Below, piece by piece: positions 1-64,000 of a stretch of DNA of 64,000 nt (its first letter is position 1; each line of letters opens with the position of its first letter). Source of the DNA: Deltaproteobacteria bacterium (lineage in GTDB: Bacteria; Myxococcota; JADLHZ01); NCBI GenBank assembly GCA_020848545.1, contig JADLHZ010000122.1:1-64000 (forward strand). The letters are read 5' to 3'. The position numbers and the translations under genes were made by a program. The notes beneath the pieces were generated by a model that was not told where the DNA came from, made no database searches, and saw only the letters and a list, made by a program, of their open reading frames with translations.

Positions 1-78
1 AGATCGATTCTCTCTTTGAAGCACATCTCCAATCCGTTTCACCCGACGGCACAATTCGAGAGCCAGTCCGCGCGCGTG

Positions 79-531
79 TCAGGAAGAAAATGGGATACTG
101 CCGGTGGAACAGCGTGAGAGCCGACAGGTATCAGCGATCTGAATGACGGCCGAATCAACGTTGCGATCAAGATCGTCGGGAACATCCAATGTCCAGCTGG
201 CGCCGAGGCCGCAAGGGTCCAAGGTTCTCGGGATAGGGCTTGTCTCTGTCGGTGAGGGACGCTCTGGCTCCTCGGGGTGGCCCACCATCTCTATGCCGGA
301 GAATGTGGCCGATCGTGTCTCCGGCTCGACGCATGGCTCGTCCAGCGTGGTTCGCTTGAGCGTGAGGAAGATCGTGTCGGGGGCATCGTATCTGCCGATC
401 GAAACGTTGGCCTCCTTGAGCTTGATGCTTTGCAGTGGCACCTTGCATCCTTGTCCGCTCGACACGAGGGGGATGGTGCATGCGATGGAGTGCGCAAAGA
501 TGATGGACTGGAAGAATTTCGATCGAGCCAT
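79..531 (-). CDS. hypothetical secreted protein
   Basis: A 150-residue protein of unknown function. The N-terminus (MARSKFFQSIIFAHSIACTI) looks like a signal peptide with a short basic start and a hydrophobic core, so export is inferred. The mature part has a few cysteines and no motif I recognise. It starts inside the stop of the upstream lipoprotein gene (TGATG, one shared base), so the two are probably one transcript and may work together. Codon usage is less GC-biased than in the core genes further right, which fits an accessory region next to an IS remnant. Existence is moderately supported by the signal peptide and the coupling. Confidence 0.5.
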   Translation of the reverse strand: MARSKFFQSIIFAHSIACTIPLVSSGQGCKVPLQSIKLKEANVSIGRYDAPDTIFLTLKRTTLDEPCVEPETRSATFSGIEMVGHPEEPERPSPTETSPIPRTLDPCGLGASWTLDVPDDLDRNVDSAVIQIADTCRLSRCSTGSIPFSS

Positions 532-1250
532 CAGTCGAAATCCGTCAGCGAATGCGCCGAGTCAGTCGCGCCCGTCAAAGGCGTCGCAGCAGCGGTTGCG
601 ACTTCGAAACGCCAGATGTTCGACGCATTGCCCGCTTGGTCGGCGCCGTTGAGAGCACGGCCGCTCAATGCGTAGATCACACCGCCGGCAGGATCCCACT
701 TCAGCCCTCCGAAGCCCAGGCCACGAGTGTCTTCACCTGAGTCGTGCTTCGCGCCATGACGGTCGCGATGATGGTCGCGATGATGGCGATGATCGTCATC
801 ATCGGCCGCCGGGTATTCGCGCTCCGCGACCAGCTCGACGCCGTCCCAAGTGCCGCACTGATTCGGCTGCAGGCCATTCGGGCACGCCGCAGCAGGGGAG
901 CGTCCACAGCTTGACTTCGCCGCGCGCGACACCACCTCGCCTTTTTGGTCGTGTGAGATCACGCCGTGCTCGCGCAGCTCACGGGCTGCGTGCGCAACGC
1001 AAGAGACGTAGTCGCCATGATTTTCCCACTGCGCAGCGCACGGGCACATCGACTCGATCCGGCTCGCGATCTCTGCGTCATTCAACGGCGTGGTGCTCGA
1101 GACCCCCCCCCCCCTTGGAGGCTCACCGTTCGATCGGAGATTGCCGAGCCCCGCTTCCTCGGTGCTCGAGACACGTTCTTCGATCCCCGGTGCGGTGCAC
1201 GACGCGAGCAGGATGCAGAGACAGCAAGCGACGAGGTCGAGCTTTCCCAT
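531..1250 (-). CDS. putative lipoprotein with Asp/His-rich segment
   Basis: A 239-residue protein with a type II signal peptide (hydrophobic stretch ending in LLASC at about residue 18), so it is probably a membrane-anchored lipoprotein. The middle contains several Cys residues spaced as in a small disulfide domain. An Asp/His-rich run around residues 150-165 (DDDDHRHHRDHHRDRHG) could bind metal, which is inference only. The reading frame passes through a run of 12 G on the coding strand at 1103-1114, so a one-base slip would truncate the protein. It is coupled to the small secreted protein downstream. No family recognised. Confidence 0.55.
   Translation of the reverse strand: MGKLDLVACCLCILLASCTAPGIEERVSSTEEAGLGNLRSNGEPPRGGGVSSTTPLNDAEIASRIESMCPCAAQWENHGDYVSCVAHAARELREHGVISHDQKGEVVSRAAKSSCGRSPAAACPNGLQPNQCGTWDGVELVAEREYPAADDDDHRHHRDHHRDRHGAKHDSGEDTRGLGFGGLKWDPAGGVIYALSGRALNGADQAGNASNIWRFEVATAAATPLTGATDSAHSLTDFD
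1103..1114. repeat. homopolymer of 12 C (12 G on the coding strand)
   Basis: An uninterrupted run of 12 C on the plus strand lies inside the lipoprotein gene at 531-1250. With 12 bases the frame is open; gain or loss of one base would shift the last ~180 codons. Tracts like this are slipped-strand mutation sites in other bacteria. Confidence 0.9.
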
Positions 1251-1327
1251 GGCGCGTCTTTCTTTCCGGGAAGGGTTTCCCCGTTTTTCAGCTTAGCCGA
1301 CGGTCACTCAATCGCGCCAATCGAACT

Positions 1328-1687
1328 TCAGGACGAGGGAGTCGCCTTCTTCACCGGCCACTTTCCCGTGCGCAGATATTCGGTGAACAGCCGAGCCAAC
1401 GTCACTCGGTCTGCCCGCGCGGGCGCAATGCCCATCGTGACGTGCCTTCCGTCGGTCTTGAGCGCATCGAGCAGCCGCAGCCATTTTCCGGCCTTCGACC
1501 AACGATCGAATCGACTAAACACGGTCTGCCAAGGCCCAAACGCATCAGGCAGATCCCGCCACGAAACACCCGTGCGTCGCCACCACAGCACGGCTTCGAT
1601 GAAGCGCGGGTCATTGACGCCAGGCCTTCCTGCACCGCGATGGTTGCGAAGAAACAACCTGATTTTCTGCCACTGCCGTTCGTTCAG
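1328..1687 (-). pseudogene. IS5-type transposase N-terminal fragment
   Basis: The reading frame encodes the typical N-terminal part of an IS5-family (DUF4096-like) transposase: LNERQWQKIR, then RPGVNDPRFIEAVLWW and GVSWRDLPDAFGPWQTV, then a DRWSKAGKW motif. There is no ATG: a TAG stop directly precedes the conserved LNERQW, leaving only CTG or TTG codons as starts. After about residue 75 the sequence stops resembling the family, and no DDE catalytic part follows. I read it as a decayed insertion-sequence remnant. Its exact ends cannot be set because no terminal inverted repeats were identified. Confidence 0.7.
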
Positions 1688-1913
1688 CTACACCCGTAGC
1701 GCCATTGACGGTGAACGCGCACCCTTGCGCTCACCTCGCAAGTTTTCGACATCGCCCAACTCTCACAACCGGGCGCGGACACGGGCACGTTCGCGGGAAT
1801 TCAAAGACGCGCCCTGAGTCTCCTGAGTCAGTGATTTCTACCATAATTACCGGCGACGGTTTTCGCGGCGAAGCGCTGAATGGATTTCAGACTCAGGACA
1901 CTAGGCCGTCCGC

Positions 1914-2897
1914 TCAAAACTCGGGGAATTGGCAAGCCGACGTCCACTTGGCCTTCATATGCGCCTCGCTGAGGCAGGCTTCGCCGTCTTGGAACTCGAC
2001 GGGCGTCGCGTCGTTGTGCGTGCAGGTGCAGACGCCTTCTTGGCAGTGCATCGCGTAGCCGCCGGCGGTGCCGCAGATCTTCGTCAAGCTGCATTCGTGC
2101 GCGCTCAGCGCCGCGCCCTTCTCGCACGCCGGCGTGGTGTTCACCCCAGGCTCGGTGTGCGGCTCGGTGTGCGGTGTGCCGCCGTCGCCGGTCGAAGGCG
2201 TCGTCGAGGTCGGATCGTCGTGGCCGCCGTCGAAGCAGCCGTAGCTTGCGTCGTGGCGCGCAGGACCGTCGTTGTGCGTCGACGTCGGCTCTGACGCGTT
2301 GCCCTCGGTGATCGCCGCGCCGCCGCAGACGCACCCGTAGCGAACGCCGTCGCCTTCGCGGGCCGGCCCGCCGCTATCCGGCCCGGACCCGATGTCGCCG
2401 CCGGTGTTGCCGCCGTCGCCGCCGCTGAAGGTGTCCGGGCCGGTGCTGCTCGCTTGGCACTCGTGCTCTTCGGTGAGCGCCACCGGCACTTTGATTGAGA
2501 AGCCCGGGCTCATCACGGTGACGGTGTTGCCGCTCACGGTGCCGCCGGGGAGGGCGATCCAGCTGACGCCGTTGTCGCTCGAGCTCAGCACCGCGATCGT
2601 CTTGCCGGTGCCGATCATCGTCGCGTCGAAGGGCAGCTTGATCGTCACCGCGGTGTTGAACACCTCCTTCGTCGCTTCGAACGAGTACGCCTTGCCCGCC
2701 GCCGTGATGCCGGTCGGCAGCGTGGGAGTCTTGTCGAGCACATTGATCGTCACCTCGATGTCGCCGCTGACGGCGCCCTTCGGGATTTGGACGGTCGCGC
2801 CGGCCTGGCTGATGCTGCCGCCGCTGGTGCCGACCTTTTTGTTCGAGCCGCAGTGGACGATGAGAAACGCAGAAACAGCGATGAGGATCTTATGCAC
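1914..2897 (-). CDS. ZU5-like domain lipoprotein
   Basis: A 327-residue lipoprotein. The signal peptide ends at Cys16 (FLIVHC). Residues ~25-140 carry the ZU5-type pattern seen in many myxobacterial lipoproteins: GGSISQAGATVQIPKGAVS, then alternating beta strands, ending near PGFSIKVPVAL. The following ~100 residues are Gly/Asp/Thr-rich and low in complexity. The C-terminus is Cys-rich (CEKG, ECSL, ICG, HCQEGVCTC), suggesting a small disulfide-bonded domain. It is probably anchored on the cell surface or in the periplasm; function unknown. It stands alone, divergent from the ceramidase gene. Confidence 0.75.
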   Translation of the reverse strand: MHKILIAVSAFLIVHCGSNKKVGTSGGSISQAGATVQIPKGAVSGDIEVTINVLDKTPTLPTGITAAGKAYSFEATKEVFNTAVTIKLPFDATMIGTGKTIAVLSSSDNGVSWIALPGGTVSGNTVTVMSPGFSIKVPVALTEEHECQASSTGPDTFSGGDGGNTGGDIGSGPDSGGPAREGDGVRYGCVCGGAAITEGNASEPTSTHNDGPARHDASYGCFDGGHDDPTSTTPSTGDGGTPHTEPHTEPGVNTTPACEKGAALSAHECSLTKICGTAGGYAMHCQEGVCTCTHNDATPVEFQDGEACLSEAHMKAKWTSACQFPEF

Positions 2898-2957
2898 GGG
2901 GCCTCCGCTTTCTGTGAGACCTTGTCATGATACCCCGACTCTGCAACAGCCGGGCGC

Positions 2958-3710
2958 ATGGATTTTTGGGCCTCCCGGGGGACTGTCTCTGCCGTCGATT
3001 GGTGTGAGCCGAACTACCTACATTCGCCCTACGTGGCCGAGTGGTGGAACACCTGGTCGAGCCTGCTGATCGTCGGGCTCGCGGCGTATGGCCTCTGGCA
3101 AGCGCGCCGGGCTGAGCGGCGCTTCTCGCTCGCGTTCGTGCTGCTCGCGATGGTCGGCCTCGGATCCGTCGCCTTTCACGGCACGCTTCTGAAGTCGGCG
3201 CAGGCGAGCGACGAGCTGCCGATGATCCTCTGCGGCCTCGCGTACGCGTTCATCCTCATCAACCGCAAGCGGCCCCGCGCCGCGGTCGCCGCAGTCTTGC
3301 GCCGCGAGTGGCCGCTCGTGCTCGGGCTCGTCGGCTACGCGGCGCTCGTCGTGTTCGCGTATTTCTCCCTCGCTGCGTACTTCCACTTCTTCCTCGCCGC
3401 CTACGCGCTGATCGTCACCTACTTGAGCGCCGGCAGCTTGTACCTCGTGTTCCGCGAGGATCGCCGCGACGAGATGAAGCGGCTCCTCTTCGCGTCTGTC
3501 GGTTGCTATCTCGGCGGCCTCTCGTTGCTCTGGGTGCCGGAGCACGCGCTGCTCGGCTGCGCCCACCCGCTGCAGAGTTTGCAGCTGCACGCGATCTTCC
3601 ACCTGACGTCGGCGATCGGCAGCTACTGCTGGCTGCGCATGATGATGCATCAACGCGGTGAAGCGTTCGCGGCAACCGAGCGTGCGCTTCCTGATCCCGT
3701 CCGCTGCTGA
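2958..3710 (+). CDS. alkaline ceramidase-like membrane hydrolase
   Basis: A 250-residue multi-pass membrane protein of the alkaline ceramidase (ACER/CREST) family, which splits ceramide into sphingoid base and fatty acid. The residues known from human ACER3 are all present with matching spacing. The calcium site is D14, W15, E17, N19 and E28 (DWCEPNY...AEWW). The zinc site is S70 and H74 (SVAFHGTL), D85, and H211/H215 (LHAIFH). Seven hydrophobic segments are visible. Myxobacteria make ceramide-type lipids, so a role in sphingolipid turnover is plausible. It is followed on the same strand by the DUF455 gene after 35 bases. Confidence 0.85.
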   Translation: MDFWASRGTVSAVDWCEPNYLHSPYVAEWWNTWSSLLIVGLAAYGLWQARRAERRFSLAFVLLAMVGLGSVAFHGTLLKSAQASDELPMILCGLAYAFILINRKRPRAAVAAVLRREWPLVLGLVGYAALVVFAYFSLAAYFHFFLAAYALIVTYLSAGSLYLVFREDRRDEMKRLLFASVGCYLGGLSLLWVPEHALLGCAHPLQSLQLHAIFHLTSAIGSYCWLRMMMHQRGEAFAATERALPDPVRC

Positions 3711-3745
3711 CTTGGGCCGAATAGGATTGCCAAATCCAAGCGGCC

Positions 3746-4573
3746 GTGCTCGTGGCGGTGGCCGTGGCCGAAGCCTTTGCAACGATCGACACCTGGGCCG
3801 AGCGCTATCTGCTCAGCGCGGATCTCGCGCACAAGCAGGCGCCGCCGCCGCTCCCAGAGCGCTTCGCAACGACGCAGGTGCCGGTTCGCATCGCTGCTCC
3901 CGGCCGTCCGCCCGAGCTCGTGCCGGCGAAGCGCGGTGATCGCTTGCCGCGGCCGAAGGCACTTCGCGAGCGGAAGCACCGCGCCAAGGTCCTGCACGCG
4001 TTCTGGCACCATGAGCTGCAAGCCGCGGAGCTGATGTGCTGGGCGGCGCTCGCGTTCAGAGACACGCCGGAGGAATTTCGCCGAGGCCTGATGCGCATTT
4101 GCCTCGACGAGATCCGCCACATGCGCCTCTACAGCGAGCACTTGGCGACGCTCGGCTTCTCTATCGGCGACTTTCCCGTGCGCGATTGGTTCTGGTCGCG
4201 CGTGCCGCAGTGCAGGGATCCGATCGCGTTCGTAGCCGTGATGGGCATGGGCCTCGAAGCGGCGAACCTGGAGCACGCGACCGCCTTCGCCGCGCACTTT
4301 CGCGCGGCCGGAGACGAAGTCGCGGCGTGCATGCAAGAGCAGATCGGCGCCGACGAGGTGGCGCACGTGCGCTTCGCGACGCGGTGGTTCGAGACGTGGA
4401 CCGGCGGATGCGATTTCGACGCGTGGCTTCGGGCGCTGCCGCCGCCGTGGTCGCCGATGGTGTTGCGTGGGGATCCGCTGGCGATCGACGCGCGCGCGCG
4501 GGCCGGCATGAGCGCGGCGTTCTTGCAGAAGCTCAGCGCGTACGTGCCGGAGGCGAAGGGCCGCGGGTCGTGA
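3746..4573 (+). CDS. DUF455 family ferritin-like protein
   Basis: A 275-residue protein with the DUF455 ferritin-like pattern. Candidate di-iron ligands sit in four helices: HHELQAAELM (E90/E95), LDEIRHMRLYSEH (E122, H125), GLEAANLEHATAF (E171, E177) and GADEVAHVRFATRWF (E204, H207). Relatives include MiaE-like diiron oxygenases, but the substrate of this family is not established. The start is a GTG. The stop overlaps the GTG of the next gene (GTGA), so it is translationally coupled to an ATP-grasp-like protein, which hints at a joint pathway. Confidence 0.75.
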   Translation: MLVAVAVAEAFATIDTWAERYLLSADLAHKQAPPPLPERFATTQVPVRIAAPGRPPELVPAKRGDRLPRPKALRERKHRAKVLHAFWHHELQAAELMCWAALAFRDTPEEFRRGLMRICLDEIRHMRLYSEHLATLGFSIGDFPVRDWFWSRVPQCRDPIAFVAVMGMGLEAANLEHATAFAAHFRAAGDEVAACMQEQIGADEVAHVRFATRWFETWTGGCDFDAWLRALPPPWSPMVLRGDPLAIDARARAGMSAAFLQKLSAYVPEAKGRGS

Positions 4574-5418
4574 GCGCGTTCGCGTGGGTGATGAACCTCG
4601 ACGCCGACTTCGAGCTCGCACGCCGCGGCTACTCGACGCCGGCGAAGCTAGCGGCGGATCTGCTGCGCCACGGCGGAGCGGCGCGTGCGCTGCTCGGCGA
4701 AGGCGACGTGCTGATCGGCGGCGCGCTCGCCGGCGAAGCGATCGCCAATCCGTCTCGCTACCTTGGCCGGGCGTTCTGTCCGACGCAGAAGGCGATCGCG
4801 ATCATGCGGCGCGCCGGCGTCGAGCCCGAGGCGCATCCGGACGAGGCCGTCCTGCGCCGCGTGAACCACCGGCGTTTTGCCTGCGCGCTCGGCGGCGGCC
4901 TGCGCGAGCAGCGCTACGTCGAGACGCGCGCCGAGCTCGAGGCGGCGCTCGCGGGCGGTCCGAAGCTCTTGAAGCGGCCGCTCGCATTTGCCGGCCGTGG
5001 CCAGCTGCGCGTGAGTGGCGCGCTCGGCGAAAAGGACGACGCATGGATCGCGGCGTCGCTACGCGAGGACGGCCTCGTCGTCGAGCCGCTCGTCACCCCG
5101 TCGCTCGAGGTCAGCGTGCACGGCTTCGTCACAAAGGACGGCGCCTGCGCGCTCGGCCGGATCTGCGTGCAGGCGACGAACGGGCGTGGAGTCTTTCGCA
5201 GCGCGCGCCTCGCCGATCGCGCAGATCTTCGCACCGACGAAGCGCGCGCGCTGCTGATCGCCGCCGAGCGCACGGCCGCGGCCCTGCGAGACACGGGCTA
5301 CTTCGGGCCCTTCGGCATCGATGGGTACCGCTACGAGCGCGGCTTCTGCGCGCTCTCCGAGATCAACGCGCGCTACACGATGGCGTTCGCGATCGGCTTC
5401 GGGCAAGGTCAAAGCTGA
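4570..5418 (+). CDS. ATP-grasp-like protein
   Basis: A 282-residue protein starting with a GTG that overlaps the DUF455 stop. The C-terminal half has ATP-grasp features: EPLVTPSLEVSVHGFV (acidic/lid strand), a GYFGPFGIDGYRY segment and the metal-binding end motif ALSEINARYTM with Glu and Asn. The N-terminal part resembles a preATP-grasp fold (LARRGYSTPAKLAADLL). ATP-grasp enzymes join a carboxylate to an amine or thiol using ATP; the substrate cannot be inferred here. Coupling to DUF455 suggests a ligation plus oxidation pair. The family call is moderate. Confidence 0.6.
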   Translation: MSAFAWVMNLDADFELARRGYSTPAKLAADLLRHGGAARALLGEGDVLIGGALAGEAIANPSRYLGRAFCPTQKAIAIMRRAGVEPEAHPDEAVLRRVNHRRFACALGGGLREQRYVETRAELEAALAGGPKLLKRPLAFAGRGQLRVSGALGEKDDAWIAASLREDGLVVEPLVTPSLEVSVHGFVTKDGACALGRICVQATNGRGVFRSARLADRADLRTDEARALLIAAERTAAALRDTGYFGPFGIDGYRYERGFCALSEINARYTMAFAIGFGQGQS

Positions 5419-5422
5419 TAGC

Positions 5423-5944
5423 TCAACGCGGCGGCTCGTCGGTCGCGCGATCGATCAAGGCGCCGACGCTCTGCTCGATCTTGCGGCCGAGCTTCTTACC
5501 GCGCTCGCGCCACCGCTTGCTGCGCACGCGCCGCTCCGCACGCTTCACGAGCTTGTCGTTATTCGGCGTGACGAACGCGACGACATGAACGATGAGCCAC
5601 AGGCTCCAGAAAAAGAACGGCCAGATCACCCAGCTCGGGCCGCCGGTGCGTACGTCGATGAAGGCGAGCGTGGCGTTGACGATGAAGAACGCAAACAGGT
5701 GCGAGCGCAACGCAGAACGCCGCTCGGCGCGGATGTCGCGCAGCGCCGTCGCCAGCTCGCCCTCGCGATCGATCTCGCCGATCGCGCGCTCGACCTTCGC
5801 GGCGTCGAGGCCGAGCTCCTTGGCGGTCTCGAAGAGCTCACGCTCGCTGAGATCATCCGGCGTTTCTTGAGCGCCGCTGCGCTCTCGCTCGGCGCGGCGC
5901 AAGATGTCGCGCACTTGCTCGGTCGTGTAGCGGCGCTCGGTCAT
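5423..5944 (-). CDS. 2TM domain membrane protein
   Basis: A 173-residue protein. The N-terminal ~70 residues are soluble and helical (MTERRYTTEQVRDILRRAER, then DLSERELFETAKELGLD), like the 'YTxEE' segment often found before 2TM domains. Residues ~82-125 hold two hydrophobic helices (FAFFIVNATLAFID and WPFFFWSLWLIVHVVAF), followed by a basic tail. The ATG at 5944 is chosen because the longer frame would overlap the divergent gene and lacks motif support. Function unknown. Confidence 0.65.
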   Translation of the reverse strand: MTERRYTTEQVRDILRRAERERSGAQETPDDLSERELFETAKELGLDAAKVERAIGEIDREGELATALRDIRAERRSALRSHLFAFFIVNATLAFIDVRTGGPSWVIWPFFFWSLWLIVHVVAFVTPNNDKLVKRAERRVRSKRWRERGKKLGRKIEQSVGALIDRATDEPPR

Positions 5945-5990
5945 GTCTACGGATGTTGCCCCGCCGCAGCGCGCGTGGCTACGATCTCCC

Positions 5991-6887
5991 ATGCTCATCG
6001 CGCTCGCGCTCCTCGTCGCCGCCGACTGCTCGCCGAAGAACCCGCTGGTCGCGCATGCGTTGAAGGGCGGCTACGCAAAGAGCGCCGCCGCCGTGCCCAT
6101 GATCACCTACTACGTGCTGCCGGTCGAAGGTTCGCTCGCCGGCATCGAGTGCTTCGGCGGCTTGGAGTCGCTCGACGCGGCCGCTCGGAAGCTCACGGAC
6201 GTGCGGCCGCTCGCTGGTCTCTCGAAGCTGAAGGTGCTGCGCGTGCGCAATAATCAACTGAAGAGCGTGGCCCCGCTCGCGGGGCTCGTCGCGCTCGAGA
6301 CGCTCGATCTCGGCGACAATCAGATTGCCGACGTGAGCCCGCTCACGTCCCTCGCGCGCTTGAAAGAGCTGCGCCTCGAGAATAATCAGATCGTCGACGT
6401 CGCGGCGCTCGGCAAGCTCGCCGAGCTCGAGGAGCTCAACTTGGATCGCAATCGCATCGCCGACGCGCGGCCGCTGCTCGCGTTGAAGAAGCTGAGCACC
6501 TTGAACCTCGATCGCAACACGATCGCCGACGTGCCGGCGCTGCGCAAGGCCGGGCTGGCGATCAGCGAATACTCGCATCAGTACAAAGGAAGCTGCGCGT
6601 CGATCCTCGCGCGGGCGAAGGAGGGGAAGCCTGCGCAGGCTCAGTTTGCGATCTGTCCGCCGTGGGAGGATGCACAGACGGCGCCGTTTGCGCCCCGCGG
6701 TGGCCATTGCCGCGTGGAGCGCATCTGCAACGGGCTGGTCGGCGTCGACTGCAACTCGGCGATCGACGGGCCTTACGATTACTTCGAGCTCGGCACCTGG
6801 AAGCTCGTCGCCAACTGTGGCGGCGCGTGCATGGGCGGCCGCTGCACGAACTGTCCGCCGAAGGAGATGGCCTGCCCGCGCTATTGA
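5991..6887 (+). CDS. secreted leucine-rich-repeat protein
   Basis: A 298-residue protein with a short hydrophobic N-terminus (MLIALALLVAADC) suggesting export. Residues ~60-185 form about six internalin-type leucine-rich repeats of ~22 residues, with the pattern LxxLxxLxLxxNxIxDxxPL (for example LETLDLGDNQIADVSPL). A C-terminal domain of ~100 residues contains several Cys (GGHCRVERICNG, CGGACMGGRCTNCPP), probably disulfide bonded. LRRs usually bind protein partners. The ATG at 5991 is preferred over 5943 because it begins directly at the signal peptide. Function unknown. Confidence 0.75.
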   Translation: MLIALALLVAADCSPKNPLVAHALKGGYAKSAAAVPMITYYVLPVEGSLAGIECFGGLESLDAAARKLTDVRPLAGLSKLKVLRVRNNQLKSVAPLAGLVALETLDLGDNQIADVSPLTSLARLKELRLENNQIVDVAALGKLAELEELNLDRNRIADARPLLALKKLSTLNLDRNTIADVPALRKAGLAISEYSHQYKGSCASILARAKEGKPAQAQFAICPPWEDAQTAPFAPRGGHCRVERICNGLVGVDCNSAIDGPYDYFELGTWKLVANCGGACMGGRCTNCPPKEMACPRY

Positions 6888-6896
6888 CGCAGGCGA

Positions 6897-7274
6897 TCAT
6901 GCTCGCTGCGCTTGCCGCAGGAGCACGACGCCGAGCACGATCATGCCGGGACCACCGGGCGCGTGTTGAAACGCGATGAGACCGGCGTCGTGCTGCACCG
7001 CGAGCACGAAGTCGCCGATCGGGATCGGCGCGAGCGCGAGCATCAGATAGCCGAGCGCGCGCCGTTGCCCTGAAGCAGCGAGCGCGAGGATCAACACGCC
7101 GGCCGTGAGCTCACGCAGGCCGGCCACGTGCTGCCACACGGGATCGCCTTGGCTCTCGGGTAGCCCGTAGAGCGCGGCGGCGGTCTTCGGCGCGACCAGC
7201 AACACGACGCCGACGAGCGTCACCATCACGCCGAGCGCGAACGACGCGTAGACCGGAAGCTGCGCGCGGCTCAC
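6897..7274 (-). CDS. DUF4267-like membrane protein
   Basis: A 125-residue integral membrane protein with four hydrophobic helices (around residues 10-30, 48-66, 70-90 and 105-120). The layout matches the DUF4267 family of small four-helix proteins of unknown function: a GLRELTAGVLILAL segment after helix 1, and a DFVLAVQHDA loop. Its GTG start overlaps the stop of the upstream trypsin-like protease gene (GTGA), so the two are co-translated. Any functional link to the protease is unknown. Confidence 0.65.
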   Translation of the reverse strand: MSRAQLPVYASFALGVMVTLVGVVLLVAPKTAAALYGLPESQGDPVWQHVAGLRELTAGVLILALAASGQRRALGYLMLALAPIPIGDFVLAVQHDAGLIAFQHAPGGPGMIVLGVVLLRQAQRA

Positions 7275-8716
7275 CGCTGCTTACGGGCGCGGCGGCGGAG
7301 CGCCGCGGCGATCGCCACGAGCGCGATCCACGCGTTGCTGGCGCCCGCCTGTGCGCAACCGGGCGCCACGCCGGCGGTGACGCCGTTGGGGTCGACGTTC
7401 GCCGGACCCACGCCGGTCGGCCCAGTCGGAGCCACGGGCTTGTCGGCGCAGAAGCGGACCTTGCCGTCTTTGCCGCTGCACGCTTGGTTCTTCCCGCAGT
7501 CGTCGTCGCTCGCGCACTCGACCTGGCAGCGCGCGGCCGCGCAGACGTTGCCCGAGCCGCAGTAGGTCTCGCCCTTCGTGCACTTGTCGCCGAGCTCGGC
7601 TTCATCGAGCTCCGGGTAGAGGCAGAGCTTGTTGCGGCACTCGAGGCCGCTCGGGCACTTTTGGCCCGCGTCGCATTTCGCCGAGCAGTAGTAGTAGTCG
7701 TGCTGATCGTCGGTCCGGCACTCGCGGCCCGGACACTGATCTTTGGTCTCGCATTGTTCGCCGGCCTCCTTGCAGTCGGGATCGGGCGTGGCGCACGAGC
7801 CCGTGGCGCAAACGTCGTCGCCCGCGCACGCCGGATCGCAGTCCGGATCGTCGGCCGGATCGGGGCAGCTGTCGTTGCAGGTGCCGTCGGCGGGGCACAC
7901 GCAGTCGATGTCCGGCGTCGTGCAGCCTTGCTTGCACAAGCCGTCGCGCGCGCACGTCGGCGTCTCTTTCTCGCTCAGCCACTGCGAGATGAACGAGGCG
8001 TAGGTGTCAACGCGCGTGTAGTAGCCATGATACTGGCACTGGCCTTCGCCGAAGGAGGTGACGCCGATGATGCGCTCGACGCCGTCCGGAAAGGTGTAGA
8101 GCGCCGGGCCGCCCGAGTCGCCGAAGCAGGCGCCCTTGTTCTTCGTTTGATCGAAGGTGACGAGCAGGTTGTCGACGTCGGAGATGCCGACGGTGACTTC
8201 GTACTTCTCGCCGTCGGTCTGGCGATCGTCGCGCACGCCGTAGCCGACGAGGCGCGCGCTCTTGCCGACGAGGCTCGAGATGTTCGCCATGTTCCATTGC
8301 TTCTGCTTGCCGCCCGGCGCTTTCTCGAGCAGCACGAGGGCGATGTCGTAGCCGGCGCCGGTGTTGTTCGGGTTGTAGCTCGGGTGCTGGCGCCACTCCT
8401 TGGCCTTGATGAAGCTCGACTGCGGCGTCGACCAAATGTCGGCCGTGTTTGTGGCGTAGATCGAGTCTGCTTCCACGCAGTGGGCAGCGGTGAGCAGCGT
8501 GCGCGCGCCGATGAGCGTCGCCGTGCAGATGCCGCCGCTGTTCCCCATGTGCAGCATCATGCCGAAGACTTCGGAGTCGTCGCTGCCGGCGGGAGTGCCG
8601 CCGATGATCGACTGCGCGAGCTCGCCCGCCGCGAGATCGACGGACGGAGTGCTTTGACGAACGGGACCGCAGGCGAGCGAAAGACAGACGATCGGCAGCA
8701 GCGGGCGCAAGCGCAT
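7271..8716 (-). CDS. trypsin-like serine protease, MYXO-CTERM-like
   Basis: A 481-residue secreted S1-family protease. The signal peptide ends in a lipobox-like CLSLAC. The mature trypsin domain starts at IIGG (residue ~37), and the full catalytic triad is visible: H79 in LTAAHC, D124 in YDIALVLL, S201 in GDSGGP. Residues ~255-425 form a Cys-rich stalk with repeated short CxxxxxC units like EGF/DPDC spacers. The C-terminus (GCAQAG, a hydrophobic helix, then RRRARKQR) resembles the MYXO-CTERM sorting signal, which predicts surface anchoring after processing. It is co-translated with the DUF4267 protein. Confidence 0.9.
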   Translation of the reverse strand: MRLRPLLPIVCLSLACGPVRQSTPSVDLAAGELAQSIIGGTPAGSDDSEVFGMMLHMGNSGGICTATLIGARTLLTAAHCVEADSIYATNTADIWSTPQSSFIKAKEWRQHPSYNPNNTGAGYDIALVLLEKAPGGKQKQWNMANISSLVGKSARLVGYGVRDDRQTDGEKYEVTVGISDVDNLLVTFDQTKNKGACFGDSGGPALYTFPDGVERIIGVTSFGEGQCQYHGYYTRVDTYASFISQWLSEKETPTCARDGLCKQGCTTPDIDCVCPADGTCNDSCPDPADDPDCDPACAGDDVCATGSCATPDPDCKEAGEQCETKDQCPGRECRTDDQHDYYYCSAKCDAGQKCPSGLECRNKLCLYPELDEAELGDKCTKGETYCGSGNVCAAARCQVECASDDDCGKNQACSGKDGKVRFCADKPVAPTGPTGVGPANVDPNGVTAGVAPGCAQAGASNAWIALVAIAAALRRRARKQR

Positions 8717-8871
8717 GAAAACTCCAATGCGAGGGCGGCTACATAAAGGTCTGTGGCGTTTTGGACAAGCGAAAAGTGCAGGCGGGTCGCGGGTCTGAGT
8801 GACATGCTGCGTCGAGCTGACTGGACCGTCACGCTTTGTCTACGATCGCTTATGTTTCCGATAAGTGCTGC

Positions 8872-10230
8872 ATGGTGGCGATCAAAGCGAGGGAGCAGCG
8901 TTTTTCGATCGAGGGCGTGCCGCCGGTGGCGGAGGCCGCGCCGGCGCCGGCCTCGCCAATCACCGAGCGTCCGGCGGCGCCGATCGATCGGGAGCTCTGG
9001 GCCTCGCTCGCGACGATCGCGAAAAGCACGCCGGCCACCGCGACGAGCGCGATCCCCGTCCGCGACTCGCGGATGGCACCGAAGCTGCGGCTCGATCTCA
9101 TCGCGAGCGCCCAGACCGCGATCGTCGCGTCGACGTACGGAATCACGCCAGACGACGGGGGCATCGCCTTCGTCGACGCGCTGATCGCGGCGCGCCGAAA
9201 CGGCCGGACGGTGGTGTTGACGATCGACTCGATGGCCAACGCCTTCGGCTCGGTCGTCGGCACGCGCGTGAAAGACCTCGCGTACCGCCTGCGTGAGCTG
9301 CGCTTCTACGGTGGCCACGTCGTCTTCTACGGCGGCGCTCGCGAGCAGGCGCATACGCTCGGCGCCGGCACGCACCTGAAGATGCTCGCGATCGACGGCG
9401 AGCGCTTGCTGATCGGCGGCCGCAACATCGGCACGAACTTCGAGGACTGGCCGGACTACGACGTGCTCTTCGCCGGCGAGATCGCGCCGCGCGTGCTGCT
9501 CGACGCCGTGCCCTTCTTGGGCCGCGGCGACGCCGTTTGGGATCGCGCGCTGCTCGATCGCGTCCGGTGCCAACGCGAGTACGACGCCGCCATCGCCGAC
9601 CTGCGCAAGCTCGCGGCGATCAAGCTCTCACGGGCACGTCGCGAAGGCGCCGGTGGACCGCGCTACTTGCCCGTCATCGGCGATCCGCTGACGCAACACG
9701 AACGCGCCGGCACCGCCACCACCCGCGCGCTGGTCAAGACGATCGACAGCACGAAGCGCTCGCTCGTCATGTCGAGCAACTACGCGCGGCCGTTCCCGGC
9801 GATCCGCGACGCGCTGCTGCGAGCCCGCGCGCGCGACGTCGACGTCACCGTGATCACGACCGGCGCCACCGGCGCCACGGTCTCGCCTGTGCCCTACGTC
9901 GACAGCATCGACGACTACCGTTGGATGCGCGCGCACGGCATCACCGTCATCGAGACGAACCACATCGAGCACGGCAAGCTCTACTTGTTCGACGACAACC
10001 TGCTCGCGTTCGGCAGCTACAACGTCGAGGCGCACTCGGACGAGCGGCTGGTCGAGAGCTTGATCTTCACGAACGATCGCAAGTTGATCGACGCCGCCGA
10101 GGGCGCGCTGCTCGACACCGCGACGAACCGCCAAGAGTCGCGGGACGAGCACGACAAAGCCGCGGGCTACGGCTTCTTCGAGCGCGTGTGGCTCGAAGTG
10201 CAGGCGTTGCTCGGGGGGCCGTTCATCTAA
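8872..10230 (+). CDS. phospholipase D-like (cardiolipin synthase-type) protein
   Basis: A 452-residue protein with two HKD (HxKx4D) catalytic motifs of the phospholipase D superfamily: H168/K170/D175 (THLKMLAIDG, followed by GGRNIG) and H367/K369/D374 (EHGKLYLFDD, followed by GSYNVEAHSDER). Two motifs in one chain make a complete active site. Such proteins transfer phosphatidyl groups (cardiolipin synthase) or hydrolyse phosphodiesters. There is no clear membrane anchor; the N-terminal ~40 residues are Pro/Ala-rich. The ATG at 8872 is preferred over the in-frame TTG at 8836. It stands alone, divergent from the protease gene. Confidence 0.85.
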   Translation: MVAIKAREQRFSIEGVPPVAEAAPAPASPITERPAAPIDRELWASLATIAKSTPATATSAIPVRDSRMAPKLRLDLIASAQTAIVASTYGITPDDGGIAFVDALIAARRNGRTVVLTIDSMANAFGSVVGTRVKDLAYRLRELRFYGGHVVFYGGAREQAHTLGAGTHLKMLAIDGERLLIGGRNIGTNFEDWPDYDVLFAGEIAPRVLLDAVPFLGRGDAVWDRALLDRVRCQREYDAAIADLRKLAAIKLSRARREGAGGPRYLPVIGDPLTQHERAGTATTRALVKTIDSTKRSLVMSSNYARPFPAIRDALLRARARDVDVTVITTGATGATVSPVPYVDSIDDYRWMRAHGITVIETNHIEHGKLYLFDDNLLAFGSYNVEAHSDERLVESLIFTNDRKLIDAAEGALLDTATNRQESRDEHDKAAGYGFFERVWLEVQALLGGPFI

Positions 10231-10249
10231 TTGAGCGACCGAGTCGCCG

Positions 10250-10969
10250 CTAAAGGAAGAACGAATAGCCGAGGCTGAAGGTGCCGCCGTGCCCGACGTT
10301 TTGCGTGCCGGCGACGACGTACGCGAGCAGGCGATAGCGCAGCTCCAAGATGAGCCCGCCCGGGCCGGCGGCGATCACGTAGCCGATGCCGGCCGCGGCG
10401 CCGACGGTGAGGAATTGATCGTGCACCGGCCCGTCCGCGAGCGTCGTGTCGCTCGACACGAGATCGAGGCTCGCGGCCGCGCTGATGCGAAAGAGCCCGG
10501 GGCCGGCCGGCTCGTGATAGGTGAGGCCGAGCGGGATCGCGAGCCACCAGCCGATCGAAGCGCGCGCGGAGTCGCTGCCCCACAGCCCGGTGAAGCTCGG
10601 CTCGAGCATGAGGCCGAGGCGGCGGCCGATCATCGGGAAGCGGTAGCCGATCTCGAGCGCGCCGCCTGGGCCACCGCGCAGCGGCCCCGACTGCGCGAAG
10701 CCCTGCGCCTTCAAACCGATATGAAAGCCGCGATCGCGCAGGCGCACTTCCTCCGGCGGCGGCGCTTGCGTGTAGATCGGCAGCGTCGCCGGCAAGTACA
10801 CGACCTGCGTCGACGCCGGCTGCGAGCTCGCTGGTTGCGACGAAGGCTGCGGCCCTTTGCGTTTGAGCTTCGGAAGGATCAGCAGGACCTCGCCCTCGAT
10901 CTCGTCGGCGCGCGCTTCGGCGGCGAAGGCGACGAGCACGCATGCGAGCACGAAGAGCGCGCGCGTCAC
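10250..10969 (-). CDS. outer-membrane beta-barrel-like protein
   Basis: A 239-residue protein with a clear signal peptide (MTRALFVLACVLVAFAAEARA, cut before DEIEG). After a Pro/Ser/Gln-rich linker (residues ~40-70) come alternating amphipathic strands rich in Gly and aromatics, ending in SLGYSFFL. The terminal aromatic is typical of outer-membrane barrels recognised by the BAM complex. Its GTG start overlaps the stop of the TPR gene upstream. With the kinase and TPR genes it forms a three-gene minus-strand cluster. Function unknown. Confidence 0.7.
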   Translation of the reverse strand: MTRALFVLACVLVAFAAEARADEIEGEVLLILPKLKRKGPQPSSQPASSQPASTQVVYLPATLPIYTQAPPPEEVRLRDRGFHIGLKAQGFAQSGPLRGGPGGALEIGYRFPMIGRRLGLMLEPSFTGLWGSDSARASIGWWLAIPLGLTYHEPAGPGLFRISAAASLDLVSSDTTLADGPVHDQFLTVGAAAGIGYVIAAGPGGLILELRYRLLAYVVAGTQNVGHGGTFSLGYSFFL

Positions 10970-11556
10970 TTGGCGGCCTTGTAGTCGGCGAAGAACTCTT
11001 CGAGCTCGACGCGCTCTGGCGCATCGGGGTCGAGCTCGATGTAGCGCGTGTAAGCGTCGACCGACGCATCGTCCTTGCCGGTCGCCGCGAGCGCGACGCC
11101 GAGCAGACGATAGGCGAGCGGAAATTTCGCTTTGCGATCGATCGCGAGCTGCACGAGCTCGAGCGTCTTCGGCCAGTCCTTGCGCAGCGCGGCTTGCTCA
11201 GCGTCAGCGTAGGCGGCGAACGCTGGCTCCTTCTTCTCGAGCTCCTTCAGCTTTGCCTTGGTCTCGGTGCGATCGTCCGGGTGAGCCGGCGCGTAGGTGT
11301 AACGCTTGTAAGCCATGTAGGCCCATACGAAGTTGCCGCGGGCGTGCTCGGCTTTGGCGATCGCCCACTGCGTTTGCCCGAACCACGGCGCGCTGCGCGA
11401 GAGCGCCCGCAGCTCCGCGAGACCCTCCTTCGCTTGACCGAGCCGCACTTTTTCCTGGGCGTTCATGTACGCGATCGAGGCCTTGTCGAGATCTTCGGAG
11501 AGCACCGTGCACTCGGCGCGCGGCGTCAGCAGCGAAAGGAGGAGGAACGCGAGCAT
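10966..11556 (-). CDS. secreted TPR protein (paralogue A)
   Basis: A 196-residue protein with a short signal-like start (MLAFLLLSLLTPRA) and tetratricopeptide-like helices (for example PLAYRLLGVALAATGKDDAS and AYTRYIELDPDAPER). The C-terminal ~130 residues match the TPR lipoprotein at 13397-14125 almost helix for helix (DWPKTLELVQLAIDRK against NWPKAAELMQVVIQQK), so the two are paralogues flanking the kinase gene. TPRs mediate protein-protein contacts. It lies 46 bases downstream of the kinase gene and is coupled to the barrel gene. A role as a scaffold for the kinase system is inferred. Confidence 0.7.
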   Translation of the reverse strand: MLAFLLLSLLTPRAECTVLSEDLDKASIAYMNAQEKVRLGQAKEGLAELRALSRSAPWFGQTQWAIAKAEHARGNFVWAYMAYKRYTYAPAHPDDRTETKAKLKELEKKEPAFAAYADAEQAALRKDWPKTLELVQLAIDRKAKFPLAYRLLGVALAATGKDDASVDAYTRYIELDPDAPERVELEEFFADYKAAK

Positions 11557-11602
11557 GGCCGCGTCGACGTTAGCGTGGGCCAGTCAGCGTTGCAATTGCG
11601 CG

Positions 11603-13315
11603 CTACCTGCAGCTGTAGTTTTCGAGCTCGTCTTGCTGCGGGGCGATGCGCGCCGGGCGGCCGATGGGATCGCCTGCTTGCGAGCGGACGCTGATCGTGC
11701 GGGCGCCGGCCTGCACCGGGAAGCTGTCTTGATTCGCCGCCGAGATGATCCCGAGCGGCGTCTCGCCGTCGTAGACCACGGCGCCGATCGGGCAGCCGTC
11801 GATCTCGATGCGTGGGGTTCCGACGGCGGCGCGCCCGGGCGTGCGGAAATTCGTGCGGCCTTTCTCGGCCGGCTTCTTTTCGTCCTTCTTCTTCGCCAGC
11901 GGCGCCGCGCTCGCTGGCGTCGGCTTTTCGGCCTTCGCCGGCGTGGGTGCTGGCGCGGGCGCCGGTGCCGACTGCGGGGCCAATTGCGCGCCCAATTGCT
12001 GCGCGGGCGGCTGCGCTGTAGCGAGCGCCGGTGACGGGCCCGGCGCCGGCAGCGGCGGCGAATCCTGCTTCGGCTGCGGCGGTGGATCATCGAGCGAGAT
12101 GACGGTGACCGGCGGCGGCGGTGTGCGCTCCTTCGCCAGCTGCCAGCCGATGATGGCGAGGACCGCGAGGGCGATCGCGGTCACGACGACCCACTTCTTC
12201 GAGCCGCCTTCCTGCCCCGGCATCTTCTTCGCGCCGGGCGTGAGGATCGTCGAGGTGCCGGCGCCGAGCATGTTCGGCTTCACCTCGGAGTTCGTGCGCT
12301 CCAGCAAGTTCGTGACCGCGGTCGGATCGCCGCGCGCCTCCGGCAAGGTGCGCGTGTGGTGTGGATCCGGCAGCGCGACGCCGCGCAGCCCTTCGATCTC
12401 CTCCGGCGGAATCACGTCGCGCGTGTACTCGTCGAGCGGCGCCGCGTCCGGGCCGCCGAGCTTGTTCAGGATCTGTCCGAGATCTTTCTCGGCGTCCTTC
12501 ATGCGCTGGTAGCGTTGATCACGATCGCGCTCGAGAAACTTCTTCAAGCACGCTTCGAGCTCCGGTGAGATTGTCGGATCGATCTCGCGGATCGAGGGGA
12601 TCTCGCCCTTCTGCACTTGCAGGAGCATCTCGATCTCGGAGCCGCCCGCGAACAAGCGCCGGCCGGCGAGCATTTCCCAGAGCAAGATGCCCGTGGCGTA
12701 GATGTCGACGCGATGATCGATGTCCGGCTGGCCCATCGCCTGCTCTGGCGACATGTACGAGAGCTTGCCCTTCAAGATGCCGGTGCTCGTCTTCACGGCG
12801 CGCGCGGCGGCCTTGGCGATGCCGAAGTCCATTACCTTCACGTCGCCGGCGAGCGAGATGAGCACGTTGTGCGGCGACACGTCGCGGTGCACGATCTTCA
12901 GCGGGATGCCGCCGACCACGCGATCGTGCGCATGGCCCAAGCCGCGGCACACGGCGAGCGTGATTTGCACCGCACGATTGTGCCCGATCGGCTTCTGCGC
13001 TTTGACGCCAAACTGCAGCAGGCGCCGCAGGTCGAAGCCTTCGACGTACTCCATCGCGATGAAGTAGCCGCCGTCGGCGTGCTTGAAGTCGAAGACCTGC
13101 ACGATGTTCGGGTGCGAGAGCTTCGCCGCCAAGACCGCTTCGTCCTGAAACATGCGGATGAAGTCGACGTCGTCCGTGTACTGCGGGAGGATGCGCTTGA
13201 TGACGACGTCTTTTTCGAAGCCGGCTTCGCTGCGCTGTCTGGCCCGCAGGATCTCGGCCATGCCGCCCATCGCGATGCGGCCCAAGAGCTCGTATTGTCC
13301 CAGCATTTCTGGCAC
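11603..13315 (-). CDS. transmembrane Ser/Thr protein kinase
   Basis: A 570-residue Hanks-type (PknB-like) kinase. The cytoplasmic catalytic domain spans residues ~8-285: glycine loop GRIAMGGMAE, K40 in VVIK, HRDVSPHN at 143-150, DFG at 163-165, and a Thr/Ser-rich activation loop before YMSPEQ. All key residues are present, so it should be active. One helix at ~375-395 crosses the membrane. It is followed by a long Pro/Ala-rich spacer (~398-490) and a small C-terminal domain with PEGA-like strands and two Cys. The tail is extracytoplasmic and may sense envelope state. TPR and barrel genes follow on the same strand. Confidence 0.9.
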   Translation of the reverse strand: MPEMLGQYELLGRIAMGGMAEILRARQRSEAGFEKDVVIKRILPQYTDDVDFIRMFQDEAVLAAKLSHPNIVQVFDFKHADGGYFIAMEYVEGFDLRRLLQFGVKAQKPIGHNRAVQITLAVCRGLGHAHDRVVGGIPLKIVHRDVSPHNVLISLAGDVKVMDFGIAKAAARAVKTSTGILKGKLSYMSPEQAMGQPDIDHRVDIYATGILLWEMLAGRRLFAGGSEIEMLLQVQKGEIPSIREIDPTISPELEACLKKFLERDRDQRYQRMKDAEKDLGQILNKLGGPDAAPLDEYTRDVIPPEEIEGLRGVALPDPHHTRTLPEARGDPTAVTNLLERTNSEVKPNMLGAGTSTILTPGAKKMPGQEGGSKKWVVVTAIALAVLAIIGWQLAKERTPPPPVTVISLDDPPPQPKQDSPPLPAPGPSPALATAQPPAQQLGAQLAPQSAPAPAPAPTPAKAEKPTPASAAPLAKKKDEKKPAEKGRTNFRTPGRAAVGTPRIEIDGCPIGAVVYDGETPLGIISAANQDSFPVQAGARTISVRSQAGDPIGRPARIAPQQDELENYSCR

Positions 13316-13377
13316 GCGCGCGGCTCTCCCCGGCCAGCAGTAGGTGTAACAGCGCCGCTCGTCTCCCTCAAGGATTG

Positions 13378-13401
13378 ATCACCGGCTGAAAACCGGGTGA
13401 T
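13378..13401. promoter_or_regulatory. dyad in divergent spacer of kinase and TPR genes
   Basis: Two arms (ATCACCGG and CCGGGTGAT, 7-base AT-rich loop) form an imperfect inverted repeat with one bulged base. It lies in the short divergent region between the kinase gene (starts 13315) and the TPR lipoprotein gene, and overlaps the GTG at 13397. It could be an operator, or the TPR gene may start at the next GTG (13412). Inference only. Confidence 0.35.
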
Positions 13402-14125
13402 ATCGCTTTTCGTGAATCTCCACCGCGCGCTGCTCGTTGCCTGTATGCTCGTCTCGGCGTGCGTCTATCGCAAGCCGAAGCAGGCGCCGCCCGCCGCCGC
13501 CGCGCAAAAGCCGGTGGTCCAAGGGATCGCGCTGCCGGAGGCCCAGGAAGCGCCGGCGTGCCTCGAGACCGGGCCGCAACGCGCCGCGATCCTCGACGAC
13601 GCGCTCCGCCGCTACGGCAAGGCCCAGGCGTTGGCGAAGAGCGGCGATGACAAGGATTTGAAGGCCGCGACCGACCTCTTGACCCGCTTGACCCAGGATT
13701 ATCCGTGGTTCGCGCCCGCGCACACCGGCCTCGGCAGCGTGCAAGCGACGCGCGGCAACTGGACCGGCGCCTACACGGCGTACAAGCGGCGCTTGCTCTT
13801 CTTCTCTTCGCATCCGGCAGATCGCGAGCGCGCGATGGCCGAGCTGCGCTTGCTCGAAGAACGGCAGCCGGCGCTGCGCACCTACGCCGAGGGTGAGAAG
13901 GTGGCGAAGGATCGCAATTGGCCGAAGGCCGCCGAGCTCATGCAGGTGGTCATCCAGCAGAAGCCGCAGTTCGCGCTCGCGCATCGCTTGCTCGGCGACG
14001 CGCTGGCGCAGCAATCGAAGCGCACCGAAGCGATCGCCGCGTACGAACAGTACGTGCGCTTGGATCCGTTCTCGCCGGATCGGCCGCAGGTGGAGCACTG
14101 GCTGACCGAGCAGAAGGCGAAGTAG
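13397..14125 (+). CDS. TPR lipoprotein (paralogue B)
   Basis: A 242-residue protein with a lipoprotein signal (LLVACMLVSAC, modified Cys near residue 22) and tetratricopeptide helices through the rest (TRLTQDYPWFAPAHTGLGSV, FALAHRLLGDALAQQSKRTE, AYEQYVRLDPFSPDRP). It is a paralogue of the TPR protein at 10966-11556; the shared region covers about the last 190 residues. The two copies lie on opposite strands on either side of the kinase gene. The start is GTG at 13397 or 13412. It is probably a membrane-tethered scaffold. Confidence 0.75.
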   Translation: MISLFVNLHRALLVACMLVSACVYRKPKQAPPAAAAQKPVVQGIALPEAQEAPACLETGPQRAAILDDALRRYGKAQALAKSGDDKDLKAATDLLTRLTQDYPWFAPAHTGLGSVQATRGNWTGAYTAYKRRLLFFSSHPADRERAMAELRLLEERQPALRTYAEGEKVAKDRNWPKAAELMQVVIQQKPQFALAHRLLGDALAQQSKRTEAIAAYEQYVRLDPFSPDRPQVEHWLTEQKAK

Positions 14126-14128
14126 AAG

Positions 14129-15241
14129 TTACTCGAAGTCGATCGCGTAGATCTTCGACGGCTTGCTCTCGACGCCGTCGCTGTCTTTGCTCATCACCCG
14201 CCAGAAGTACTTGCCCGGCGCCGCCTTCACCTTGAGCAGCGTGCCGATGGCGTCGACTTGCTCGAGCACGTCGATGAACTGGATGTCGCGCGCGAGCTCG
14301 AAGTGATACTTGACCGCTTTGTCCACGCGATCCCAGCGCACGCGCGTCTCGCCGCCCTTCACCTTGATGTAGCGCGGCAGCAGGTTCTCCGGCGCCGGAG
14401 GCAGCGGGCGCGGGTCGCTCATCTGCTTGGCGGTGATGACGGCGAAGCCCTCGGGGACGTCGACCTTTTTGCCGCCGCCGCCGGTGACGCCGACGGTGCC
14501 GTGAAAGACGGCGAGGCTGCCGGTCTTCTCCACGGCGTCGACTTGAAAGTCGGTGCCGCGCACACCGGCGATCGCGTTCGGCGTCTCGACCTCGAGATCG
14601 TTGCCGCCGACGAGCTTGCTGAAGCGCGACCAAAAGGTGCCGACGACGAGCTTGATCTTCGAGACGCCTTTGCCTTCGGCCGACTGGAGTGACGAGAGCG
14701 CGACGCGGCTGCTCTCTCGGACGACGAGGCGGGTGCCGTCGGGGAGAAGGATCGTCGCGCGCGCGCCTTCCTTGGCGACGAGCTCGCCTTTCTCCGGCAC
14801 GATCGAGCCCTTGTAGAGCGGCGTGTCGCGGCCGTCGCGGGTGCGCACCGAGACTTCGCCGGTGATCGCGAGGACGCGGGCTTCTTTCACCATGCCGTAG
14901 AGATCGATCGACGCGACAGCGAGGCGGGCGCCCGTCGGGCACTGCTCCTTCGGGATCGCGCGGGCGACGGCGCTGCGCACGATCTTTGGCAGGATCTCGC
15001 CGACCATCTTCGACAGCGCCTCGGCGGCAGCGGCGCCTCGCTTCGCCGTCGCCAGCGGCGGGTCGCCGATGCAGACGATGACGGTGGCGGTCGTGACGTT
15101 GGCGACCGAGCCGAGCGCGCTCACGAGGGCTTCGCGCGCTTCGCCGGTGACGGCGCCGTTCTCGATGATGCGATCTTGGCCGATGTCGATCTCGCGGCTC
15201 GTGTCGGCGCCGAGCAGCGCCAGGGTCAGCATGAGGTACAT
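14129..15241 (-). CDS. FecR-domain envelope protein
   Basis: A 370-residue protein with a short hydrophobic N-terminus (MYLMLTLALLGADT). Residues ~125-280 hold a FecR domain: a repeated strand pattern with GSIVPEKGELVAKEGARATI, LPDGTRLVVRESSRVAL and the hallmark VETPNAIAGVRGTDFQV. The C-terminal ~75 residues resemble a fibronectin-III-like strand set (RVRWDRVDKAVKYHFELARD, APGKYFWRVMSKDSDG). FecR domains in myxobacteria often occur in secreted proteins without a sigma factor, as here. It lies nine bases downstream of the TSP3 lipoprotein gene on the same strand, so they are likely co-transcribed. Confidence 0.8.
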   Translation of the reverse strand: MYLMLTLALLGADTSREIDIGQDRIIENGAVTGEAREALVSALGSVANVTTATVIVCIGDPPLATAKRGAAAAEALSKMVGEILPKIVRSAVARAIPKEQCPTGARLAVASIDLYGMVKEARVLAITGEVSVRTRDGRDTPLYKGSIVPEKGELVAKEGARATILLPDGTRLVVRESSRVALSSLQSAEGKGVSKIKLVVGTFWSRFSKLVGGNDLEVETPNAIAGVRGTDFQVDAVEKTGSLAVFHGTVGVTGGGGKKVDVPEGFAVITAKQMSDPRPLPPAPENLLPRYIKVKGGETRVRWDRVDKAVKYHFELARDIQFIDVLEQVDAIGTLLKVKAAPGKYFWRVMSKDSDGVESKPSKIYAIDFE

Positions 15242-15250
15242 GGCGCTCTC

Positions 15251-15742
15251 CTATTTACAGTCGGTGCCGGGGATGTTGGGGCAGGCGTCCTTGTCGTCGG
15301 GCGTGCCGTCCTTGTCGTTGTCCGCTTCGGGGCAGCCGTCGGCGTCCTCGAAGTTGTCCTTGTCTTCGGGGTCTTTGTAGCACTGGTCGAAGGCGTCCGG
15401 GATGCCGTCGTTGTCGACGTCGCTCGGCTTCTCCTTCTCCGGCGGCTTTGGCTTCTTCGTCTTCGGATCCGGCGGCGGCGGCGCGGGCGGATCCGGATCG
15501 GGGATGCCGTCGGTGTCCTGCACCCCATCTTTGTCTTCGGGGATGAGCGGCGCGCCGTCGTCCTGGTTCTTCACGCCGTCCTGATCGTCGTCGCCGTTCG
15601 GATCGAGGGGCTGCATGCCCTCGAACATCTCGGCGCAGTCGACCTTCTGACACCCCGGTTGCGGGATCAGCTTCGGTGTCGAGCGAATAGGAGCGTTACA
15701 GGCAGCCAAAGCGAGGATCAGGGGCGGGAGTAGGGCACGCAC
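15251..15742 (-). CDS. thrombospondin type-3 repeat lipoprotein
   Basis: A 163-residue lipoprotein. The GTG start at 15742 gives a signal peptide with lipobox LALAAC. Most of the mature protein is calcium-binding thrombospondin type-3 repeats with Asp-rich loops (DPNGDDDQDGVKNQDDG, DVDNDGIPDAFDQC, DNDKDGTPDDKDACPN), split by a Pro/Lys linker. It lacks the OmpA domain that often follows such repeats. It is probably a calcium-stabilised surface spacer. It shares an operon with the FecR protein and is divergent from the aldo/keto reductase gene. Confidence 0.8.
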   Translation of the reverse strand: MRALLPPLILALAACNAPIRSTPKLIPQPGCQKVDCAEMFEGMQPLDPNGDDDQDGVKNQDDGAPLIPEDKDGVQDTDGIPDPDPPAPPPPDPKTKKPKPPEKEKPSDVDNDGIPDAFDQCYKDPEDKDNFEDADGCPEADNDKDGTPDDKDACPNIPGTDCK

Positions 15743-15799
15743 GGCGACTATCGGAACCCATGTCGGACTTCTGCGCAAGAAAATGCTACGCAGCGCGCC

Positions 15800-16738
15800 A
15801 TGTCGATTCAGGCACAGCTCGCCTTCGGCGCGATGAACTTCGGCAAGCGCACGCAAGCGCCCGGGGCCAAAGGCCTCGTCGATCGCGCGCTCGATCTCGG
15901 CATGGCGGTGTTCGACACGGCGAACGTTTACAACGACGGCGAGTCGGAGCGGCTGCTCGGCAAGGCGCTCGGGGCGCGGCGGAGCGCGGTGCAGATCGCG
16001 TCGAAGGTCGGGATGGGCCGCGTCGACGGAAAGCCCGAGGGCCTTTCGCGCGCGGCGATTCTGCGCGCGGTGGACGGCACGTTGCAGCGGCTGGGCAGCG
16101 ACTTCGTCGATCTCTATTATCTGCACGTGCCGGATCACGCGACGCCGATCGAAGAGTCGATCGCCGCGATGGGCGAGCTGGTGAAGGCCGGCAAGATCCG
16201 CGCGTGGGGCGTGTCGAACTACGCGGCGTGGCAGATCCTCGAGATGATGCACATCGCCGATCGCACCGGCGTGCCGCGGCCGGTGATCGCGCAGCAGCTC
16301 TACAACGTGCTGATCCGAGAGATCGAGGTGGAGTATCTGCCCTTTGCGAAGAAGCACGCGCTCGGGACGACGGTGTACAACCCGCTCGCCGGCGGCCTGC
16401 TCGCGGGTCGTATCGCCGCGGGCGTGGCGCCGCCGTCGGGCTCGCGCTTTGCGGCGAACAAGCTTTACCCAGGGCGCTATCTGACGCCGCGGATGTTCGA
16501 ACGGACGGAGGCGCTCAAAGCGATCGCTCGCGAGGCGGGTCTGTCGCTCCTCGATCTTTCGTACGCGTGGCTCGCGGCGCGGCCGGGCGTCGACTCGATC
16601 CTCGTCGGGCCGGGCGAGCTTTCGCACCTCGACGCGGCGGCTGTGGGCGTCGCGAAGAAGCTGTCCGCCGAGACGCTCCTGGCGATCGATGCGCTGCACG
16701 CGCGCGAGCTCGGCACGGACACGCACTACGTGCGGTAG
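15800..16738 (+). CDS. aldo/keto reductase
   Basis: A 312-residue NADP(H)-dependent oxidoreductase of the aldo/keto reductase superfamily. The catalytic tetrad is visible: D39 (VFDTAN), Y44 (VYNDGESE), K69 (IASKVG) and H109 (YYLHVPD). The NADP-binding end (SLLDLSYAWLAARPGVDSILVGPG) is also typical. Length fits the family. It reduces aldehydes or ketones, but the substrate is not predictable. The ATG of the dioxygenase gene follows after one base, so the two are co-transcribed. Confidence 0.88.
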   Translation: MSIQAQLAFGAMNFGKRTQAPGAKGLVDRALDLGMAVFDTANVYNDGESERLLGKALGARRSAVQIASKVGMGRVDGKPEGLSRAAILRAVDGTLQRLGSDFVDLYYLHVPDHATPIEESIAAMGELVKAGKIRAWGVSNYAAWQILEMMHIADRTGVPRPVIAQQLYNVLIREIEVEYLPFAKKHALGTTVYNPLAGGLLAGRIAAGVAPPSGSRFAANKLYPGRYLTPRMFERTEALKAIAREAGLSLLDLSYAWLAARPGVDSILVGPGELSHLDAAAVGVAKKLSAETLLAIDALHARELGTDTHYVR

Positions 16739-16739
16739 A

Positions 16740-17519
16740 ATGCTCGTCGCCGACCCTCACGCGTTCGATCTTGCTCCGGCGCTCGCGTCGTTTGCCGAGC
16801 ATGGCTACGCACGCCTCGGGGCGTGGGCCGATGCTGCGACCTTGCAAGGGCTCCGTGCGCGCGCCGACGATCTGATGCTCGGGCGCGTCGTGCACGAGGG
16901 GCTCTTCTTTCAGCACGACTCGGCGAGCGGCGCCTACGGCGATCTCGAATACGGAAAGGGCTGGACCGGGCCGAGCCTGGACTATCGCAAGGTCGAGAAG
17001 CTCGAGCGCGACCCGTTGTTCTGGGCGTGGGCGAGGAACGCGTTGTTCGAGCGCATCGCGCGGACGCTGATCGAAGGCCCCGTGAACCTCTATCGCGCGC
17101 TCCTCTTCGGCAAGAGCGCCAAGGGCGGGACCGAGCTGCCGTGGCACCAAGACGGCGGCGAGTTCTGGGGCCTCGATCGCGAGCCGTTCTTGCAGATCTG
17201 GACCACGCTCGACGACGCGCCGAAAGACGGCGGTTGTCTCGAGGTGCTGCCGGGCTCGCATCACGCAGGGCTGGCGACGAAGGACGGCGGCGTCGTTCCG
17301 CCGTGGTGCCTCGCCGAGCAGAAGGCCGAGGAGCGCGCGCTGCCGCTCCCGGCGGTCGCCGGCGAGGTGATCCTCGTGCACAACCATCTGTGGCATCGCT
17401 CGCGGCGCAATCTCACGGGCAAGACGCGGCGCGCGTTCACGCTCTGTTTGATCGGCGCCGACACGAAGTGCCGGCGGAAGAAGAAGGCGCCGCGGCAGTT
17501 CGTGCGCGTGTTCGACTGA
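16740..17519 (+). CDS. phytanoyl-CoA dioxygenase (PhyH) family protein
   Basis: A 259-residue Fe(II)/2-oxoglutarate-dependent oxygenase. The iron triad is H136 and D138 (PWHQDGGEFWG) plus H219 (NHLWHRSRRN); R231 shortly after could bind 2-oxoglutarate. The length and the GCLEVLPGSHHAG segment match PhyH relatives. The substrate is unknown; the family covers lipid and secondary-metabolite hydroxylation. The ATG at 16740 is one base after the reductase stop. A joint oxidation/reduction of one small molecule is inferred. The C-terminus is Lys/Arg-rich. Confidence 0.85.
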   Translation: MLVADPHAFDLAPALASFAEHGYARLGAWADAATLQGLRARADDLMLGRVVHEGLFFQHDSASGAYGDLEYGKGWTGPSLDYRKVEKLERDPLFWAWARNALFERIARTLIEGPVNLYRALLFGKSAKGGTELPWHQDGGEFWGLDREPFLQIWTTLDDAPKDGGCLEVLPGSHHAGLATKDGGVVPPWCLAEQKAEERALPLPAVAGEVILVHNHLWHRSRRNLTGKTRRAFTLCLIGADTKCRRKKKAPRQFVRVFD

Positions 17520-17556
17520 TCCGGCGGCGGGCGAGGCTCGAGTCCAGGGCCAAGCT

Positions 17557-17700
17557 CAGGCTCGCGAGCGCGGCCAGGGCTTTGGTTCAGGGCCACGGTT
17601 TCGGTCAGGGCCTGCCCCAATTCCCTGGCCTTGGCCTAAGACCTGGCCTTGGCCTAAGACCTGGCCGCGCTCGCGAGCCTGGCCCTGGCCCTGGCCCTGG
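17557..17700. repeat. palindromic and tandem CCTGG-rich repeat spacer
   Basis: The spacer between two convergent genes is built of nested repeats. Perfect 22-base inverted arms lie at 17557-17578 and 17660-17681 (arm core GGCTCGCGAGC). Inside are two 18-base tandem copies at 17623-17640 and 17641-17658, with a partial third. After the right arm come about four GGCCCT hexamers. It could fold as a long hairpin and act as a bidirectional terminator. Confidence 0.85.
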
Positions 17701-17711
17701 CCGCGGCGCTT

Positions 17712-18920
17712 TCAGAACGGCGCTTCGCTCGTGAAGGCGATCGCTCTCTGGGTCTCCGGATGCGCGAACGCGATCGCCTCGGCGTGCAGCATCAGGCGCG
17801 GGCCCGGCGTGCCGTAGAGGCGATCGCCGACGATCGGCGCACCGAGGCCGAGCGCGGTATGCACGCGGATCTGGTGCGTGCGGCCGGTGCGCGGGACGAA
17901 GGCGACGCGCGATCGAGCGTTCCTTGCGAGCACGCGCCACTCGGTGATCGCGCGCTTGCCGAAGATCGGATCGTGCACTTGCCGCGGCCGATCGTCGGGA
18001 TCGACGCGCAAAGGCAGATCGATGACGCCGGCGTCGTCGCGCGGCTCGCCGTCGACGAGCGCGACGTAGCGCTTCTCGACCGTCCGCGCCGCAAACTGCC
18101 GCTGCACGAACGCATGCGCGTCCTTCGTCTTCGCCGCGACGAGCAGCCCCGAAGTGTCCATGTCCAAGCGATGGACGAGCAGCGGCCCGCTCGCCCCGGG
18201 GTGGCGCGCGCGCAGCCACTCGAGCACGGACGGATCGCCCGAGCGCCCAGGCACCGAGAGCAGCCCGGTCGGCTTCTCGACGACGACGAGCCAGGGATCT
18301 TCGTAGACCACGCGCGGATCGGCGGGCGCCGGCACCGGCGCGACGGCTTCATCGCGCATGAACGCGAGGATCGGCCCGCACTTTTGCGCGCACGCCGGGT
18401 AGAACGCGCCGTCCGTGCGTGCGGCGCTCTTGCCGACGAAGATCTCGGCGAGCGCGATCGGTGTGAGCGCGTGGCGGAACGCATACGCGAGGAGCTTCGG
18501 CGCCGCACAGTCGCCCGCGCCGGCCGGCGGCTCGCTCGGTGCGAAGAGCGCGCGCAGCGGCCGCGTCTCGTGGCGTGCGTTCGGGATCGCGTAGGTGTCG
18601 TGTATCGCCCGCATCAACGCCTGCGAAGCCTCGCGGCGCGCTACGGGATGGGCGAGCAGCGACTTCACGTGCGCTTCGCCCGGGATCTCGACGCGATCTC
18701 GCGCGGCGCGATCGAAGATCGGCGGCACGAAGCCTGGCGCGTCCCACGCGCCGTCGAGCATGCCGGAGAACGCGCGCAGCGTGATCGTGGCGCCTTGGCT
18801 CGTCCGCGCGATGAGCACGCCGAACATCTTGCCGCCGTTCTCCGCGTAGAGCGGCGCGTGGCCAGCGAGCTCGCGACGGAGGGCCTCGGCGGCGCCGGCG
18901 GCGGCGGGATCCACGATCAT
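17712..18920 (-). CDS. RluA-family RNA pseudouridine synthase with N-terminal extension
   Basis: A 402-residue protein. The C-terminal ~200 residues are an RluA-type pseudouridine synthase, which isomerises uridine in rRNA or tRNA. The signature HRLDMDTSGLL carries catalytic D253, and EKPTGLLSVPG and RTGRTHQIRVH are also present. The N-terminal ~200 residues are an extension (GGKMFGVLIA, GFVPPIFDRAARD) with Cys at ~138, 177 and 181; its role is unknown. The ATG at 18920 overlaps the WYL gene stop (ATGA), so it is the last gene of a coupled four-gene operon. The target site is not predictable. Confidence 0.85.
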   Translation of the reverse strand: MIVDPAAAGAAEALRRELAGHAPLYAENGGKMFGVLIARTSQGATITLRAFSGMLDGAWDAPGFVPPIFDRAARDRVEIPGEAHVKSLLAHPVARREASQALMRAIHDTYAIPNARHETRPLRALFAPSEPPAGAGDCAAPKLLAYAFRHALTPIALAEIFVGKSAARTDGAFYPACAQKCGPILAFMRDEAVAPVPAPADPRVVYEDPWLVVVEKPTGLLSVPGRSGDPSVLEWLRARHPGASGPLLVHRLDMDTSGLLVAAKTKDAHAFVQRQFAARTVEKRYVALVDGEPRDDAGVIDLPLRVDPDDRPRQVHDPIFGKRAITEWRVLARNARSRVAFVPRTGRTHQIRVHTALGLGAPIVGDRLYGTPGPRLMLHAEAIAFAHPETQRAIAFTSEAPF

Positions 18921-19918
18921 GGCGCTGTCCGTTTCAGCTGCGTGCGTTTCCGTTGCGCTTCTGTGCGTGACGACCACGCGCTCTCGACGAAGGCGATCGC
19001 TTCTTTGGGCGCCTCGACCACGACGCCGGGGCCGAGCGTGACCATCCACGCGAGCAGCTCGTCCGAGAGCGGCACGGGCCAGTCGAGGGTGGCGCCGTCC
19101 TTCGTCTTCGTCAGGGTCGCGTCGTTCGGCACCTTGCCGCCGATGCGCCGCACTGCTTCTGCGTCGAGCGCGAGGCGCAGGGCGACCGGTCCGCCCCCGA
19201 CGAACGCCGACACCGCGTGCGCAAAGTAATCGGCCGGATCGAAGTCAGCGCGCGGAGTGAACGTCTGATCGAGCACCTCGGCGTCGCCGATGCGATCGAG
19301 GGCGAAGGTGCGCAGCGCGTTCTTCTGGCGATCGTGGGCGACGACGTAGGTGCGTTGATCGGCGACCCACATGCCGAGCGGCTCGATCTCACGGCGCTTC
19401 GGCTTCTTCTCCTTCGGCGACGTGTAGGCGATCGCGAGGACGCGGCTCTCGTCGATCGCCTTGTGCACGATGCGCGCGATCAGGCTGGCGTGCGCGGGCG
19501 CGGCGCTCTTCTTCGAGCCGTACATCTTCACGAAGCGCTCGGTGATGGCGCGTTGCTCCCCCTTCAGCTGCTGCTGCACGCGATCGGCGAACTGCTCGAA
19601 CGCTTCGCCGAGCAGGGTTCCAGCTGCGCTCTCGCGCATCTTGTCTCTGGCGACGAGCACGGCGGCGAGCTCGACCAGGTTCGACGGCAGCGAGACCTTG
19701 AGCGCGAAGTCGCCGAGCAAGCGGATGCCGCCGCCCATGCTGCCCGGATCGCGCTTCAACGGCAGCGGGATGTCTTCGATCACCTTGATGATGCGCTGGA
19801 CCGTGCGCAGCTCGATGCCGAGCTTGTCGGCGATGTCCTTCGTCGTCAGCGGCTTGCGCGCGCCGGCGAGCAGCATCACGACGCGCAAATCTTGGAGCTG
19901 GAGATCGCCGCGGCCCAT
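18917..19918 (-). CDS. WYL-domain transcriptional regulator
   Basis: A 333-residue regulator with an N-terminal winged HTH (PLTTKDIADKLGIELRTVQR, residues ~23-42) followed by a WYL-type ligand-binding region (~160-240: LIARIVHKAIDESRVLAIAY, PLGMWVADQRTYVVAHDRQ, RTFALDRIGDAEVLD) and a C-terminal WCX-like domain. WYL proteins often control stress, DNA-damage or phage-defence genes by binding nucleic acids or other ligands. It starts within the stop of the HTH gene (ATGA) and ends within the start of the pseudouridine synthase gene. Confidence 0.85.
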   Translation of the reverse strand: MGRGDLQLQDLRVVMLLAGARKPLTTKDIADKLGIELRTVQRIIKVIEDIPLPLKRDPGSMGGGIRLLGDFALKVSLPSNLVELAAVLVARDKMRESAAGTLLGEAFEQFADRVQQQLKGEQRAITERFVKMYGSKKSAAPAHASLIARIVHKAIDESRVLAIAYTSPKEKKPKRREIEPLGMWVADQRTYVVAHDRQKNALRTFALDRIGDAEVLDQTFTPRADFDPADYFAHAVSAFVGGGPVALRLALDAEAVRRIGGKVPNDATLTKTKDGATLDWPVPLSDELLAWMVTLGPGVVVEAPKEAIAFVESAWSSRTEAQRKRTQLKRTAP

Positions 19919-20385
19919 CAGAGTGCGGCGGATTGAAACACGACATCGACCCCGCAATCGAGGGCCGCGAGCATGCGCACCATCTGATCGATGCTCTTCT
20001 TGTAGTTGGTTTGATCGAGGAGGCGATAGAACTGCGCGGGCGAGGTGTGCAATCGGCGGATGATCTCGCGCTTCTTGACGCCGCGCGCGTCGAGGAGCTT
20101 TTGGGCTTTGAGCGTCAGCTTGTAGAGCAGCATTTGCCGCGTGTAGTCGGGATCTTGATGATATTCGAGCAGCTGGTCGGAGTGGATGGTCGATTCTTTG
20201 CCTGAGGTGAGCGTGTAGGTGAACGCTTCGGAGCCGAGATCGCGGTCGACGAAGCACGTCGCGATTGGATCGCCGTCGCGCGGTGGGACGCTCAGCTTCG
20301 AGTAGGGGAACTCGAAGGTCCGACCCGCCGTCTGCACCTCGAAACACTTCTTGTGGTTGTTCGCATGCACTTTCTTCAGTTTCAC
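19918..20385 (-). CDS. HTH protein with DUF2442-like N-terminus
   Basis: A 155-residue protein. The first ~75 residues are beta-rich (VKLKKVHANNHKKCFEVQTA, GRTFEFPYSKLSVPP) and resemble the DUF2442 type. The C-terminal ~65 residues form an XRE-like helix-turn-helix (KREIIRRLHTSPAQFYRLLD). The GTG at 20385 has a good ribosome site (GGAGG) and overlaps the stop of the DUF4160-like gene. Small pairs like this behave as regulatory or toxin-antitoxin-like modules in some genomes; here that is inference. It is a good candidate for binding the dyad upstream of the operon. Confidence 0.7.
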   Translation of the reverse strand: MKLKKVHANNHKKCFEVQTAGRTFEFPYSKLSVPPRDGDPIATCFVDRDLGSEAFTYTLTSGKESTIHSDQLLEYHQDPDYTRQMLLYKLTLKAQKLLDARGVKKREIIRRLHTSPAQFYRLLDQTNYKKSIDQMVRMLAALDCGVDVVFQSAAL

Positions 20386-20573
20386 AGCCGACCCTCCGCC
20401 TGTAGCTCGCCAATGATCTTCGCGAGGCGCGCGTTGCTCTTTCCGCTGATCGCCTTCGCTTCGCCGAGGTCCCACTTCAGGACCTGCTTGCCGTCCTTGT
20501 AGACGTGCACGTGGTGGCCGTGATCGCCGATCCAGCTCACGAAAAGGTAATTTCCCCGGCGAATCTTGGCCAC
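20382..20573 (-). CDS. DUF4160-like small protein
   Basis: A 63-residue protein: MAKIRRGNYLFVSWIGDHG, then HHVHVYKDGKQVLKWDLGE and a helical end (ARLAKIIGELQAEGRL). The HxHVYKDG strand motif and length resemble DUF4160-type proteins, usually found next to DUF2442/HTH partners, as here. The start is a GTG. It is first in the coupled operon and lies just behind an operator-like dyad. Biochemical activity is unknown. Confidence 0.7.
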   Translation of the reverse strand: MAKIRRGNYLFVSWIGDHGHHVHVYKDGKQVLKWDLGEAKAISGKSNARLAKIIGELQAEGRL

Positions 20574-20580
20574 GGAAAAG

Positions 20581-20598
20581 CGTACCTTGCAGGGTACG
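20581..20598. promoter_or_regulatory. operator-like dyad CGTACC-N6-GGTACG
   Basis: Perfect 6-base arms (CGTACC and GGTACG) with a spacer that contains TGCA lie 7 bases upstream of the GTG of the DUF4160-like gene. The position fits autoregulation by the HTH or WYL product of the operon; this is not demonstrated. Confidence 0.55.
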
Positions 20599-20620
20599 AC
20601 TTGTAAAGCGCGATCGTCAA
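20591..20620 (-). promoter_or_regulatory. putative promoter of the DUF4160-HTH-WYL operon
   Basis: On the minus strand TTGACG (20615-20620) and TACCCT (20591-20596) are 18 bases apart and resemble -35 and weak -10 boxes. The -10 lies inside the dyad, so a bound repressor would block it. The -35 overlaps the stop of the upstream membrane-protein gene. Confidence 0.35.
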
Positions 20621-20958
20621 GCCACGCTGCCGACCGCTGACGCCGCGCCGAGGAACGCGACGAAGCCGATGCTCACGGCCAGCACGACGGCTGCCTTCTT
20701 GCGGCCGTGCATCCACAGGGTGCGCGCCGGTGGCAAGACGATGAGCGGCGGACCGAAGAAGCACCAGGCGACGATCGCACGTGACGAGCTAAGCAATGAC
20801 GCTGCGCCGATGACGACGCCGGCGATGACGGCCATCACCAGCACCGAGCGCACCTTGGCGCCGGCCGGGGCCATGATCAGCGCCGCGACGGCCGCGACGG
20901 CAAAGGTGACGATGGCGACGATCTCCGTCGCGCGGAACATGTAGAGCTCGAAGGTCAT
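20617..20958 (-). CDS. small membrane protein
   Basis: A 113-residue protein with four hydrophobic stretches (around residues 12-32, 38-56, 62-78 and 90-110), interrupted by a basic loop (WMHGRKKAA). No motif or family recognised. It ends 43 bases before the DUF4160-like gene on the same strand, so it may be the first gene of that transcript or an independent gene. Function unknown. Confidence 0.5.
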   Translation of the reverse strand: MTFELYMFRATEIVAIVTFAVAAVAALIMAPAGAKVRSVLVMAVIAGVVIGAASLLSSSRAIVAWCFFGPPLIVLPPARTLWMHGRKKAAVVLAVSIGFVAFLGAASAVGSVA

Positions 20959-21080
20959 TGTTTCGCGAAGTCTAGGACGCGCGGATCGATCGTGCCAGAA
21001 ACGCCGTGCTTTTTTCTGCTCTAAGCGCGGTATTTCAACATCTTTCTCTCACGGCACGGCTGCTGCACCGAGCGCCCGCC

Positions 21081-21446
21081 ATGCGCGCCACACACACACG
21101 CACGTTTCTCTTCTGTCTCGTTGTTCTCGCTTTTTCAGGGTGTCGGCAAACAATGTGGGAGGAGCAGTGCGACCTCTTCATCGTCGGCACGCACATCGCT
21201 GGATACGGCGCTCTGATTCCTGCAGGCCCGCCCGACTGGCAATGGGTCTTGGCCGGTGACGTACGCGACGTGGTTCGCTTCCAACAATGCCGGGCCGAGA
21301 AATCTTGCGAGGAACATCGACTCGCGGCGTGGTCCTGGCCGGGTGCGCGGTCTTTCGATCTGCCGAATCGCGATCGCGGCTATTGTGTTGCGATCACCGA
21401 AGACGGGTTCATCATCGCCGTCGGCGTGATCGTGACCTTCTCGTGA
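21081..21446 (+). CDS. small lipoprotein
   Basis: A 121-residue lipoprotein; the signal peptide ends in LVVLAFSGC at about residue 21. The mature part contains Cys residues at ~30, 70 and 75 and a C-terminal hydrophobic stretch (GFIIAVGVIVTF). No family recognised. The ATG at 21081 is chosen because it starts the signal peptide directly. Its stop shares one base with the ATG of the next gene (TGATG), so the pair is co-translated. Confidence 0.6.
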   Translation: MRATHTRTFLFCLVVLAFSGCRQTMWEEQCDLFIVGTHIAGYGALIPAGPPDWQWVLAGDVRDVVRFQQCRAEKSCEEHRLAAWSWPGARSFDLPNRDRGYCVAITEDGFIIAVGVIVTFS

Positions 21447-22117
21447 TGATCGCGATGACGCCTCTCCTTCTCGCATTGGTCCTCGGCGATATCAGCGAAT
21501 CCACCTCGTTGCCGGGTGCGCAGCCCGAACGAGGTCGATGGAGCGTTCTAGGCGGCGGTTCTCTCGAGCGCGGGTGGGCGTTGAGTTTGCAGGCCCATGC
21601 GTCGGCGCTCGATGTCACGCATGGCATCGCTGGCGCAGAGGCGATGGCATTTCGTTCCCTGCACGGACGCGTCGACTTAGGCTTCGGGCTTCGCCTCGGA
21701 GGGCCGACGGGATACCTCGTCCACACGGTCGGGCCTGTACGCATTCTCGCGATCAGTCCTCTGCTTACGCTGCGTTGGCGATTCTTTGATCACGGAGCGT
21801 CATGCATGTCGGCACAGATGCGTTTGGCTTGGAGCTATCTTGTCGCTGCGCCTGTCCTGCCACTCTTCAACGTCGAGCTCTCGTGGATGACTTCCACCTT
21901 CTTTGGCACGCATGAGATGTACGCCGGTGTCATTGCCCAATATGAAGTCCTGTCTGGACTCTCACTTGGTGGACGCTTCGGGTTCATGTTCACGTTGTCG
22001 GCGAATGGCCACGCAGCGCTCTTCGTTCAGCACGACGTCGGTGTCTCCCTCACCAACACAGCAGCAGGACGCCTGCCATTCATCCGCGGGATGATCGGCG
22101 TCGTCTGGCGGATCTAA
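21446..22117 (+). CDS. outer-membrane beta-barrel-like protein
   Basis: A 223-residue protein with a signal peptide (MIAMTPLLLALVLG). The remainder is Gly- and aromatic-rich alternating strands (SLHGRVDLGFGLRLGG, ISPLLTLRWRFFDHG, FNVELSWMTSTFFG), typical of small outer-membrane barrels. It ends in IGVVWRI. It is coupled to the small lipoprotein upstream; an outer-membrane pair is inferred. Function unknown. Confidence 0.6.
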   Translation: MIAMTPLLLALVLGDISESTSLPGAQPERGRWSVLGGGSLERGWALSLQAHASALDVTHGIAGAEAMAFRSLHGRVDLGFGLRLGGPTGYLVHTVGPVRILAISPLLTLRWRFFDHGASCMSAQMRLAWSYLVAAPVLPLFNVELSWMTSTFFGTHEMYAGVIAQYEVLSGLSLGGRFGFMFTLSANGHAALFVQHDVGVSLTNTAAGRLPFIRGMIGVVWRI

Positions 22118-22127
22118 ATTAATTTAG
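22114..22127. repeat. 14-base perfect AT-rich palindrome between convergent genes
   Basis: CTAAATTAATTTAG is a perfect palindrome holding the stop codon of the plus-strand gene and lying one base from the stop of the minus-strand pseudogene. It is strikingly AT-rich for this genome and could be a protein site or part of a bidirectional terminator. Confidence 0.6.
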
Positions 22128-22128
22128 C

Positions 22129-23248
22129 TCAGTTCGCACACCCGATGCGCTGATCGTCGATCGCCACTTCGTCGATCCACATGTCGAAGCCCGCGGGCGT
22201 CGTGCCGCCTTGGTAGAGCATCCAGCCGAGCGCGAGCTCGTTGAACTGCGGGAAGACGTAGTCGACCTTGGCGCCGCCGTGCACGGTGCGCGAGGCGAAG
22301 AGCTTGGTGCGCTCGGCGCTCTCGATCCAGAAGCGCTGCTCCATCAGCGTGCCGTCGAAGTGCCACTCGACGCAGAGCCATTGCTTCAAGGGCACGACGC
22401 GGTTCGAGAAGTTGTCGAAGGTCGACCAGTCGCCGGTGGCGCCGCCGTCCGAGCCGACCGCGAAGAAGTTCTTACCGTGGTTACTGTCTGCGTTGCCCCA
22501 TTGCTGGCCGCCGTAACGGATCTCGCCGCCCCACTGCAACGACGCGACGCGCGTGTAGTCGCACGCGCGTCGCGATCGCCAAGAGATCCATGTGCAGGCG
22601 GCCGACGATCGGAAAGTGGGTGTAGCTCGTGGGGTCCGTCAACGCTTGCATCGCGGCACCGCTGTCCGGCGTGCGGCATGCGACGAGGCCCGCGGATTGC
22701 GTCGCCACTTCGAAGTCGCGGATGGCGCTGTAGTGCTGATCGAGGCGCGTTTGGTCGGCGCCGCTCAAGCCCAAGCTCTTCAGGGCGTTCGCTTCACCGC
22801 TCACGAGATCGAGCACGCTCTTTCGGCGCAAGGCGATGCGATCGACGCCGGCCGCAGCCACGGGCGTCGCGGCGGCGGCAACGTCCTCGGCGGTGCGCCG
22901 GTAGTCGCGGGCGAGGGTGTCGCTCACCGTCAGCGCAAAAACGTTGTTGTCGAAGCCTTCGGTGCCAGGATCGGCGGTGAAGCTTTGCGCGGGGCTGTCC
23001 GTGACGGCGAGCAGATCGCGCAGCGCGTGATCGTACTGGCGATGCGATAGGCGCTGCAGCGCTGGCATGGCTGGGAGCGGCGCTTCTCCGTCGTTGCAGG
23101 CCTGAGCGCGCTGGGTGGCCGACGCTTTGTCGAAGGTCGATGCGTCAGCCGAGAAGCGGGCGCCCGGGCGCTCTGCGGCGGGCAGGAGCTCACCGGTGCA
23201 CGCAGCCAACGAGAGCAAGAAGCAGAGCCGGAGCGACGAGCAGAGCAT
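22129..23248 (-). pseudogene. chimeric frameshifted remnant: DUF1587 + DUF1552 + lectin-like pieces
   Basis: The frame opens with a lipoprotein signal (LCFLLSLAAC) and a DUF1587-type segment (LQRLSHRQYDHALRDLLAV, GFDNNVFALTVSDTLARDY). Near residue 130 it switches without a stop to the C-terminal part of a DUF1552 protein (RRKSVLDLVSGEANALKSLG, DQTRLDQHYSAIRDFEVAT, LHMDLLAIA). One extra base around 22560-22575 then shifts the frame. The shifted frame continues DUF1552 (ACDYTRVASLQWGGE) and runs at once into a ConA/lectin-like C-terminus (KQWLCVEWHFDGTLMEQRFW, WIDEVAIDDQRIGC). In myxobacteria DUF1592-type, DUF1552 and lectin-like genes are separate, so I infer two deletions plus a frameshift. 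Confidence 0.7.
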
Positions 23249-23329
23249 CACGCGCCTCCCAACCGTCCGGAGAAGGTCGCAAAGCGCGGCGGCCGCCACA
23301 TCACCCGACGGGGGGAATAGGAAGCGAGG

Positions 23330-24727
23330 ATGTTTCGACGGACCGCGCCGATAACGCTCGCGGTGAGAATCGCAGGGACAAGCTCCGTCACGGCACCGAT
23401 GACGCAGCAAGTCGACGACGCCGCTGGCGACGTCGGTACGGTGGCACCGGCCATCGTGCGGGAGCTCGCGCCTTGGTACGGCAAGCGCCACGCGAAGACC
23501 GACGCGCGTCAGGCGAAGGCCCTCGACGCGATCGAGGCTGCCTTCAGCGCGTACCAGCCGGTGCTCGACGCGTGGAAGGCCGAGAAGAAAGCGGCGCGCG
23601 CGGCGGCGAAGATCGACGAGGACGATGACTTCGACTTCGCGGCGACGCCCGCGCTCCGAGCGGCGGCGCTGGCGATGCTCGACGCGATCGCGGCGGCGGC
23701 GAAGACGGCCGGTATCACGGCGACGATCGATCGCACCGCGTGCCGCTTGGCGTTCGTCTCCGGCGACAACCTGCTCGTGCGTTTTACCCAAGCGGTCCTT
23801 GGCAGCTTGAAGACCACGGTCGTCTTCTCGCCCCTCGAGCTCGCCGAGCGCGGTTCGAACGGCACCTTCATCCACTCGCCGCGCACCTTGCTGTTGAGCG
23901 AGCTCGGCGTGAAGACGCTGCGGCCGCAGACGACCGAGCTGCACGAGAGCCGCCACGCTTACCACTTCGCGTTGCACCGCGAGCGCGACATGCCGACGAT
24001 CCTCGATGCGCGGCTGGTGCCGGCGTATGGCAAGAAGCGCTTCACGACGAGGAAGAGCGGCTACAAGAAGGGCTTCTCGGTCGACGAGCTCGTCACCTTC
24101 TCGCTGCAGACCGTGCAGGATCGCGGCGGGCTGTCGCTCGCGCTGCGCGATGGCACGAAGACGCTGAGCGCCGTGCAGAAGCGCGCGTTCGTCGACGCGG
24201 CGGCCCGGGCGAAGAAGCATTCGGAGACACGCCACGGTCCGTCGCTCGCGGCGCAGCTCTCGGCGGAGGCGAGGACGTACGAAGACGCGCTCGCGCTCGG
24301 GGCGGTGACGCTCGGTGCGAAGGGCACGCTCGCGATCGCGGCCGACCTCGAGATCGCTTTGGAGCCGCAGACCGGCGCCGATGCGCATCTGCGCGTGCGC
24401 CTCGGCAACAAGACGCTGTCGACGGCGCTGCGCCTGCACGTGCGCGACGCGGCGACCCGGCGTGCCTTCGAAGACGCGTCGGCGCAGGGTGATCTCGCGA
24501 CGTTGCGTACGCTCGTCGCGTCGGTCGTGGCGCCGTGGGTCACCGAGATGCATCGCTTCGCGGCCGAGGTGACGGCGATCTACGCGCGCATCGCCAAGGC
24601 CGCCGCTGCCCTGGCCGCCGCTGCTGCCGGGGGTGACGATCCAACGACCGTCGCCGCCGCGCGCACGCTCGAGCGGGAGTTGTCGAAGCTGGCCACGACG
24701 ATCCGCTCCCGGTCCCTTCGCCGCTGA
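23330..24727 (+). CDS. putative HExxH zincin-like protein
   Basis: A 465-residue protein (or 442 if the ATG at 23399 is used). No family is recognised with confidence. Residues 205-209 read HESRH within TTELHESRHAYHF, matching the HExxH zinc motif. About 40 residues later GYKKGFSVDELVTFSL supplies an acidic residue (E253) in a position usual for a third zinc ligand in gluzincin-type peptidases. Flanking regions are Ala-rich helices; the C-terminal ~100 residues are likely coiled. There is no signal peptide. A cytoplasmic or toxin-like metallopeptidase is a hypothesis only. Confidence 0.55.
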   Translation: MFRRTAPITLAVRIAGTSSVTAPMTQQVDDAAGDVGTVAPAIVRELAPWYGKRHAKTDARQAKALDAIEAAFSAYQPVLDAWKAEKKAARAAAKIDEDDDFDFAATPALRAAALAMLDAIAAAAKTAGITATIDRTACRLAFVSGDNLLVRFTQAVLGSLKTTVVFSPLELAERGSNGTFIHSPRTLLLSELGVKTLRPQTTELHESRHAYHFALHRERDMPTILDARLVPAYGKKRFTTRKSGYKKGFSVDELVTFSLQTVQDRGGLSLALRDGTKTLSAVQKRAFVDAAARAKKHSETRHGPSLAAQLSAEARTYEDALALGAVTLGAKGTLAIAADLEIALEPQTGADAHLRVRLGNKTLSTALRLHVRDAATRRAFEDASAQGDLATLRTLVASVVAPWVTEMHRFAAEVTAIYARIAKAAAALAAAAAGGDDPTTVAAARTLERELSKLATTIRSRSLRR

Positions 24728-24751
24728 CGCTCCCCGGTCCCTTTTCGGGTT

Positions 24752-24988
24752 TCAGGCGAGCGTGCCGAAGCGGGCCTCGAGCTCGCGACGCAGGGCGAGG
24801 ATCGACATTTCTTCCGAGCGCTGGCCGGCCGCGCGCAGCAGGATCTCGCGCGCCTGGCACAGATTGACGATGATGCGCGCGTACGGCTCCACCAAGTGAA
24901 AGGCGTCTTTTGGGACGCAGGTCAGGTTCTTCGCTTCGACCTTGAGGTCGGCGCCGGCCATGGTCGTCGATGTGTCGCGTTCTTCCAT
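24752..24988 (-). CDS. small hypothetical protein
   Basis: A 78-residue protein starting at an ATG with a good ribosome site (GGAGGC, 4 bases upstream). The second half is helical (AFHLVEPYARIIVNLCQAR and EEMSILALRRELEARFG). No signal peptide or family recognised. Confidence 0.5.
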   Translation of the reverse strand: MEERDTSTTMAGADLKVEAKNLTCVPKDAFHLVEPYARIIVNLCQAREILLRAAGQRSEEMSILALRRELEARFGTLA

Positions 24989-25155
24989 AAAGCCTCCGAG
25001 GCTGGAGTAGTTCACCGGGCATGCCAGCGCTCGGCCCGCGAAGTGGCAGCGCTTTTTCAGCGTCGGGCATGGGTCGACGACACCCATCCGAGGCCAGCAC
25101 GACCCGCCGCCGGAAAATTGACGGGAGACGCAAAAAGATTGTGATTGACGGCTAT

Positions 25156-26430
25156 ATGCGGACGTTGCTAGCGCGCTGCCCCTGCATGTGTCGGTCTGTC
25201 GTCGTCGTCATCCTCGCCTTCGCTTCCGCCTGCGCCTCCACCACCTTCATCGAACGCACGCACGTGGCGCCGGAGCGCGATGAAGCCGCGCTGATGCAAG
25301 ACGCCAAAGATGGCCTGCTCGATGACACCGGCTTCGACCGCGCCGCGATGATCGTCGGCGGGCCGAGCGATCCGAAGGCGATCGATCGCGCGCTCGGCTT
25401 GCTGCGCACGAAGCTCGCGCCAGTCCTCGCCATGGTGCGCGGCGTCGATTCGTCACGCCGCGCAGCCGAGCTGCACCGCTTGCTGCGGAGCGATCTCGGC
25501 GAAGGCGCGGTGCTGCGCCGCGAAGTCAGCGCCGCGACGCCGCTCTTCGACACCGTCGCCACCGGCGCCTACGACGCGATCTCGGCCACGATGGTGTATG
25601 CGATCGCCGCCGGACAGCTCGGCATCGCGGCGCCCCTCATCGTCGACGGCGCCGAGGTCGACGCGATCTCGCTGCTCGCCGCGGCGTACAGCAAGATGGC
25701 CGTCGCCGCGGCGGAGAAGCACGCGCACGCGCTCGCGCACGCGATGGCCGATCGCAGCGATGCGCTGGCCGACGAACGCACGAAGGAAGCGTTGCGTGAG
25801 CGGCGCGCGTTGCAGCTCACGGATCTCGCATCGACGGCGATCGATCGTGGCGAGCTCGCACACGCCGAGGCGATGATCGCGAGCGGAGGCGAAGCGGCGC
25901 AGCGGGAGAGCACCCGTGCGTCGCTCGCGTCGCTCGAGCACTATCGCCTCGCGCAGCTGAGCTTGAAGGATCCGAGCGGTGCGGCGCTCGCGTTTCTGCG
26001 CCTCGCGATCGATCGCCACAGCAAGAGCTACATCGAGAACGCCAAGGCCGTCGCGTTCAACCACCTGAACACCTTCGCGCAAGCCGGCGAGTGCGACGCC
26101 TTGCAGACCGCCGAAATCGAGTGGGAGAAGCGCGTCTTCGATCCCGAGCACACAGAGCTCCTCGCGAGCTGCTACTCGGTGCGGGCGCGCAAGCTCTTCG
26201 ACTCGAAGGATTTTGGAAAGATGATCAAGGAGATGCGCACGGCGACCCGCAGCGTGCCGAAGGATCGCTTCGCGAAGCAGAACCTGCTCGTCGCGTTGTC
26301 GAGCCAGGTCGACGTGCTGCTCAAGGAGAACCGCTGCGACGCCGCGCGGCCGCTGCTCGAAGAGGGCAAGCGCCTCGACCCGAAGGACGCGTTCATCAGC
26401 GACGCGCTCCAGTACTGCACCGAGCGCTAA
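25156..26430 (+). CDS. TPR-like lipoprotein
   Basis: A 424-residue protein with a lipoprotein signal (VVVVILAFASAC, Cys near residue 26). The mature protein is almost all helix. The C-terminal third has TPR-like packing (DPSGAALAFLRLAIDRHSKS, LFDSKDFGKMIKEMRTATR, LLEEGKRLDPKDAFISDALQ). It is probably a periplasm-facing scaffold. The start could also be ATG 25186, which still leaves a full signal peptide. It ends directly in a strong terminator hairpin shared with the convergent gene. Confidence 0.65.
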   Translation: MRTLLARCPCMCRSVVVVILAFASACASTTFIERTHVAPERDEAALMQDAKDGLLDDTGFDRAAMIVGGPSDPKAIDRALGLLRTKLAPVLAMVRGVDSSRRAAELHRLLRSDLGEGAVLRREVSAATPLFDTVATGAYDAISATMVYAIAAGQLGIAAPLIVDGAEVDAISLLAAAYSKMAVAAAEKHAHALAHAMADRSDALADERTKEALRERRALQLTDLASTAIDRGELAHAEAMIASGGEAAQRESTRASLASLEHYRLAQLSLKDPSGAALAFLRLAIDRHSKSYIENAKAVAFNHLNTFAQAGECDALQTAEIEWEKRVFDPEHTELLASCYSVRARKLFDSKDFGKMIKEMRTATRSVPKDRFAKQNLLVALSSQVDVLLKENRCDAARPLLEEGKRLDPKDAFISDALQYCTER

Positions 26431-26451
26431 AAGGTCCCTGGGACCTTTTTT
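26429..26451. terminator. bidirectional Rho-independent terminator
   Basis: AAAAGGTCCC and GGGACCTTTT form a 10-base inverted repeat around one T (an 8-base stem when folded), followed by T residues on the plus strand and preceded by A residues, so it can work for both convergent genes. It overlaps both stop codons. Confidence 0.85.
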
Positions 26452-27332
26452 CACTTCACCGCGACTTTGCTCTCCACGGTGCAGCTCTCCGGGCAGTCTT
26501 CGTCGGTCGACGGCGACACCAGGGTCTGATCGCGCTCGTAGGCGAGGCCGCCGTCGGCGGTGCCGACCAAGCGCTCGGTCTGCTTCCAGGTGCAGCCTTT
26601 TTGATAGACGACGGCCGGACCGAAGGTGAGATCGAGCTTCTTGCTGGCGTCGATGGTCCCGGCGAAGGTGATCTCGCCGAACACCGCCTGCGCCTTGCCG
26701 CCGGCGCACGGATAGATGAGCCAACCGGGGATCGTCGCCGCGCGGATCGGGCCACACACGGGCTTCGTCTTTGGCACCTCGCCGAAGCGCAGCGCCTTCA
26801 CGCACGTGCCCGCGGGGAGCGTCGTCTTCGCTGCGGCAGCGACGGCGCTCTGGTCGGCGTAGCCGTCGAAGGTCGGCTCGGCGCGATCCTTCATCGGCAA
26901 GAGCGCCGAGTCGCCTTCGCTCACCGCTTCCTTCAGCTTCGCGAGCGGCAGCTCGACGAGGACGTAGGTCGTGCCGTCTCGATCGGTCCACTCCTGCACC
27001 GCGACGGCCTTGCCAATCGCGGCGCCCGCGTACGCTTGCAACGCTTCCGCGCTCGGCTCCTTGCCCGCCTCTTTGGTCGCCGGCAGCAGCTGCTGCGTGA
27101 ACGCGTCGATCACCTTGGCGAGCTCGGCGCGCGCGCGGGTCTCGGCGGTTTGCCGGCGCGGGCCCGGAGCAGCGATGTTGGTCGCTGCGCCGATGCCGCG
27201 AAAGACCTTGCCGGCTTCGCCTTCCGTCGCGCGGCTTCCTTGCGCGAGCCACGGCGGCGCGTCGTCCGGGATCAGCGTCGGGGTGCCGGTGCACGACAGA
27301 ACGAGGGCGAAGAGGCAGATCGATTTGCGCAT
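26451..27332 (-). CDS. LPP20-like lipoprotein
   Basis: A 293-residue lipoprotein (signal LFALVLSC). Residues ~26-130 resemble the LPP20 fold: PPWLAQGS, a FRGIGAATNI strand, ETRARAELAKVIDAFTQQ helix and a DGTTYVLVELPLAKLKEAV end. The rest has Cys-bearing beta strands (CVKALRFGEVPKTKPVC, CTWKQTERLVG, DEDCPESC), a distinct C-terminal domain of unknown role. LPP20 proteins are outer-membrane lipoproteins of unclear function. Confidence 0.65.
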   Translation of the reverse strand: MRKSICLFALVLSCTGTPTLIPDDAPPWLAQGSRATEGEAGKVFRGIGAATNIAAPGPRRQTAETRARAELAKVIDAFTQQLLPATKEAGKEPSAEALQAYAGAAIGKAVAVQEWTDRDGTTYVLVELPLAKLKEAVSEGDSALLPMKDRAEPTFDGYADQSAVAAAAKTTLPAGTCVKALRFGEVPKTKPVCGPIRAATIPGWLIYPCAGGKAQAVFGEITFAGTIDASKKLDLTFGPAVVYQKGCTWKQTERLVGTADGGLAYERDQTLVSPSTDEDCPESCTVESKVAVK

Positions 27333-27412
27333 GACGGGCGGCGAAGTTGCACGTTTCGTTTGTTCTGAAAAGAGCCCGGAATGAATCGATTGCGCCGTGC
27401 GTTCTCGGCCCC

Positions 27413-27772
27413 GTGCGAATCGCGCTCCTCCTCTTGGTCTTCTCCGCCTGTCACGCGCGCGACCAGGCGAGCAGCGAAGCGCGGCGCGTCGAGCTCCGCG
27501 ACCAAGCCCGCCTCGTCCTCGAACGCACGTGCGGCGAGTGCCACATCCCCGGCCAGTCGAAGCTCGATCGCCCGCTCGCCGTGTTCGATCTCATGGAGCC
27601 TGAGTGGACGACGACGGCGACCGACGCGCAGCTCGCGAACATCGCGTGGCGCCTGAAGGAGCCGACGATCCCGGGCGGCGAGGACGGCCGGCCGAACGAC
27701 GCGACCGACGCCGAACGCAAGATCGTCGAGGCCTACGTGGAGCTCGAGCTCGCTCGGCGGGCCGCCCGCTGA
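27413..27772 (+). CDS. lipoprotein with a single cytochrome c haem motif
   Basis: A 119-residue protein starting with GTG; the signal peptide ends in LLLLVFSAC. One CxxCH haem-attachment site (CGECH, near residue 41) sits in a short helix-rich domain. A distal Met ligand may be M58 (FDLMEPEW). Electron transfer or redox sensing in the periplasm is inferred. It lies just before the FHA-sigma-54 activator on the same strand (25 bases) and may be co-transcribed with it. Confidence 0.65.
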   Translation: MRIALLLLVFSACHARDQASSEARRVELRDQARLVLERTCGECHIPGQSKLDRPLAVFDLMEPEWTTTATDAQLANIAWRLKEPTIPGGEDGRPNDATDAERKIVEAYVELELARRAAR

Positions 27773-27797
27773 GAGCCGTGCTATCGTCTCTTTGGGG

Positions 27798-29084
27798 ATG
27801 AAGAAGAAAGACACCGTCCGCATCGAAGAGCCCGCAAGCACCAGCGGCGACGAGGGCAGCGCCGTGCTCATCACCGTGCACGGCCCGGTCCTGCGATCGC
27901 GCGCGATCACCGGGCCGACCGTGATCGGCCGCGAGCCTGCCGGAAAGAACGACTGGCCGATCGACGACGAGAAGATGTCGCGCATGCACGCGCGGATCGA
28001 TCGCAAAGGCGGCGCGCTCACGGTCGAAGATCTCGGGAGCACGAACGGCGTCTTCGTCAACGGTGTGAAGGAAGCGAGCGCCACGCTCGAGCTCGGCGAC
28101 GTTTTGCGCCTCGGCGACTCGGTGTTCGTCTACGACCTCGACGTACCGGGTGACGTACCGGTGCCGGTCGAGATCGTCGCGCGCTCGGCGGCGATGAGGC
28201 AGGTGATCAAGAAGGCCGATCGCGTGGCGCGCTTCGACGCGGCGGTGATGCTGCTCGGCGCGAGCGGCACCGGCAAGGAAGTGCTCGCTCGCTTCATCCA
28301 CGAGCGCAGCGGACGCAAAGGCCGCTTCATCGCGATCAACTGCGCGGCGCTGCCGAGCGAGCTCGTCGAGGCGACCTTGTTCGGCCACGTGAAGGGTGCG
28401 TTCACCGGCGCCGACAAAGACAGCCCCGGCCTCTTCGCCGAAGCGGACAAAGGCACGCTCTTTCTCGACGAGGTGGGTGAGCTACCGCTCGCGCTCCAAC
28501 CCAAGCTTCTGCGCGTGCTCGAGACCGGCGAGCACATGGCGGTCGGCGGCAGAAAGAGCGAGCGCTCGGACGTGCGCATCCTCTCGGCGACGAACGTGGC
28601 GTTGAAGGCCGCGAGCGAGGCCGGCCGCTTTCGCCCCGATCTCTACGCGCGCCTCTTCGGCTATCCCATCGAGCTGCCGCTCCTCTGCGAGCGCCGCCTC
28701 GACGTCTTGCCCTTGTTCAACGCGTGTGTCCGAGAACGCGCGCTCGGCGCCGACTTCGTCGAAGCGCTGCTCTGCTACGACTATCCGTTGAACGTGCGCG
28801 AGCTGAAGGCGCTCGCCCAACGCGTCTTGATCGGTGCCGAGGGCGATCGACCGCTCACGCGCAAGGACTTCGAGGCCGCGCTCGCGCTCGAGTCGCCGGG
28901 GGCGGCGCCAAAGAGCGACGCGCGATCGCGGACGCGGGCGCCATCGAAGGCCGATCTCGTCGCGCTCTTGCAGTCGACGTCCGGGAACGTCGAAGCGGTG
29001 GCCGCGCAGCTGCAATGCCACCGGCCGCAAGTCTACCGCTGGCTCAAGCGCTACCAGCTCGATCCCGACGCCTATAGAACCTAG
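27798..29084 (+). CDS. FHA-domain sigma-54-dependent transcriptional activator
   Basis: A 428-residue bacterial enhancer-binding protein. The N-terminal FHA domain (~40-115: VIGREPAGKNDWPI, MSRMHARI, DLGSTNGVFVNG) reads phosphothreonine. The AAA+ domain has Walker A GASGTGKE (154-161), the sigma-54 contact loop GAFTGA (200-205) and Walker B GTLFLDEVGEL. A C-terminal Fis-like HTH (~385-420: GNVEAVAAQLQCHRPQVYRW) binds DNA. This architecture is common in myxobacteria and lets Ser/Thr kinases control sigma-54 promoters; kinases at 11.6 and 59.6 kb are possible but unproven inputs. It ends one base from the convergent esterase gene. Confidence 0.92.
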   Translation: MKKKDTVRIEEPASTSGDEGSAVLITVHGPVLRSRAITGPTVIGREPAGKNDWPIDDEKMSRMHARIDRKGGALTVEDLGSTNGVFVNGVKEASATLELGDVLRLGDSVFVYDLDVPGDVPVPVEIVARSAAMRQVIKKADRVARFDAAVMLLGASGTGKEVLARFIHERSGRKGRFIAINCAALPSELVEATLFGHVKGAFTGADKDSPGLFAEADKGTLFLDEVGELPLALQPKLLRVLETGEHMAVGGRKSERSDVRILSATNVALKAASEAGRFRPDLYARLFGYPIELPLLCERRLDVLPLFNACVRERALGADFVEALLCYDYPLNVRELKALAQRVLIGAEGDRPLTRKDFEAALALESPGAAPKSDARSRTRAPSKADLVALLQSTSGNVEAVAAQLQCHRPQVYRWLKRYQLDPDAYRT

Positions 29085-29085
29085 G

Positions 29086-31014
29086 CTAGCGCAAGGTACG
29101 GTAGCTCTCGTCCACGTGGGTGACGAGCTCCATGAACGCGCGCTCGTACGGCGTTTCGTCGCCCGGCGTATAACCGGAGCTGTCGACGTAGAACGAGCCC
29201 TGGTGGCACTCGCGCTCCCAGCCCGCCTGACTGCCGTGGCTCGCGCCGGCATCGTCCTTCTCGGTGCAAGCGCGCGTGCCGTCCTCGTGGCGGAAGCAGC
29301 AGCGCCCGTCCACGTAGACGATGATCATCTTGCGCATGCCGTAGCGCGCGTCGGCCATGAACGGATCGAAGATGAGGCTCATCATCAGCATGCCGTTGGC
29401 GCCGGTCGCCTGCATGCCGTAGCCGTGGAGCAGGTAGAGCACGGGATAGCGCTCGTCGTTGCCGGGCGCGTCGTACCCTGGCGGCAAGAAGATGCCGTAC
29501 TCGCGATCGGCGCCGAGCGCGCTCGACGTGTACGTGCGCTCCAACATGCGCTCGCCGACGCCGCTGCCGCCGCTCGGCGTCTCTTTCGTCTCCGCCGCCG
29601 GCCACCGTGACGACGCCCAGCCGACGAGCAACATGAAGCGCTGCGCCACCTGCTCGGCGGTGCCGACGTGACCGCCGTCGCCGTCGGCGATCTCTTCGAG
29701 CGTGGGCTCGTCCTTGCCGTAGTGCACGAGCACGTTCGGCGGCAGCTTGCGCCACGGCACGCGCGTGCCGTCGAAGTCCGCGCTCTTCGTCAGCTCCTTC
29801 GGCTCGCGCACGATCAGCGTGTCGTTCGGCCGCGCGCGCTGCACGGCGTCGAAGAGCACGTCGGCTTGCACACCGAAGTTGAAGACGTCGCGCACGCCGC
29901 CGTCGGCGTAGAGATCGAGGCGCTGCTTCAACCCGTCGGGCCAGCGGTTGAAGCGCGTGCGTGGATCATGGGCGCCGATCTTCAAACGCGCGGGGCTCAT
30001 GTCGTACTTGCCGTTGCCCTCGCCGAAGTCGCCGGTCTTCGCCACGCCGTCGAGGCCGAAGTCTTCGTAGGGCTCGCCGTCGTCGTGGATCCAGTTGCCG
30101 TTGCGATCCTCGTAGCGCTCGTAGGCGTTCATCAAGATCGGCTCGCCGTAGTCGCGGCGGCCGTTCTGATTCATGTCGAGCGCGAGCGCGAGCGGGAACA
30201 AGCGCGTGTGCTCGCGGCAAGGATCGTAGCGGCCCTTCTCGGCGAAGTACGCGGGCAAGAACGCGTCGCCCTTCGTCGTGACGACCGGCTCCGTGCCACA
30301 GTAGCGCGCCGCGAAGGCCGCTTCGTCCGTCTTCGCCACGACGTGCGCGCCCTCGCCGCAGAAGTCGACCGCGCGGCCGCTCGTGCCGCACACGTAGATC
30401 GGATCTTCTTCGCCGTCGCAGAAGGTGATCGCATCGTAGCGGCCGTCGGCGTTGTACTCCTTGTTGTAGAACGCGGGCACGACGATCGGCGCCTTGCAGA
30501 TGTCTTTTGGCGGATGCCGGATCACTTCTGGATCGACGCCCGGCGGTGCGATGGGCGAGGCGTCGTTGTGATAGAGCGGGTTGCCGAACGCGAGCGTGAG
30601 ATCCGAGAGCATGCGGATGTACGCCGTGCGATCGAAGGTGCCGCCGCTCGTGCTGAAGTACCAATGCGAGAAGCTCTGCTCGTGCTCGTTCGGCAGCTCG
30701 GCCGGCACCGGGCCCATGCAGTGCGCGAGCGCCGCCGGGTCATTGAGCGCGAGCGGGCCCTGCGCATCGACGACCGCTTCGAGATCCGCGCGCGAGCAAA
30801 AGCCGCCGAAGAGCTGCCGCTCGATCGCGCGCCCGAGATACGCGGCGTCCATCGGCCCGCCGAGCGCGGCGACACCGTCGAAGTCCATCGGGTGGCGAAA
30901 GCCGAGCGCGGACGCGCCGATCGCGCCCATCGAGACGCCGCCGATCAAGCGGTAGGTCGTCTTGTCGAAGCGGCAGGCGGACAAGAGCAGCAAGCAGAGA
31001 ACAGCGCGCTTCAT
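29086..31014 (-). CDS. esterase-like lipoprotein, apparently circularly permuted
   Basis: A 642-residue lipoprotein (signal LCLLLLSAC, Cys14). The alpha/beta-hydrolase elements appear in permuted order. The nucleophile elbow comes first (GGVSMG, S28), directly after the anchor. Candidate acid D371/D376 (LDLYADGGVRD) and His449 (DGDGGHVGT) follow. Only at residues ~504-642 come the strands that normally start the domain: REYGIFLPPGYD, oxyanion-type LLHGYG, MIIVYVDGRCC, ending in VTHVDESYRT. A long middle insert has Cys-rich and EF-hand-like loops (DMNQNGRRDYG). The ATG overlaps the upstream fragment's stop (ATGA). Confidence 0.75.
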   Translation of the reverse strand: MKRAVLCLLLLSACRFDKTTYRLIGGVSMGAIGASALGFRHPMDFDGVAALGGPMDAAYLGRAIERQLFGGFCSRADLEAVVDAQGPLALNDPAALAHCMGPVPAELPNEHEQSFSHWYFSTSGGTFDRTAYIRMLSDLTLAFGNPLYHNDASPIAPPGVDPEVIRHPPKDICKAPIVVPAFYNKEYNADGRYDAITFCDGEEDPIYVCGTSGRAVDFCGEGAHVVAKTDEAAFAARYCGTEPVVTTKGDAFLPAYFAEKGRYDPCREHTRLFPLALALDMNQNGRRDYGEPILMNAYERYEDRNGNWIHDDGEPYEDFGLDGVAKTGDFGEGNGKYDMSPARLKIGAHDPRTRFNRWPDGLKQRLDLYADGGVRDVFNFGVQADVLFDAVQRARPNDTLIVREPKELTKSADFDGTRVPWRKLPPNVLVHYGKDEPTLEEIADGDGGHVGTAEQVAQRFMLLVGWASSRWPAAETKETPSGGSGVGERMLERTYTSSALGADREYGIFLPPGYDAPGNDERYPVLYLLHGYGMQATGANGMLMMSLIFDPFMADARYGMRKMIIVYVDGRCCFRHEDGTRACTEKDDAGASHGSQAGWERECHQGSFYVDSSGYTPGDETPYERAFMELVTHVDESYRTLR

Positions 31015-31361
31015 GGAAAGAACTCGCAATCGCCGCGCGCGAAGCACGGATCGTCGGTGAGGTGCGCGCCGTTCGAGCGAAAGAACTCGCCGACGAAGTA
31101 GATCATGTAGCGGTTGATATCGAAGGCGCTCTTCGGCTGCGGCAGACCGAAGCCGTGCTTTCCCTTTGGCGCGACGTAGGGGATGCGCATGCCGGAGAAG
31201 CCGCTGTCATGCGCGATCGTCGCGCGCAAGGGTGGATCGAGGCGAAAGGTCGCAGGAAAATCCGGCGCGTCGGTTTGTGGTCGTCCGCGATCGCGCCAAA
31301 GCTCACAGATCGAGCCGGTAGACCTTCGAGCCTTTCGTGTCGACGAAGTAGATCTTCCCAT
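31011..31361 (-). pseudogene. C-terminal fragment of an alpha/beta-hydrolase-like protein
   Basis: An open frame of ~116 codons without a convincing start. Its first ~20 codons overlap the end of the propeller gene in another frame. The last ~70 residues look like the end of an alpha/beta hydrolase: GFSGMRIPYVAPKGKHGFGL (possible catalytic His), DINRYMIYFVGEFF, LTDDPCFARGDCEFF. The stop overlaps the ATG of the esterase gene, as in an intact operon. I read it as the 3' remnant of a gene whose 5' part was lost; a short real gene is the alternative. Confidence 0.4.
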
Positions 31362-32256
31362 CCGGAGCGCTGGCGATGCCGGCGAGCGATCCGGCGACGA
31401 GGCCGGTCTCGTAGATCGCGGTCGGCGTGCCGTTCTTCTCGAAGACGTGGATCTTGCCGGTCTTGTTGTCGGTGACCCAGAGCTTGCCGCCGATGATCGC
31501 GAGGCCGCTCGGTCGATCCAGCGTGCCGGCCGCGACGATCGTGGTGATCGTCGCGTTGTGCACTTCGCGGAACATCGCCAGGTTGTCCATGTTCAAGTAC
31601 GGATCGCCGTAGACGATGTTGATGTTCTTCGTGTCCTTCGTGCCGCTCGCCGTGTTCATCGCGATGACGCGCTTGTTGCCGGTGTCGGCCACGTAGAGCG
31701 TGGTGCCGTCGAGCACGAGGTGGCTCGGCACGCCGGCCAAGCGCTTCACCTCGCCCGAGGCGTAGCGATAGATCTCGCCGTCCGAGTGGTCGTCGTTGCC
31801 CGGGCCGTGATCGACGTGAAAGTCGTAGAGATCGAGCGAGCTGTAGAAGCCGTTGAACACCCAGTAGCGATTCTGGTCGACGTGGGTGATGCCCATGCAG
31901 AACGGCGTCGCGTGCAGCATGTCCAGGTGCGATCCCAACCCTGTGCCGTAGCTCTTGCCGAACACGTTGAAGTCCGCCGAGTACAAGGACGGGCCCATGA
32001 AGTGATCCGAGCGATCGTTCTCGCCGCACGCACCCCAGGCGTTCGCCGCGCCCATCGCGATGCCGGTCGGGTAGTGCATGAAGTGCAGGTTCGCGTTGTC
32101 CGAGTCCTTCTTCACCGTGACCGTTTGCGACGGCAGGCCGGGGTTCGTGATCTTCACGACCTTGTCGTCGGTGTTGTTGACGACCCACAGCTCGTTCGTG
32201 GCGCCTGTGTCTTTGCGAAAGTCGAGATCGCTCGGGCCGTTCAAGCCGCCGGCCAT
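31303..32256 (-). CDS. NHL/beta-propeller-like protein
   Basis: A 317-residue protein of repeated four-strand blades (ELWVVNNTDDKVVKITNPG, TTLYVADTGNKRVIAMNTAS, GKLWVTDNKTGKIHVFEKNG, GKIYFVDTKGSKVYRLDL), as in NHL-type propellers. Such domains usually bind ligands or partners outside the cell. No signal peptide is visible at either possible start (32256 or 32316), which is odd for this family and suggests a lost N-terminus. It is divergent from the OmpA/TSP3 gene. Confidence 0.7.
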   Translation of the reverse strand: MAGGLNGPSDLDFRKDTGATNELWVVNNTDDKVVKITNPGLPSQTVTVKKDSDNANLHFMHYPTGIAMGAANAWGACGENDRSDHFMGPSLYSADFNVFGKSYGTGLGSHLDMLHATPFCMGITHVDQNRYWVFNGFYSSLDLYDFHVDHGPGNDDHSDGEIYRYASGEVKRLAGVPSHLVLDGTTLYVADTGNKRVIAMNTASGTKDTKNINIVYGDPYLNMDNLAMFREVHNATITTIVAAGTLDRPSGLAIIGGKLWVTDNKTGKIHVFEKNGTPTAIYETGLVAGSLAGIASAPDGKIYFVDTKGSKVYRLDL

Positions 32257-32365
32257 GGAGCGGAGCGCGTTAGCCGAGGGGGCCGCGAAACGTAAAGGAA
32301 AAATGCGGCGCGGCACGCGTCTGACACTTTCTTTCCACCCGCCAAGGCTGTGTTATCGATAGAGG

Positions 32366-34453
32366 ATGCGGCGCATTCTCTGTGCCTTTTTCTTCGCGAT
32401 TTTCGCGGGAACGGCGCACGCACAGACGGTCGACGAGCCCCGCACTTACCCTGCCGAGCGCATGCGCCTCGCCGTCGACCGCCAGGGCCTGCTCGACGTC
32501 GAGTGGGGCTCGGTCATCTCGCATCTGTCCTGGGATCTCGGCATGTGGGCCGGCTTCGCCAAGAACCCTCTCGTGCTCTACCGGACGAGCGACGGCCAGC
32601 GTATCGGCGCGCTCGTCTCGGATCGCGTGGGCTTCGGTCTCACCGGCGCCATCGGCTTCGCAGATTGGATCGAGATCGGCTTCGAGCTGCCGCTCGTCTT
32701 CTTCCAGAACCGGCCGCAGTCGCAGTCCGAGATCTCGGCGCTGCCGTTCCAAGCGCTGTCGGCCGCGAACGTCGGCGATCTGCGCCTGGTGCCGAAGCTG
32801 CGCATCTTGCGCTCGGATCTGCAGGGCATCGATCTCGCGCTGATCTTCGGCGCCACGGCGCCGACGGCGCAGCGGAAGGACTACCAAGGCGAAGCGAACT
32901 TCACCTTTCAACCGGAGATCGCGCTGTCGCGGCAGATCTACGGCTTGAAGCTCGCGCTGAACGCCGGCGCCGTCGTTCGCCAGGCGACGGTGTTTCTGAA
33001 CCAAACGGTCGAGCACGAGCTCACGCTGCGCGGCGGCGTCGGCTACCACCTGAAGGCGCACAACCTGCCCGCGTTCTTCCTCGACGTCACGGTGTTCGCG
33101 TCGACGTCGCTGCTGCGGCCGTTTCGTTCGTTCAACCAGACCGCAGTCGAGCTGAAGGGCCAGCTCGGCTACGAGATCGCGCACCACGTGGCGGTGTTCG
33201 TCGGCGGCGGCGTCGGGCTCACGCGCGGCTGGGGCATCCCCGACTGGCGCGTCTTCGCGGGCGTGCGCGTCGGTGACGTCAAGCAAGCCAAAGACAGCGA
33301 TCGCGACGGCTTGAACGACGACGACGAAGCGAAGCTCGGCACCGATCCGAACGACAAGGACACCGACAAAGACGGCGTGCTCGACGGCGAGGAGAGGAAG
33401 CCCGGCGACGACACCGACGGCGACGGCCTCCCGAACGCGCGCGATCCAGACAGCGACAACGACGGCCTGACCGACGGCGTCGAGACGGGCGTGCCGGGCC
33501 TCGATCAAGATCCGAAGACGACGACCGATCCGCTCGTCAAAGACACCGATCGCGGCGGCGTCGACGACGGCGCAGAGGATGCGAACAAGAACGGCCGCCG
33601 CGATCCGCACGAGCGCAACGCCATCGACGGCGCCGACGATCTCGCGCCGATCGACGAGGACCGCGACGGCGTCGCCGACAAGGACGACCGCTGCCAGGAC
33701 GAAGCCGAGGACAAGGACGGCTTCGAGGATCAAGACGGCTGCCCCGAGCTCGACAACGATCGCGACGGCGCCGCCGACAAGGACGATCGTTGCCCGAACC
33801 AGGCCGAGGACAAGGACAACTTCGAAGACACGGACGGCTGTCCGGATCTCGACAACGATCGCGACGGCGTGCCGGATACGCGCGACAGCTGCGGCGACGT
33901 CGCGGGCCACACCGACAATTACGGCTGCCCGGACACCGACCGAGACACGGACGGCGTCGTCGATCGCTTGGACAACTGCCCCGACGAAACGGGCGTGACG
34001 AAGAACTCGGGCTGCAAGGAAGAGCAGCTCGTGGCGCTCGCGGTCGGCAAGGTGGAGCTGAAGGACAAGATCTACTTCAAGCTCGACAGCGACTTCATTT
34101 TGCCGCGCTCGCTGCGCCTGATTAAGAACATCGCCCGCGTCATCAACAACCACCCGGAGCACGGCGTCGTGCGCATCGAAGGTCACACCGACAACATCGG
34201 CGTGCCGAAGTACAACTTGGAGCTCTCGGATCGGCGGGCGAAGAGCGTGATGCGCGCGTTGATTGAGCAGGGCGTCGCGGCTGAACGCTTGATCGCCAAG
34301 GGCTACGGCGAGGGGCGGCCCATGATGTCGAACAAGAACGAGCGGGGCCGGGCGCGCAATCGCCGCGTCGAGTTCATCGTCGTCGGCGGCGCGGCCGACA
34401 TCGAGGCCGAGGCGAGCTCGCTGCCCGATTCTCCGGCGGCGCCGAACAAATAA
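32366..34453 (+). CDS. OmpA-family outer-membrane protein with TSP3 repeats
   Basis: A 695-residue protein. The signal peptide is clear (AFFFAIFAGTAHA). Residues ~25-310 form a beta-barrel-like region. About seven thrombospondin type-3 calcium repeats follow (~312-545, DSDRDGLNDDDE, DNDRDGAADKDDRCPNQAED and similar). The C-terminal OmpA domain (~560-680) has the peptidoglycan-binding motif (IEGHTDNIGVPKYNLELSDR, RAKSVMRALIEQGV). It links outer membrane to peptidoglycan with a rigid calcium-bound spacer. The beta-helix gene follows 42 bases later. Confidence 0.92.
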   Translation: MRRILCAFFFAIFAGTAHAQTVDEPRTYPAERMRLAVDRQGLLDVEWGSVISHLSWDLGMWAGFAKNPLVLYRTSDGQRIGALVSDRVGFGLTGAIGFADWIEIGFELPLVFFQNRPQSQSEISALPFQALSAANVGDLRLVPKLRILRSDLQGIDLALIFGATAPTAQRKDYQGEANFTFQPEIALSRQIYGLKLALNAGAVVRQATVFLNQTVEHELTLRGGVGYHLKAHNLPAFFLDVTVFASTSLLRPFRSFNQTAVELKGQLGYEIAHHVAVFVGGGVGLTRGWGIPDWRVFAGVRVGDVKQAKDSDRDGLNDDDEAKLGTDPNDKDTDKDGVLDGEERKPGDDTDGDGLPNARDPDSDNDGLTDGVETGVPGLDQDPKTTTDPLVKDTDRGGVDDGAEDANKNGRRDPHERNAIDGADDLAPIDEDRDGVADKDDRCQDEAEDKDGFEDQDGCPELDNDRDGAADKDDRCPNQAEDKDNFEDTDGCPDLDNDRDGVPDTRDSCGDVAGHTDNYGCPDTDRDTDGVVDRLDNCPDETGVTKNSGCKEEQLVALAVGKVELKDKIYFKLDSDFILPRSLRLIKNIARVINNHPEHGVVRIEGHTDNIGVPKYNLELSDRRAKSVMRALIEQGVAAERLIAKGYGEGRPMMSNKNERGRARNRRVEFIVVGGAADIEAEASSLPDSPAAPNK

Positions 34454-34495
34454 TAGAAGGGCGGTTTTTCGCCGCGCTTTGTACCCTTGTGTTGG

Positions 34496-37420
34496 ATGCG
34501 CAAGGTCGTCGCTGCAGTCCTTTGTATAGGGCTCCTGTGGGGCGCCCCTCTGGCAGCGCAAAACCTTCCCGACGGCGCCGTCTATCCGAGCGCGATGTAC
34601 CCGGCGCCATGGAACCCTGGGCTCTGCAGCAACAACTGCACCTGGGGCAACATCACCCTGAACGCCGACATCACCGTCGCCTCCACGGATCTGACGCTGA
34701 CCTCATCGCTGACCATCCCGGCCGGCGTGACGATGACGGTGAGCGGTAGCGCGGACGTGCGCGTGACGGCAGCGGCACCGCGTCCGATCTATCCGCCGAG
34801 CGTGGAGCCGGCGAAGATTTGGATCGACGTCCACGGCCGGCTCGTCGCTACCGGGTCCAACTTTCTATCGACCGGATCGACCCTGCCTGAGCCGAAGGGC
34901 GATTGGGGCGGCATCCGCTTCTTCGGCAGTAGCACCGGCGACTTCACCGACACGTGGATCAAGAATGCCACGCAGGGGCTCTATCACGACACGACTGGCC
35001 TCGTGCGCTTCACCCGCGGCAACATCAAGCACAACCGCGTGCAACCGGGCGTTTGCGACGACTCCATCCCGGGGGCCGCCCTCGCGCGCGGCGCCGGCGT
35101 CTTCAAGAAGGGCTCGGGCCCGCTCGAGATCCTCGGCGACGTGCACATCTGGTGGAACGAAGTCATCAGCTGCGTGAACCCGCCAGACACGAACTCCCTC
35201 GATCCTAAGAGTCAGATCTTTACCTACGGCGCCGGTCTCGCCGCCGACCGCGGCAACATCTTGATCGACGGCGCGTCCTTTCAAGAGAACCTGATCGTCG
35301 CGAACAACAATCCCTTCGGCGCCGGCGTCGGCGTGCGTGAGGGGACGCCGAGTGGCGAGCTGATCACGATTCGAAACACGCGCTTCATCCAGAACTACGT
35401 GCTCGGCGGCATGGCGTTTGAAGCCGCGGGCGTGTGGTCGTATCCGTATCCCGCGGGCGGCGCCGGCATCGGGCTCTTCAACGCGACAGTGAATCTCTAC
35501 GACAACCGCTTTCAGTGGAACATCGTGCGCGGCGGCACGCGCCACGACGGCACCACGCAGTTTGGCACCTACGACAACAGCGCGGTCATCGACGACGGCT
35601 TGCCGGCGAACACCTCGGCCACGCCCGGCGCTTTCACGGCGCGGGCGCCTTCGCTCGGCGCCGCCGTGCTCATCATGAACGACTCGGTCGTGCGCATGGA
35701 GCGCAACGAGGTGATCAGCAACCTCGTGCGCAGCCGCCGCAACGGCAGCGAGAGCCCGACCACGCCCATCGAGCAATATTGGTGCGCCGGCGGCGGCATC
35801 GCGGTCGTCGACAACCCGGTGGTGACGCTGGTGAACAACTTGGTCCGGCAAAACACCGTCGGTGGCCACTGCACCGGCGGGCAAGTGAGCGGCGGCGCCG
35901 GCATCGGGCTACCGGCCGGTTACAGCTCGGCGGGCGCCGGCATCTTCTTTAGCGTCTGGGGCCTCGTGAAGTCCCGCGTCGTCGCGAACAACACGGTCGT
36001 CGGCAACGACGCGGGTCACTTCGACGCCGCCGGTATGTACGCCGAGTCCTCGGGGCCGATGACGATCATCAACAACCTGTTCTTCCAAAACGCATCGGCG
36101 GAGCAGCTCGACGTCTCGGCACCGGCGCCGCGCGGGCTCGGCCTGTTCAACCGCACCGAGATGGATTCCGGCAGCGGGCTGTCGACGATCGCCGGCAACA
36201 ACGCCTTCGAGCACGTGAGCCAGTGGCCATACGACTACTACGATACGAACGTGCCGCCGGATCCGATCACGCCGAAGGTCGATTACTACAACTACGAGAC
36301 GGCTTCGGCGGCGGTGCCGGCGGGGAACTTCGCGGTGGCGCCGGGCTTCGTCGGCGCGACGCTCGACTGGTCGTCACCGGTCTCGGACTTCAAGCTGCGC
36401 GCGACCTCGCTGATGCGTGACCTCGGCGTTGGTCCGAGTGGGCCGACCGGCGATTGGGATCAGGTTCTGCGCGATGCGCTGCCGGACGTCGGCTTCGACG
36501 AGTACATCATCGGCACGATCACCTTCGCGGCGGCCAGCGCGGCCACGGCCGAAGACGGAGGCGCCGTGACGATCACCGCGACGCTGTCCGTCCCTGCGCC
36601 GGCGGGCGGGCTCACGGTGCCGGCGGTGCGCAGCGGAACGGCGGTCGTCGGCGACGCGACGTTGTCCGGGCCGAGCTTCTTCTTCGCGGCCGGCGCGACC
36701 GGCGCGACGCTCACGCTGACACCGGTGCAAGATCCCGACGACGAGCCGGACGAAGACATCGTGCTCTCGCTCGCGCAGGCGACCCTGCCCGGCGGCTTGC
36801 TGAGCGGCGCGATCACCACGCACACGACGACGCTCGCCGACGACGATCTGCCGCTGGCGCCGACCACACCGACGGGCGCGACGGGATCTACCGGCGCGAC
36901 CGGATCGATCTTCGTCGGGCCCTCGGCGCCCGGCCTCGAAGGAGACTCCGACAGCGACGGCTTGAGCGACGCTGCCGAGACCGCGATCGGCACCTCGCCC
37001 TACGATCCCGACACCGATCACGACGGGCTCTCGGACGGCCTCGAGCTCTCGGTGACCGAGCCCGTCCCCGATCCCGACGGCGACGGCCCGCTCAATGGCA
37101 CTGACGTCGCGCTCGGCTGGTTCGTGCCCGACGCCGATCCGAGCACGCAGACGAACCCGCTCGATCCGGACACCGACGGCGGTGGCGTCGGCGATGGTGA
37201 CGAGGACCAAAACGGCAACGGCGCCGTCGACGGCAGCGAGATCGATCCGGGCCTGGGCCACGGCGGCGACGACAGGCGCCGGATGGACATGGACGGCGAC
37301 GGCATCTTCGATCTCGTCGGCACCTCGGGCGGCGGCAGCTGCGCGCAGAGCGGGCAAGGAATGTGGATCTTCATCGCATTCGCCCTCATATTGCGGCGCA
37401 TGGCTCGGAGCCGCCGCTGA
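34496..37420 (+). CDS. secreted beta-helix/Calx-beta/TSP3 protein, MYXO-CTERM-like
   Basis: A 974-residue protein with a signal peptide (VVAAVLCIGLLWGAPLAAQ). Residues ~60-620 are a right-handed parallel beta-helix: repeated short strands with N-rich turns (FQENLIVANNNPFGAGV, NNLVRQNTVGGHC, NNTVVGNDAGHFDAAGM). Residues ~675-790 resemble a Calx-beta domain (FAAASAATAEDGGAVTITAT, DEDIVLSLAQATLPGG). TSP3-type repeats follow (DSDSDGLSDAAE, DTDHDGLSDGLE). The tail (GGGSCAQSG, a helix, then RRMARSRR) fits MYXO-CTERM sorting, so it is probably surface-anchored. It may act on or bind polysaccharide. Confidence 0.85.
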   Translation: MRKVVAAVLCIGLLWGAPLAAQNLPDGAVYPSAMYPAPWNPGLCSNNCTWGNITLNADITVASTDLTLTSSLTIPAGVTMTVSGSADVRVTAAAPRPIYPPSVEPAKIWIDVHGRLVATGSNFLSTGSTLPEPKGDWGGIRFFGSSTGDFTDTWIKNATQGLYHDTTGLVRFTRGNIKHNRVQPGVCDDSIPGAALARGAGVFKKGSGPLEILGDVHIWWNEVISCVNPPDTNSLDPKSQIFTYGAGLAADRGNILIDGASFQENLIVANNNPFGAGVGVREGTPSGELITIRNTRFIQNYVLGGMAFEAAGVWSYPYPAGGAGIGLFNATVNLYDNRFQWNIVRGGTRHDGTTQFGTYDNSAVIDDGLPANTSATPGAFTARAPSLGAAVLIMNDSVVRMERNEVISNLVRSRRNGSESPTTPIEQYWCAGGGIAVVDNPVVTLVNNLVRQNTVGGHCTGGQVSGGAGIGLPAGYSSAGAGIFFSVWGLVKSRVVANNTVVGNDAGHFDAAGMYAESSGPMTIINNLFFQNASAEQLDVSAPAPRGLGLFNRTEMDSGSGLSTIAGNNAFEHVSQWPYDYYDTNVPPDPITPKVDYYNYETASAAVPAGNFAVAPGFVGATLDWSSPVSDFKLRATSLMRDLGVGPSGPTGDWDQVLRDALPDVGFDEYIIGTITFAAASAATAEDGGAVTITATLSVPAPAGGLTVPAVRSGTAVVGDATLSGPSFFFAAGATGATLTLTPVQDPDDEPDEDIVLSLAQATLPGGLLSGAITTHTTTLADDDLPLAPTTPTGATGSTGATGSIFVGPSAPGLEGDSDSDGLSDAAETAIGTSPYDPDTDHDGLSDGLELSVTEPVPDPDGDGPLNGTDVALGWFVPDADPSTQTNPLDPDTDGGGVGDGDEDQNGNGAVDGSEIDPGLGHGGDDRRRMDMDGDGIFDLVGTSGGGSCAQSGQGMWIFIAFALILRRMARSRR

Positions 37421-38844
37421 TCCTGCTCGCGCTCGTGATGACCTTGGCCGCCGACGCGCACGCCGTGAACCTGCGTGTCTCGCGCGTCGGGGCGCTCGTG
37501 CAGCACACCTCGTGCCTCGCGCGCACGGTGCAATGTCCGATCAACGCCTACGACAAGCTCTGGCTCACGCTCGGCGCCGACAAGGACGACGACGCCGCGC
37601 TCGAAGCCTGGCGCGCGATCGATCAGATCTTGCGGCGCAAGCGCTTCGGCCCCGACGCGATGGCGATGGCGTCGGCGTTTCTGATGCCACCGACCGACAT
37701 GGACGGCCACGCGCGCTTGCGCCACGAGGCCTTCGTCGCCGCCGATCTTCCGGCGCTGAAGACGGCGCTCGCGGCCTGGACGCCCGAGGCCGACAAAGCG
37801 ATCGCCGTGCTCAGCCGCTTCGAGGCGCGCTTCCTGGTGCATTGGGCCAAGGTCGGCCCGAAGCTCGACGAGCGGCGGACGTCGCTCGCGAAGTGGCAGC
37901 CCGAGCTCTCGCGCTTCTCGGCCGACGCGCGCCGCTTTCTGCTGAGCGATTGGCCGGTGGACAAGCCATTCGTGGTCTACCTCGTCGATCGACCGGACGC
38001 CGTGCGCCTCGCGCAGGCCGAGCGGATCGGCGACGGCGCCATCGTCGACGTTTCGGGCGGCGACAACTTGATCGATCTGGCGCGCGGCATCTGCGTTCAG
38101 ATCGTCAAGGCGCACTACGCCGCGGCGCCGGCGAAGACCCACCGGGATCGGCAGCGCGCGCTGTCGGCGATCGAGAGCGATGCCTTGCTCGCGGCCTACG
38201 CGCTGCTCGACGACGTGCTCGCGTACGGCCTCACGCTCGGCGAGGTGCAACGGCGCTTCGGTGAGATGCCGAAGAGCCGCTCGAACGCGCTCGTCGAACG
38301 CCTCGTGGCGAAGGTGGCGCCTACGCTCGAGGCCGCGTTCCCGACGAAGCCGCTAGACGGTGCCTTCGCGGCAGACGTCATTCGCACGATCGCTTTGGCC
38401 GAGGGCAAGGAGCTGTCGACGCCGAAGATGGCGCTGCGCTTCACCGAGGTCGCCTTCGATCGGCCGCTGACCGAGGCCCGCCGTGAGCTCACCCGCGCGC
38501 TCTCCGCCGAGCAAGTCACCGGCTACTCGCCGCTCGACGCGCCCGATGTCGTCGAGCGCATGCGGATGCGGACGACGAGCTACATGTCGGTCGTATGGTT
38601 GGTGAAACCGACCGACGTACAGCGCTTGGCCGCGCACAAGGACCTCTTCGATGAGAAGACGCTCGCCGCGATCGCGAAGCTGGCGGCGGGTGGAAAGCCC
38701 TTTTGCTACGGCGTGCGCCGGCCGGTGCCGAACCCGGCGTACGTGTTCGTCGCGACCACGACCGAGGAGTTCAAGGCGCTGTTCACTGCGTTCGCGGCGC
38801 TGCAAAAACCCTTCGTCGGCGCGATGCCAAGCGCCAGCAAGTGA
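37363..38844 (+). CDS. secreted protein of unknown function
   Basis: A protein of up to 493 residues. The start is uncertain. The GTG at 37363 gives a signal peptide (LILLALVMTLAADAHA after a long n-region) but overlaps the previous gene by 58 bases; ATG 37438 would leave only part of the signal. The mature part is helical and Ala/Asp-rich, with no motif I recognise; a possible peptidase-like fold cannot be supported. It may be co-translated with the beta-helix protein. Confidence 0.6.
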   Translation: MDLHRIRPHIAAHGSEPPLILLALVMTLAADAHAVNLRVSRVGALVQHTSCLARTVQCPINAYDKLWLTLGADKDDDAALEAWRAIDQILRRKRFGPDAMAMASAFLMPPTDMDGHARLRHEAFVAADLPALKTALAAWTPEADKAIAVLSRFEARFLVHWAKVGPKLDERRTSLAKWQPELSRFSADARRFLLSDWPVDKPFVVYLVDRPDAVRLAQAERIGDGAIVDVSGGDNLIDLARGICVQIVKAHYAAAPAKTHRDRQRALSAIESDALLAAYALLDDVLAYGLTLGEVQRRFGEMPKSRSNALVERLVAKVAPTLEAAFPTKPLDGAFAADVIRTIALAEGKELSTPKMALRFTEVAFDRPLTEARRELTRALSAEQVTGYSPLDAPDVVERMRMRTTSYMSVVWLVKPTDVQRLAAHKDLFDEKTLAAIAKLAAGGKPFCYGVRRPVPNPAYVFVATTTEEFKALFTAFAALQKPFVGAMPSASK

Positions 38845-38865
38845 TGAGGCTTCCGCAAGCCGAGA

Positions 38866-39489
38866 TCACGGGTCTTTCTTCGTGTCTGGCTTGTCGGGAT
38901 CGACCTTCTTCGGCGCGGGTGGATCTTTTTCGTCGACCAGCTCCACCTTGACCCCGACGCCGCCGATCGGGGTTTTCACGCCGGCGCTCGCCTCGACCTT
39001 GTAGATCTTCGGCATGCCGTTGTCGGACAGCCCGAAGATGCCGCGAAACACCAAGCTGCCGTCGGTGCCTGCCAGGTTGCTGCCGAAGAACTGCTGTCCC
39101 GGAATCGCCGGGAAGCTCGACGGTGTGTCGGGCGTGCTGCCGCCGCTGAACGCCCGATCGTCCGCGGCTTTCATCGCCGCTCTGAGCGACGCGTTGAGCC
39201 GCGCGGTCGCCGCCGCTTTGTCGTCGACCGGCGGCGGCATGGTGAAGCCGAGGCCCGGGACGCTGACGCTCCCGATGGGACGCAGGCCGACACTGCCGAG
39301 CTTCACGACAGGCGGCGGCGGTTGCTTCGTCGCGGGTGGATCGGTCGCCGTCGCCGCGGTCGGGACGGGTGGCTCGATCGCTTTGTCTTCCGGTTTTGGC
39401 GCGGCCTTCGGATCGGCGGGCGGCGCCTCGGCCGAAAGCGCGACTGTCGGCGGCGGCGGCGCAAGCACGGTGATCTTCGGCGGCGTCAT
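38866..39489 (-). CDS. proline-rich hypothetical protein
   Basis: A 207-residue protein. The first ~70 residues are a Pro/Ala-rich low-complexity tract (LAPPPPTVALSAEAPPADPK). A folded region follows (~95-185: ARLNASLRAAMKAADDRAF, AIPGQQFFGSNLAGTDGSLV, FRGIFGLSDNGMPKIYKVEA), then a charged Pro/Lys/Asp tail. There is no signal peptide. ATG 39489 is chosen because the longer frame would overlap the divergent RNase gene. Function unknown. Confidence 0.5.
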   Translation of the reverse strand: MTPPKITVLAPPPPTVALSAEAPPADPKAAPKPEDKAIEPPVPTAATATDPPATKQPPPPVVKLGSVGLRPIGSVSVPGLGFTMPPPVDDKAAATARLNASLRAAMKAADDRAFSGGSTPDTPSSFPAIPGQQFFGSNLAGTDGSLVFRGIFGLSDNGMPKIYKVEASAGVKTPIGGVGVKVELVDEKDPPAPKKVDPDKPDTKKDP

Positions 39490-39545
39490 CTCACGGGAGC
39501 ATACCTCGTTCGTGCGTTTTTGGGTTGCCCGGGTAAGCTCCCGGC

Positions 39546-40949
39546 ATGTCCTCATACGAAATAGAGTTTTTGGGCGCCGCGCAGACCGTGACTGGGTCCA
39601 TGCACCTCATCCGCACGCCGCACGGAACGCTGCTCCTCGACTGCGGCTTCTACCAAGGTAGGCGCCAGGAATCGCGCGAGAAGAACGCGCACTTGCCGAA
39701 GGCCGCGCTCGAAGCCGACGTCCTCTTGTTGAGCCACGCGCACGTCGACCACTCGGGCTCGATCCCGACGCTCGTCAAGCGCGGGTTTCGCGGCGACGTC
39801 TACACGACGCCGGCGACGCGCGATCTCTGCGCCCACATGCTGCGCGACTCGGCGCGCATTCAAGTCGGCGACGCCGAGTACCTGAACGAGAAGTTCAAAG
39901 ACGATCCGTCGTTTCAACGCATCGAGCCGCTCTACGACGAGCAAGACGCGATCAAAGCGTTGCGCCGCTTCGCCGCCATGCCGTACGGCAAGACGTTCTC
40001 GCCGTTGCCGGGCGTGCAGTGCACCTTCATCGACGCCGGTCACATCTTGGGCTCGGCGCAGATCCTTTTGGAGCTCGGCGAGGGGACCACGAAGAAGCGC
40101 CTGCTCTTCTCCGGCGATCTCGGGCGCAAGGGCTTGCCGATCCTGCGCGATCCGGAGACGCCCAAGGTGCCCTGCGACTACATCGTCATGGAGAGCACGT
40201 ACGGGAACCGCGTGCACGCCGACGTGCACTCGATGCACGACTCGCTCGAGCGGGTGGTGAAAGCGACGATCGCCAAGAAGGGAAAGATCGTGATCCCAGC
40301 GTTCGCGCTCGGCCGCACGCAGGAGATCGTCTTCGCGCTGAATCAGCTGAAGCATGCCGGCCGCTTGCCCGACATCCCGGTGTTCATCGACTCGCCGCTG
40401 TCCATGAACGTCACCGAAGTGTTCAAGCTGCACCCCGAGTGCTTCGACGACGAGGCGAACGAGTTCATGGACGAGCACGGCGACATCTTCAACTTCAGCG
40501 GCGTCACCTACGTGCAGTCGCGCGACGAGTCGATCGCGCTGAACCGCCTGCGCGACTCGGCGATCATCATCTCGGCGAGCGGCATGTGCGAAGCAGGGCG
40601 CGTGTTGCATCACCTGCGCAACACGATCGAGGACGAGAAGAACACGATCGTGATCGTCGGCTTCCAAGCACGGCACACGCTCGGGCGAAAGATCGTCGAG
40701 CGCCTGGCAAAGGTGAAGATCTTCGGCGTCGAGCGTTGGCTGCGCGCGGACGTCGAGGTGCTCAACGCATTCAGCGCGCACGCCGACAAGAACGAGCTCC
40801 TGTCGTTCGCGCAGACGAGCGGCAAGGACGCCAAGAAGATCTTCCTCGTCCACGGCGAGCCCGAGCAGCAGGAGCCGCTGGCGAAGGAGATGGTCTCCGC
40901 CGGCCTGGCGTCACACGTGGCGCTGCCGGGCGAAGTCTCCGCATTATAG
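39546..40949 (+). CDS. metallo-beta-lactamase/beta-CASP ribonuclease
   Basis: A 467-residue protein of the CPSF73/MBL-RNase type. The MBL part has the zinc motif SHAHVDHSG (H64, H66, D68, H69) and later DAGHILGSAQ and FSGDLGR. The beta-CASP part follows (GKIVIPAFALGRTQEIVFAL, DSPLSMNVTEVF, ISASGMCEAGRVLHHL). The C-terminal RMMBL segment is ADVEVLNAFSAHADKNELL. All main motifs are intact. Bacterial members act on RNA as endo/exonucleases; the target is unknown. Confidence 0.9.
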   Translation: MSSYEIEFLGAAQTVTGSMHLIRTPHGTLLLDCGFYQGRRQESREKNAHLPKAALEADVLLLSHAHVDHSGSIPTLVKRGFRGDVYTTPATRDLCAHMLRDSARIQVGDAEYLNEKFKDDPSFQRIEPLYDEQDAIKALRRFAAMPYGKTFSPLPGVQCTFIDAGHILGSAQILLELGEGTTKKRLLFSGDLGRKGLPILRDPETPKVPCDYIVMESTYGNRVHADVHSMHDSLERVVKATIAKKGKIVIPAFALGRTQEIVFALNQLKHAGRLPDIPVFIDSPLSMNVTEVFKLHPECFDDEANEFMDEHGDIFNFSGVTYVQSRDESIALNRLRDSAIIISASGMCEAGRVLHHLRNTIEDEKNTIVIVGFQARHTLGRKIVERLAKVKIFGVERWLRADVEVLNAFSAHADKNELLSFAQTSGKDAKKIFLVHGEPEQQEPLAKEMVSAGLASHVALPGEVSAL

Positions 40950-40962
40950 TCTGAGGAACTCT

Positions 40963-41259
40963 CTAGTCGACGTCGTTTTCCGCTTTGTAGGTCTCGCAGA
41001 ACGTCTTCAGCTTGTGCAGCGCCGACTTGTCGAACACCGCCTGGTGCTTGATGAGGAAGCTCTTCAGCTCGCGCAGCACGGCGCGGTCGGGCTTCTCCGC
41101 CTTCGCATCTTTGATGAAGATGCCGGCGTCGTTTTGATCGACGTAGCCCGACTTGGCGAGCTTCTCGAGCTTCTGCAGCAAGGTGAGCGGCGCTTCCTTG
41201 GGCGGCGCGGCTTTTTGGCCGGGCTTCAGTGGTGGCGCTTTGGGCGGCGGCGGCGGCAC
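40963..41259 (-). CDS. small Pro/Lys-rich protein
   Basis: A 98-residue protein starting with GTG, 7 bases after the Lys-rich gene upstream, so the two share a transcript. The N-terminal 25 residues are Pro/Lys-rich, followed by helices (LLQKLEKLAKSGYVDQNDAG, LRELKSFLIKHQAVFDKSAL). No family recognised. It may act with the Lys/Ala-rich protein. Confidence 0.5.
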   Translation of the reverse strand: MPPPPPKAPPLKPGQKAAPPKEAPLTLLQKLEKLAKSGYVDQNDAGIFIKDAKAEKPDRAVLRELKSFLIKHQAVFDKSALHKLKTFCETYKAENDVD

Positions 41260-41266
41260 GGCGAGC

Positions 41267-41911
41267 TCAGCCGAGGGCGCGTTCGAGGTCGGCCCAGCGC
41301 GCGATGTTGTTGAAGTAGGTGCGCTGCATCTGTTCGAGCTGCGCTGGTTGGCCGAGCGGCAGCGACAGGTCGCCGTGCGGCGCCATGCCGTCGGGGCCGA
41401 CCATGTCGCCGAGCGTCTTGTTGAGCTCCTGCAACTCGCCGACGAGCGTCTTGCCGCTGGTCTTGGCGTGGGCCTTGTGCGTGGGATCGCCGTCCGGGTT
41501 GCTCGCCTCGGCGACGACCGCTTGCACCCGCGCCGCGAGGTTGTTCATGAGCGTCTGCAGCTGGCGCGCGAAGTTGATCACCATGGTCGCCCGAGCCGGC
41601 GCCGAGCGCTTCGCCTCGTAGTCGATCGCCTTGGCCAGGGTGTCGCGGTAGCGCCGGATCGCGTCTAGCCACTGCTTATCGACGGTGCGCGCCAAGTGGC
41701 CGTGGCCGGCGCCGAGGTAGAGCGGTCCCAAGGTCGCGTTGTGATCGATCGGCGGCGGCTCGGGCTTGTGGCTCGGCCGGCTCGCTTTGGTGTTCGGCTT
41801 TGATTTGACGGTCTTCGCCGCGACCTTCGAGACCTTCGAAATCTTGGCCTTCTTCGGCGGCTGCTTTGCCGGCTTCTTGGCCGCCTTCTTCGCCTTCGTC
41901 TTTGCCGCCAT
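41267..41911 (-). CDS. Lys/Ala-rich (histone H1-like N-terminus) protein
   Basis: A 214-residue protein. The first ~45 residues are Lys/Ala-rich (MAAKTKAKKAAKKPAK and more), like bacterial histone H1-like tails that bind DNA. The rest is helical, with no family I recognise (WLDAIRRYRDTLAKAIDYEA, RATMVINFARQLQTLMNNLA). The tail suggests nucleic-acid binding; this is inference. It is followed by the small Pro/Lys protein. Confidence 0.55.
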   Translation of the reverse strand: MAAKTKAKKAAKKPAKQPPKKAKISKVSKVAAKTVKSKPNTKASRPSHKPEPPPIDHNATLGPLYLGAGHGHLARTVDKQWLDAIRRYRDTLAKAIDYEAKRSAPARATMVINFARQLQTLMNNLAARVQAVVAEASNPDGDPTHKAHAKTSGKTLVGELQELNKTLGDMVGPDGMAPHGDLSLPLGQPAQLEQMQRTYFNNIARWADLERALG

Positions 41912-42046
41912 CTCCGGGCCTCCATCGATCAGTCCGAAGTAGAGATTTTTCTACATCATAACATGCATACAATGGACGCTCAATGCAAGCATTTTGCCGT
42001 TGTCAAGACGACATCGACGAAGTAGGCCTCGGCTCGGAAAAAACCG

Positions 42047-43369
42047 ATGTCCCCGCCTGCGAGAGATCCCCCCGCCGAGCCTGCCGATCAGCCGCACGAT
42101 GTCGCGGTCTACGTGCACTTCCCTTACTGTCTGCAGAAGTGCCCTTACTGCGACTTCAACTCGTACGCGCCGAGGACCAGGGAGCCCTACGCGCCTTACA
42201 CGACGGCGGTCCTGCGTGAGCTCGACGCGCGCCTCCCGGAGATCGCCGGCGGCCGCCTGCGATCGATCTTCTTCGGAGGCGGCACGCCGAGCTTGTGGGA
42301 GCCGAGCGCGATCGCTGCCGTGCGAGAGCGCATCGAACGCGCGTTTCCCGATCGCGACGCGGCGATTGAAGTGACGCTCGAAGCCAACCCGGGCGCGGTC
42401 GAACGCGGCAAGCTCGCCGACTTCAAGGCGGCCGGGATCACCCGCGTGTCGATGGGCGTGCAAGCGCTCGACGATCGCTTGTTGAAGGCGCTCGGCCGCG
42501 TGCACGACGCAGAAGAGGCGCTCGACGCGCTCGCGATCATTCAGGCGACCGGCTTTCAGTCGCATTCGATCGATCTCATCTATGGCATCCCAGGGCAGAG
42601 GGGCATCCCGGGACAGACGCCGAGCGAGTGGCAGCGCACCCTCGACCACGTGGTTTCACTGGCTACGCCCCACGTTTCTGCATACAATCTCATCTACGAA
42701 CCAGGAACGGCTTTATACACCTGGCGGCAGAGGGGAGCGGTGACGCCGGTCGACGAGCGAGATGAGGTGGCGATGTTCGACGCCGCCTGCGAGACCTTCT
42801 CGGCGCATGGCTACGCTCAGTACGAAGTCTCGAACTACGCGCGTCACGGTCACCGATCGATCCACAATCAGCTCTACTGGCGCGCCCGTTCGTACCTCGG
42901 CGTCGGCGCCGGCGCGCACAGCGCAGTGCGCGAGGGCAAGGTGCGCGTGCGTAAAGAGAGCGCGCGCGATCCGCATCGTTACATCGCTGCGTGGAGTGAC
43001 GCGCAGACGTCGCTCGCGCTCGCGCCTGAGCCGTTCTCCATGCAAGAGCGCGTGACAGCGAGCGCCGAAGCCGACGAGCACGTGATGCTCGCGCTGCGCA
43101 CGACGGATGGTTGGGACGCGCGCACCACCGAACGCGAGCTCCGCGTGCCGGCGCTGCGCACGGCCGCCGCGATCGCAAAGACGCATGCCGACTGGTGTCG
43201 CTTCGACGGCGCGCGCCTCACGCCGACGCGGCTCGGCTTGAAAATGAACGACTCATTGATTCTGGCGACGGTGCAATTGCTAGATACGCTTGCAAATGGA
43301 CACGATCCGACCTTAGGGCACTCGTTTCCCGTTGAAAACAACGCACACGGAGGACACGGCTTTCAATGA
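42047..43369 (+). CDS. hemW: HemW-like radical SAM protein
   Basis: A 440-residue member of the HemW/coproporphyrinogen III oxidase-like radical SAM family. The [4Fe-4S] motif is C28, C32 and C35 (HFPYCLQKCPYCDF), with FGGGTPSLWEP and EANPGAV as further family motifs. HemW binds haem and delivers it to respiratory enzymes; true oxidase activity is not implied. A 6-residue microduplication (GIPGQ repeated) lies at ~180-192. The C-terminal ~30 residues (DTLANGHDPTLGHSFPVEN) are an extension beyond the usual end. The stop overlaps the next gene's ATG (ATGA). Confidence 0.85.
   Translation: MSPPARDPPAEPADQPHDVAVYVHFPYCLQKCPYCDFNSYAPRTREPYAPYTTAVLRELDARLPEIAGGRLRSIFFGGGTPSLWEPSAIAAVRERIERAFPDRDAAIEVTLEANPGAVERGKLADFKAAGITRVSMGVQALDDRLLKALGRVHDAEEALDALAIIQATGFQSHSIDLIYGIPGQRGIPGQTPSEWQRTLDHVVSLATPHVSAYNLIYEPGTALYTWRQRGAVTPVDERDEVAMFDAACETFSAHGYAQYEVSNYARHGHRSIHNQLYWRARSYLGVGAGAHSAVREGKVRVRKESARDPHRYIAAWSDAQTSLALAPEPFSMQERVTASAEADEHVMLALRTTDGWDARTTERELRVPALRTAAAIAKTHADWCRFDGARLTPTRLGLKMNDSLILATVQLLDTLANGHDPTLGHSFPVENNAHGGHGFQ
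42584..42619 (+). repeat. 18-base in-frame tandem duplication in hemW
   Basis: Two adjacent near-identical 18-base units (42584-42601 and 42602-42619, four mismatches) duplicate the GIPGQ segment. Relatives have one copy (LIYGLPGQT). Confidence 0.75.
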
Positions 43370-43893
43370 AGTTCACCCTGGAGGTCTTCATCTCGCACGG
43401 CGACAAGAACGTGGGGCTAGCCGAGCTCGCAAAAGACAAAGCGTCGTGCAAAGCCGTTTTCTCGAAGCCAGAAGAGGTCGAAGGCGCGCTGATTCCGTAC
43501 ACGAACGGAAAAGCCGGCATGGAAGTCTTCTGTGATCCGCTGTTCGCGTTGCTCGAACAATGGATCTTGAAGCTGCCGTGGTGCTTGGGCGGCGACACCG
43601 AGACCGTGTTCTTGAAAAACAGCGAGCACGCGTTCGGCTTCGAGCCGATGAGCGAGTCCCTGCAGCTCTCGTTCTACGTCGGCCAAGGCAACGAGGTCGA
43701 CGAGTACATCTTGGAGCCGGTGCCGATCATGCTCGACAGCTTCTGCGACGCGTCGATCGCAGCGGTGAAGAAGGTCCTCGCGGTCGTTCAAGACACGGCG
43801 CCTGAGGCGATGACGTCGCCGGACGTCAAGACGCTGCAAGACGCGACGAAGGAAGCCGAAAGAGCCCTTCGCGAATATCGCCACTCCCGGTAG
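43366..43893 (+). CDS. hypothetical protein coupled to hemW
   Basis: A 175-residue soluble protein of unknown function. It has alternating strands and helices (LEVFISHGDKNVGLAELAKD, MEVFCDPLFALLEQWILKLP, SLQLSFYVGQGNEVDEYIL) and a helical C-terminus. No signal peptide. The ATG overlaps the HemW stop, so co-translation is likely. Confidence 0.6.
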   Translation: MKFTLEVFISHGDKNVGLAELAKDKASCKAVFSKPEEVEGALIPYTNGKAGMEVFCDPLFALLEQWILKLPWCLGGDTETVFLKNSEHAFGFEPMSESLQLSFYVGQGNEVDEYILEPVPIMLDSFCDASIAAVKKVLAVVQDTAPEAMTSPDVKTLQDATKEAERALREYRHSR

Positions 43894-43900
43894 CTATCCG

Positions 43901-43944
43901 TTGTCAGTTTCGGCAACTGAAAACTGACGGCTGAAAACTGACAA
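43901..43944. repeat. direct and inverted CTGAAAACTGAC repeats upstream of hrcA
   Basis: Two 12-base direct repeats (43917-43928 and 43931-43942) and a perfect 10-base inverted arm pair (TTGTCAGTTT at 43901-43910, AAACTGACAA at 43935-43944) lie between the previous gene and the hrcA promoter. They could be an operator, a terminator or an intergenic dispersed repeat. No CIRCE-type sequence is visible here. Confidence 0.7.
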
Positions 43945-43950
43945 CTCGCT

Positions 43951-43980
43951 TTGACAATGGTGGCGTGCGAAAAGTACGCT
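43951..43980 (+). promoter_or_regulatory. putative promoter of hrcA-grpE-dnaK operon
   Basis: A consensus TTGACA (43951-43956) and TACGCT (43975-43980) are separated by 18 bases. A start site about 7 bases downstream would coincide with the GTG at 43987, suggesting a leaderless hrcA message. Confidence 0.5.
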
Positions 43981-43986
43981 ACCTCC

Positions 43987-45033
43987 GTGGTTCAAAAGGA
44001 AAACACCGAGCTCAGCGTGCGCGATCGCGCCGTGCTCCGCGCCGTCGTCGAACGCTACGTCGCCGAGGCGCAGCCGGTCGCGTCCGGCGTCATCAGCCAG
44101 CTCGCGATCGCCAAAGAGCGGGTGAGCCCGGCGACGATCAGGAACACGATGGCGCGGCTCGAAGCGCTCGGCTATCTGGAAGCGCCGCACACCTCCGCCG
44201 GCCGCGTTCCGACGAAGAAGGGCATGCAGCTCTACCTCGACGCGCTGATGCCGCGCCGCCACTTGAGCGACAGGGACACGCTGCGCATCGAGACCGAGCT
44301 GTCGCCGGCGCTGCCGCACGAGTCTCCGTGGTCGAACGCGTCGAAGAGCTTGTCGGCGGTGGCCGAGCAGCTCGCGTTGTGCATGTCGCCGCGCTTCGTC
44401 CACACGATCTTCGATCACATCGAGTTCGTGCAGGTGGGCTCGCGCCGGCTCGTCGCGATCTGTGTGTCGAGCACGGGCTCGGTATTCCATCGCATCGTCG
44501 AGCTTGAAGCAGACCTGCCAGCGTCCCAGCTCGAGCGCATCAACGCGATCATGCGTGAGGCGTTCTGCGGCCTCACCTTGATGGAGATCCGGGCACGCAT
44601 CGCCAGCGAGCTCTCGCAGGAGCGCGCCCGCGCCGATGCGATGTACCGCCGCGCGCTCGAGCTCTCGGTCCGCGGCGTGCCGAGCCCGGACGACAGCGAG
44701 CTCAGCGTCGACGGCACCGGGCAGCTCGTCCTCAACATGCGCGTCGATTCGGTGCAGCTGCGGCACTTGCTGCAGGCGATCGAGGAAAAATCGATCTTGC
44801 TGCGCCTGCTCGGTCGCGTTCCCGCCGACGGCTCGCGCGTCACCTTCGGCGCCGATCTCGGCGAGCGCTCGCTCGAAGGCTTCGCCTTGGTGACCGCACC
44901 GTACATCGCCCCCGGCGGCGAGACCGGCGTGATCGGCATCTTGGGGCCGATGCATATGGACTACGCGCGCCTCGTGCCTATCGTGCAGTTTTCGGCGACG
45001 ACGATGACCAAACACCTGCGCGGCGGAGGATGA
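43987..45033 (+). CDS. hrcA: heat-inducible transcription repressor HrcA
   Basis: A 348-residue HrcA homologue. The N-terminal winged HTH (ELSVRDRAVLRAVVERYVA, VSPATIRNTMARLEALGYLE, HTSAGRVPTKKGMQLYLD) and C-terminal GAF-like domain (YIAPGGETGVIGILGPMHMD) are typical. It represses chaperone genes at CIRCE operators and needs GroEL for folding in other bacteria. No CIRCE was found in the window, so its target site here is unclear. GTG 43987 gives the expected short lead before the HTH. It is followed by grpE in an ATGA overlap. Confidence 0.92.
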   Translation: MVQKENTELSVRDRAVLRAVVERYVAEAQPVASGVISQLAIAKERVSPATIRNTMARLEALGYLEAPHTSAGRVPTKKGMQLYLDALMPRRHLSDRDTLRIETELSPALPHESPWSNASKSLSAVAEQLALCMSPRFVHTIFDHIEFVQVGSRRLVAICVSSTGSVFHRIVELEADLPASQLERINAIMREAFCGLTLMEIRARIASELSQERARADAMYRRALELSVRGVPSPDDSELSVDGTGQLVLNMRVDSVQLRHLLQAIEEKSILLRLLGRVPADGSRVTFGADLGERSLEGFALVTAPYIAPGGETGVIGILGPMHMDYARLVPIVQFSATTMTKHLRGGG

Positions 45034-45626
45034 CTGTGGCCGACGAAACGACCGAAGCGGGCAACGAGCCTGTCGAGATGCAAGTCGAAGCAAACGAGAG
45101 CGATCAGAAGCTCGCGACCTTGAACGAGGAGCTGACGAAGACCAAGGACGCGCTCCTGCGGACCGCGGCGGACTTCGACAACTTCCGGAAGCGCCAGCGC
45201 CGCGAGATGGACGACATGAAGAAGTACGCGGCCGAGAAGGTGCTGCTCGAGCTGCTGCCGGCGCTCGACAACCTGCAGCGCGCGCTCGCCGCCGCCGGCC
45301 AGTCGAACGCCGAGTCGAAGAGCCTGGTCGACGGCGTCAAGATGGTCGCCGAACAGTTCAGGAGCGCGCTCGAGAACCAAGGTTTGAAGGCGTACGTGTC
45401 GGTGGGCCAGAAGTTCGATCCGCAGAAGCACGAGGCGATCAGCGAGCGCGAGCAAGAAGGCACCGAGGCCGGCACCGTGGTCGAAGAGTTTCAAAAGGGC
45501 TACATGCTCCACGATCGCGTCGCCCGGCCGGCGATGGTCGTCGTCGCCAAAGGTCCACCGGCCAAAGCGGCGGCGCCTCCCGCGGCGAGCGAGGAAAAAG
45601 CGGACGACGGCGAGACTTTGAACTAG
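45030..45626 (+). CDS. grpE: nucleotide exchange factor GrpE
   Basis: A 198-residue GrpE. It has an acidic N-terminus, a long coiled-coil (~25-90: [38 protein letters not shown]) and a C-terminal beta domain ([39 protein letters not shown]). It exchanges ADP for ATP on DnaK. It starts inside the hrcA stop, so both are translated together. An Ala/Pro-rich tail follows the fold. Confidence 0.93.
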
Positions 45627-45666
45627 AAATTCTCTTCGGGGCAGCTTCCTAGGTACTGAGAGGCCA

Positions 45667-47486
<1,820 letters not shown>

Positions 47487-47490
<4 letters not shown>

Positions 47491-48026
47491 TCGCGCTTTG
47501 GTGCGCGCTCGCTCTGGCGCAGGCCGCGCCGGGCTGGGGCATCTCCGACCTCGGCGTCGGGCCGGTGATCGTCGGAAAGCCCGTGCCGAAGGCGCAGCTC
47601 GCCGGCGCCGAATACAAGACCTCGTTCTACGCCGACGCGCAGCCGCTCGAAGGATTCTTGCTGAAGGATCCCGAAGTGCTCGCGATCGTGTCGGGCGGGC
47701 CGTTCAGCAAGTGGGGCATGGATCATCCCGGCGAGGACGTGCCGCAGAAGATCAAGAAGGACGCGCTGAAGAAGGCGCCGAAGCTTCGCGTACAGATGAT
47801 CATCGTGACGAGCGAGAAGTGGAGCGCCGAAGGCAATGTGCACGTCGGCAGCACGTTTCCCGAAGTGAAGGCGGCGTGGACCGACGCGAAGCTGACGATG
47901 CTCCCCGGAATGTGGGAAGAGCCGAGCTGTCTCGTCGTGAAGGGTAAGGTCAGCGCGTTCTTTCGAAAGTGCGAGGGCGGCAAGCTCTCGGACGACGCGA
48001 CCGTCATTCGGCTCGTCGTGCGCTGA
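47487..48026 (+). CDS. small secreted protein inside the dnaK-dnaJ operon
   Basis: A 179-residue protein with a short signal peptide ([16 protein letters not shown]). The mature part is compact and beta-rich ([55 protein letters not shown]) and has two Cys (PSCLVVKG and FFRKCEGG), possibly a disulfide. The GTG overlaps the dnaK stop and dnaJ follows 11 bases later, so it is in the chaperone operon. A periplasmic protein there is unexpected. No family recognised. Confidence 0.7.
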
Positions 48027-48037
48027 GCACCGGCGGT

Positions 48038-49186
48038 ATGGCCAAGGCCCCTGGCGTTGCGCTAACGTCACGGCCGGTGCCGAAACGCGATTACTACGAG
48101 ATTCTAGGCATTCCCCGCGATGCCGACGCAAAGGCCGTGAAGAGCGCCTATCGCAAGCTCGCGCACAAGTTTCACCCCGACAAGAATCCGGGCGACCAAG
48201 TGGCCGAAGCGCGCTTTCGCGAGATCAGCGAGGCGTACGAAGTGCTCTCCGATGACACGAAGCGTAGCTACTACGATCGCTTCGGCAGCGTAGGCGACAG
48301 CGCCTTCGCGACGGGCTTCGGCTTCGCGGGCGCAGGCGCGGGATCGGTCGGCGATATCTTCTCGGACATTTTTTCGGACATCTTCGGCGGCCGCACCAAG
48401 ACGCGCAGCAAGGAGGCCGGCCGCGATCTGCGCTACAACCTCGAGGTCACCTTCGAAGAAGCTGCGCTCGGCGTCGACAAGCAAGTCGTCATCCCGCGCT
48501 GGCGCAGCTGCCACAAGTGCGTCGGCACTGGCGCAGCCCCCGGCTCGGCGCCGCAATATTGTCAGGCGTGCGGCGGCACCGGCGAGGTGCGCGTGCAGCA
48601 GGGCTTCTTCTCGGTGGCGAAGACCTGCGGCTTCTGTCGCGGCCGCGGCAAGATCATCAGCGAGCCGTGCAAGTCGTGCAGCGGCGCCGGTCGCGAGCGC
48701 GTCGAGAGCCCCTTCTACGTGCACGTGCCGGCCGGCTCCGACGATCAAACGGTGTTGAAGTTCAGCGGCGAAGGCGAGCCGTCGACGAGCGGCGGTACGC
48801 CGGGCGATCTGCGCATCGTGTTGACGGTGAAGCAGCACCCGCTGTTCTTGCGCGAGGGCGAGAACGTCACCTGCCGCGTGCCGATCTCGTTCGTGCAAGC
48901 GTCGCTGGGCACCGCGCTCGACGTGCCGACGCTCGACGGGCGCGTGCGGATGAAAGTGCCTCCGGGGACGCAATCGGGCCGCGTGTTTCGTCTGCGCGGC
49001 AAAGGGCTGCCGTCCCGAGAAGGCAAAGGCCGCGGCGATCAGCTGGTGACGGTGCACGTCGAGGTGCCGCAGGAGCTGAACGAACGGCAGCGGCAGATCT
49101 TGAAGGAGTTCGACGCGCTGATGGGCAAAGACAGCGAGCCGGAGCTGAAGGGCTTTTGGGACAAGGTGAAGGAGCTGTTTTCGTAG
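48038..49186 (+). CDS. dnaJ: DnaJ co-chaperone
   Basis: A 382-residue (369 if GTG 48077 is used) type I J-protein. The J-domain has HPD (KFHPDKN), then a Gly/Phe region (FATGFGFAGAGAGS). Four zinc repeats follow (CHKCVGTG, CQACGGTG, CGFCRGRG, CKSCSGAG), all complete, then the C-terminal substrate domain. It stimulates DnaK ATPase. The leader before the J-domain (~15 residues) is unusual and favours the GTG start, but ATG 48038 cannot be excluded. The stop overlaps a REP-like palindrome. Confidence 0.93.
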   Translation: MAKAPGVALTSRPVPKRDYYEILGIPRDADAKAVKSAYRKLAHKFHPDKNPGDQVAEARFREISEAYEVLSDDTKRSYYDRFGSVGDSAFATGFGFAGAGAGSVGDIFSDIFSDIFGGRTKTRSKEAGRDLRYNLEVTFEEAALGVDKQVVIPRWRSCHKCVGTGAAPGSAPQYCQACGGTGEVRVQQGFFSVAKTCGFCRGRGKIISEPCKSCSGAGRERVESPFYVHVPAGSDDQTVLKFSGEGEPSTSGGTPGDLRIVLTVKQHPLFLREGENVTCRVPISFVQASLGTALDVPTLDGRVRMKVPPGTQSGRVFRLRGKGLPSREGKGRGDQLVTVHVEVPQELNERQRQILKEFDALMGKDSEPELKGFWDKVKELFS

Positions 49187-49249
49187 TTCCCGGACTGTTT
49201 TCGCGACCGATCGCCACGCGACCCCGCTGCGCGAAAACGGTCCGGGAAC
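49186..49249. repeat. REP-like palindrome, copy 1
   Basis: Two 19-base arms (49186-49204 and 49231-49249; core CCCGGACTGTTTTCGC) with one mismatch and a 26-base loop, right after dnaJ. The same arms recur at 49318-49383 and 55463-55526. No T-run follows, so a plain Rho-independent terminator is less likely. Confidence 0.85.
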
Positions 49250-49317
49250 CGCCCCGATGGAAAGACGAAGTGCGCGCGGTGCACGTGCTCTTCGTGCGCT
49301 CCGCGATCCTCCGCGCT

Positions 49318-49383
49318 GTTCCCGGACCGTTTTCGCCGCGACGAATCTGCCGAAGCTACTGGCGGCGAAAACAGTCCGGGAAC
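49318..49383. repeat. REP-like palindrome, copy 2
   Basis: Arms at 49318-49339 and 49362-49383 (22 bases, one mismatch), loop 22 bases. Its left arm is the exact complement of copy 1's right arm, and its right arm the exact complement of copy 1's left arm, over 19 bases. The two copies together make a nested inverted structure between convergent genes. Confidence 0.85.
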
Positions 49384-49386
49384 TCA

Positions 49387-50292
49387 CTACCGGTTACCGA
49401 ACGGGAGCGCCGGAAGGCTCTGCAAGTACGCCCACAGCGCCCGCTTTTCGGTCTCGTTGAAGTTCTTCATCGTCTCGATCGGCATGAACGGGTTCAGCGG
49501 CTGTCCGTTCTTGCGCACCGCCTGCGCCATCAACTTGTCGAAGTCTTCGTAGCTCCAATCCTTCAGGCCGGTCTCATGCGCGGTGAGGTTCAGCGGCACG
49601 GGCAGCTCGGCCGGCGCGCCGGGGATCGGGCCGCCGCTCAGCTTCGCGCCATGGCAGCCGGTGCAGAGCTTGGCGATGTAGGCGCCGTACTCCTTCGTCG
49701 CGGTCGGCGTTGGCGCGGTCGGTAGGTTCGCGTGATCGAGCCGGCGCGCGTGATCGAGCGGCATCATGTCCATGCGGTCCAAGAACTTGCCGAGCGCGCC
49801 GACCTCCAGGATGTTCGGTTCGCTGTCCTTGGGTGGCACCGTGCGCAGATACGAGATGAGCGCGACGACGTCGTCCATCGGCCACCAGGCGAAGTCGCTC
49901 GCCGGCATGAACACCAAGCCGGTGCCATTCTTCTTGATGCCGTGCTTGATCAGACGGGCGAGCTCGGCGTCCGAGTACCCGGCGAGGCGGCCGTTCTTGC
50001 CGGTCGTGATGTTCGGCGATTGCAGCGTGCCGATGGGCCCCATCTGCTCGACCTTGCCGTTGGCGCCGCCGTCGCCGTGGCACGCAAAGCAGCCGCCGAG
50101 CGACTCGGCCAAGTGCTTGCCACGCTCGATGACGGCGGGGTCGGTTGACGCGGTGACCTGCGGCAATGGCACGTCGTAAACTTTCTCTAAGCTCGCGTTG
50201 AAGGCAGCGACGCGCGTGGCGAAGAAGCCGCCGCCCGAAGCCGCGCCGACGAGGACCACGGCGAGGAGGATCATCAGAGCACGTTTGATCAT
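49387..50292 (-). CDS. dihaem cytochrome c
   Basis: A 301-residue protein with an uncleaved or cleaved N-terminal helix (ALMILLAVVLVGAASGGGFF) and two c-type haem motifs: CFACH (~69) in the first domain and CTGCH (~210) in the second. Possible axial Met residues occur in each domain (FMPASDF, NPFMPIET). It is a periplasmic electron carrier; the partner is unknown. It stands alone, divergent from cstA. Confidence 0.88.
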   Translation of the reverse strand: MIKRALMILLAVVLVGAASGGGFFATRVAAFNASLEKVYDVPLPQVTASTDPAVIERGKHLAESLGGCFACHGDGGANGKVEQMGPIGTLQSPNITTGKNGRLAGYSDAELARLIKHGIKKNGTGLVFMPASDFAWWPMDDVVALISYLRTVPPKDSEPNILEVGALGKFLDRMDMMPLDHARRLDHANLPTAPTPTATKEYGAYIAKLCTGCHGAKLSGGPIPGAPAELPVPLNLTAHETGLKDWSYEDFDKLMAQAVRKNGQPLNPFMPIETMKNFNETEKRALWAYLQSLPALPFGNR

Positions 50293-50457
50293 ATGGAATG
50301 CCTAAATACCGGCTAGTAGGGGCCGCCTTGCAAGACTTCGATTGTCATAGCGCTCGGCTTGCAATGCCGGAAGAGGCGCGACAGGCGGTAACCGGATCCG
50401 GCGACGCGACCGCGGGACAGGCTGACGCGCCCCGCACTGTTGACGTAGGCTCCGCGC

Positions 50458-52230
50458 ATGCACGCACTCCCCCTGATCCTCGGCGCGCTCTGCGTCGTGG
50501 CGATCGCGTACCGCTATTACAGCGCGTTCATCGCCGCCAAAGTGCTCGCGCTCGACGACGCGCGCGTGACGCCGGCGCACGCGATGAACGACGGCCACAA
50601 CTACGTGCCGACCAACAAGTGGGTGCTCTTCGGCCACCACTTCGCGGCGATCACCGGCGCCGGTCCGCTCGTCGGCCCGGTGCTGGCGGCGCAGTTCGGC
50701 TTCTTGCCGGGTTATCTGTGGATCCTCGTCGGCGTCGTCCTCGGCGGCGCCGTGCACGACTTCGTGATCCTGACGGCGAGCATGCGCATGAACGGCCGCT
50801 CGCTCGCCGAGATCGTGCGGGCGGAGATCGGCCGTGGTGCGGGGCTCGTCGCGAGCATCGTCATCCTCTTCATCGTCACCATCGCGATCGGCGCGATGGC
50901 GAAGGTCGTCGTCACCACGCTCGCCGAGAGCGCGTGGGGCACGTTCACGATCGGCACGACGATCCCGATCGCGTTCTTCATGGGCCTCTACATGTATCGC
51001 TGGCGCAGAGGTCGCATCGGCGAGGCGTCGGCGATCGGCGTCGTCTTGCTCCTGCTCGCGGTCTACCTCGGCCGCGACGTGGCTGACTCCTCGATCGCGT
51101 CGTGGTTCGTGTTCAGCGAGCACCAGCTCACGGTGATCGTGGCGATCTATGGCTTCTTCGCGAGCGTGCTGCCGGTGTGGCTCCTGCTCTGCCCGCGCGA
51201 CTACTTGAGCTCGTACATGAAGCTCGGCACCATCGGCTTGCTCATCGTCGGGATCATGGTCGTCAATCCCGAGCTGAAGATCCCGGCGTTCTCACAATTT
51301 CTCGGCGGCGGCCCGATCGTGCCCGGCTCTTTGTATCCCTTCGTGTTCATCACGATCGCCTGCGGCGCGATCAGCGGCTTTCATGGCCTCATCGGCAGCG
51401 GCACGACGCCGAAGATGATCGATCGCGAGAGCCACGCGCGCATGATCGGCTATGGCGCGATGCTGCTCGAAGCGCTCGTCGGCATCGTTGCGCTGATCGC
51501 CGCGGCGTCGCTCGATCAAGGCGACTACTTCGCGATCAACACGACGCCCGAGAAGTTCGCCACCCTCGGCATGCACACGAGCGAGCTCGAGCACATGGCG
51601 GCGGCGATCGGCGAGCGGCTCGCGGGGCGACCGGGCGGCGCGGTGTCGTTGGCCGTGGGCATGAGCCAGATCTTCGCCGGCTTGCCCGGGTTGGATACGC
51701 TCGTCTCGTATTGGTACCACTTCGCGATCATGTTCGAGGCGCTGTTCATCCTGACGACCGTCGACTCCGGCACCCGCGTCGCGCGCTTCTTGGTGCAAGA
51801 GCTCATCGGTCGAAGCAGCCCGCGCTTCGCCAAGACCGACTGGATACCAGGCACGATCATCGCGACCACGATCGTCGTCAGCGCCTGGGCGTACATGGTG
51901 TGGACCGGCTCCATCGCGACGCTCTGGCCGCTGCTCGGGATCTCGAACCAGATGCTCGCGTGCATGGCGCTCGCGACGGCGACGACCTTGCTCATCAACA
52001 ACGGCAAGGCGCGCTATGCGTGGGTCACGCTCACGCCGTTGCTCTTCGTCGGCACGGCCACCGAGATCGCGGCGTATCAACTGGTGACGCGGCAGTTCTT
52101 TCCGAAGGGTGCGTACCTGCTCGGCACGCTCGCGGTGATCGTGATGGCGGCGTTACTCTTCGTTGTCGTGAGCGCGGTGAGGAAGTGGATGCAAACGCTG
52201 CAAAAACAACCCTTAGCGGTTCAACGTTGA
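50458..52230 (+). CDS. cstA: carbon starvation protein CstA-type transporter
   Basis: A 590-residue polytopic inner-membrane protein of the CstA family, whose members take up pyruvate or peptides. The family signatures are visible: [20 protein letters not shown] near residue 60, [20 protein letters not shown] near 305 and [18 protein letters not shown] near 440. About 16 hydrophobic segments are present. It stands alone; regulation is not evident from the sequence. Confidence 0.92.
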
Positions 52231-52252
52231 CGCCAAGCGCCAGGTGAAACTT

Positions 52253-55200
52253 TCAGTCCGCGCGCTCGATGACTTCGGCGACGAGCTGGCGATTGCCGCG
52301 GGCGATGCCCTTCAGGATGTGCGTCTCTTCGGGCTTGCCGGTCGTGTAGCCCTTGGCGTTCTTCAACACGCGCTCGTACTTCGTGCCCTTCTTCACGTAC
52401 GCGCGCAGCGGCAGGCCGCTCTCTTCGCCTGTCGGCCCACCGACGGTGAAGACTTGGTGCGACGCCTTCAGCTCGTCGAGCTGCCACTGGTTGTCTTCCG
52501 ATCGGATCGCGATCTTGATCATGACGCGCTTGCCGTCGAGCTTCTGCCACTCGTCGCGATCCTTCGCTTGATCCCAGGTGACCTCGACGTACTCGTGCTC
52601 TTCTTCTTTGCGCTCGACGCCGTCGAACGAGACCGGCAGATCCTTCGCGCGCGCGCCTGCCTTCACCTTCGGGTTCTTCGGCATGCACGTGAGCGCGTCC
52701 TTCCACTCGTACGCCGGCGCCATGCCGTCGGGCATCTTGCCGCCGGTCGCGATCACCGGTTGGCCAAGCATCTCGCGCAGCTTGTTCCAGTCGTCCATCT
52801 CGACCTTGCCCTTCACCATCGCCGTGCGGCCGAGGTAGGTGTCGAACCACTTCTTGTCGACGTCGAGGCCGGCGCTGATGATCTCGTTCCCGCCCACCTT
52901 CTTCCAGCCCATCTCGGGCAGTTGCTTCCAGTTCTTGTCGTCGACGAAGAGGCCGGAGCCGGTCGTGTAGTGCACGTGCGACCACAGGTTGTGCGCGAAG
53001 GTGTTGTTCGTCAGCGTCCACTCGCGCAGATCCGAGCCGACCTTCAGCGCGTCGTTGTCGGCGAACTCGAAGATGTTGTTGTCGAGCACCGCACGCACGT
53101 TCGACAGCGCCGTGACGTGGCTGCCGCCGCGCCCGTGGCCCTCGCCGAAGCGGATCTCCCACGAGAACGCGAAGGTGTTGTTCTTGATCACGATGGGATC
53201 AGTGGTGAAGCCGGACTCGATGTTGACGCTCTTCTGGTAGGTGTTGAAGAAGATGTTGTTCTCGACGAGCTGTCCGTTCGCAACGCGCAAGGTGCCGAAG
53301 GCGGCGTTGACGAACACGTTGTTGCGGATCGTGCAGTTCGGCCGCGCGAACCAGATGAATTCGGTGCTGTCCGAGCGCGAGTAGTCGAGGTCGCCGTTCG
53401 CCTGGTACTGGTTGTTCAGCTTCTTGTCGAAGACGAAGCCGTCGACGATGGCGCCCGTGTGATCGTTCTCGCCCTCGATGACATAGCCGCCGCGGCGACC
53501 CTTGAAGTCTTTCGGCGTGTAGAGCAGCGACGGGTGCTTCCATGGGTTGCGCGTCTTCCAGTCCTTCGAATAGCCGCCGAGCATCGTGATGTAGGTCGTG
53601 TCGATCTTCCAGGTGCCGACCTTGAGCTTGCCGACGTACTCGCCTTCGGTGACGTGGATGACGTCGCCGGACTCCACCTTTTCGAGCGCTTGGAACGGAT
53701 CCTTGAACGGCTTCTCCCTTGATCCATTGCCGCCTGTGCTGCCGGCGCGGACGAACCAGTCCTTGCCCTTCGGCCGGTTGGCGTCGGAGACCGCGCCCGG
53801 CTCGTAGCGCTCGATGCTCTCGATGAAGAACGCCTGCTTCGGATAGCCGCTGACGGCGTAGGCGATGCCCTTGGCGACGAAGATCTTGTCGGGCTTGCCC
53901 TGGCCGCGATACGTGCCGGTCGTGTCGTTGCACACGCGCTCGGCGTTCGTGCCCTTCATCATGAAGCCGGTGGCGCTCTTCCCTTGCCCGTCCGGATCGT
54001 AGAGCTTGTATCCGAGGATCTGATCCTTCTTGTACTGCTCTGGCATGCTGCCGATGTTCGCAACCTCGCCGATGGCGACGATCATCTCGATCGCCTTGCC
54101 GTTGACGCTCGCTGGGTCGTCGACCCACGCGAGCAGCGGCTTCTTCTCGTAGCTCTTCTCGGCGACGGCTTCCTGCGCGGCGAACGGCTTCACGTCGATC
54201 TTGTGCACCCGCGCGCCAGCCTTCACCTTCGGGTTCTTCGGGTGCAGGAACTTCATCGCCTCTTTGAGCTTGTACGCCGGCGCGACGCCGCTCGCGGCCT
54301 TGCCGCCCTTGCCGATCAGCGGCAGGCCCATCGCTTGGCGCGCCTTGTTCCAGTCGTCCATCTCGACCTTGCCGGGCTGGCTCGCGGTGCGCTTGCTGAA
54401 GCTGTCCATCCAGCCTTCGTCGTAGTCGAGCTTCGGGTTCTCGACGTCGTTGTCGTCGATCGCCTTCAGGCCGACTTCTTCGAGATCGCCCATCGACTTG
54501 TCGTCGATGCTGACGTCGCGGCCCTCGAGGAAGAACTTCAGGTTCGAGAACAGGTTCATGTAGAACACGTTCTTCGTGACCGAGACCTTCTCCGCCTTGT
54601 ACACCAAGTAGATCGCGTTGTTGTCCGAGTGGGCGAGGATGTTGTTCGTGATGTTCGCCGGGCCGTTCACCTGCACGGCGGCGCCCGAGTAGCGGCCGGT
54701 GCCCGGCACCTTCGGGCACGCCGAGAAGAGGATCGTGTTGTTCTTGACCGTCGCGGTCGCCTTCGCGAAGTCGCCGGTGTTCGAGTAGATGCTGATGCCC
54801 CAGCCGAGCGCGTTCAGGATCAGGTTGTTCTCGATCGTCGAGCCCGGCACGATCTCCATGCCGTTTTGGCCTGAGTTGATGATCACCGAGTTCTTGATGG
54901 TGACCTGTTGGGTGAAGCGCATCGCCGTCTCGCTCGCTGGGATCTCAGAGCGGCCGGTGCGTTCTTTGTCGCCGTAGCCGTTCTGATCCTGCATGTCGAT
55001 CGTGATGCCGTCGACGACGCAGTCTTTGGCGTGCGACAGGATGCGCGGCTCCATGGGACGGGTCTTCGACTCACTGTCCCACAAGAGCTCGGTTTGATCC
55101 TTCCACGGATCTCGATGCTTGAACGTCTTGTCGTAGCCGCCGATGAGCTGCACGCGGTCGAAGGGGAGCTGCCACTTACCGGTGCCGAGCTTGCCGTAGT

Positions 55201-55396
55201 ACTTGCCCTCGGTGACGTGGATGGCGTCGCCGGCCTCGCACTTCTCGAGCGCTTGCCACGGATCAGCGAATGGCTTCTTCTGGCTGCCGTCGCCGTCATC
55301 GGCGCCGGCGCGGACGAACCAGTCGCGGGCGTGAACGGCGGACGTGGAAGTGAGCACTAAGGACGCGAGCAGGAACGTAGATAGACGGACAATCAT
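52253..55396 (-). CDS. duplicated parallel beta-helix secreted protein
   Basis: A 1047-residue secreted protein (signal LSTFLLASLVLTSTSAVHA). It is an internal tandem duplication of ~520 residues. Each half begins with a DWFVRAG...GDGSQKKPF-type DUF1565-like start and continues with ALEKCEAGDAIHVTEGKYYG or ALEKVESGDVIHVTEGEYVG. Many beta-helix rungs follow (NNLILNALGWGISIYSNTG), then a helical stretch with VEMDDWNKARQAMG or VEMDDWNKLREMLG, and a C-terminal beta domain. Polysaccharide binding or cleavage is plausible, but no catalytic residues can be assigned. Confidence 0.85.
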   Translation of the reverse strand: MIVRLSTFLLASLVLTSTSAVHARDWFVRAGADDGDGSQKKPFADPWQALEKCEAGDAIHVTEGKYYGKLGTGKWQLPFDRVQLIGGYDKTFKHRDPWKDQTELLWDSESKTRPMEPRILSHAKDCVVDGITIDMQDQNGYGDKERTGRSEIPASETAMRFTQQVTIKNSVIINSGQNGMEIVPGSTIENNLILNALGWGISIYSNTGDFAKATATVKNNTILFSACPKVPGTGRYSGAAVQVNGPANITNNILAHSDNNAIYLVYKAEKVSVTKNVFYMNLFSNLKFFLEGRDVSIDDKSMGDLEEVGLKAIDDNDVENPKLDYDEGWMDSFSKRTASQPGKVEMDDWNKARQAMGLPLIGKGGKAASGVAPAYKLKEAMKFLHPKNPKVKAGARVHKIDVKPFAAQEAVAEKSYEKKPLLAWVDDPASVNGKAIEMIVAIGEVANIGSMPEQYKKDQILGYKLYDPDGQGKSATGFMMKGTNAERVCNDTTGTYRGQGKPDKIFVAKGIAYAVSGYPKQAFFIESIERYEPGAVSDANRPKGKDWFVRAGSTGGNGSREKPFKDPFQALEKVESGDVIHVTEGEYVGKLKVGTWKIDTTYITMLGGYSKDWKTRNPWKHPSLLYTPKDFKGRRGGYVIEGENDHTGAIVDGFVFDKKLNNQYQANGDLDYSRSDSTEFIWFARPNCTIRNNVFVNAAFGTLRVANGQLVENNIFFNTYQKSVNIESGFTTDPIVIKNNTFAFSWEIRFGEGHGRGGSHVTALSNVRAVLDNNIFEFADNDALKVGSDLREWTLTNNTFAHNLWSHVHYTTGSGLFVDDKNWKQLPEMGWKKVGGNEIISAGLDVDKKWFDTYLGRTAMVKGKVEMDDWNKLREMLGQPVIATGGKMPDGMAPAYEWKDALTCMPKNPKVKAGARAKDLPVSFDGVERKEEEHEYVEVTWDQAKDRDEWQKLDGKRVMIKIAIRSEDNQWQLDELKASHQVFTVGGPTGEESGLPLRAYVKKGTKYERVLKNAKGYTTGKPEETHILKGIARGNRQLVAEVIERAD

Positions 55397-55462
55397 TCGC
55401 GATTTCCTCCGGGGAGCTGGAGCGTACCAGCGATCGAGAAGGGTTCAAGATACGGGCGTGTA

Positions 55463-55526
55463 GTTCCCGGTCTGATTTCGCGCTCGAGCTTCCGCGGTGA
55501 TCCGTGCGCGAAAACGGACCGCGAAC
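55463..55526. repeat. REP-like palindrome, degenerate copy 3
   Basis: 21-base arms (55463-55483 and 55506-55526) with three mismatches share the GTTCCCGG...TTTCGC core of the repeats near 49.2 kb. It lies between two minus-strand genes, after the hydrolase-MFS operon end. Confidence 0.75.
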
Positions 55527-55545
55527 CGGTGCGTCTGGCCGGTGC

Positions 55546-56343
55546 TCAGTGTGGCGCGATCCAGTCGGTGATCGCGCGACCGAGCTCGTTCGCCTGCGAC
55601 TTTTGCGGATTGTGCGCGCCGGCTTTGAACACGAGGCGCGGACCCTTCGGTGCCAGGGCGGCGAGCTCGCCAGCGACCGCGGGCTCGATCAGCGGATCGT
55701 CTTCGCAATAGGACACCAGGGTCTCGCAGCGGAGCCCGCCGACCGTCTGCCGATGCGCAGCGAAGTCGAGCGCACGCACGCAGCGCATCGTATGCACGCA
55801 CGCGCCCTGGTTGAACGGCCCGCGAAAACCGCTGTTCTCGAAGCCGCGTGCGAGGATCATCTCCCAGGGACGAACGAGCGGGCCGCTCATCGTCGGCGTG
55901 ATCGCGATGAGCCAGCGCAAGCGTCGATAGAAGACGTGCGGCCGCGGCCCGACCGACGAGATCAACGCGAGCCCGCGCGCGCGATCGCCGAGCAGCGCCG
56001 CCGCCTGCGCCGCGATCGGGCCGCCCATCGAGTGGCCGAGGACGAAGAAGCGATCGAGCTCCAATGCATCAGCGACGTCGACGATGAAGCGCGCGCGCGA
56101 GGCGACGGAGGGTGAGGGCGCCGTCGACAACGGCGTGCCGCCGAACGCCGGCATGTCGACGCGGATGAGCCGCAGCTTCTGCGACAGCACCGGCGCGATC
56201 CAACGAAAGTCGCGCGCGACGCCGGGCAGGCCGTGGATCGCGACGAGCGGCGTCCCCGCACCTTCGTCGTAGACCGCGGCGTCGCCGGTGCGGGTCCGGA
56301 CGATGCGCGCTGCAGCCGCGCTCGGGGTGTCCGGCGTGGTCAA
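55546..56343 (-). CDS. alpha/beta hydrolase
   Basis: A 265-residue hydrolase starting at a TTG that overlaps the MFS gene stop (TTGA). Motifs in normal order: AIHGLPG (oxyanion), LGHSMGGP with nucleophile Ser105, acid in YCEDDPLIEP, His in AGAHNPQ. Esterase or lipase-type chemistry on an unknown substrate. Translational coupling with an OPA-type transporter suggests uptake followed by hydrolysis, which is inference. Confidence 0.8.
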   Translation of the reverse strand: MTTPDTPSAAAARIVRTRTGDAAVYDEGAGTPLVAIHGLPGVARDFRWIAPVLSQKLRLIRVDMPAFGGTPLSTAPSPSVASRARFIVDVADALELDRFFVLGHSMGGPIAAQAAALLGDRARGLALISSVGPRPHVFYRRLRWLIAITPTMSGPLVRPWEMILARGFENSGFRGPFNQGACVHTMRCVRALDFAAHRQTVGGLRCETLVSYCEDDPLIEPAVAGELAALAPKGPRLVFKAGAHNPQKSQANELGRAITDWIAPH

Positions 56344-57734
56344 GCGCTGAGCTTCTGTGGCGCCGGTGTCGCCGCCGGGGACGTGTGCTTCTGAGGGCGT
56401 GCGTTCCACACGAGCAAGCAGAGTCCGAAGCCGACGACGGCGACGGGCAACATCGCCATGGGCCAGGACTGCCAGTTCGCCGCCTCTTTCGCCGCCGCGT
56501 CCTTTGGCAAAATGTTGCCGTAGAGGAGCGCCTGCGTGCCGGTGCCGAGGTACACGAAGCCGTCGATGATGCCGGTGACGATGCCCGCGTTCTTCGTGCC
56601 GCCGAAGTCCATCGAAGCGGTCCCAGACAGCATGCCATGGACGCCGATCACGCAGAGCGACATGAAGATGACCGCCCAACCGATCTGCGGCGAGCCGATG
56701 AGGAATGCGGCTGCGATCGCGCCGAGCAGCATGCCGCCGTAGAGCACGGAGGCGACCGGGCCCCGACGCGAGCCGAAGACATGGTCGGAGATGAAGCCGG
56801 CGAAGACGCCGCCCATGATGCCGGCGATGCAGAGGAGCATGCCCCAGTTCTGATAGACGAAGCCGTCGGCGTCGCCGATCGCGCGGGCGTACGGGCGAAA
56901 CCACTTCATCACGGCTTGCCGCAGGAAGCCTGAGCAAAACTCGATCGCGACGATGATCCAAATCACGCGCTGGGAGAACATGCGCTTCGCCACCGTCAGC
57001 GGCGACAGGTGCTCGGTCTGGCCGGACGACGCATCCCCGGTGTCGAAGTTGGCGAAGCCCGCCGCCGCGGGCGAGTCGCGGATCACCAACAACGCGATGA
57101 CGAAGCAGAGAGAAAGGACGATCGCCGGCACGACGAACACGGAGGTGAAGCCGACGTTCTTCGCGAGCAACAGGCTCCAGTCGTAGGAGAAGTAGAGGCC
57201 GAGCGAGATGAGGATGCCGAACAAGCCGCCGAGCACGCCGCGCTCACGCACGTGAAACCACGGGGCGTTCACCTTCACGATCGACACGGCGCCGAAGCTC
57301 TGGAAGTACATGTTCGCTGCGTTGAGGAAGAGCAGCTGCGTCTTCAGATCGCCGCCGCCGCTGATCGCGAGCGCCATCCCCACGTTCATGACGGCCGAGC
57401 CGAACGCAGCGATGAGGATGGTCACGCGGCCGCCCCAGCGATCGGTCAGCGGGCCGTTGATCAAGAAGGCGATGCCGTACACGTAGGCGCCTACGGCGTC
57501 GATCTCGCCGAACTGCGCTTTCGTCATCAGGCTCTGCTTTTCGAGCAAGTCGACGATGGCGGAGAGATTGTAACGGCCGAAATAGAGGAAGGCGTAGGTC
57601 AGCCCGAGCGGAAGCCAGTTCATCACGCGGCGCTTCTTGAAGGCATCAGAGTGGCCGAGGTCGACCTTCGGAAGACGCGCGAGGACGACGGCGATCGCCG
57701 CAAGGAGCAGAAAGATCGGCAGGATGTGAGTCAT
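56340..57734 (-). CDS. OPA-family MFS transporter
   Basis: A 464-residue 12-helix transporter. The N-terminal part has the organophosphate:phosphate antiporter (OPA) hallmark YFGRYNLS and the loop-2 motif GPLTDRWGGR; the C-terminal half has FISDHVFGSRRGPVASVLYG. OPA members swap phosphate for sugar phosphates or glycerol-3-phosphate, but this one could carry another organic anion. ATG 57734 is chosen because the helix bundle starts there. It is coupled to the alpha/beta hydrolase. Confidence 0.85.
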   Translation of the reverse strand: MTHILPIFLLLAAIAVVLARLPKVDLGHSDAFKKRRVMNWLPLGLTYAFLYFGRYNLSAIVDLLEKQSLMTKAQFGEIDAVGAYVYGIAFLINGPLTDRWGGRVTILIAAFGSAVMNVGMALAISGGGDLKTQLLFLNAANMYFQSFGAVSIVKVNAPWFHVRERGVLGGLFGILISLGLYFSYDWSLLLAKNVGFTSVFVVPAIVLSLCFVIALLVIRDSPAAAGFANFDTGDASSGQTEHLSPLTVAKRMFSQRVIWIIVAIEFCSGFLRQAVMKWFRPYARAIGDADGFVYQNWGMLLCIAGIMGGVFAGFISDHVFGSRRGPVASVLYGGMLLGAIAAAFLIGSPQIGWAVIFMSLCVIGVHGMLSGTASMDFGGTKNAGIVTGIIDGFVYLGTGTQALLYGNILPKDAAAKEAANWQSWPMAMLPVAVVGFGLCLLVWNARPQKHTSPAATPAPQKLSA

Positions 57735-57864
57735 CGAGGCGCTTGCTGGAGGAAGCGGCGAAATTCTGCAAGGGGCGCCAAGCAGAGTTGTCGAAAACGT
57801 CAAGTCCGCTTACCACTGTGGGAAGCTCAAAACCCGAGCAACCAACGCCGGAGAAGACGACACC

Positions 57865-59547
57865 ATGGGCGCGATAGACACCAGCACGAAGACGGTAGGC
57901 GGTTACGACATCAAGTTCTCTCCGATCGAGGGCCAGGACAAAGTTCGGGTCACTGTCGCGCCGGCGATCGGCGGGCCGACCATCGCCGAATTCGACGCTG
58001 CGAGTGAAGCAGAGATCAAGAGCGGTCTCGGTAAGGTGAAGGTCTTCGCTGGCGTGCCGATCGACCTCGGCACGATTCCGGGCTTCGGCACCAAGGTCGC
58101 GGTGAAGTTCGAGAGCAGCCCGCCGAAAGCGGTGCCGCTCGATCGGAAGGACATCACGCCACAGTTCATCGCCAGCCTCACGCCCAAAGACATGGAGGCG
58201 ATGACACCGAGCGACAAGAAGCGTTTGCTCTCGGTCGTCGCGACGATGGATCCGAAGCAGCTCACGGGGAAGACGCTCGACAACGCCGTCGTCATCGCGG
58301 CGATGGACAAGAAGAGCGGCGTCGACATCACCACGAACAGCGCGAGCGAGCTGCAAACGACGCTGAAGGCGAACCTCTTCCAGCACAAAGCCGAGGTGAA
58401 GAGCGGCCCCTTCGAAGTGCCCGGCCAAAAGCCGTACGTGCTCGACGTCAAGCCAGACGGCTCGTTCACCGCGGTCGGCGTGCATGTCTACAACGACGCC
58501 GAAGCTGCGGCCGCCGGCAGCAGCAAAGAGACGCTGATGAGCGGCGCGTTCTACAACTTCTGCGAGAAGGCGTACCCGGGCCTCGACACGGCGCAGGTGA
58601 GCACGCTGATCAAAGGACCGCTGAAGAAGCAGTACGAAGCGTATATGAAGGGCGGCGACGTGACGTTCCCTCCGAGCGTCGACGCGACGCCGCCAGCGGA
58701 CGCGAAAGCGCCTGCGCTCGAAACGAAAGGTCCGACCGGCGTCGGTAGCGCCGGCGGCGGCGCGTCGCCCTTGAAAGACAAAGGCACCATCTCCGGCGAG
58801 AAGCCCGCTGAGCTCTGGCTCACCGATCAGACCGGCAAAGCGCACAAGTACGTCTTCGCAGACAAGGCACAGGCGGCGAACTTTCAGCAGAAGATCGCGA
58901 CGAGCGGTGGCATCGCCGGTGCCGACTCGGCGTTCGCGCTCGTCGATCGCGGCAGCGCACCCGTGCAGAAGGACGGCAAGTGGGAGACCTGGGTCACCGA
59001 CAAGACCGGCAATGCGCACTGCTACAAGTTCAACACCGAAGACGAAGCGAAGAACTTCAAGGCCAACCTCGATCCGGCGCAGGGCATCAGCGGCGCCGAC
59101 GCGCTCGCTGCCTCGCCAGCCGCGACGAAAGCGAAGCCCGCCGGGCTCGTCGACAAGGGGAGCGCGCCGGTGAAAGCCGCGGACGGCAAGTGGGAGACCT
59201 GGATCACGGACAAGAAGGGCACGGCGCACCGCTACACTTTCGACGACGAAAACGCCGCAAAGAGCTTCCGCGGGAAGGTTGACACGAACAAGGGGATCGA
59301 AGGTGCCGACGCGCTGTACGCAGCGTCAGCCAAAGCCACGCCGCCGCCAGTTCCCGCGCTTGTCGATAAAGGGACCCCGCACAAGCTCGCCGACGGCAGC
59401 TATGAGCTCTGGCTGACCGATAAGAACAAGCAGGCGCACCGGTACACATTCAAAGATGAAGCGCAGGCGAAGGCGTTCCAAGGGAAGCTCGATCCGAGCA
59501 AGGGGATCGCTGGCGCGGACGCCGCGTGGGCGAAGTCGGCGCATTGA
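57865..59547 (+). CDS. four-repeat protein of unknown function
   Basis: A 560-residue protein without a signal peptide. Residues 1-300 form a unique N-terminal region (GGYDIKFSPIEGQDKVRVTV and an all-alpha stretch ~95-170). Residues ~303-560 hold four tandem copies of a ~58-65 residue unit: LVDKG-x-AP, GKWETWITDKKGTAHRYTF, AAKSFRGK, then GIEGADALYAAS. Copies 2 and 3 are closest; copy 1 is degenerate. No family recognised. An exported structural or effector-like protein using a non-Sec route is one option; a cytoplasmic role is equally open. Confidence 0.7.
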   Translation: MGAIDTSTKTVGGYDIKFSPIEGQDKVRVTVAPAIGGPTIAEFDAASEAEIKSGLGKVKVFAGVPIDLGTIPGFGTKVAVKFESSPPKAVPLDRKDITPQFIASLTPKDMEAMTPSDKKRLLSVVATMDPKQLTGKTLDNAVVIAAMDKKSGVDITTNSASELQTTLKANLFQHKAEVKSGPFEVPGQKPYVLDVKPDGSFTAVGVHVYNDAEAAAAGSSKETLMSGAFYNFCEKAYPGLDTAQVSTLIKGPLKKQYEAYMKGGDVTFPPSVDATPPADAKAPALETKGPTGVGSAGGGASPLKDKGTISGEKPAELWLTDQTGKAHKYVFADKAQAANFQQKIATSGGIAGADSAFALVDRGSAPVQKDGKWETWVTDKTGNAHCYKFNTEDEAKNFKANLDPAQGISGADALAASPAATKAKPAGLVDKGSAPVKAADGKWETWITDKKGTAHRYTFDDENAAKSFRGKVDTNKGIEGADALYAASAKATPPPVPALVDKGTPHKLADGSYELWLTDKNKQAHRYTFKDEAQAKAFQGKLDPSKGIAGADAAWAKSAH

Positions 59548-59624
59548 GCGCGCATGGAGCACGCCGGAGCGACCTGAAAAATCCGTGATCCCGCCTGGCT
59601 TTCGGGCCACAATTCAGCCCGGCA

Positions 59625-62018
59625 ATGAAATACTGCCCGCAGTGTGAGAACGAGTATCCGGCGGGTGAGCGCTGTCCCAACGACGGCACCTCGCTCATCG
59701 ATCAAACGCCGCGGCCGGACCCGCTCGTTGGCGTCGTCGTCGCCGAGCGCTACAAGATCGTGCAGAAGATCGCGCGCGGCGGCATGGGCACGGTCTTTCG
59801 CGCGACCGACAGCAAGCAGAAGCGCGACGTCGCCGTCAAAGTGCTGCACGCGAACTTGCAGGAGCAAGCCGACGCGGTGAAGCGCTTCTTCCGCGAGGCG
59901 AAGTCGCTCGCCGGCTTGAAGCACCCGAACATCGTCGAGTTCTACGACTGCGGCCAGATGGAGAACGGCCAGCTCTACATGGCCATGGAGTACCTCTACG
60001 GCCAGACGCTCGATCAGCTCGTGCGCGCTCAAGGACCGCTGCCGCTCGAGCTCGTCACCTCGTTGATCACGCAGATCTGCTACGCCGTGAGCGCCGCGCA
60101 CGCCGCCAAGGTGGTCCACCGCGACCTCACGCCGATGAACATCTTGCTCGCGAAGATGCCCGGCGCCGCCGAGGAGGTCGTCAAGCTCGTCGACTTCGGC
60201 ATCGCCAAGAGCGCCGACTCCGGCACGCAGATTACCCAGACCGGCATCGTCATGGGCACGCCCGGCTATCTCGCGCCCGAGCAGATCACCGGCGAGTCGC
60301 AGGTCGATCCGCGCAGCGACGTCTACGCCGCCGGCGCCGTCCTCTATTATATGTTGGCGGGGAAGCGGCCCTACGTGGCGCCTTCGCCGCAGGCGACGCT
60401 CGCCAAGCAGCTGATGGAGCCGCCAGAGCCGCTCGAGACCGAGGTCTTGAACCTGCCGAACGCGATCAAGCCGGTGGTCTACCGCGCGCTCGCGAAGAAG
60501 CCGGCCGAGCGCTACCAAAACGCCGAGGAGCTGTTGAACGCGTTCCTCGGCGCCATCGGCGCGCGCGCGATGAGCGAGAACGAGGTCGCGCAGCAATTCA
60601 CGATGACCTTGAACGCGTATCGAAAGACGTCGCCGGTCGGCAACGTCAACGACTTCGGCGTGCCGCTCGAAGTCACGCGGCAGCAGGCGATCAAACGCGC
60701 GAGGCGCCGCGCATTTGCCCGCTACGCGATCGCGGCGGCCGTGCTCGTCGGCGCGCTCGTCGGCGCCGAGTGGCTCGTGCGCGGCTTCAAAGACGTGCCG
60801 GGCCTCGCCAAGCCCCTGCCCGAAGGAAAGAAGACCTCACGCACGCCGATGGCCAACAGCAACGGTGAGATGATGCGCGGGATCACCGAGACGCACATCT
60901 ACGTGGGGCTCTCGGCCGACTTCTCGGCGACGACGCGCGAGGCCGGGCGCGCGTTGTTCACCGGCATCAAGACGGCCTTTCGTGCGGTGAACGACGACGA
61001 AGGCGGTGTCTACGGCCGGCAGCTGCAAGCGGTCGCGCTCGACGACAAGGGCGAGCCTGGGGTCGCTGCGAAGAACGCGATCGAGCTCTTGGACAAGCGC
61101 AATACCTTCGCGCTCATCGGCGGCCTCGGCTCCGAGCAGGTGCAGGCGATGTTGCCCGAAGCCGTCATCAGGAACGCCGTGATCTTCGCGCCGGTCAGCG
61201 GGGCGAAGCAACTGCGCGAGCGGCCGATCCCGCGGCACTTGTTCTTCTACCGGCCGACTTACGCGCAAGAAGCCCGCGTCGTCGTCGATCACTTGGTCGC
61301 GGAGAAGCGGCAGGCGCCCGAGACGATCGCGATCTTCTACGAAGAGGGCCTCGGCGGCGAAGACTGCGCGGCGAGCGTGCGAAAGGCGATCGTCGACAAC
61401 GGGCTCGACGACGAGAAGAAGATCGTGCAGGCCGCGTATCCGCGCAACACCGAGGACGTGAGCGCCGCTGCGAACAACCTGGTCAAGAATGCGAAGAAGC
61501 TGAAGTCGGTCGTCATGTGCGCCGACTCGTGGCAGGCCGCGAAGCTCGTCGACCTCTTGAAGCAGAAGAAGGTGAAGCTCGTGACCGCGGGCGTCTCGAC
61601 CGTGGGCGTCGCCGCGCTCGAAGAAGAGTTCATCAAGCAAGGCGCCGATCTCTTGCCGGGCCTCATCGCCAGCCAAGTGGTGCCGGCGGCGTCGTCGAAC
61701 CGGCCCTTCGTCAACCAGTTCAACGAGTACCTGACGCGCTACTACCCGGAGAGCAAGCACGGCGCGATGACCTTCGAGGGTTACATCGTCGGCCGCTTGT
61801 TCGCGATGGCGATGAAGATCGTCGGGCCCGAGCCGACGACCGACGAGTTCATCAAGGCGGTCGAGAGCATGCGCGAGGTGGAGTTCGGCACGGGCCTGCC
61901 GATCCGCTTCGGGCCGATCGATCATCAAGGATCGAACGCGGTGTGGCTGTCGACGTGGAACGACAAGCTCGAGCCGATCCCGGTGGTGAGCGATCCCTTC
62001 GAAGTCGATCCGAACTAG
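59625..62018 (+). CDS. Ser/Thr kinase fused to a periplasmic-binding (Peripla_BP_6-like) domain
   Basis: A 797-residue receptor kinase. It opens with a zinc-ribbon-like CPQC...CPNDG (residues 4-21). The kinase domain (~40-315) has ARGGMGTVF, K72, HRDLTP at 165-170 and DFGIAK at 190-195, all intact. One helix (~366-381) is followed by a ~370-residue domain like the branched-chain amino-acid receptor fold (HIYVGLSADFSATTREAGRA, GVYGRQLQAVALDDKGEPGV, ALIGGLGSEQVQAML, GAMTFEGYIVGRL). The sensor would face the periplasm and bind a small ligand. The methyltransferase gene follows after a hairpin. Confidence 0.92.
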   Translation: MKYCPQCENEYPAGERCPNDGTSLIDQTPRPDPLVGVVVAERYKIVQKIARGGMGTVFRATDSKQKRDVAVKVLHANLQEQADAVKRFFREAKSLAGLKHPNIVEFYDCGQMENGQLYMAMEYLYGQTLDQLVRAQGPLPLELVTSLITQICYAVSAAHAAKVVHRDLTPMNILLAKMPGAAEEVVKLVDFGIAKSADSGTQITQTGIVMGTPGYLAPEQITGESQVDPRSDVYAAGAVLYYMLAGKRPYVAPSPQATLAKQLMEPPEPLETEVLNLPNAIKPVVYRALAKKPAERYQNAEELLNAFLGAIGARAMSENEVAQQFTMTLNAYRKTSPVGNVNDFGVPLEVTRQQAIKRARRRAFARYAIAAAVLVGALVGAEWLVRGFKDVPGLAKPLPEGKKTSRTPMANSNGEMMRGITETHIYVGLSADFSATTREAGRALFTGIKTAFRAVNDDEGGVYGRQLQAVALDDKGEPGVAAKNAIELLDKRNTFALIGGLGSEQVQAMLPEAVIRNAVIFAPVSGAKQLRERPIPRHLFFYRPTYAQEARVVVDHLVAEKRQAPETIAIFYEEGLGGEDCAASVRKAIVDNGLDDEKKIVQAAYPRNTEDVSAAANNLVKNAKKLKSVVMCADSWQAAKLVDLLKQKKVKLVTAGVSTVGVAALEEEFIKQGADLLPGLIASQVVPAASSNRPFVNQFNEYLTRYYPESKHGAMTFEGYIVGRLFAMAMKIVGPEPTTDEFIKAVESMREVEFGTGLPIRFGPIDHQGSNAVWLSTWNDKLEPIPVVSDPFEVDPN

Positions 62019-62036
62019 CCTCCTCGCTGCGCTCGG

Positions 62037-62062
62037 TCGCTGTGCAAAGAATCGCACAGCGA
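62037..62062. terminator. hairpin after the kinase gene
   Basis: TCGCTGTGC and GCACAGCGA form a 9-base stem with an 8-base loop; outer CTAGCC/GGCTAG (62015-62070) adds another pair. No T-run follows, so it may be a factor-dependent terminator or a simple palindrome. Confidence 0.5.
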
Positions 62063-62117
62063 ACGGCTAGTCATTGTTGTGTTTGCGTCCACTGCGTGGC
62101 CGCGTTTGCGAGGCAAC

Positions 62118-64000
62118 ATGAGCTACAAAGACCAAGACCGCGGCACGGACGATGACTACGCGGCGTACTTCGCCGGCATGAACAAGTCGATGCAGCAGAA
62201 GGTGGCGCTGACGACCGCGCACTTTCCGCCCGAGGGCAAGGTCGCCGACATGGGCAGCGGCTCCGGCCAAGCGACCTTCGATCTCGCCGCGCTCTACTCG
62301 GGCCTCGAGATGATCGGCGTCGACATCAACGAGAAGTCGGTGGCCATCGCCGAGAAGACCTATGCGAAGAAGAACCTCCGCTTCATCACCGGGGACATCG
62401 CCGATCCCTTGTTCCCGGACGGCTCGCTCGACGGCATCTTGAACTCGTCGGTCTTGCACCACGTGACGAGCTTCAACGGCCATCGCACCGAGCCGGTGCT
62501 GCGCCTGCTCGACAATCAAGTGCGCGAGCTGAAGCCAGGCGGCGTGTTGATCATCCGCGACTTCGTCATCCCGCGCGGGCCCACGCTCTGCGATCTCGAG
62601 CTGCCGGACGATGACGGCGCCGCTGACGGTGAGCCTCGCGCGTTGTCGAGCGCGGCGTTGTTCGAGCGCTTCGCAAAGACGTGGAAGAGCAGCCAGGCGC
62701 CGCTCGTCTTCGAAGCGCTGGCGGCAAGGACGCCTGGCCACCGCCGCTATCGCCTGCCGCTGCGCGCCGCCGCCGAGCTCGTGCTGCGCAAAGACTACAG
62801 GGACCACTGGGACACCGAGCTGCTCGAAGAGTACACCTACTTCACGCAACAGGAGTTCGAGCGCGAGCTCACCGCGCGCGGCATGCGCATCGTCGTCTCG
62901 GTCGAGCTGTTCAACCCGTGGATCGTCGAGCACCGCTACGCCGGAAAGTTTCGCCTCACGGACACGAGCGGCGCGCCGCTCCCGTTTCCGCCGACGAACT
63001 ACCTGATTGTCGCCCAGAAGGTGCCGGCGGGCGCTGGCGTGAAGCTCGTCGAGATCGCGCGGCGTCCGGTGCAGGCGCCGAAGTTCTTGGAGCTGCAGGC
63101 GTGGGCGAGCGGCGATCGCGTCTACGAGCTGGCCGCACGGCCGCAGCGCACGCTCGACGTGTTGCCGTGGTTCGAGCACGCGGGCCGCTTGTTCGTCGTC
63201 TGCAAGCGCGACTTTCCGCGGCCGATCCTGAACGCCGGCGAGCGTGATCTCATCGGCATGAGCGGCGGCGGCTACATCACCGAGCCGATCACCGCGCTCG
63301 TCGCCGATGATCAAAAGCCGAAGGAGACGATCGCGCGCGTGCTCGCGGAGCGGGCTGGGATCAAAGAGATCGAGAGCGTCAGCGCGCCTTGGCGTTACTT
63401 CACTTCACCCGGCGGCATCAGCGAGCGCGTCGACGCCTACCTCTGCCGGATCGCGCCGTGGCTGTCGTCGCGCGAGGTGAAGAACTACTCGTCTTTTTCG
63501 TCGTCGGGCAGCGTGCGCTACTTGGACGCGACGCAGACGCTGCGCGCCTGTCACGTGGGCGGCATGTTCGACGCGCGCTTGGAGCTCAACATCTATCGCT
63601 TGTGCCGCGAGCGTCGCCGCGCGCTCGGACCGTGGATCGGCGCCGAGATCGTGATCGGCGAGGGCGCAAAGATCGTCGCACGCTCCGCCGGCGAAGCGTT
63701 CGCCGTGCCCGTGCGATCGCGCTTCACCCGCGTGGCGCCGCGCGCGCCGGAGTTCTTGAACGTCTACGAAGGCGAGTTCGCGGAGCGCGATGCGAGCGGC
63801 AAGACGCTGGCGAGCGCGCGCTTCGAGTACGTGACGCCGAAGCACCTGAGCCACGAGACGATCACGCTGCTGCCGCTCGTCCGTCGCGGAGAGAAGATCT
63901 ACGCCGGCCTCGAGCTGCGCGACTTGCCGGCCGCGCAGCGCTTCGAGGGCACGAGCGCGATCTTGACCGTGCCGGCGTGTCGCGTTCCGAAGCGCGTCAC
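62118..64000 (+). CDS. class I SAM methyltransferase with Nudix-like domain (3' end cut)
   Basis: A frame of at least 627 codons, cut by the window edge. The N-terminal domain (~35-230) is a class I methyltransferase: VADMGSGSGQATFDLAAL (motif I), MIGVDINEKSV, GDIADPLFPDGSLDG and ELKPGGVLIIRDFVIP. A second domain (~385-480) resembles Nudix (TIARVLAERAGI, SAPWRYFTSPGGISERVDAY), but its Nudix box lacks the key Glu residues, so hydrolase activity is unlikely. The C-terminal part is beta-rich. The ATG at 62118 is preceded by AGG. The methyl acceptor is unknown; it follows the receptor kinase. Confidence 0.75.
   Translation, partial: MSYKDQDRGTDDDYAAYFAGMNKSMQQKVALTTAHFPPEGKVADMGSGSGQATFDLAALYSGLEMIGVDINEKSVAIAEKTYAKKNLRFITGDIADPLFPDGSLDGILNSSVLHHVTSFNGHRTEPVLRLLDNQVRELKPGGVLIIRDFVIPRGPTLCDLELPDDDGAADGEPRALSSAALFERFAKTWKSSQAPLVFEALAARTPGHRRYRLPLRAAAELVLRKDYRDHWDTELLEEYTYFTQQEFERELTARGMRIVVSVELFNPWIVEHRYAGKFRLTDTSGAPLPFPPTNYLIVAQKVPAGAGVKLVEIARRPVQAPKFLELQAWASGDRVYELAARPQRTLDVLPWFEHAGRLFVVCKRDFPRPILNAGERDLIGMSGGGYITEPITALVADDQKPKETIARVLAERAGIKEIESVSAPWRYFTSPGGISERVDAYLCRIAPWLSSREVKNYSSFSSSGSVRYLDATQTLRACHVGGMFDARLELNIYRLCRERRRALGPWIGAEIVIGEGAKIVARSAGEAFAVPVRSRFTRVAPRAPEFLNVYEGEFAERDASGKTLASARFEYVTPKHLSHETITLLPLVRRGEKIYAGLELRDLPAAQRFEGTSAILTVPACRVPKRV

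Follow-up and report, generated by a model that had tools for sequence, protein, structure and literature searches.

The enzymes closest in order to the protein described here are the type 2 extracellular PHB depolymerases, such as that of Penicillium funiculosum (2d80), which have been described as circularly permuted alpha/beta-hydrolases and are the one clear precedent for its arrangement. Their triad runs Ser-Asp-His along the chain, and the oxyanion hole follows it on the C-terminal side (PMC2666664). Natural permutation is also found elsewhere within the superfamily, in SE_1780/3fle, PF11187 and PF20591, where strands 1 and 2 are permuted (PMC11878206). These two groups are the precedents for what is apparently a rare event, the natural permutation of the alpha/beta-hydrolase core. 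In the CE1 feruloyl esterases and other canonical members of PF00756 (e.g. 7xrt, 6rzn and 1jjf XynZ) strands 1-4 come first, followed by the nucleophile elbow, the acid and the His. Our search of open-licence papers found no description of a permuted family in the CE1/PF00756 branch.

The window (the whole stretch of DNA that was analysed, 64,000 nucleotides) encodes a protein in which this order is changed to elbow, acid, His and strands 1-4, i.e. a permuted variant rather than an ordinary PF00756/CE1 member (Table 1). The predictions from its sequence make it very probable that the protein belongs to the PF00756 (CE1/esterase-D-like) branch as a circularly permuted serine ester hydrolase, secreted and anchored by a lipid, whose parts would refold into one core. 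Its genome has a single copy of the gene. The protein starts with MKRAVLCLLLLSAC, which holds the lipobox, and RFDKTTYRLIGGVSMG, which holds S28, comes directly after. We called this signal peptide and lipobox by inspection, and the lipoboxes of the homologues by pattern. An earlier note, made from the sequence alone, had placed the elbow GGVSMG right behind the lipid anchor and the elements that normally precede it at the C-terminus. Both placements are correct: S28 is 14 residues from Cys14, and FLPPGYD, LLHGYG, MIIVYVDG and VDESYRT all lie at residues ~504-642, the chain ending two residues past YRT.

Table 1. Features of the esterase gene and of its predicted protein, with positions in the window.
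Feature	Residues	Positions	Strand	Basis
Whole gene: putative circularly permuted PF00756/CE1-type esterase lipoprotein	642 aa	29086..31014	(-)	stop codon 29086-29088
Predicted signal peptide and lipobox LLLSAC; Cys14 would be lipidated	1-14	30973..31014	(-)	sequence; lipobox also in most homologues
Strand 5, nucleophile elbow GGVSMG (S28), helix C and strand 6	19-57	30844..30960	(-)	7xrt 144-178; S28 in 23/23 homologues covering it
Insert at the cap/lid position (strand 6/strand 7), acidic, conserved Cys	58-350	29965..30843	(-)	family alignment
EF-hand-type loop 1, DMNQNGRRDYGE	280-291	30142..30177	(-)	EF-hand loop spacing; conservation
EF-hand-type loop 2, DRNGNWIHDDGE, then acidic cluster D318, D322, D329, E332	303-314	30073..30108	(-)	conservation
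Strand 7, probable catalytic-acid motif GGVRD (D376) and next helix	364-394	29833..29925	(-)	hhalign to canonical GxxD motifs; D376 24/24
Candidate catalytic His449 in GDGGHVGT, after strand 8	449	29668..29670	(-)	24/24; placed by order and motif
Linker from last helix to strand 1, which would close the old N- and C-termini	473-488	29551..29598	(-)	variable in alignment; rotation-scan plateau ends just past linker
Strands 1-4, LLHGYG oxyanion segment and helix ending VDESYRT, relocated to the C-terminus	489-642	29089..29550	(-)	7xrt 31-140; family profile 479-606 = 7xrt 24-143

The assignment to the alpha/beta-hydrolases, also proposed in the earlier note, is above chance. PF00756 (Esterase) was the one family matched in a Pfam scan of the window protein (30.3 bits for a cut-off of 22). 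The match is split into two stretches, one of which places profile positions 1-35 on residues 497-541. Homologues gave 71.7 bits (L014) and 59.7 bits (L005). The permutation accounts for the fragmentary PF00756 matches that domain scans give for these proteins. When compared with solved structures using phmmer, the protein matched the feruloyl esterase 7xrt (E 1.9e-9) in three pieces: residues 492-570 correspond to 31-105, residues 625-640 to 125-140, and residues 19-53 to 144-178. In 7xrt, the end and the beginning of the window protein join head to tail at 140/144, with three residues between them. The two smaller pieces are each weak when taken alone, and the family-level tests matter for this reason.

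At the family level, the profile in native order matched 7xrt in two pieces, with position 606 on 143 and position 39 on 145 at the junction. A rotated, insert-free profile built from six members gave an unbroken match to the same structure (160 residues, 106 bits). Against a set of canonical PF00756 proteins of the same phylum, the core profile scored 114.9 in native order (E 5e-16, 115 columns) and 190.8 when rotated (E 2.8e-27, 200 columns). The latter is a single alignment that spans the join, the elbow and strand 6, as far as the acid motif. We also scanned the rotations with hhalign. In native order, and with cuts from strand 4 to the helix before strand 5, the score was ~108-115. It reached a flat maximum of 191 wherever the cut fell between the Asp helix and the beginning of strand 1, and only there. 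Rotation of single sequences merged the two PF00756 stretches of L014 into one, which covers profile positions 1-153 and scores 79.1 bits instead of 71.7, and raised the score of the window protein to 39.5 bits with two stretches remaining. By these comparisons, the N-terminal and C-terminal parts are both homologous to one canonical PF00756 domain. The circularly permuted order suggested in the earlier note is supported by the continuous match that the rotated profile gives to canonical CE1-type esterases, running through the join.

The two parts could instead belong to different folds, or be two incomplete hydrolase domains lacking one active site within the chain, as in remnants or domain swapping. 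The length of the insert between them (~290 residues) would fit such an arrangement, but the parts complement each other in the canonical domain without overlap or gap, the triad is invariant across both, and neither part is duplicated in any homologue. Swapping between chains is possible, yet the permutation would stay true. We regard this explanation as quite unlikely.

A profile search of genomes sampled in the phylum revealed the permuted family in 59 out of 195 genomes and 42 out of 90 genera. Among 58 related genomes, many have a homologue that carries both the elbow and C-terminal parts in one open frame and in the same order. Aligned with one another, 24 homologues are colinear over residues ~18-641, so the order is conserved, as the homologue search proposed in the earlier note was meant to reveal. 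We then used four sub-profiles, one each for elbow, insert, Asp/His part and strands 1-4. The order elbow-insert-Asp/His-front half was found in 41 distinct frames, which include some duplicates where one gene was cut at different locus ends. The other insert-bearing frames (n=4) are the window protein, whose insert match is split, and truncated forms of the same order. Among the homologous frames, this search found no canonical-order relative with the insert. It also found no extra copy of any part and no second complete hydrolase domain, the case that the earlier note had named as refuting, in any homologue. We found no relatives of the permuted esterase in the viral contigs searched. Among the plasmid matches listed there were only partial ones, to the strand 1-4 half, and no record covers 80% of the query.

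These distributions bear on whether the order is an artefact of sequencing, assembly or gene calling. The upstream neighbour looks rearranged, since the esterase gene adjoins what seems to be left of a larger gene (97 aa), but the identical order occurs in one open frame in 59 genomes of 42 genera. This rules out an assembly artefact, and leaves the artefact explanation as a whole with negligible probability. Dozens of related bacteria have the same order with intact catalytic residues, which indicates a genuine natural rearrangement, conserved in a family, and not an error. The usual origin of a circular permutation is a tandem duplication, after which sequence is lost from both ends. At two loci the permuted gene is present as a tandem pair: L121 (G092:C62), with the copies ~0.4 kb apart, and L124 (G093:C5), with the copies 1.6 kb apart. 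These pairs are possibly a glimpse of the duplication step that gives rise to permutations. Apart from L039 and L040, which are from one genus, and a few isolated pairs, no partner was found in a conserved gene neighbourhood. Hence, the neighbourhood gives no pointer to the substrate.

The earlier note had proposed S28, D371 or D376, and H449 as a triad. The positions are right, and D376 and H449 are invariant, but D371 is less likely to be the acid: it is present in 23 out of 24 homologues and replaced by E in one, while D376 fits the G-x-x-D motif. In the hhalign alignments, YADGGVRDVF is set on YLDAGSHEFI and FLDCGRRDEF from two canonical sets. The acid is therefore most likely D376, judging from conservation and motif. 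H449 is the sole invariant His in the alignment, and sits between strand 8 and the last helix, as does the canonical His. Its segment GDGGHVGT is comparable to DDGHRGLDYRYDRSL in L069, a canonical PF00756 esterase of the same phylum. The equivalence of H449 with the canonical His rests on order, motif and invariance, because the profile alignment stopped short of this residue. The HGYG of the oxyanion segment is at residues 530-533, C-terminal to H449.

The insert matched nothing in Pfam or among solved structures, and in the sub-profile search of homologous frames it was seen only in permuted-order proteins. In most alpha/beta-hydrolases the cap or lid sits between strand 6 and strand 7 (PMC11878206), which is where the insert lies. 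The EF-hand-like character noticed in the earlier note is well founded. The first loop, DMNQNGRRDYGE, is a textbook EF-hand-type loop, DRNGNWIHDDGE is a second one, and their spacing fits DxNxNGxxDxxE. Across the alignment, D280, E291, D303, E314, D318, D322, D329 and E332 (24/24) and also E299 are invariant, and N282 and N284 of loop 1 are found in 22 out of 24 homologues. The description of the insert as Cys-rich is also fair, since C73, C173 and C199 are present in 23 out of 23 homologues. Two further cysteines outside the insert, C572 and C603, are present in 24 out of 24. The conserved cysteines probably form disulphides, and the insert of ~290 residues is probably a Ca2+-stabilised lid that shapes the access of the substrate.

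The insert with its acidic loops is more conserved than some parts of the core in the 24-homologue alignment. This would fit a family that is permuted but non-catalytic, i.e. a Ca2+-dependent binding lipoprotein. We find this unlikely, as S28 (23/23), D376 (24/24), H449 (24/24) and the H530 of the oxyanion segment (23/24) are retained to a degree that would be unusual in a family of dead enzymes.

For the catalytic permuted esterase, we propose the following arrangement. The old termini would be bridged by the variable linker, and the new termini would have been opened in the short loop between the pre-strand-5 helix and strand 5. The parts would then refold into one ordinary core, in which S28 would be the nucleophile, D376 would serve as the acid and H449 as the base, and the oxyanion hole would be formed by the HGYG segment. 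Two AlphaFold models made with a three-sequence alignment were of a confidence too low for use, with a mean pLDDT of 32.4 for the full length and 36.1 for residues 342-642. The lipid anchor would hold the enzyme at the bottom of the sheet. In this fold the start of strand 5 and the catalytic ends of the strands are on opposite edges of the sheet, so an anchor before strand 5 would keep the active site on the side remote from the membrane. The lipobox Cys is 14 residues from the Ser in the window protein; where a lipobox was recognised in homologues, this distance is 22-87. Hence, the tether at the elbow described in the earlier note holds for this copy, but its very short length is special to it. 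The closest solved relatives are feruloyl esterases, and our guess for the substrate is by analogy an extracellular acyl ester, perhaps on a polysaccharide. A more elaborate scenario is only tentative: a second, independent natural permutation of the alpha/beta-hydrolase core would have been fixed across much of the phylum, with the anchor directly before the nucleophile strand, and the permutation would serve to fix the enzyme at the base of its sheet, so that a Ca2+-dependent, capped site points off the membrane.

The family shares many elements with the CE1 feruloyl esterases and PF00756: LPPGY, YPVLYLLHG, strand 4, the helix before strand 5, the G-S-M-G elbow and the GxxD acid. It differs from them by being permuted, by the EF-hand-type cap insert, and by a lipid anchor just before strand 5. 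With the type 2 PHB depolymerases it has in common an oxyanion segment C-terminal to the triad, and one may ask if it belongs to these enzymes, given their Ser-Asp-His-oxyanion hole order and the weak match of 15 out of 24 members to a type 1 PHA depolymerase model. However, the family profile missed 2d80 even at E 10, while it found the CE1 feruloyl esterases at E 2e-26. There was also no type 2 model among the NCBIfam matches (although the library may hold no such model), and the strong match to canonical PF00756 esterases favours a separate permutation event. Membership is thus highly unlikely. The window family and the type 2 enzymes are in different sub-branches; we know of no EF-hand-type insert in the latter, and the Pfam scan of the window protein found no polymer-binding domain. 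The failure to find 2d80, when canonical feruloyl esterases are readily found, argues for a permutation independent of that of the type 2 PHB depolymerases. The SE_1780/3fle type differs in what was moved: there only strands 1-2 are relocated, and they are reversed, whereas in the window family strands 1-4 and their helices are relocated as a block in the normal direction.

A permuted CE1/PF00756 family is surprising to a structural enzymologist, yet it is within known biology. A conserved family opened at the nucleophile strand suggests that the core tolerates a break there, and offers engineers a natural permutation site. It also raises the question of why an anchored enzyme has its tether at the nucleophile strand.

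Canonical PF00756 esterases of the L069 type, from the same phylum, have an acid motif (FLDCGRRDEFNLRWG) and a His segment (DDGHRGLDYRYDRSLAYL) similar to those of the permuted family, and match the rotated core with an hhalign E of 3e-21. They have the normal order, lack the EF-hand-type insert, and are found in genomes other than those of the permuted family. Among 58 related genomes, the permuted family (24 genomes) and the L069 type (18 genomes) never co-occur (hypergeometric P 5e-6, a value that ignores shared ancestry). The two may replace each other.

The esterase gene converges with an FHA/sigma-54-activator-like gene (27792-29084, plus strand), with one base between the stop codons. 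Directly upstream, and overlapping the esterase start codon, is an open reading frame of 97 codons (31011-31304, minus strand). It corresponds to the C-terminus of a family of mostly ~1000-aa frames, which occurs in 16 out of 57 related genomes with an identity of 32-49%. The 97-codon frame has the appearance of a gene remnant, since only the tail is left and it lies beside an unrelated open reading frame. The latter (31303-32316, minus strand) encodes an NHL-repeat/SMP-30-like beta-propeller whose N-terminus has no evident signal peptide, and ends at the start of the remnant. A rearrangement or an assembly join near 31304 is possible. Further upstream, an OmpA-like protein (32366-34453, plus strand) has, by inspection, a long run of acidic thrombospondin type 3-like repeats and probably also binds Ca2+.
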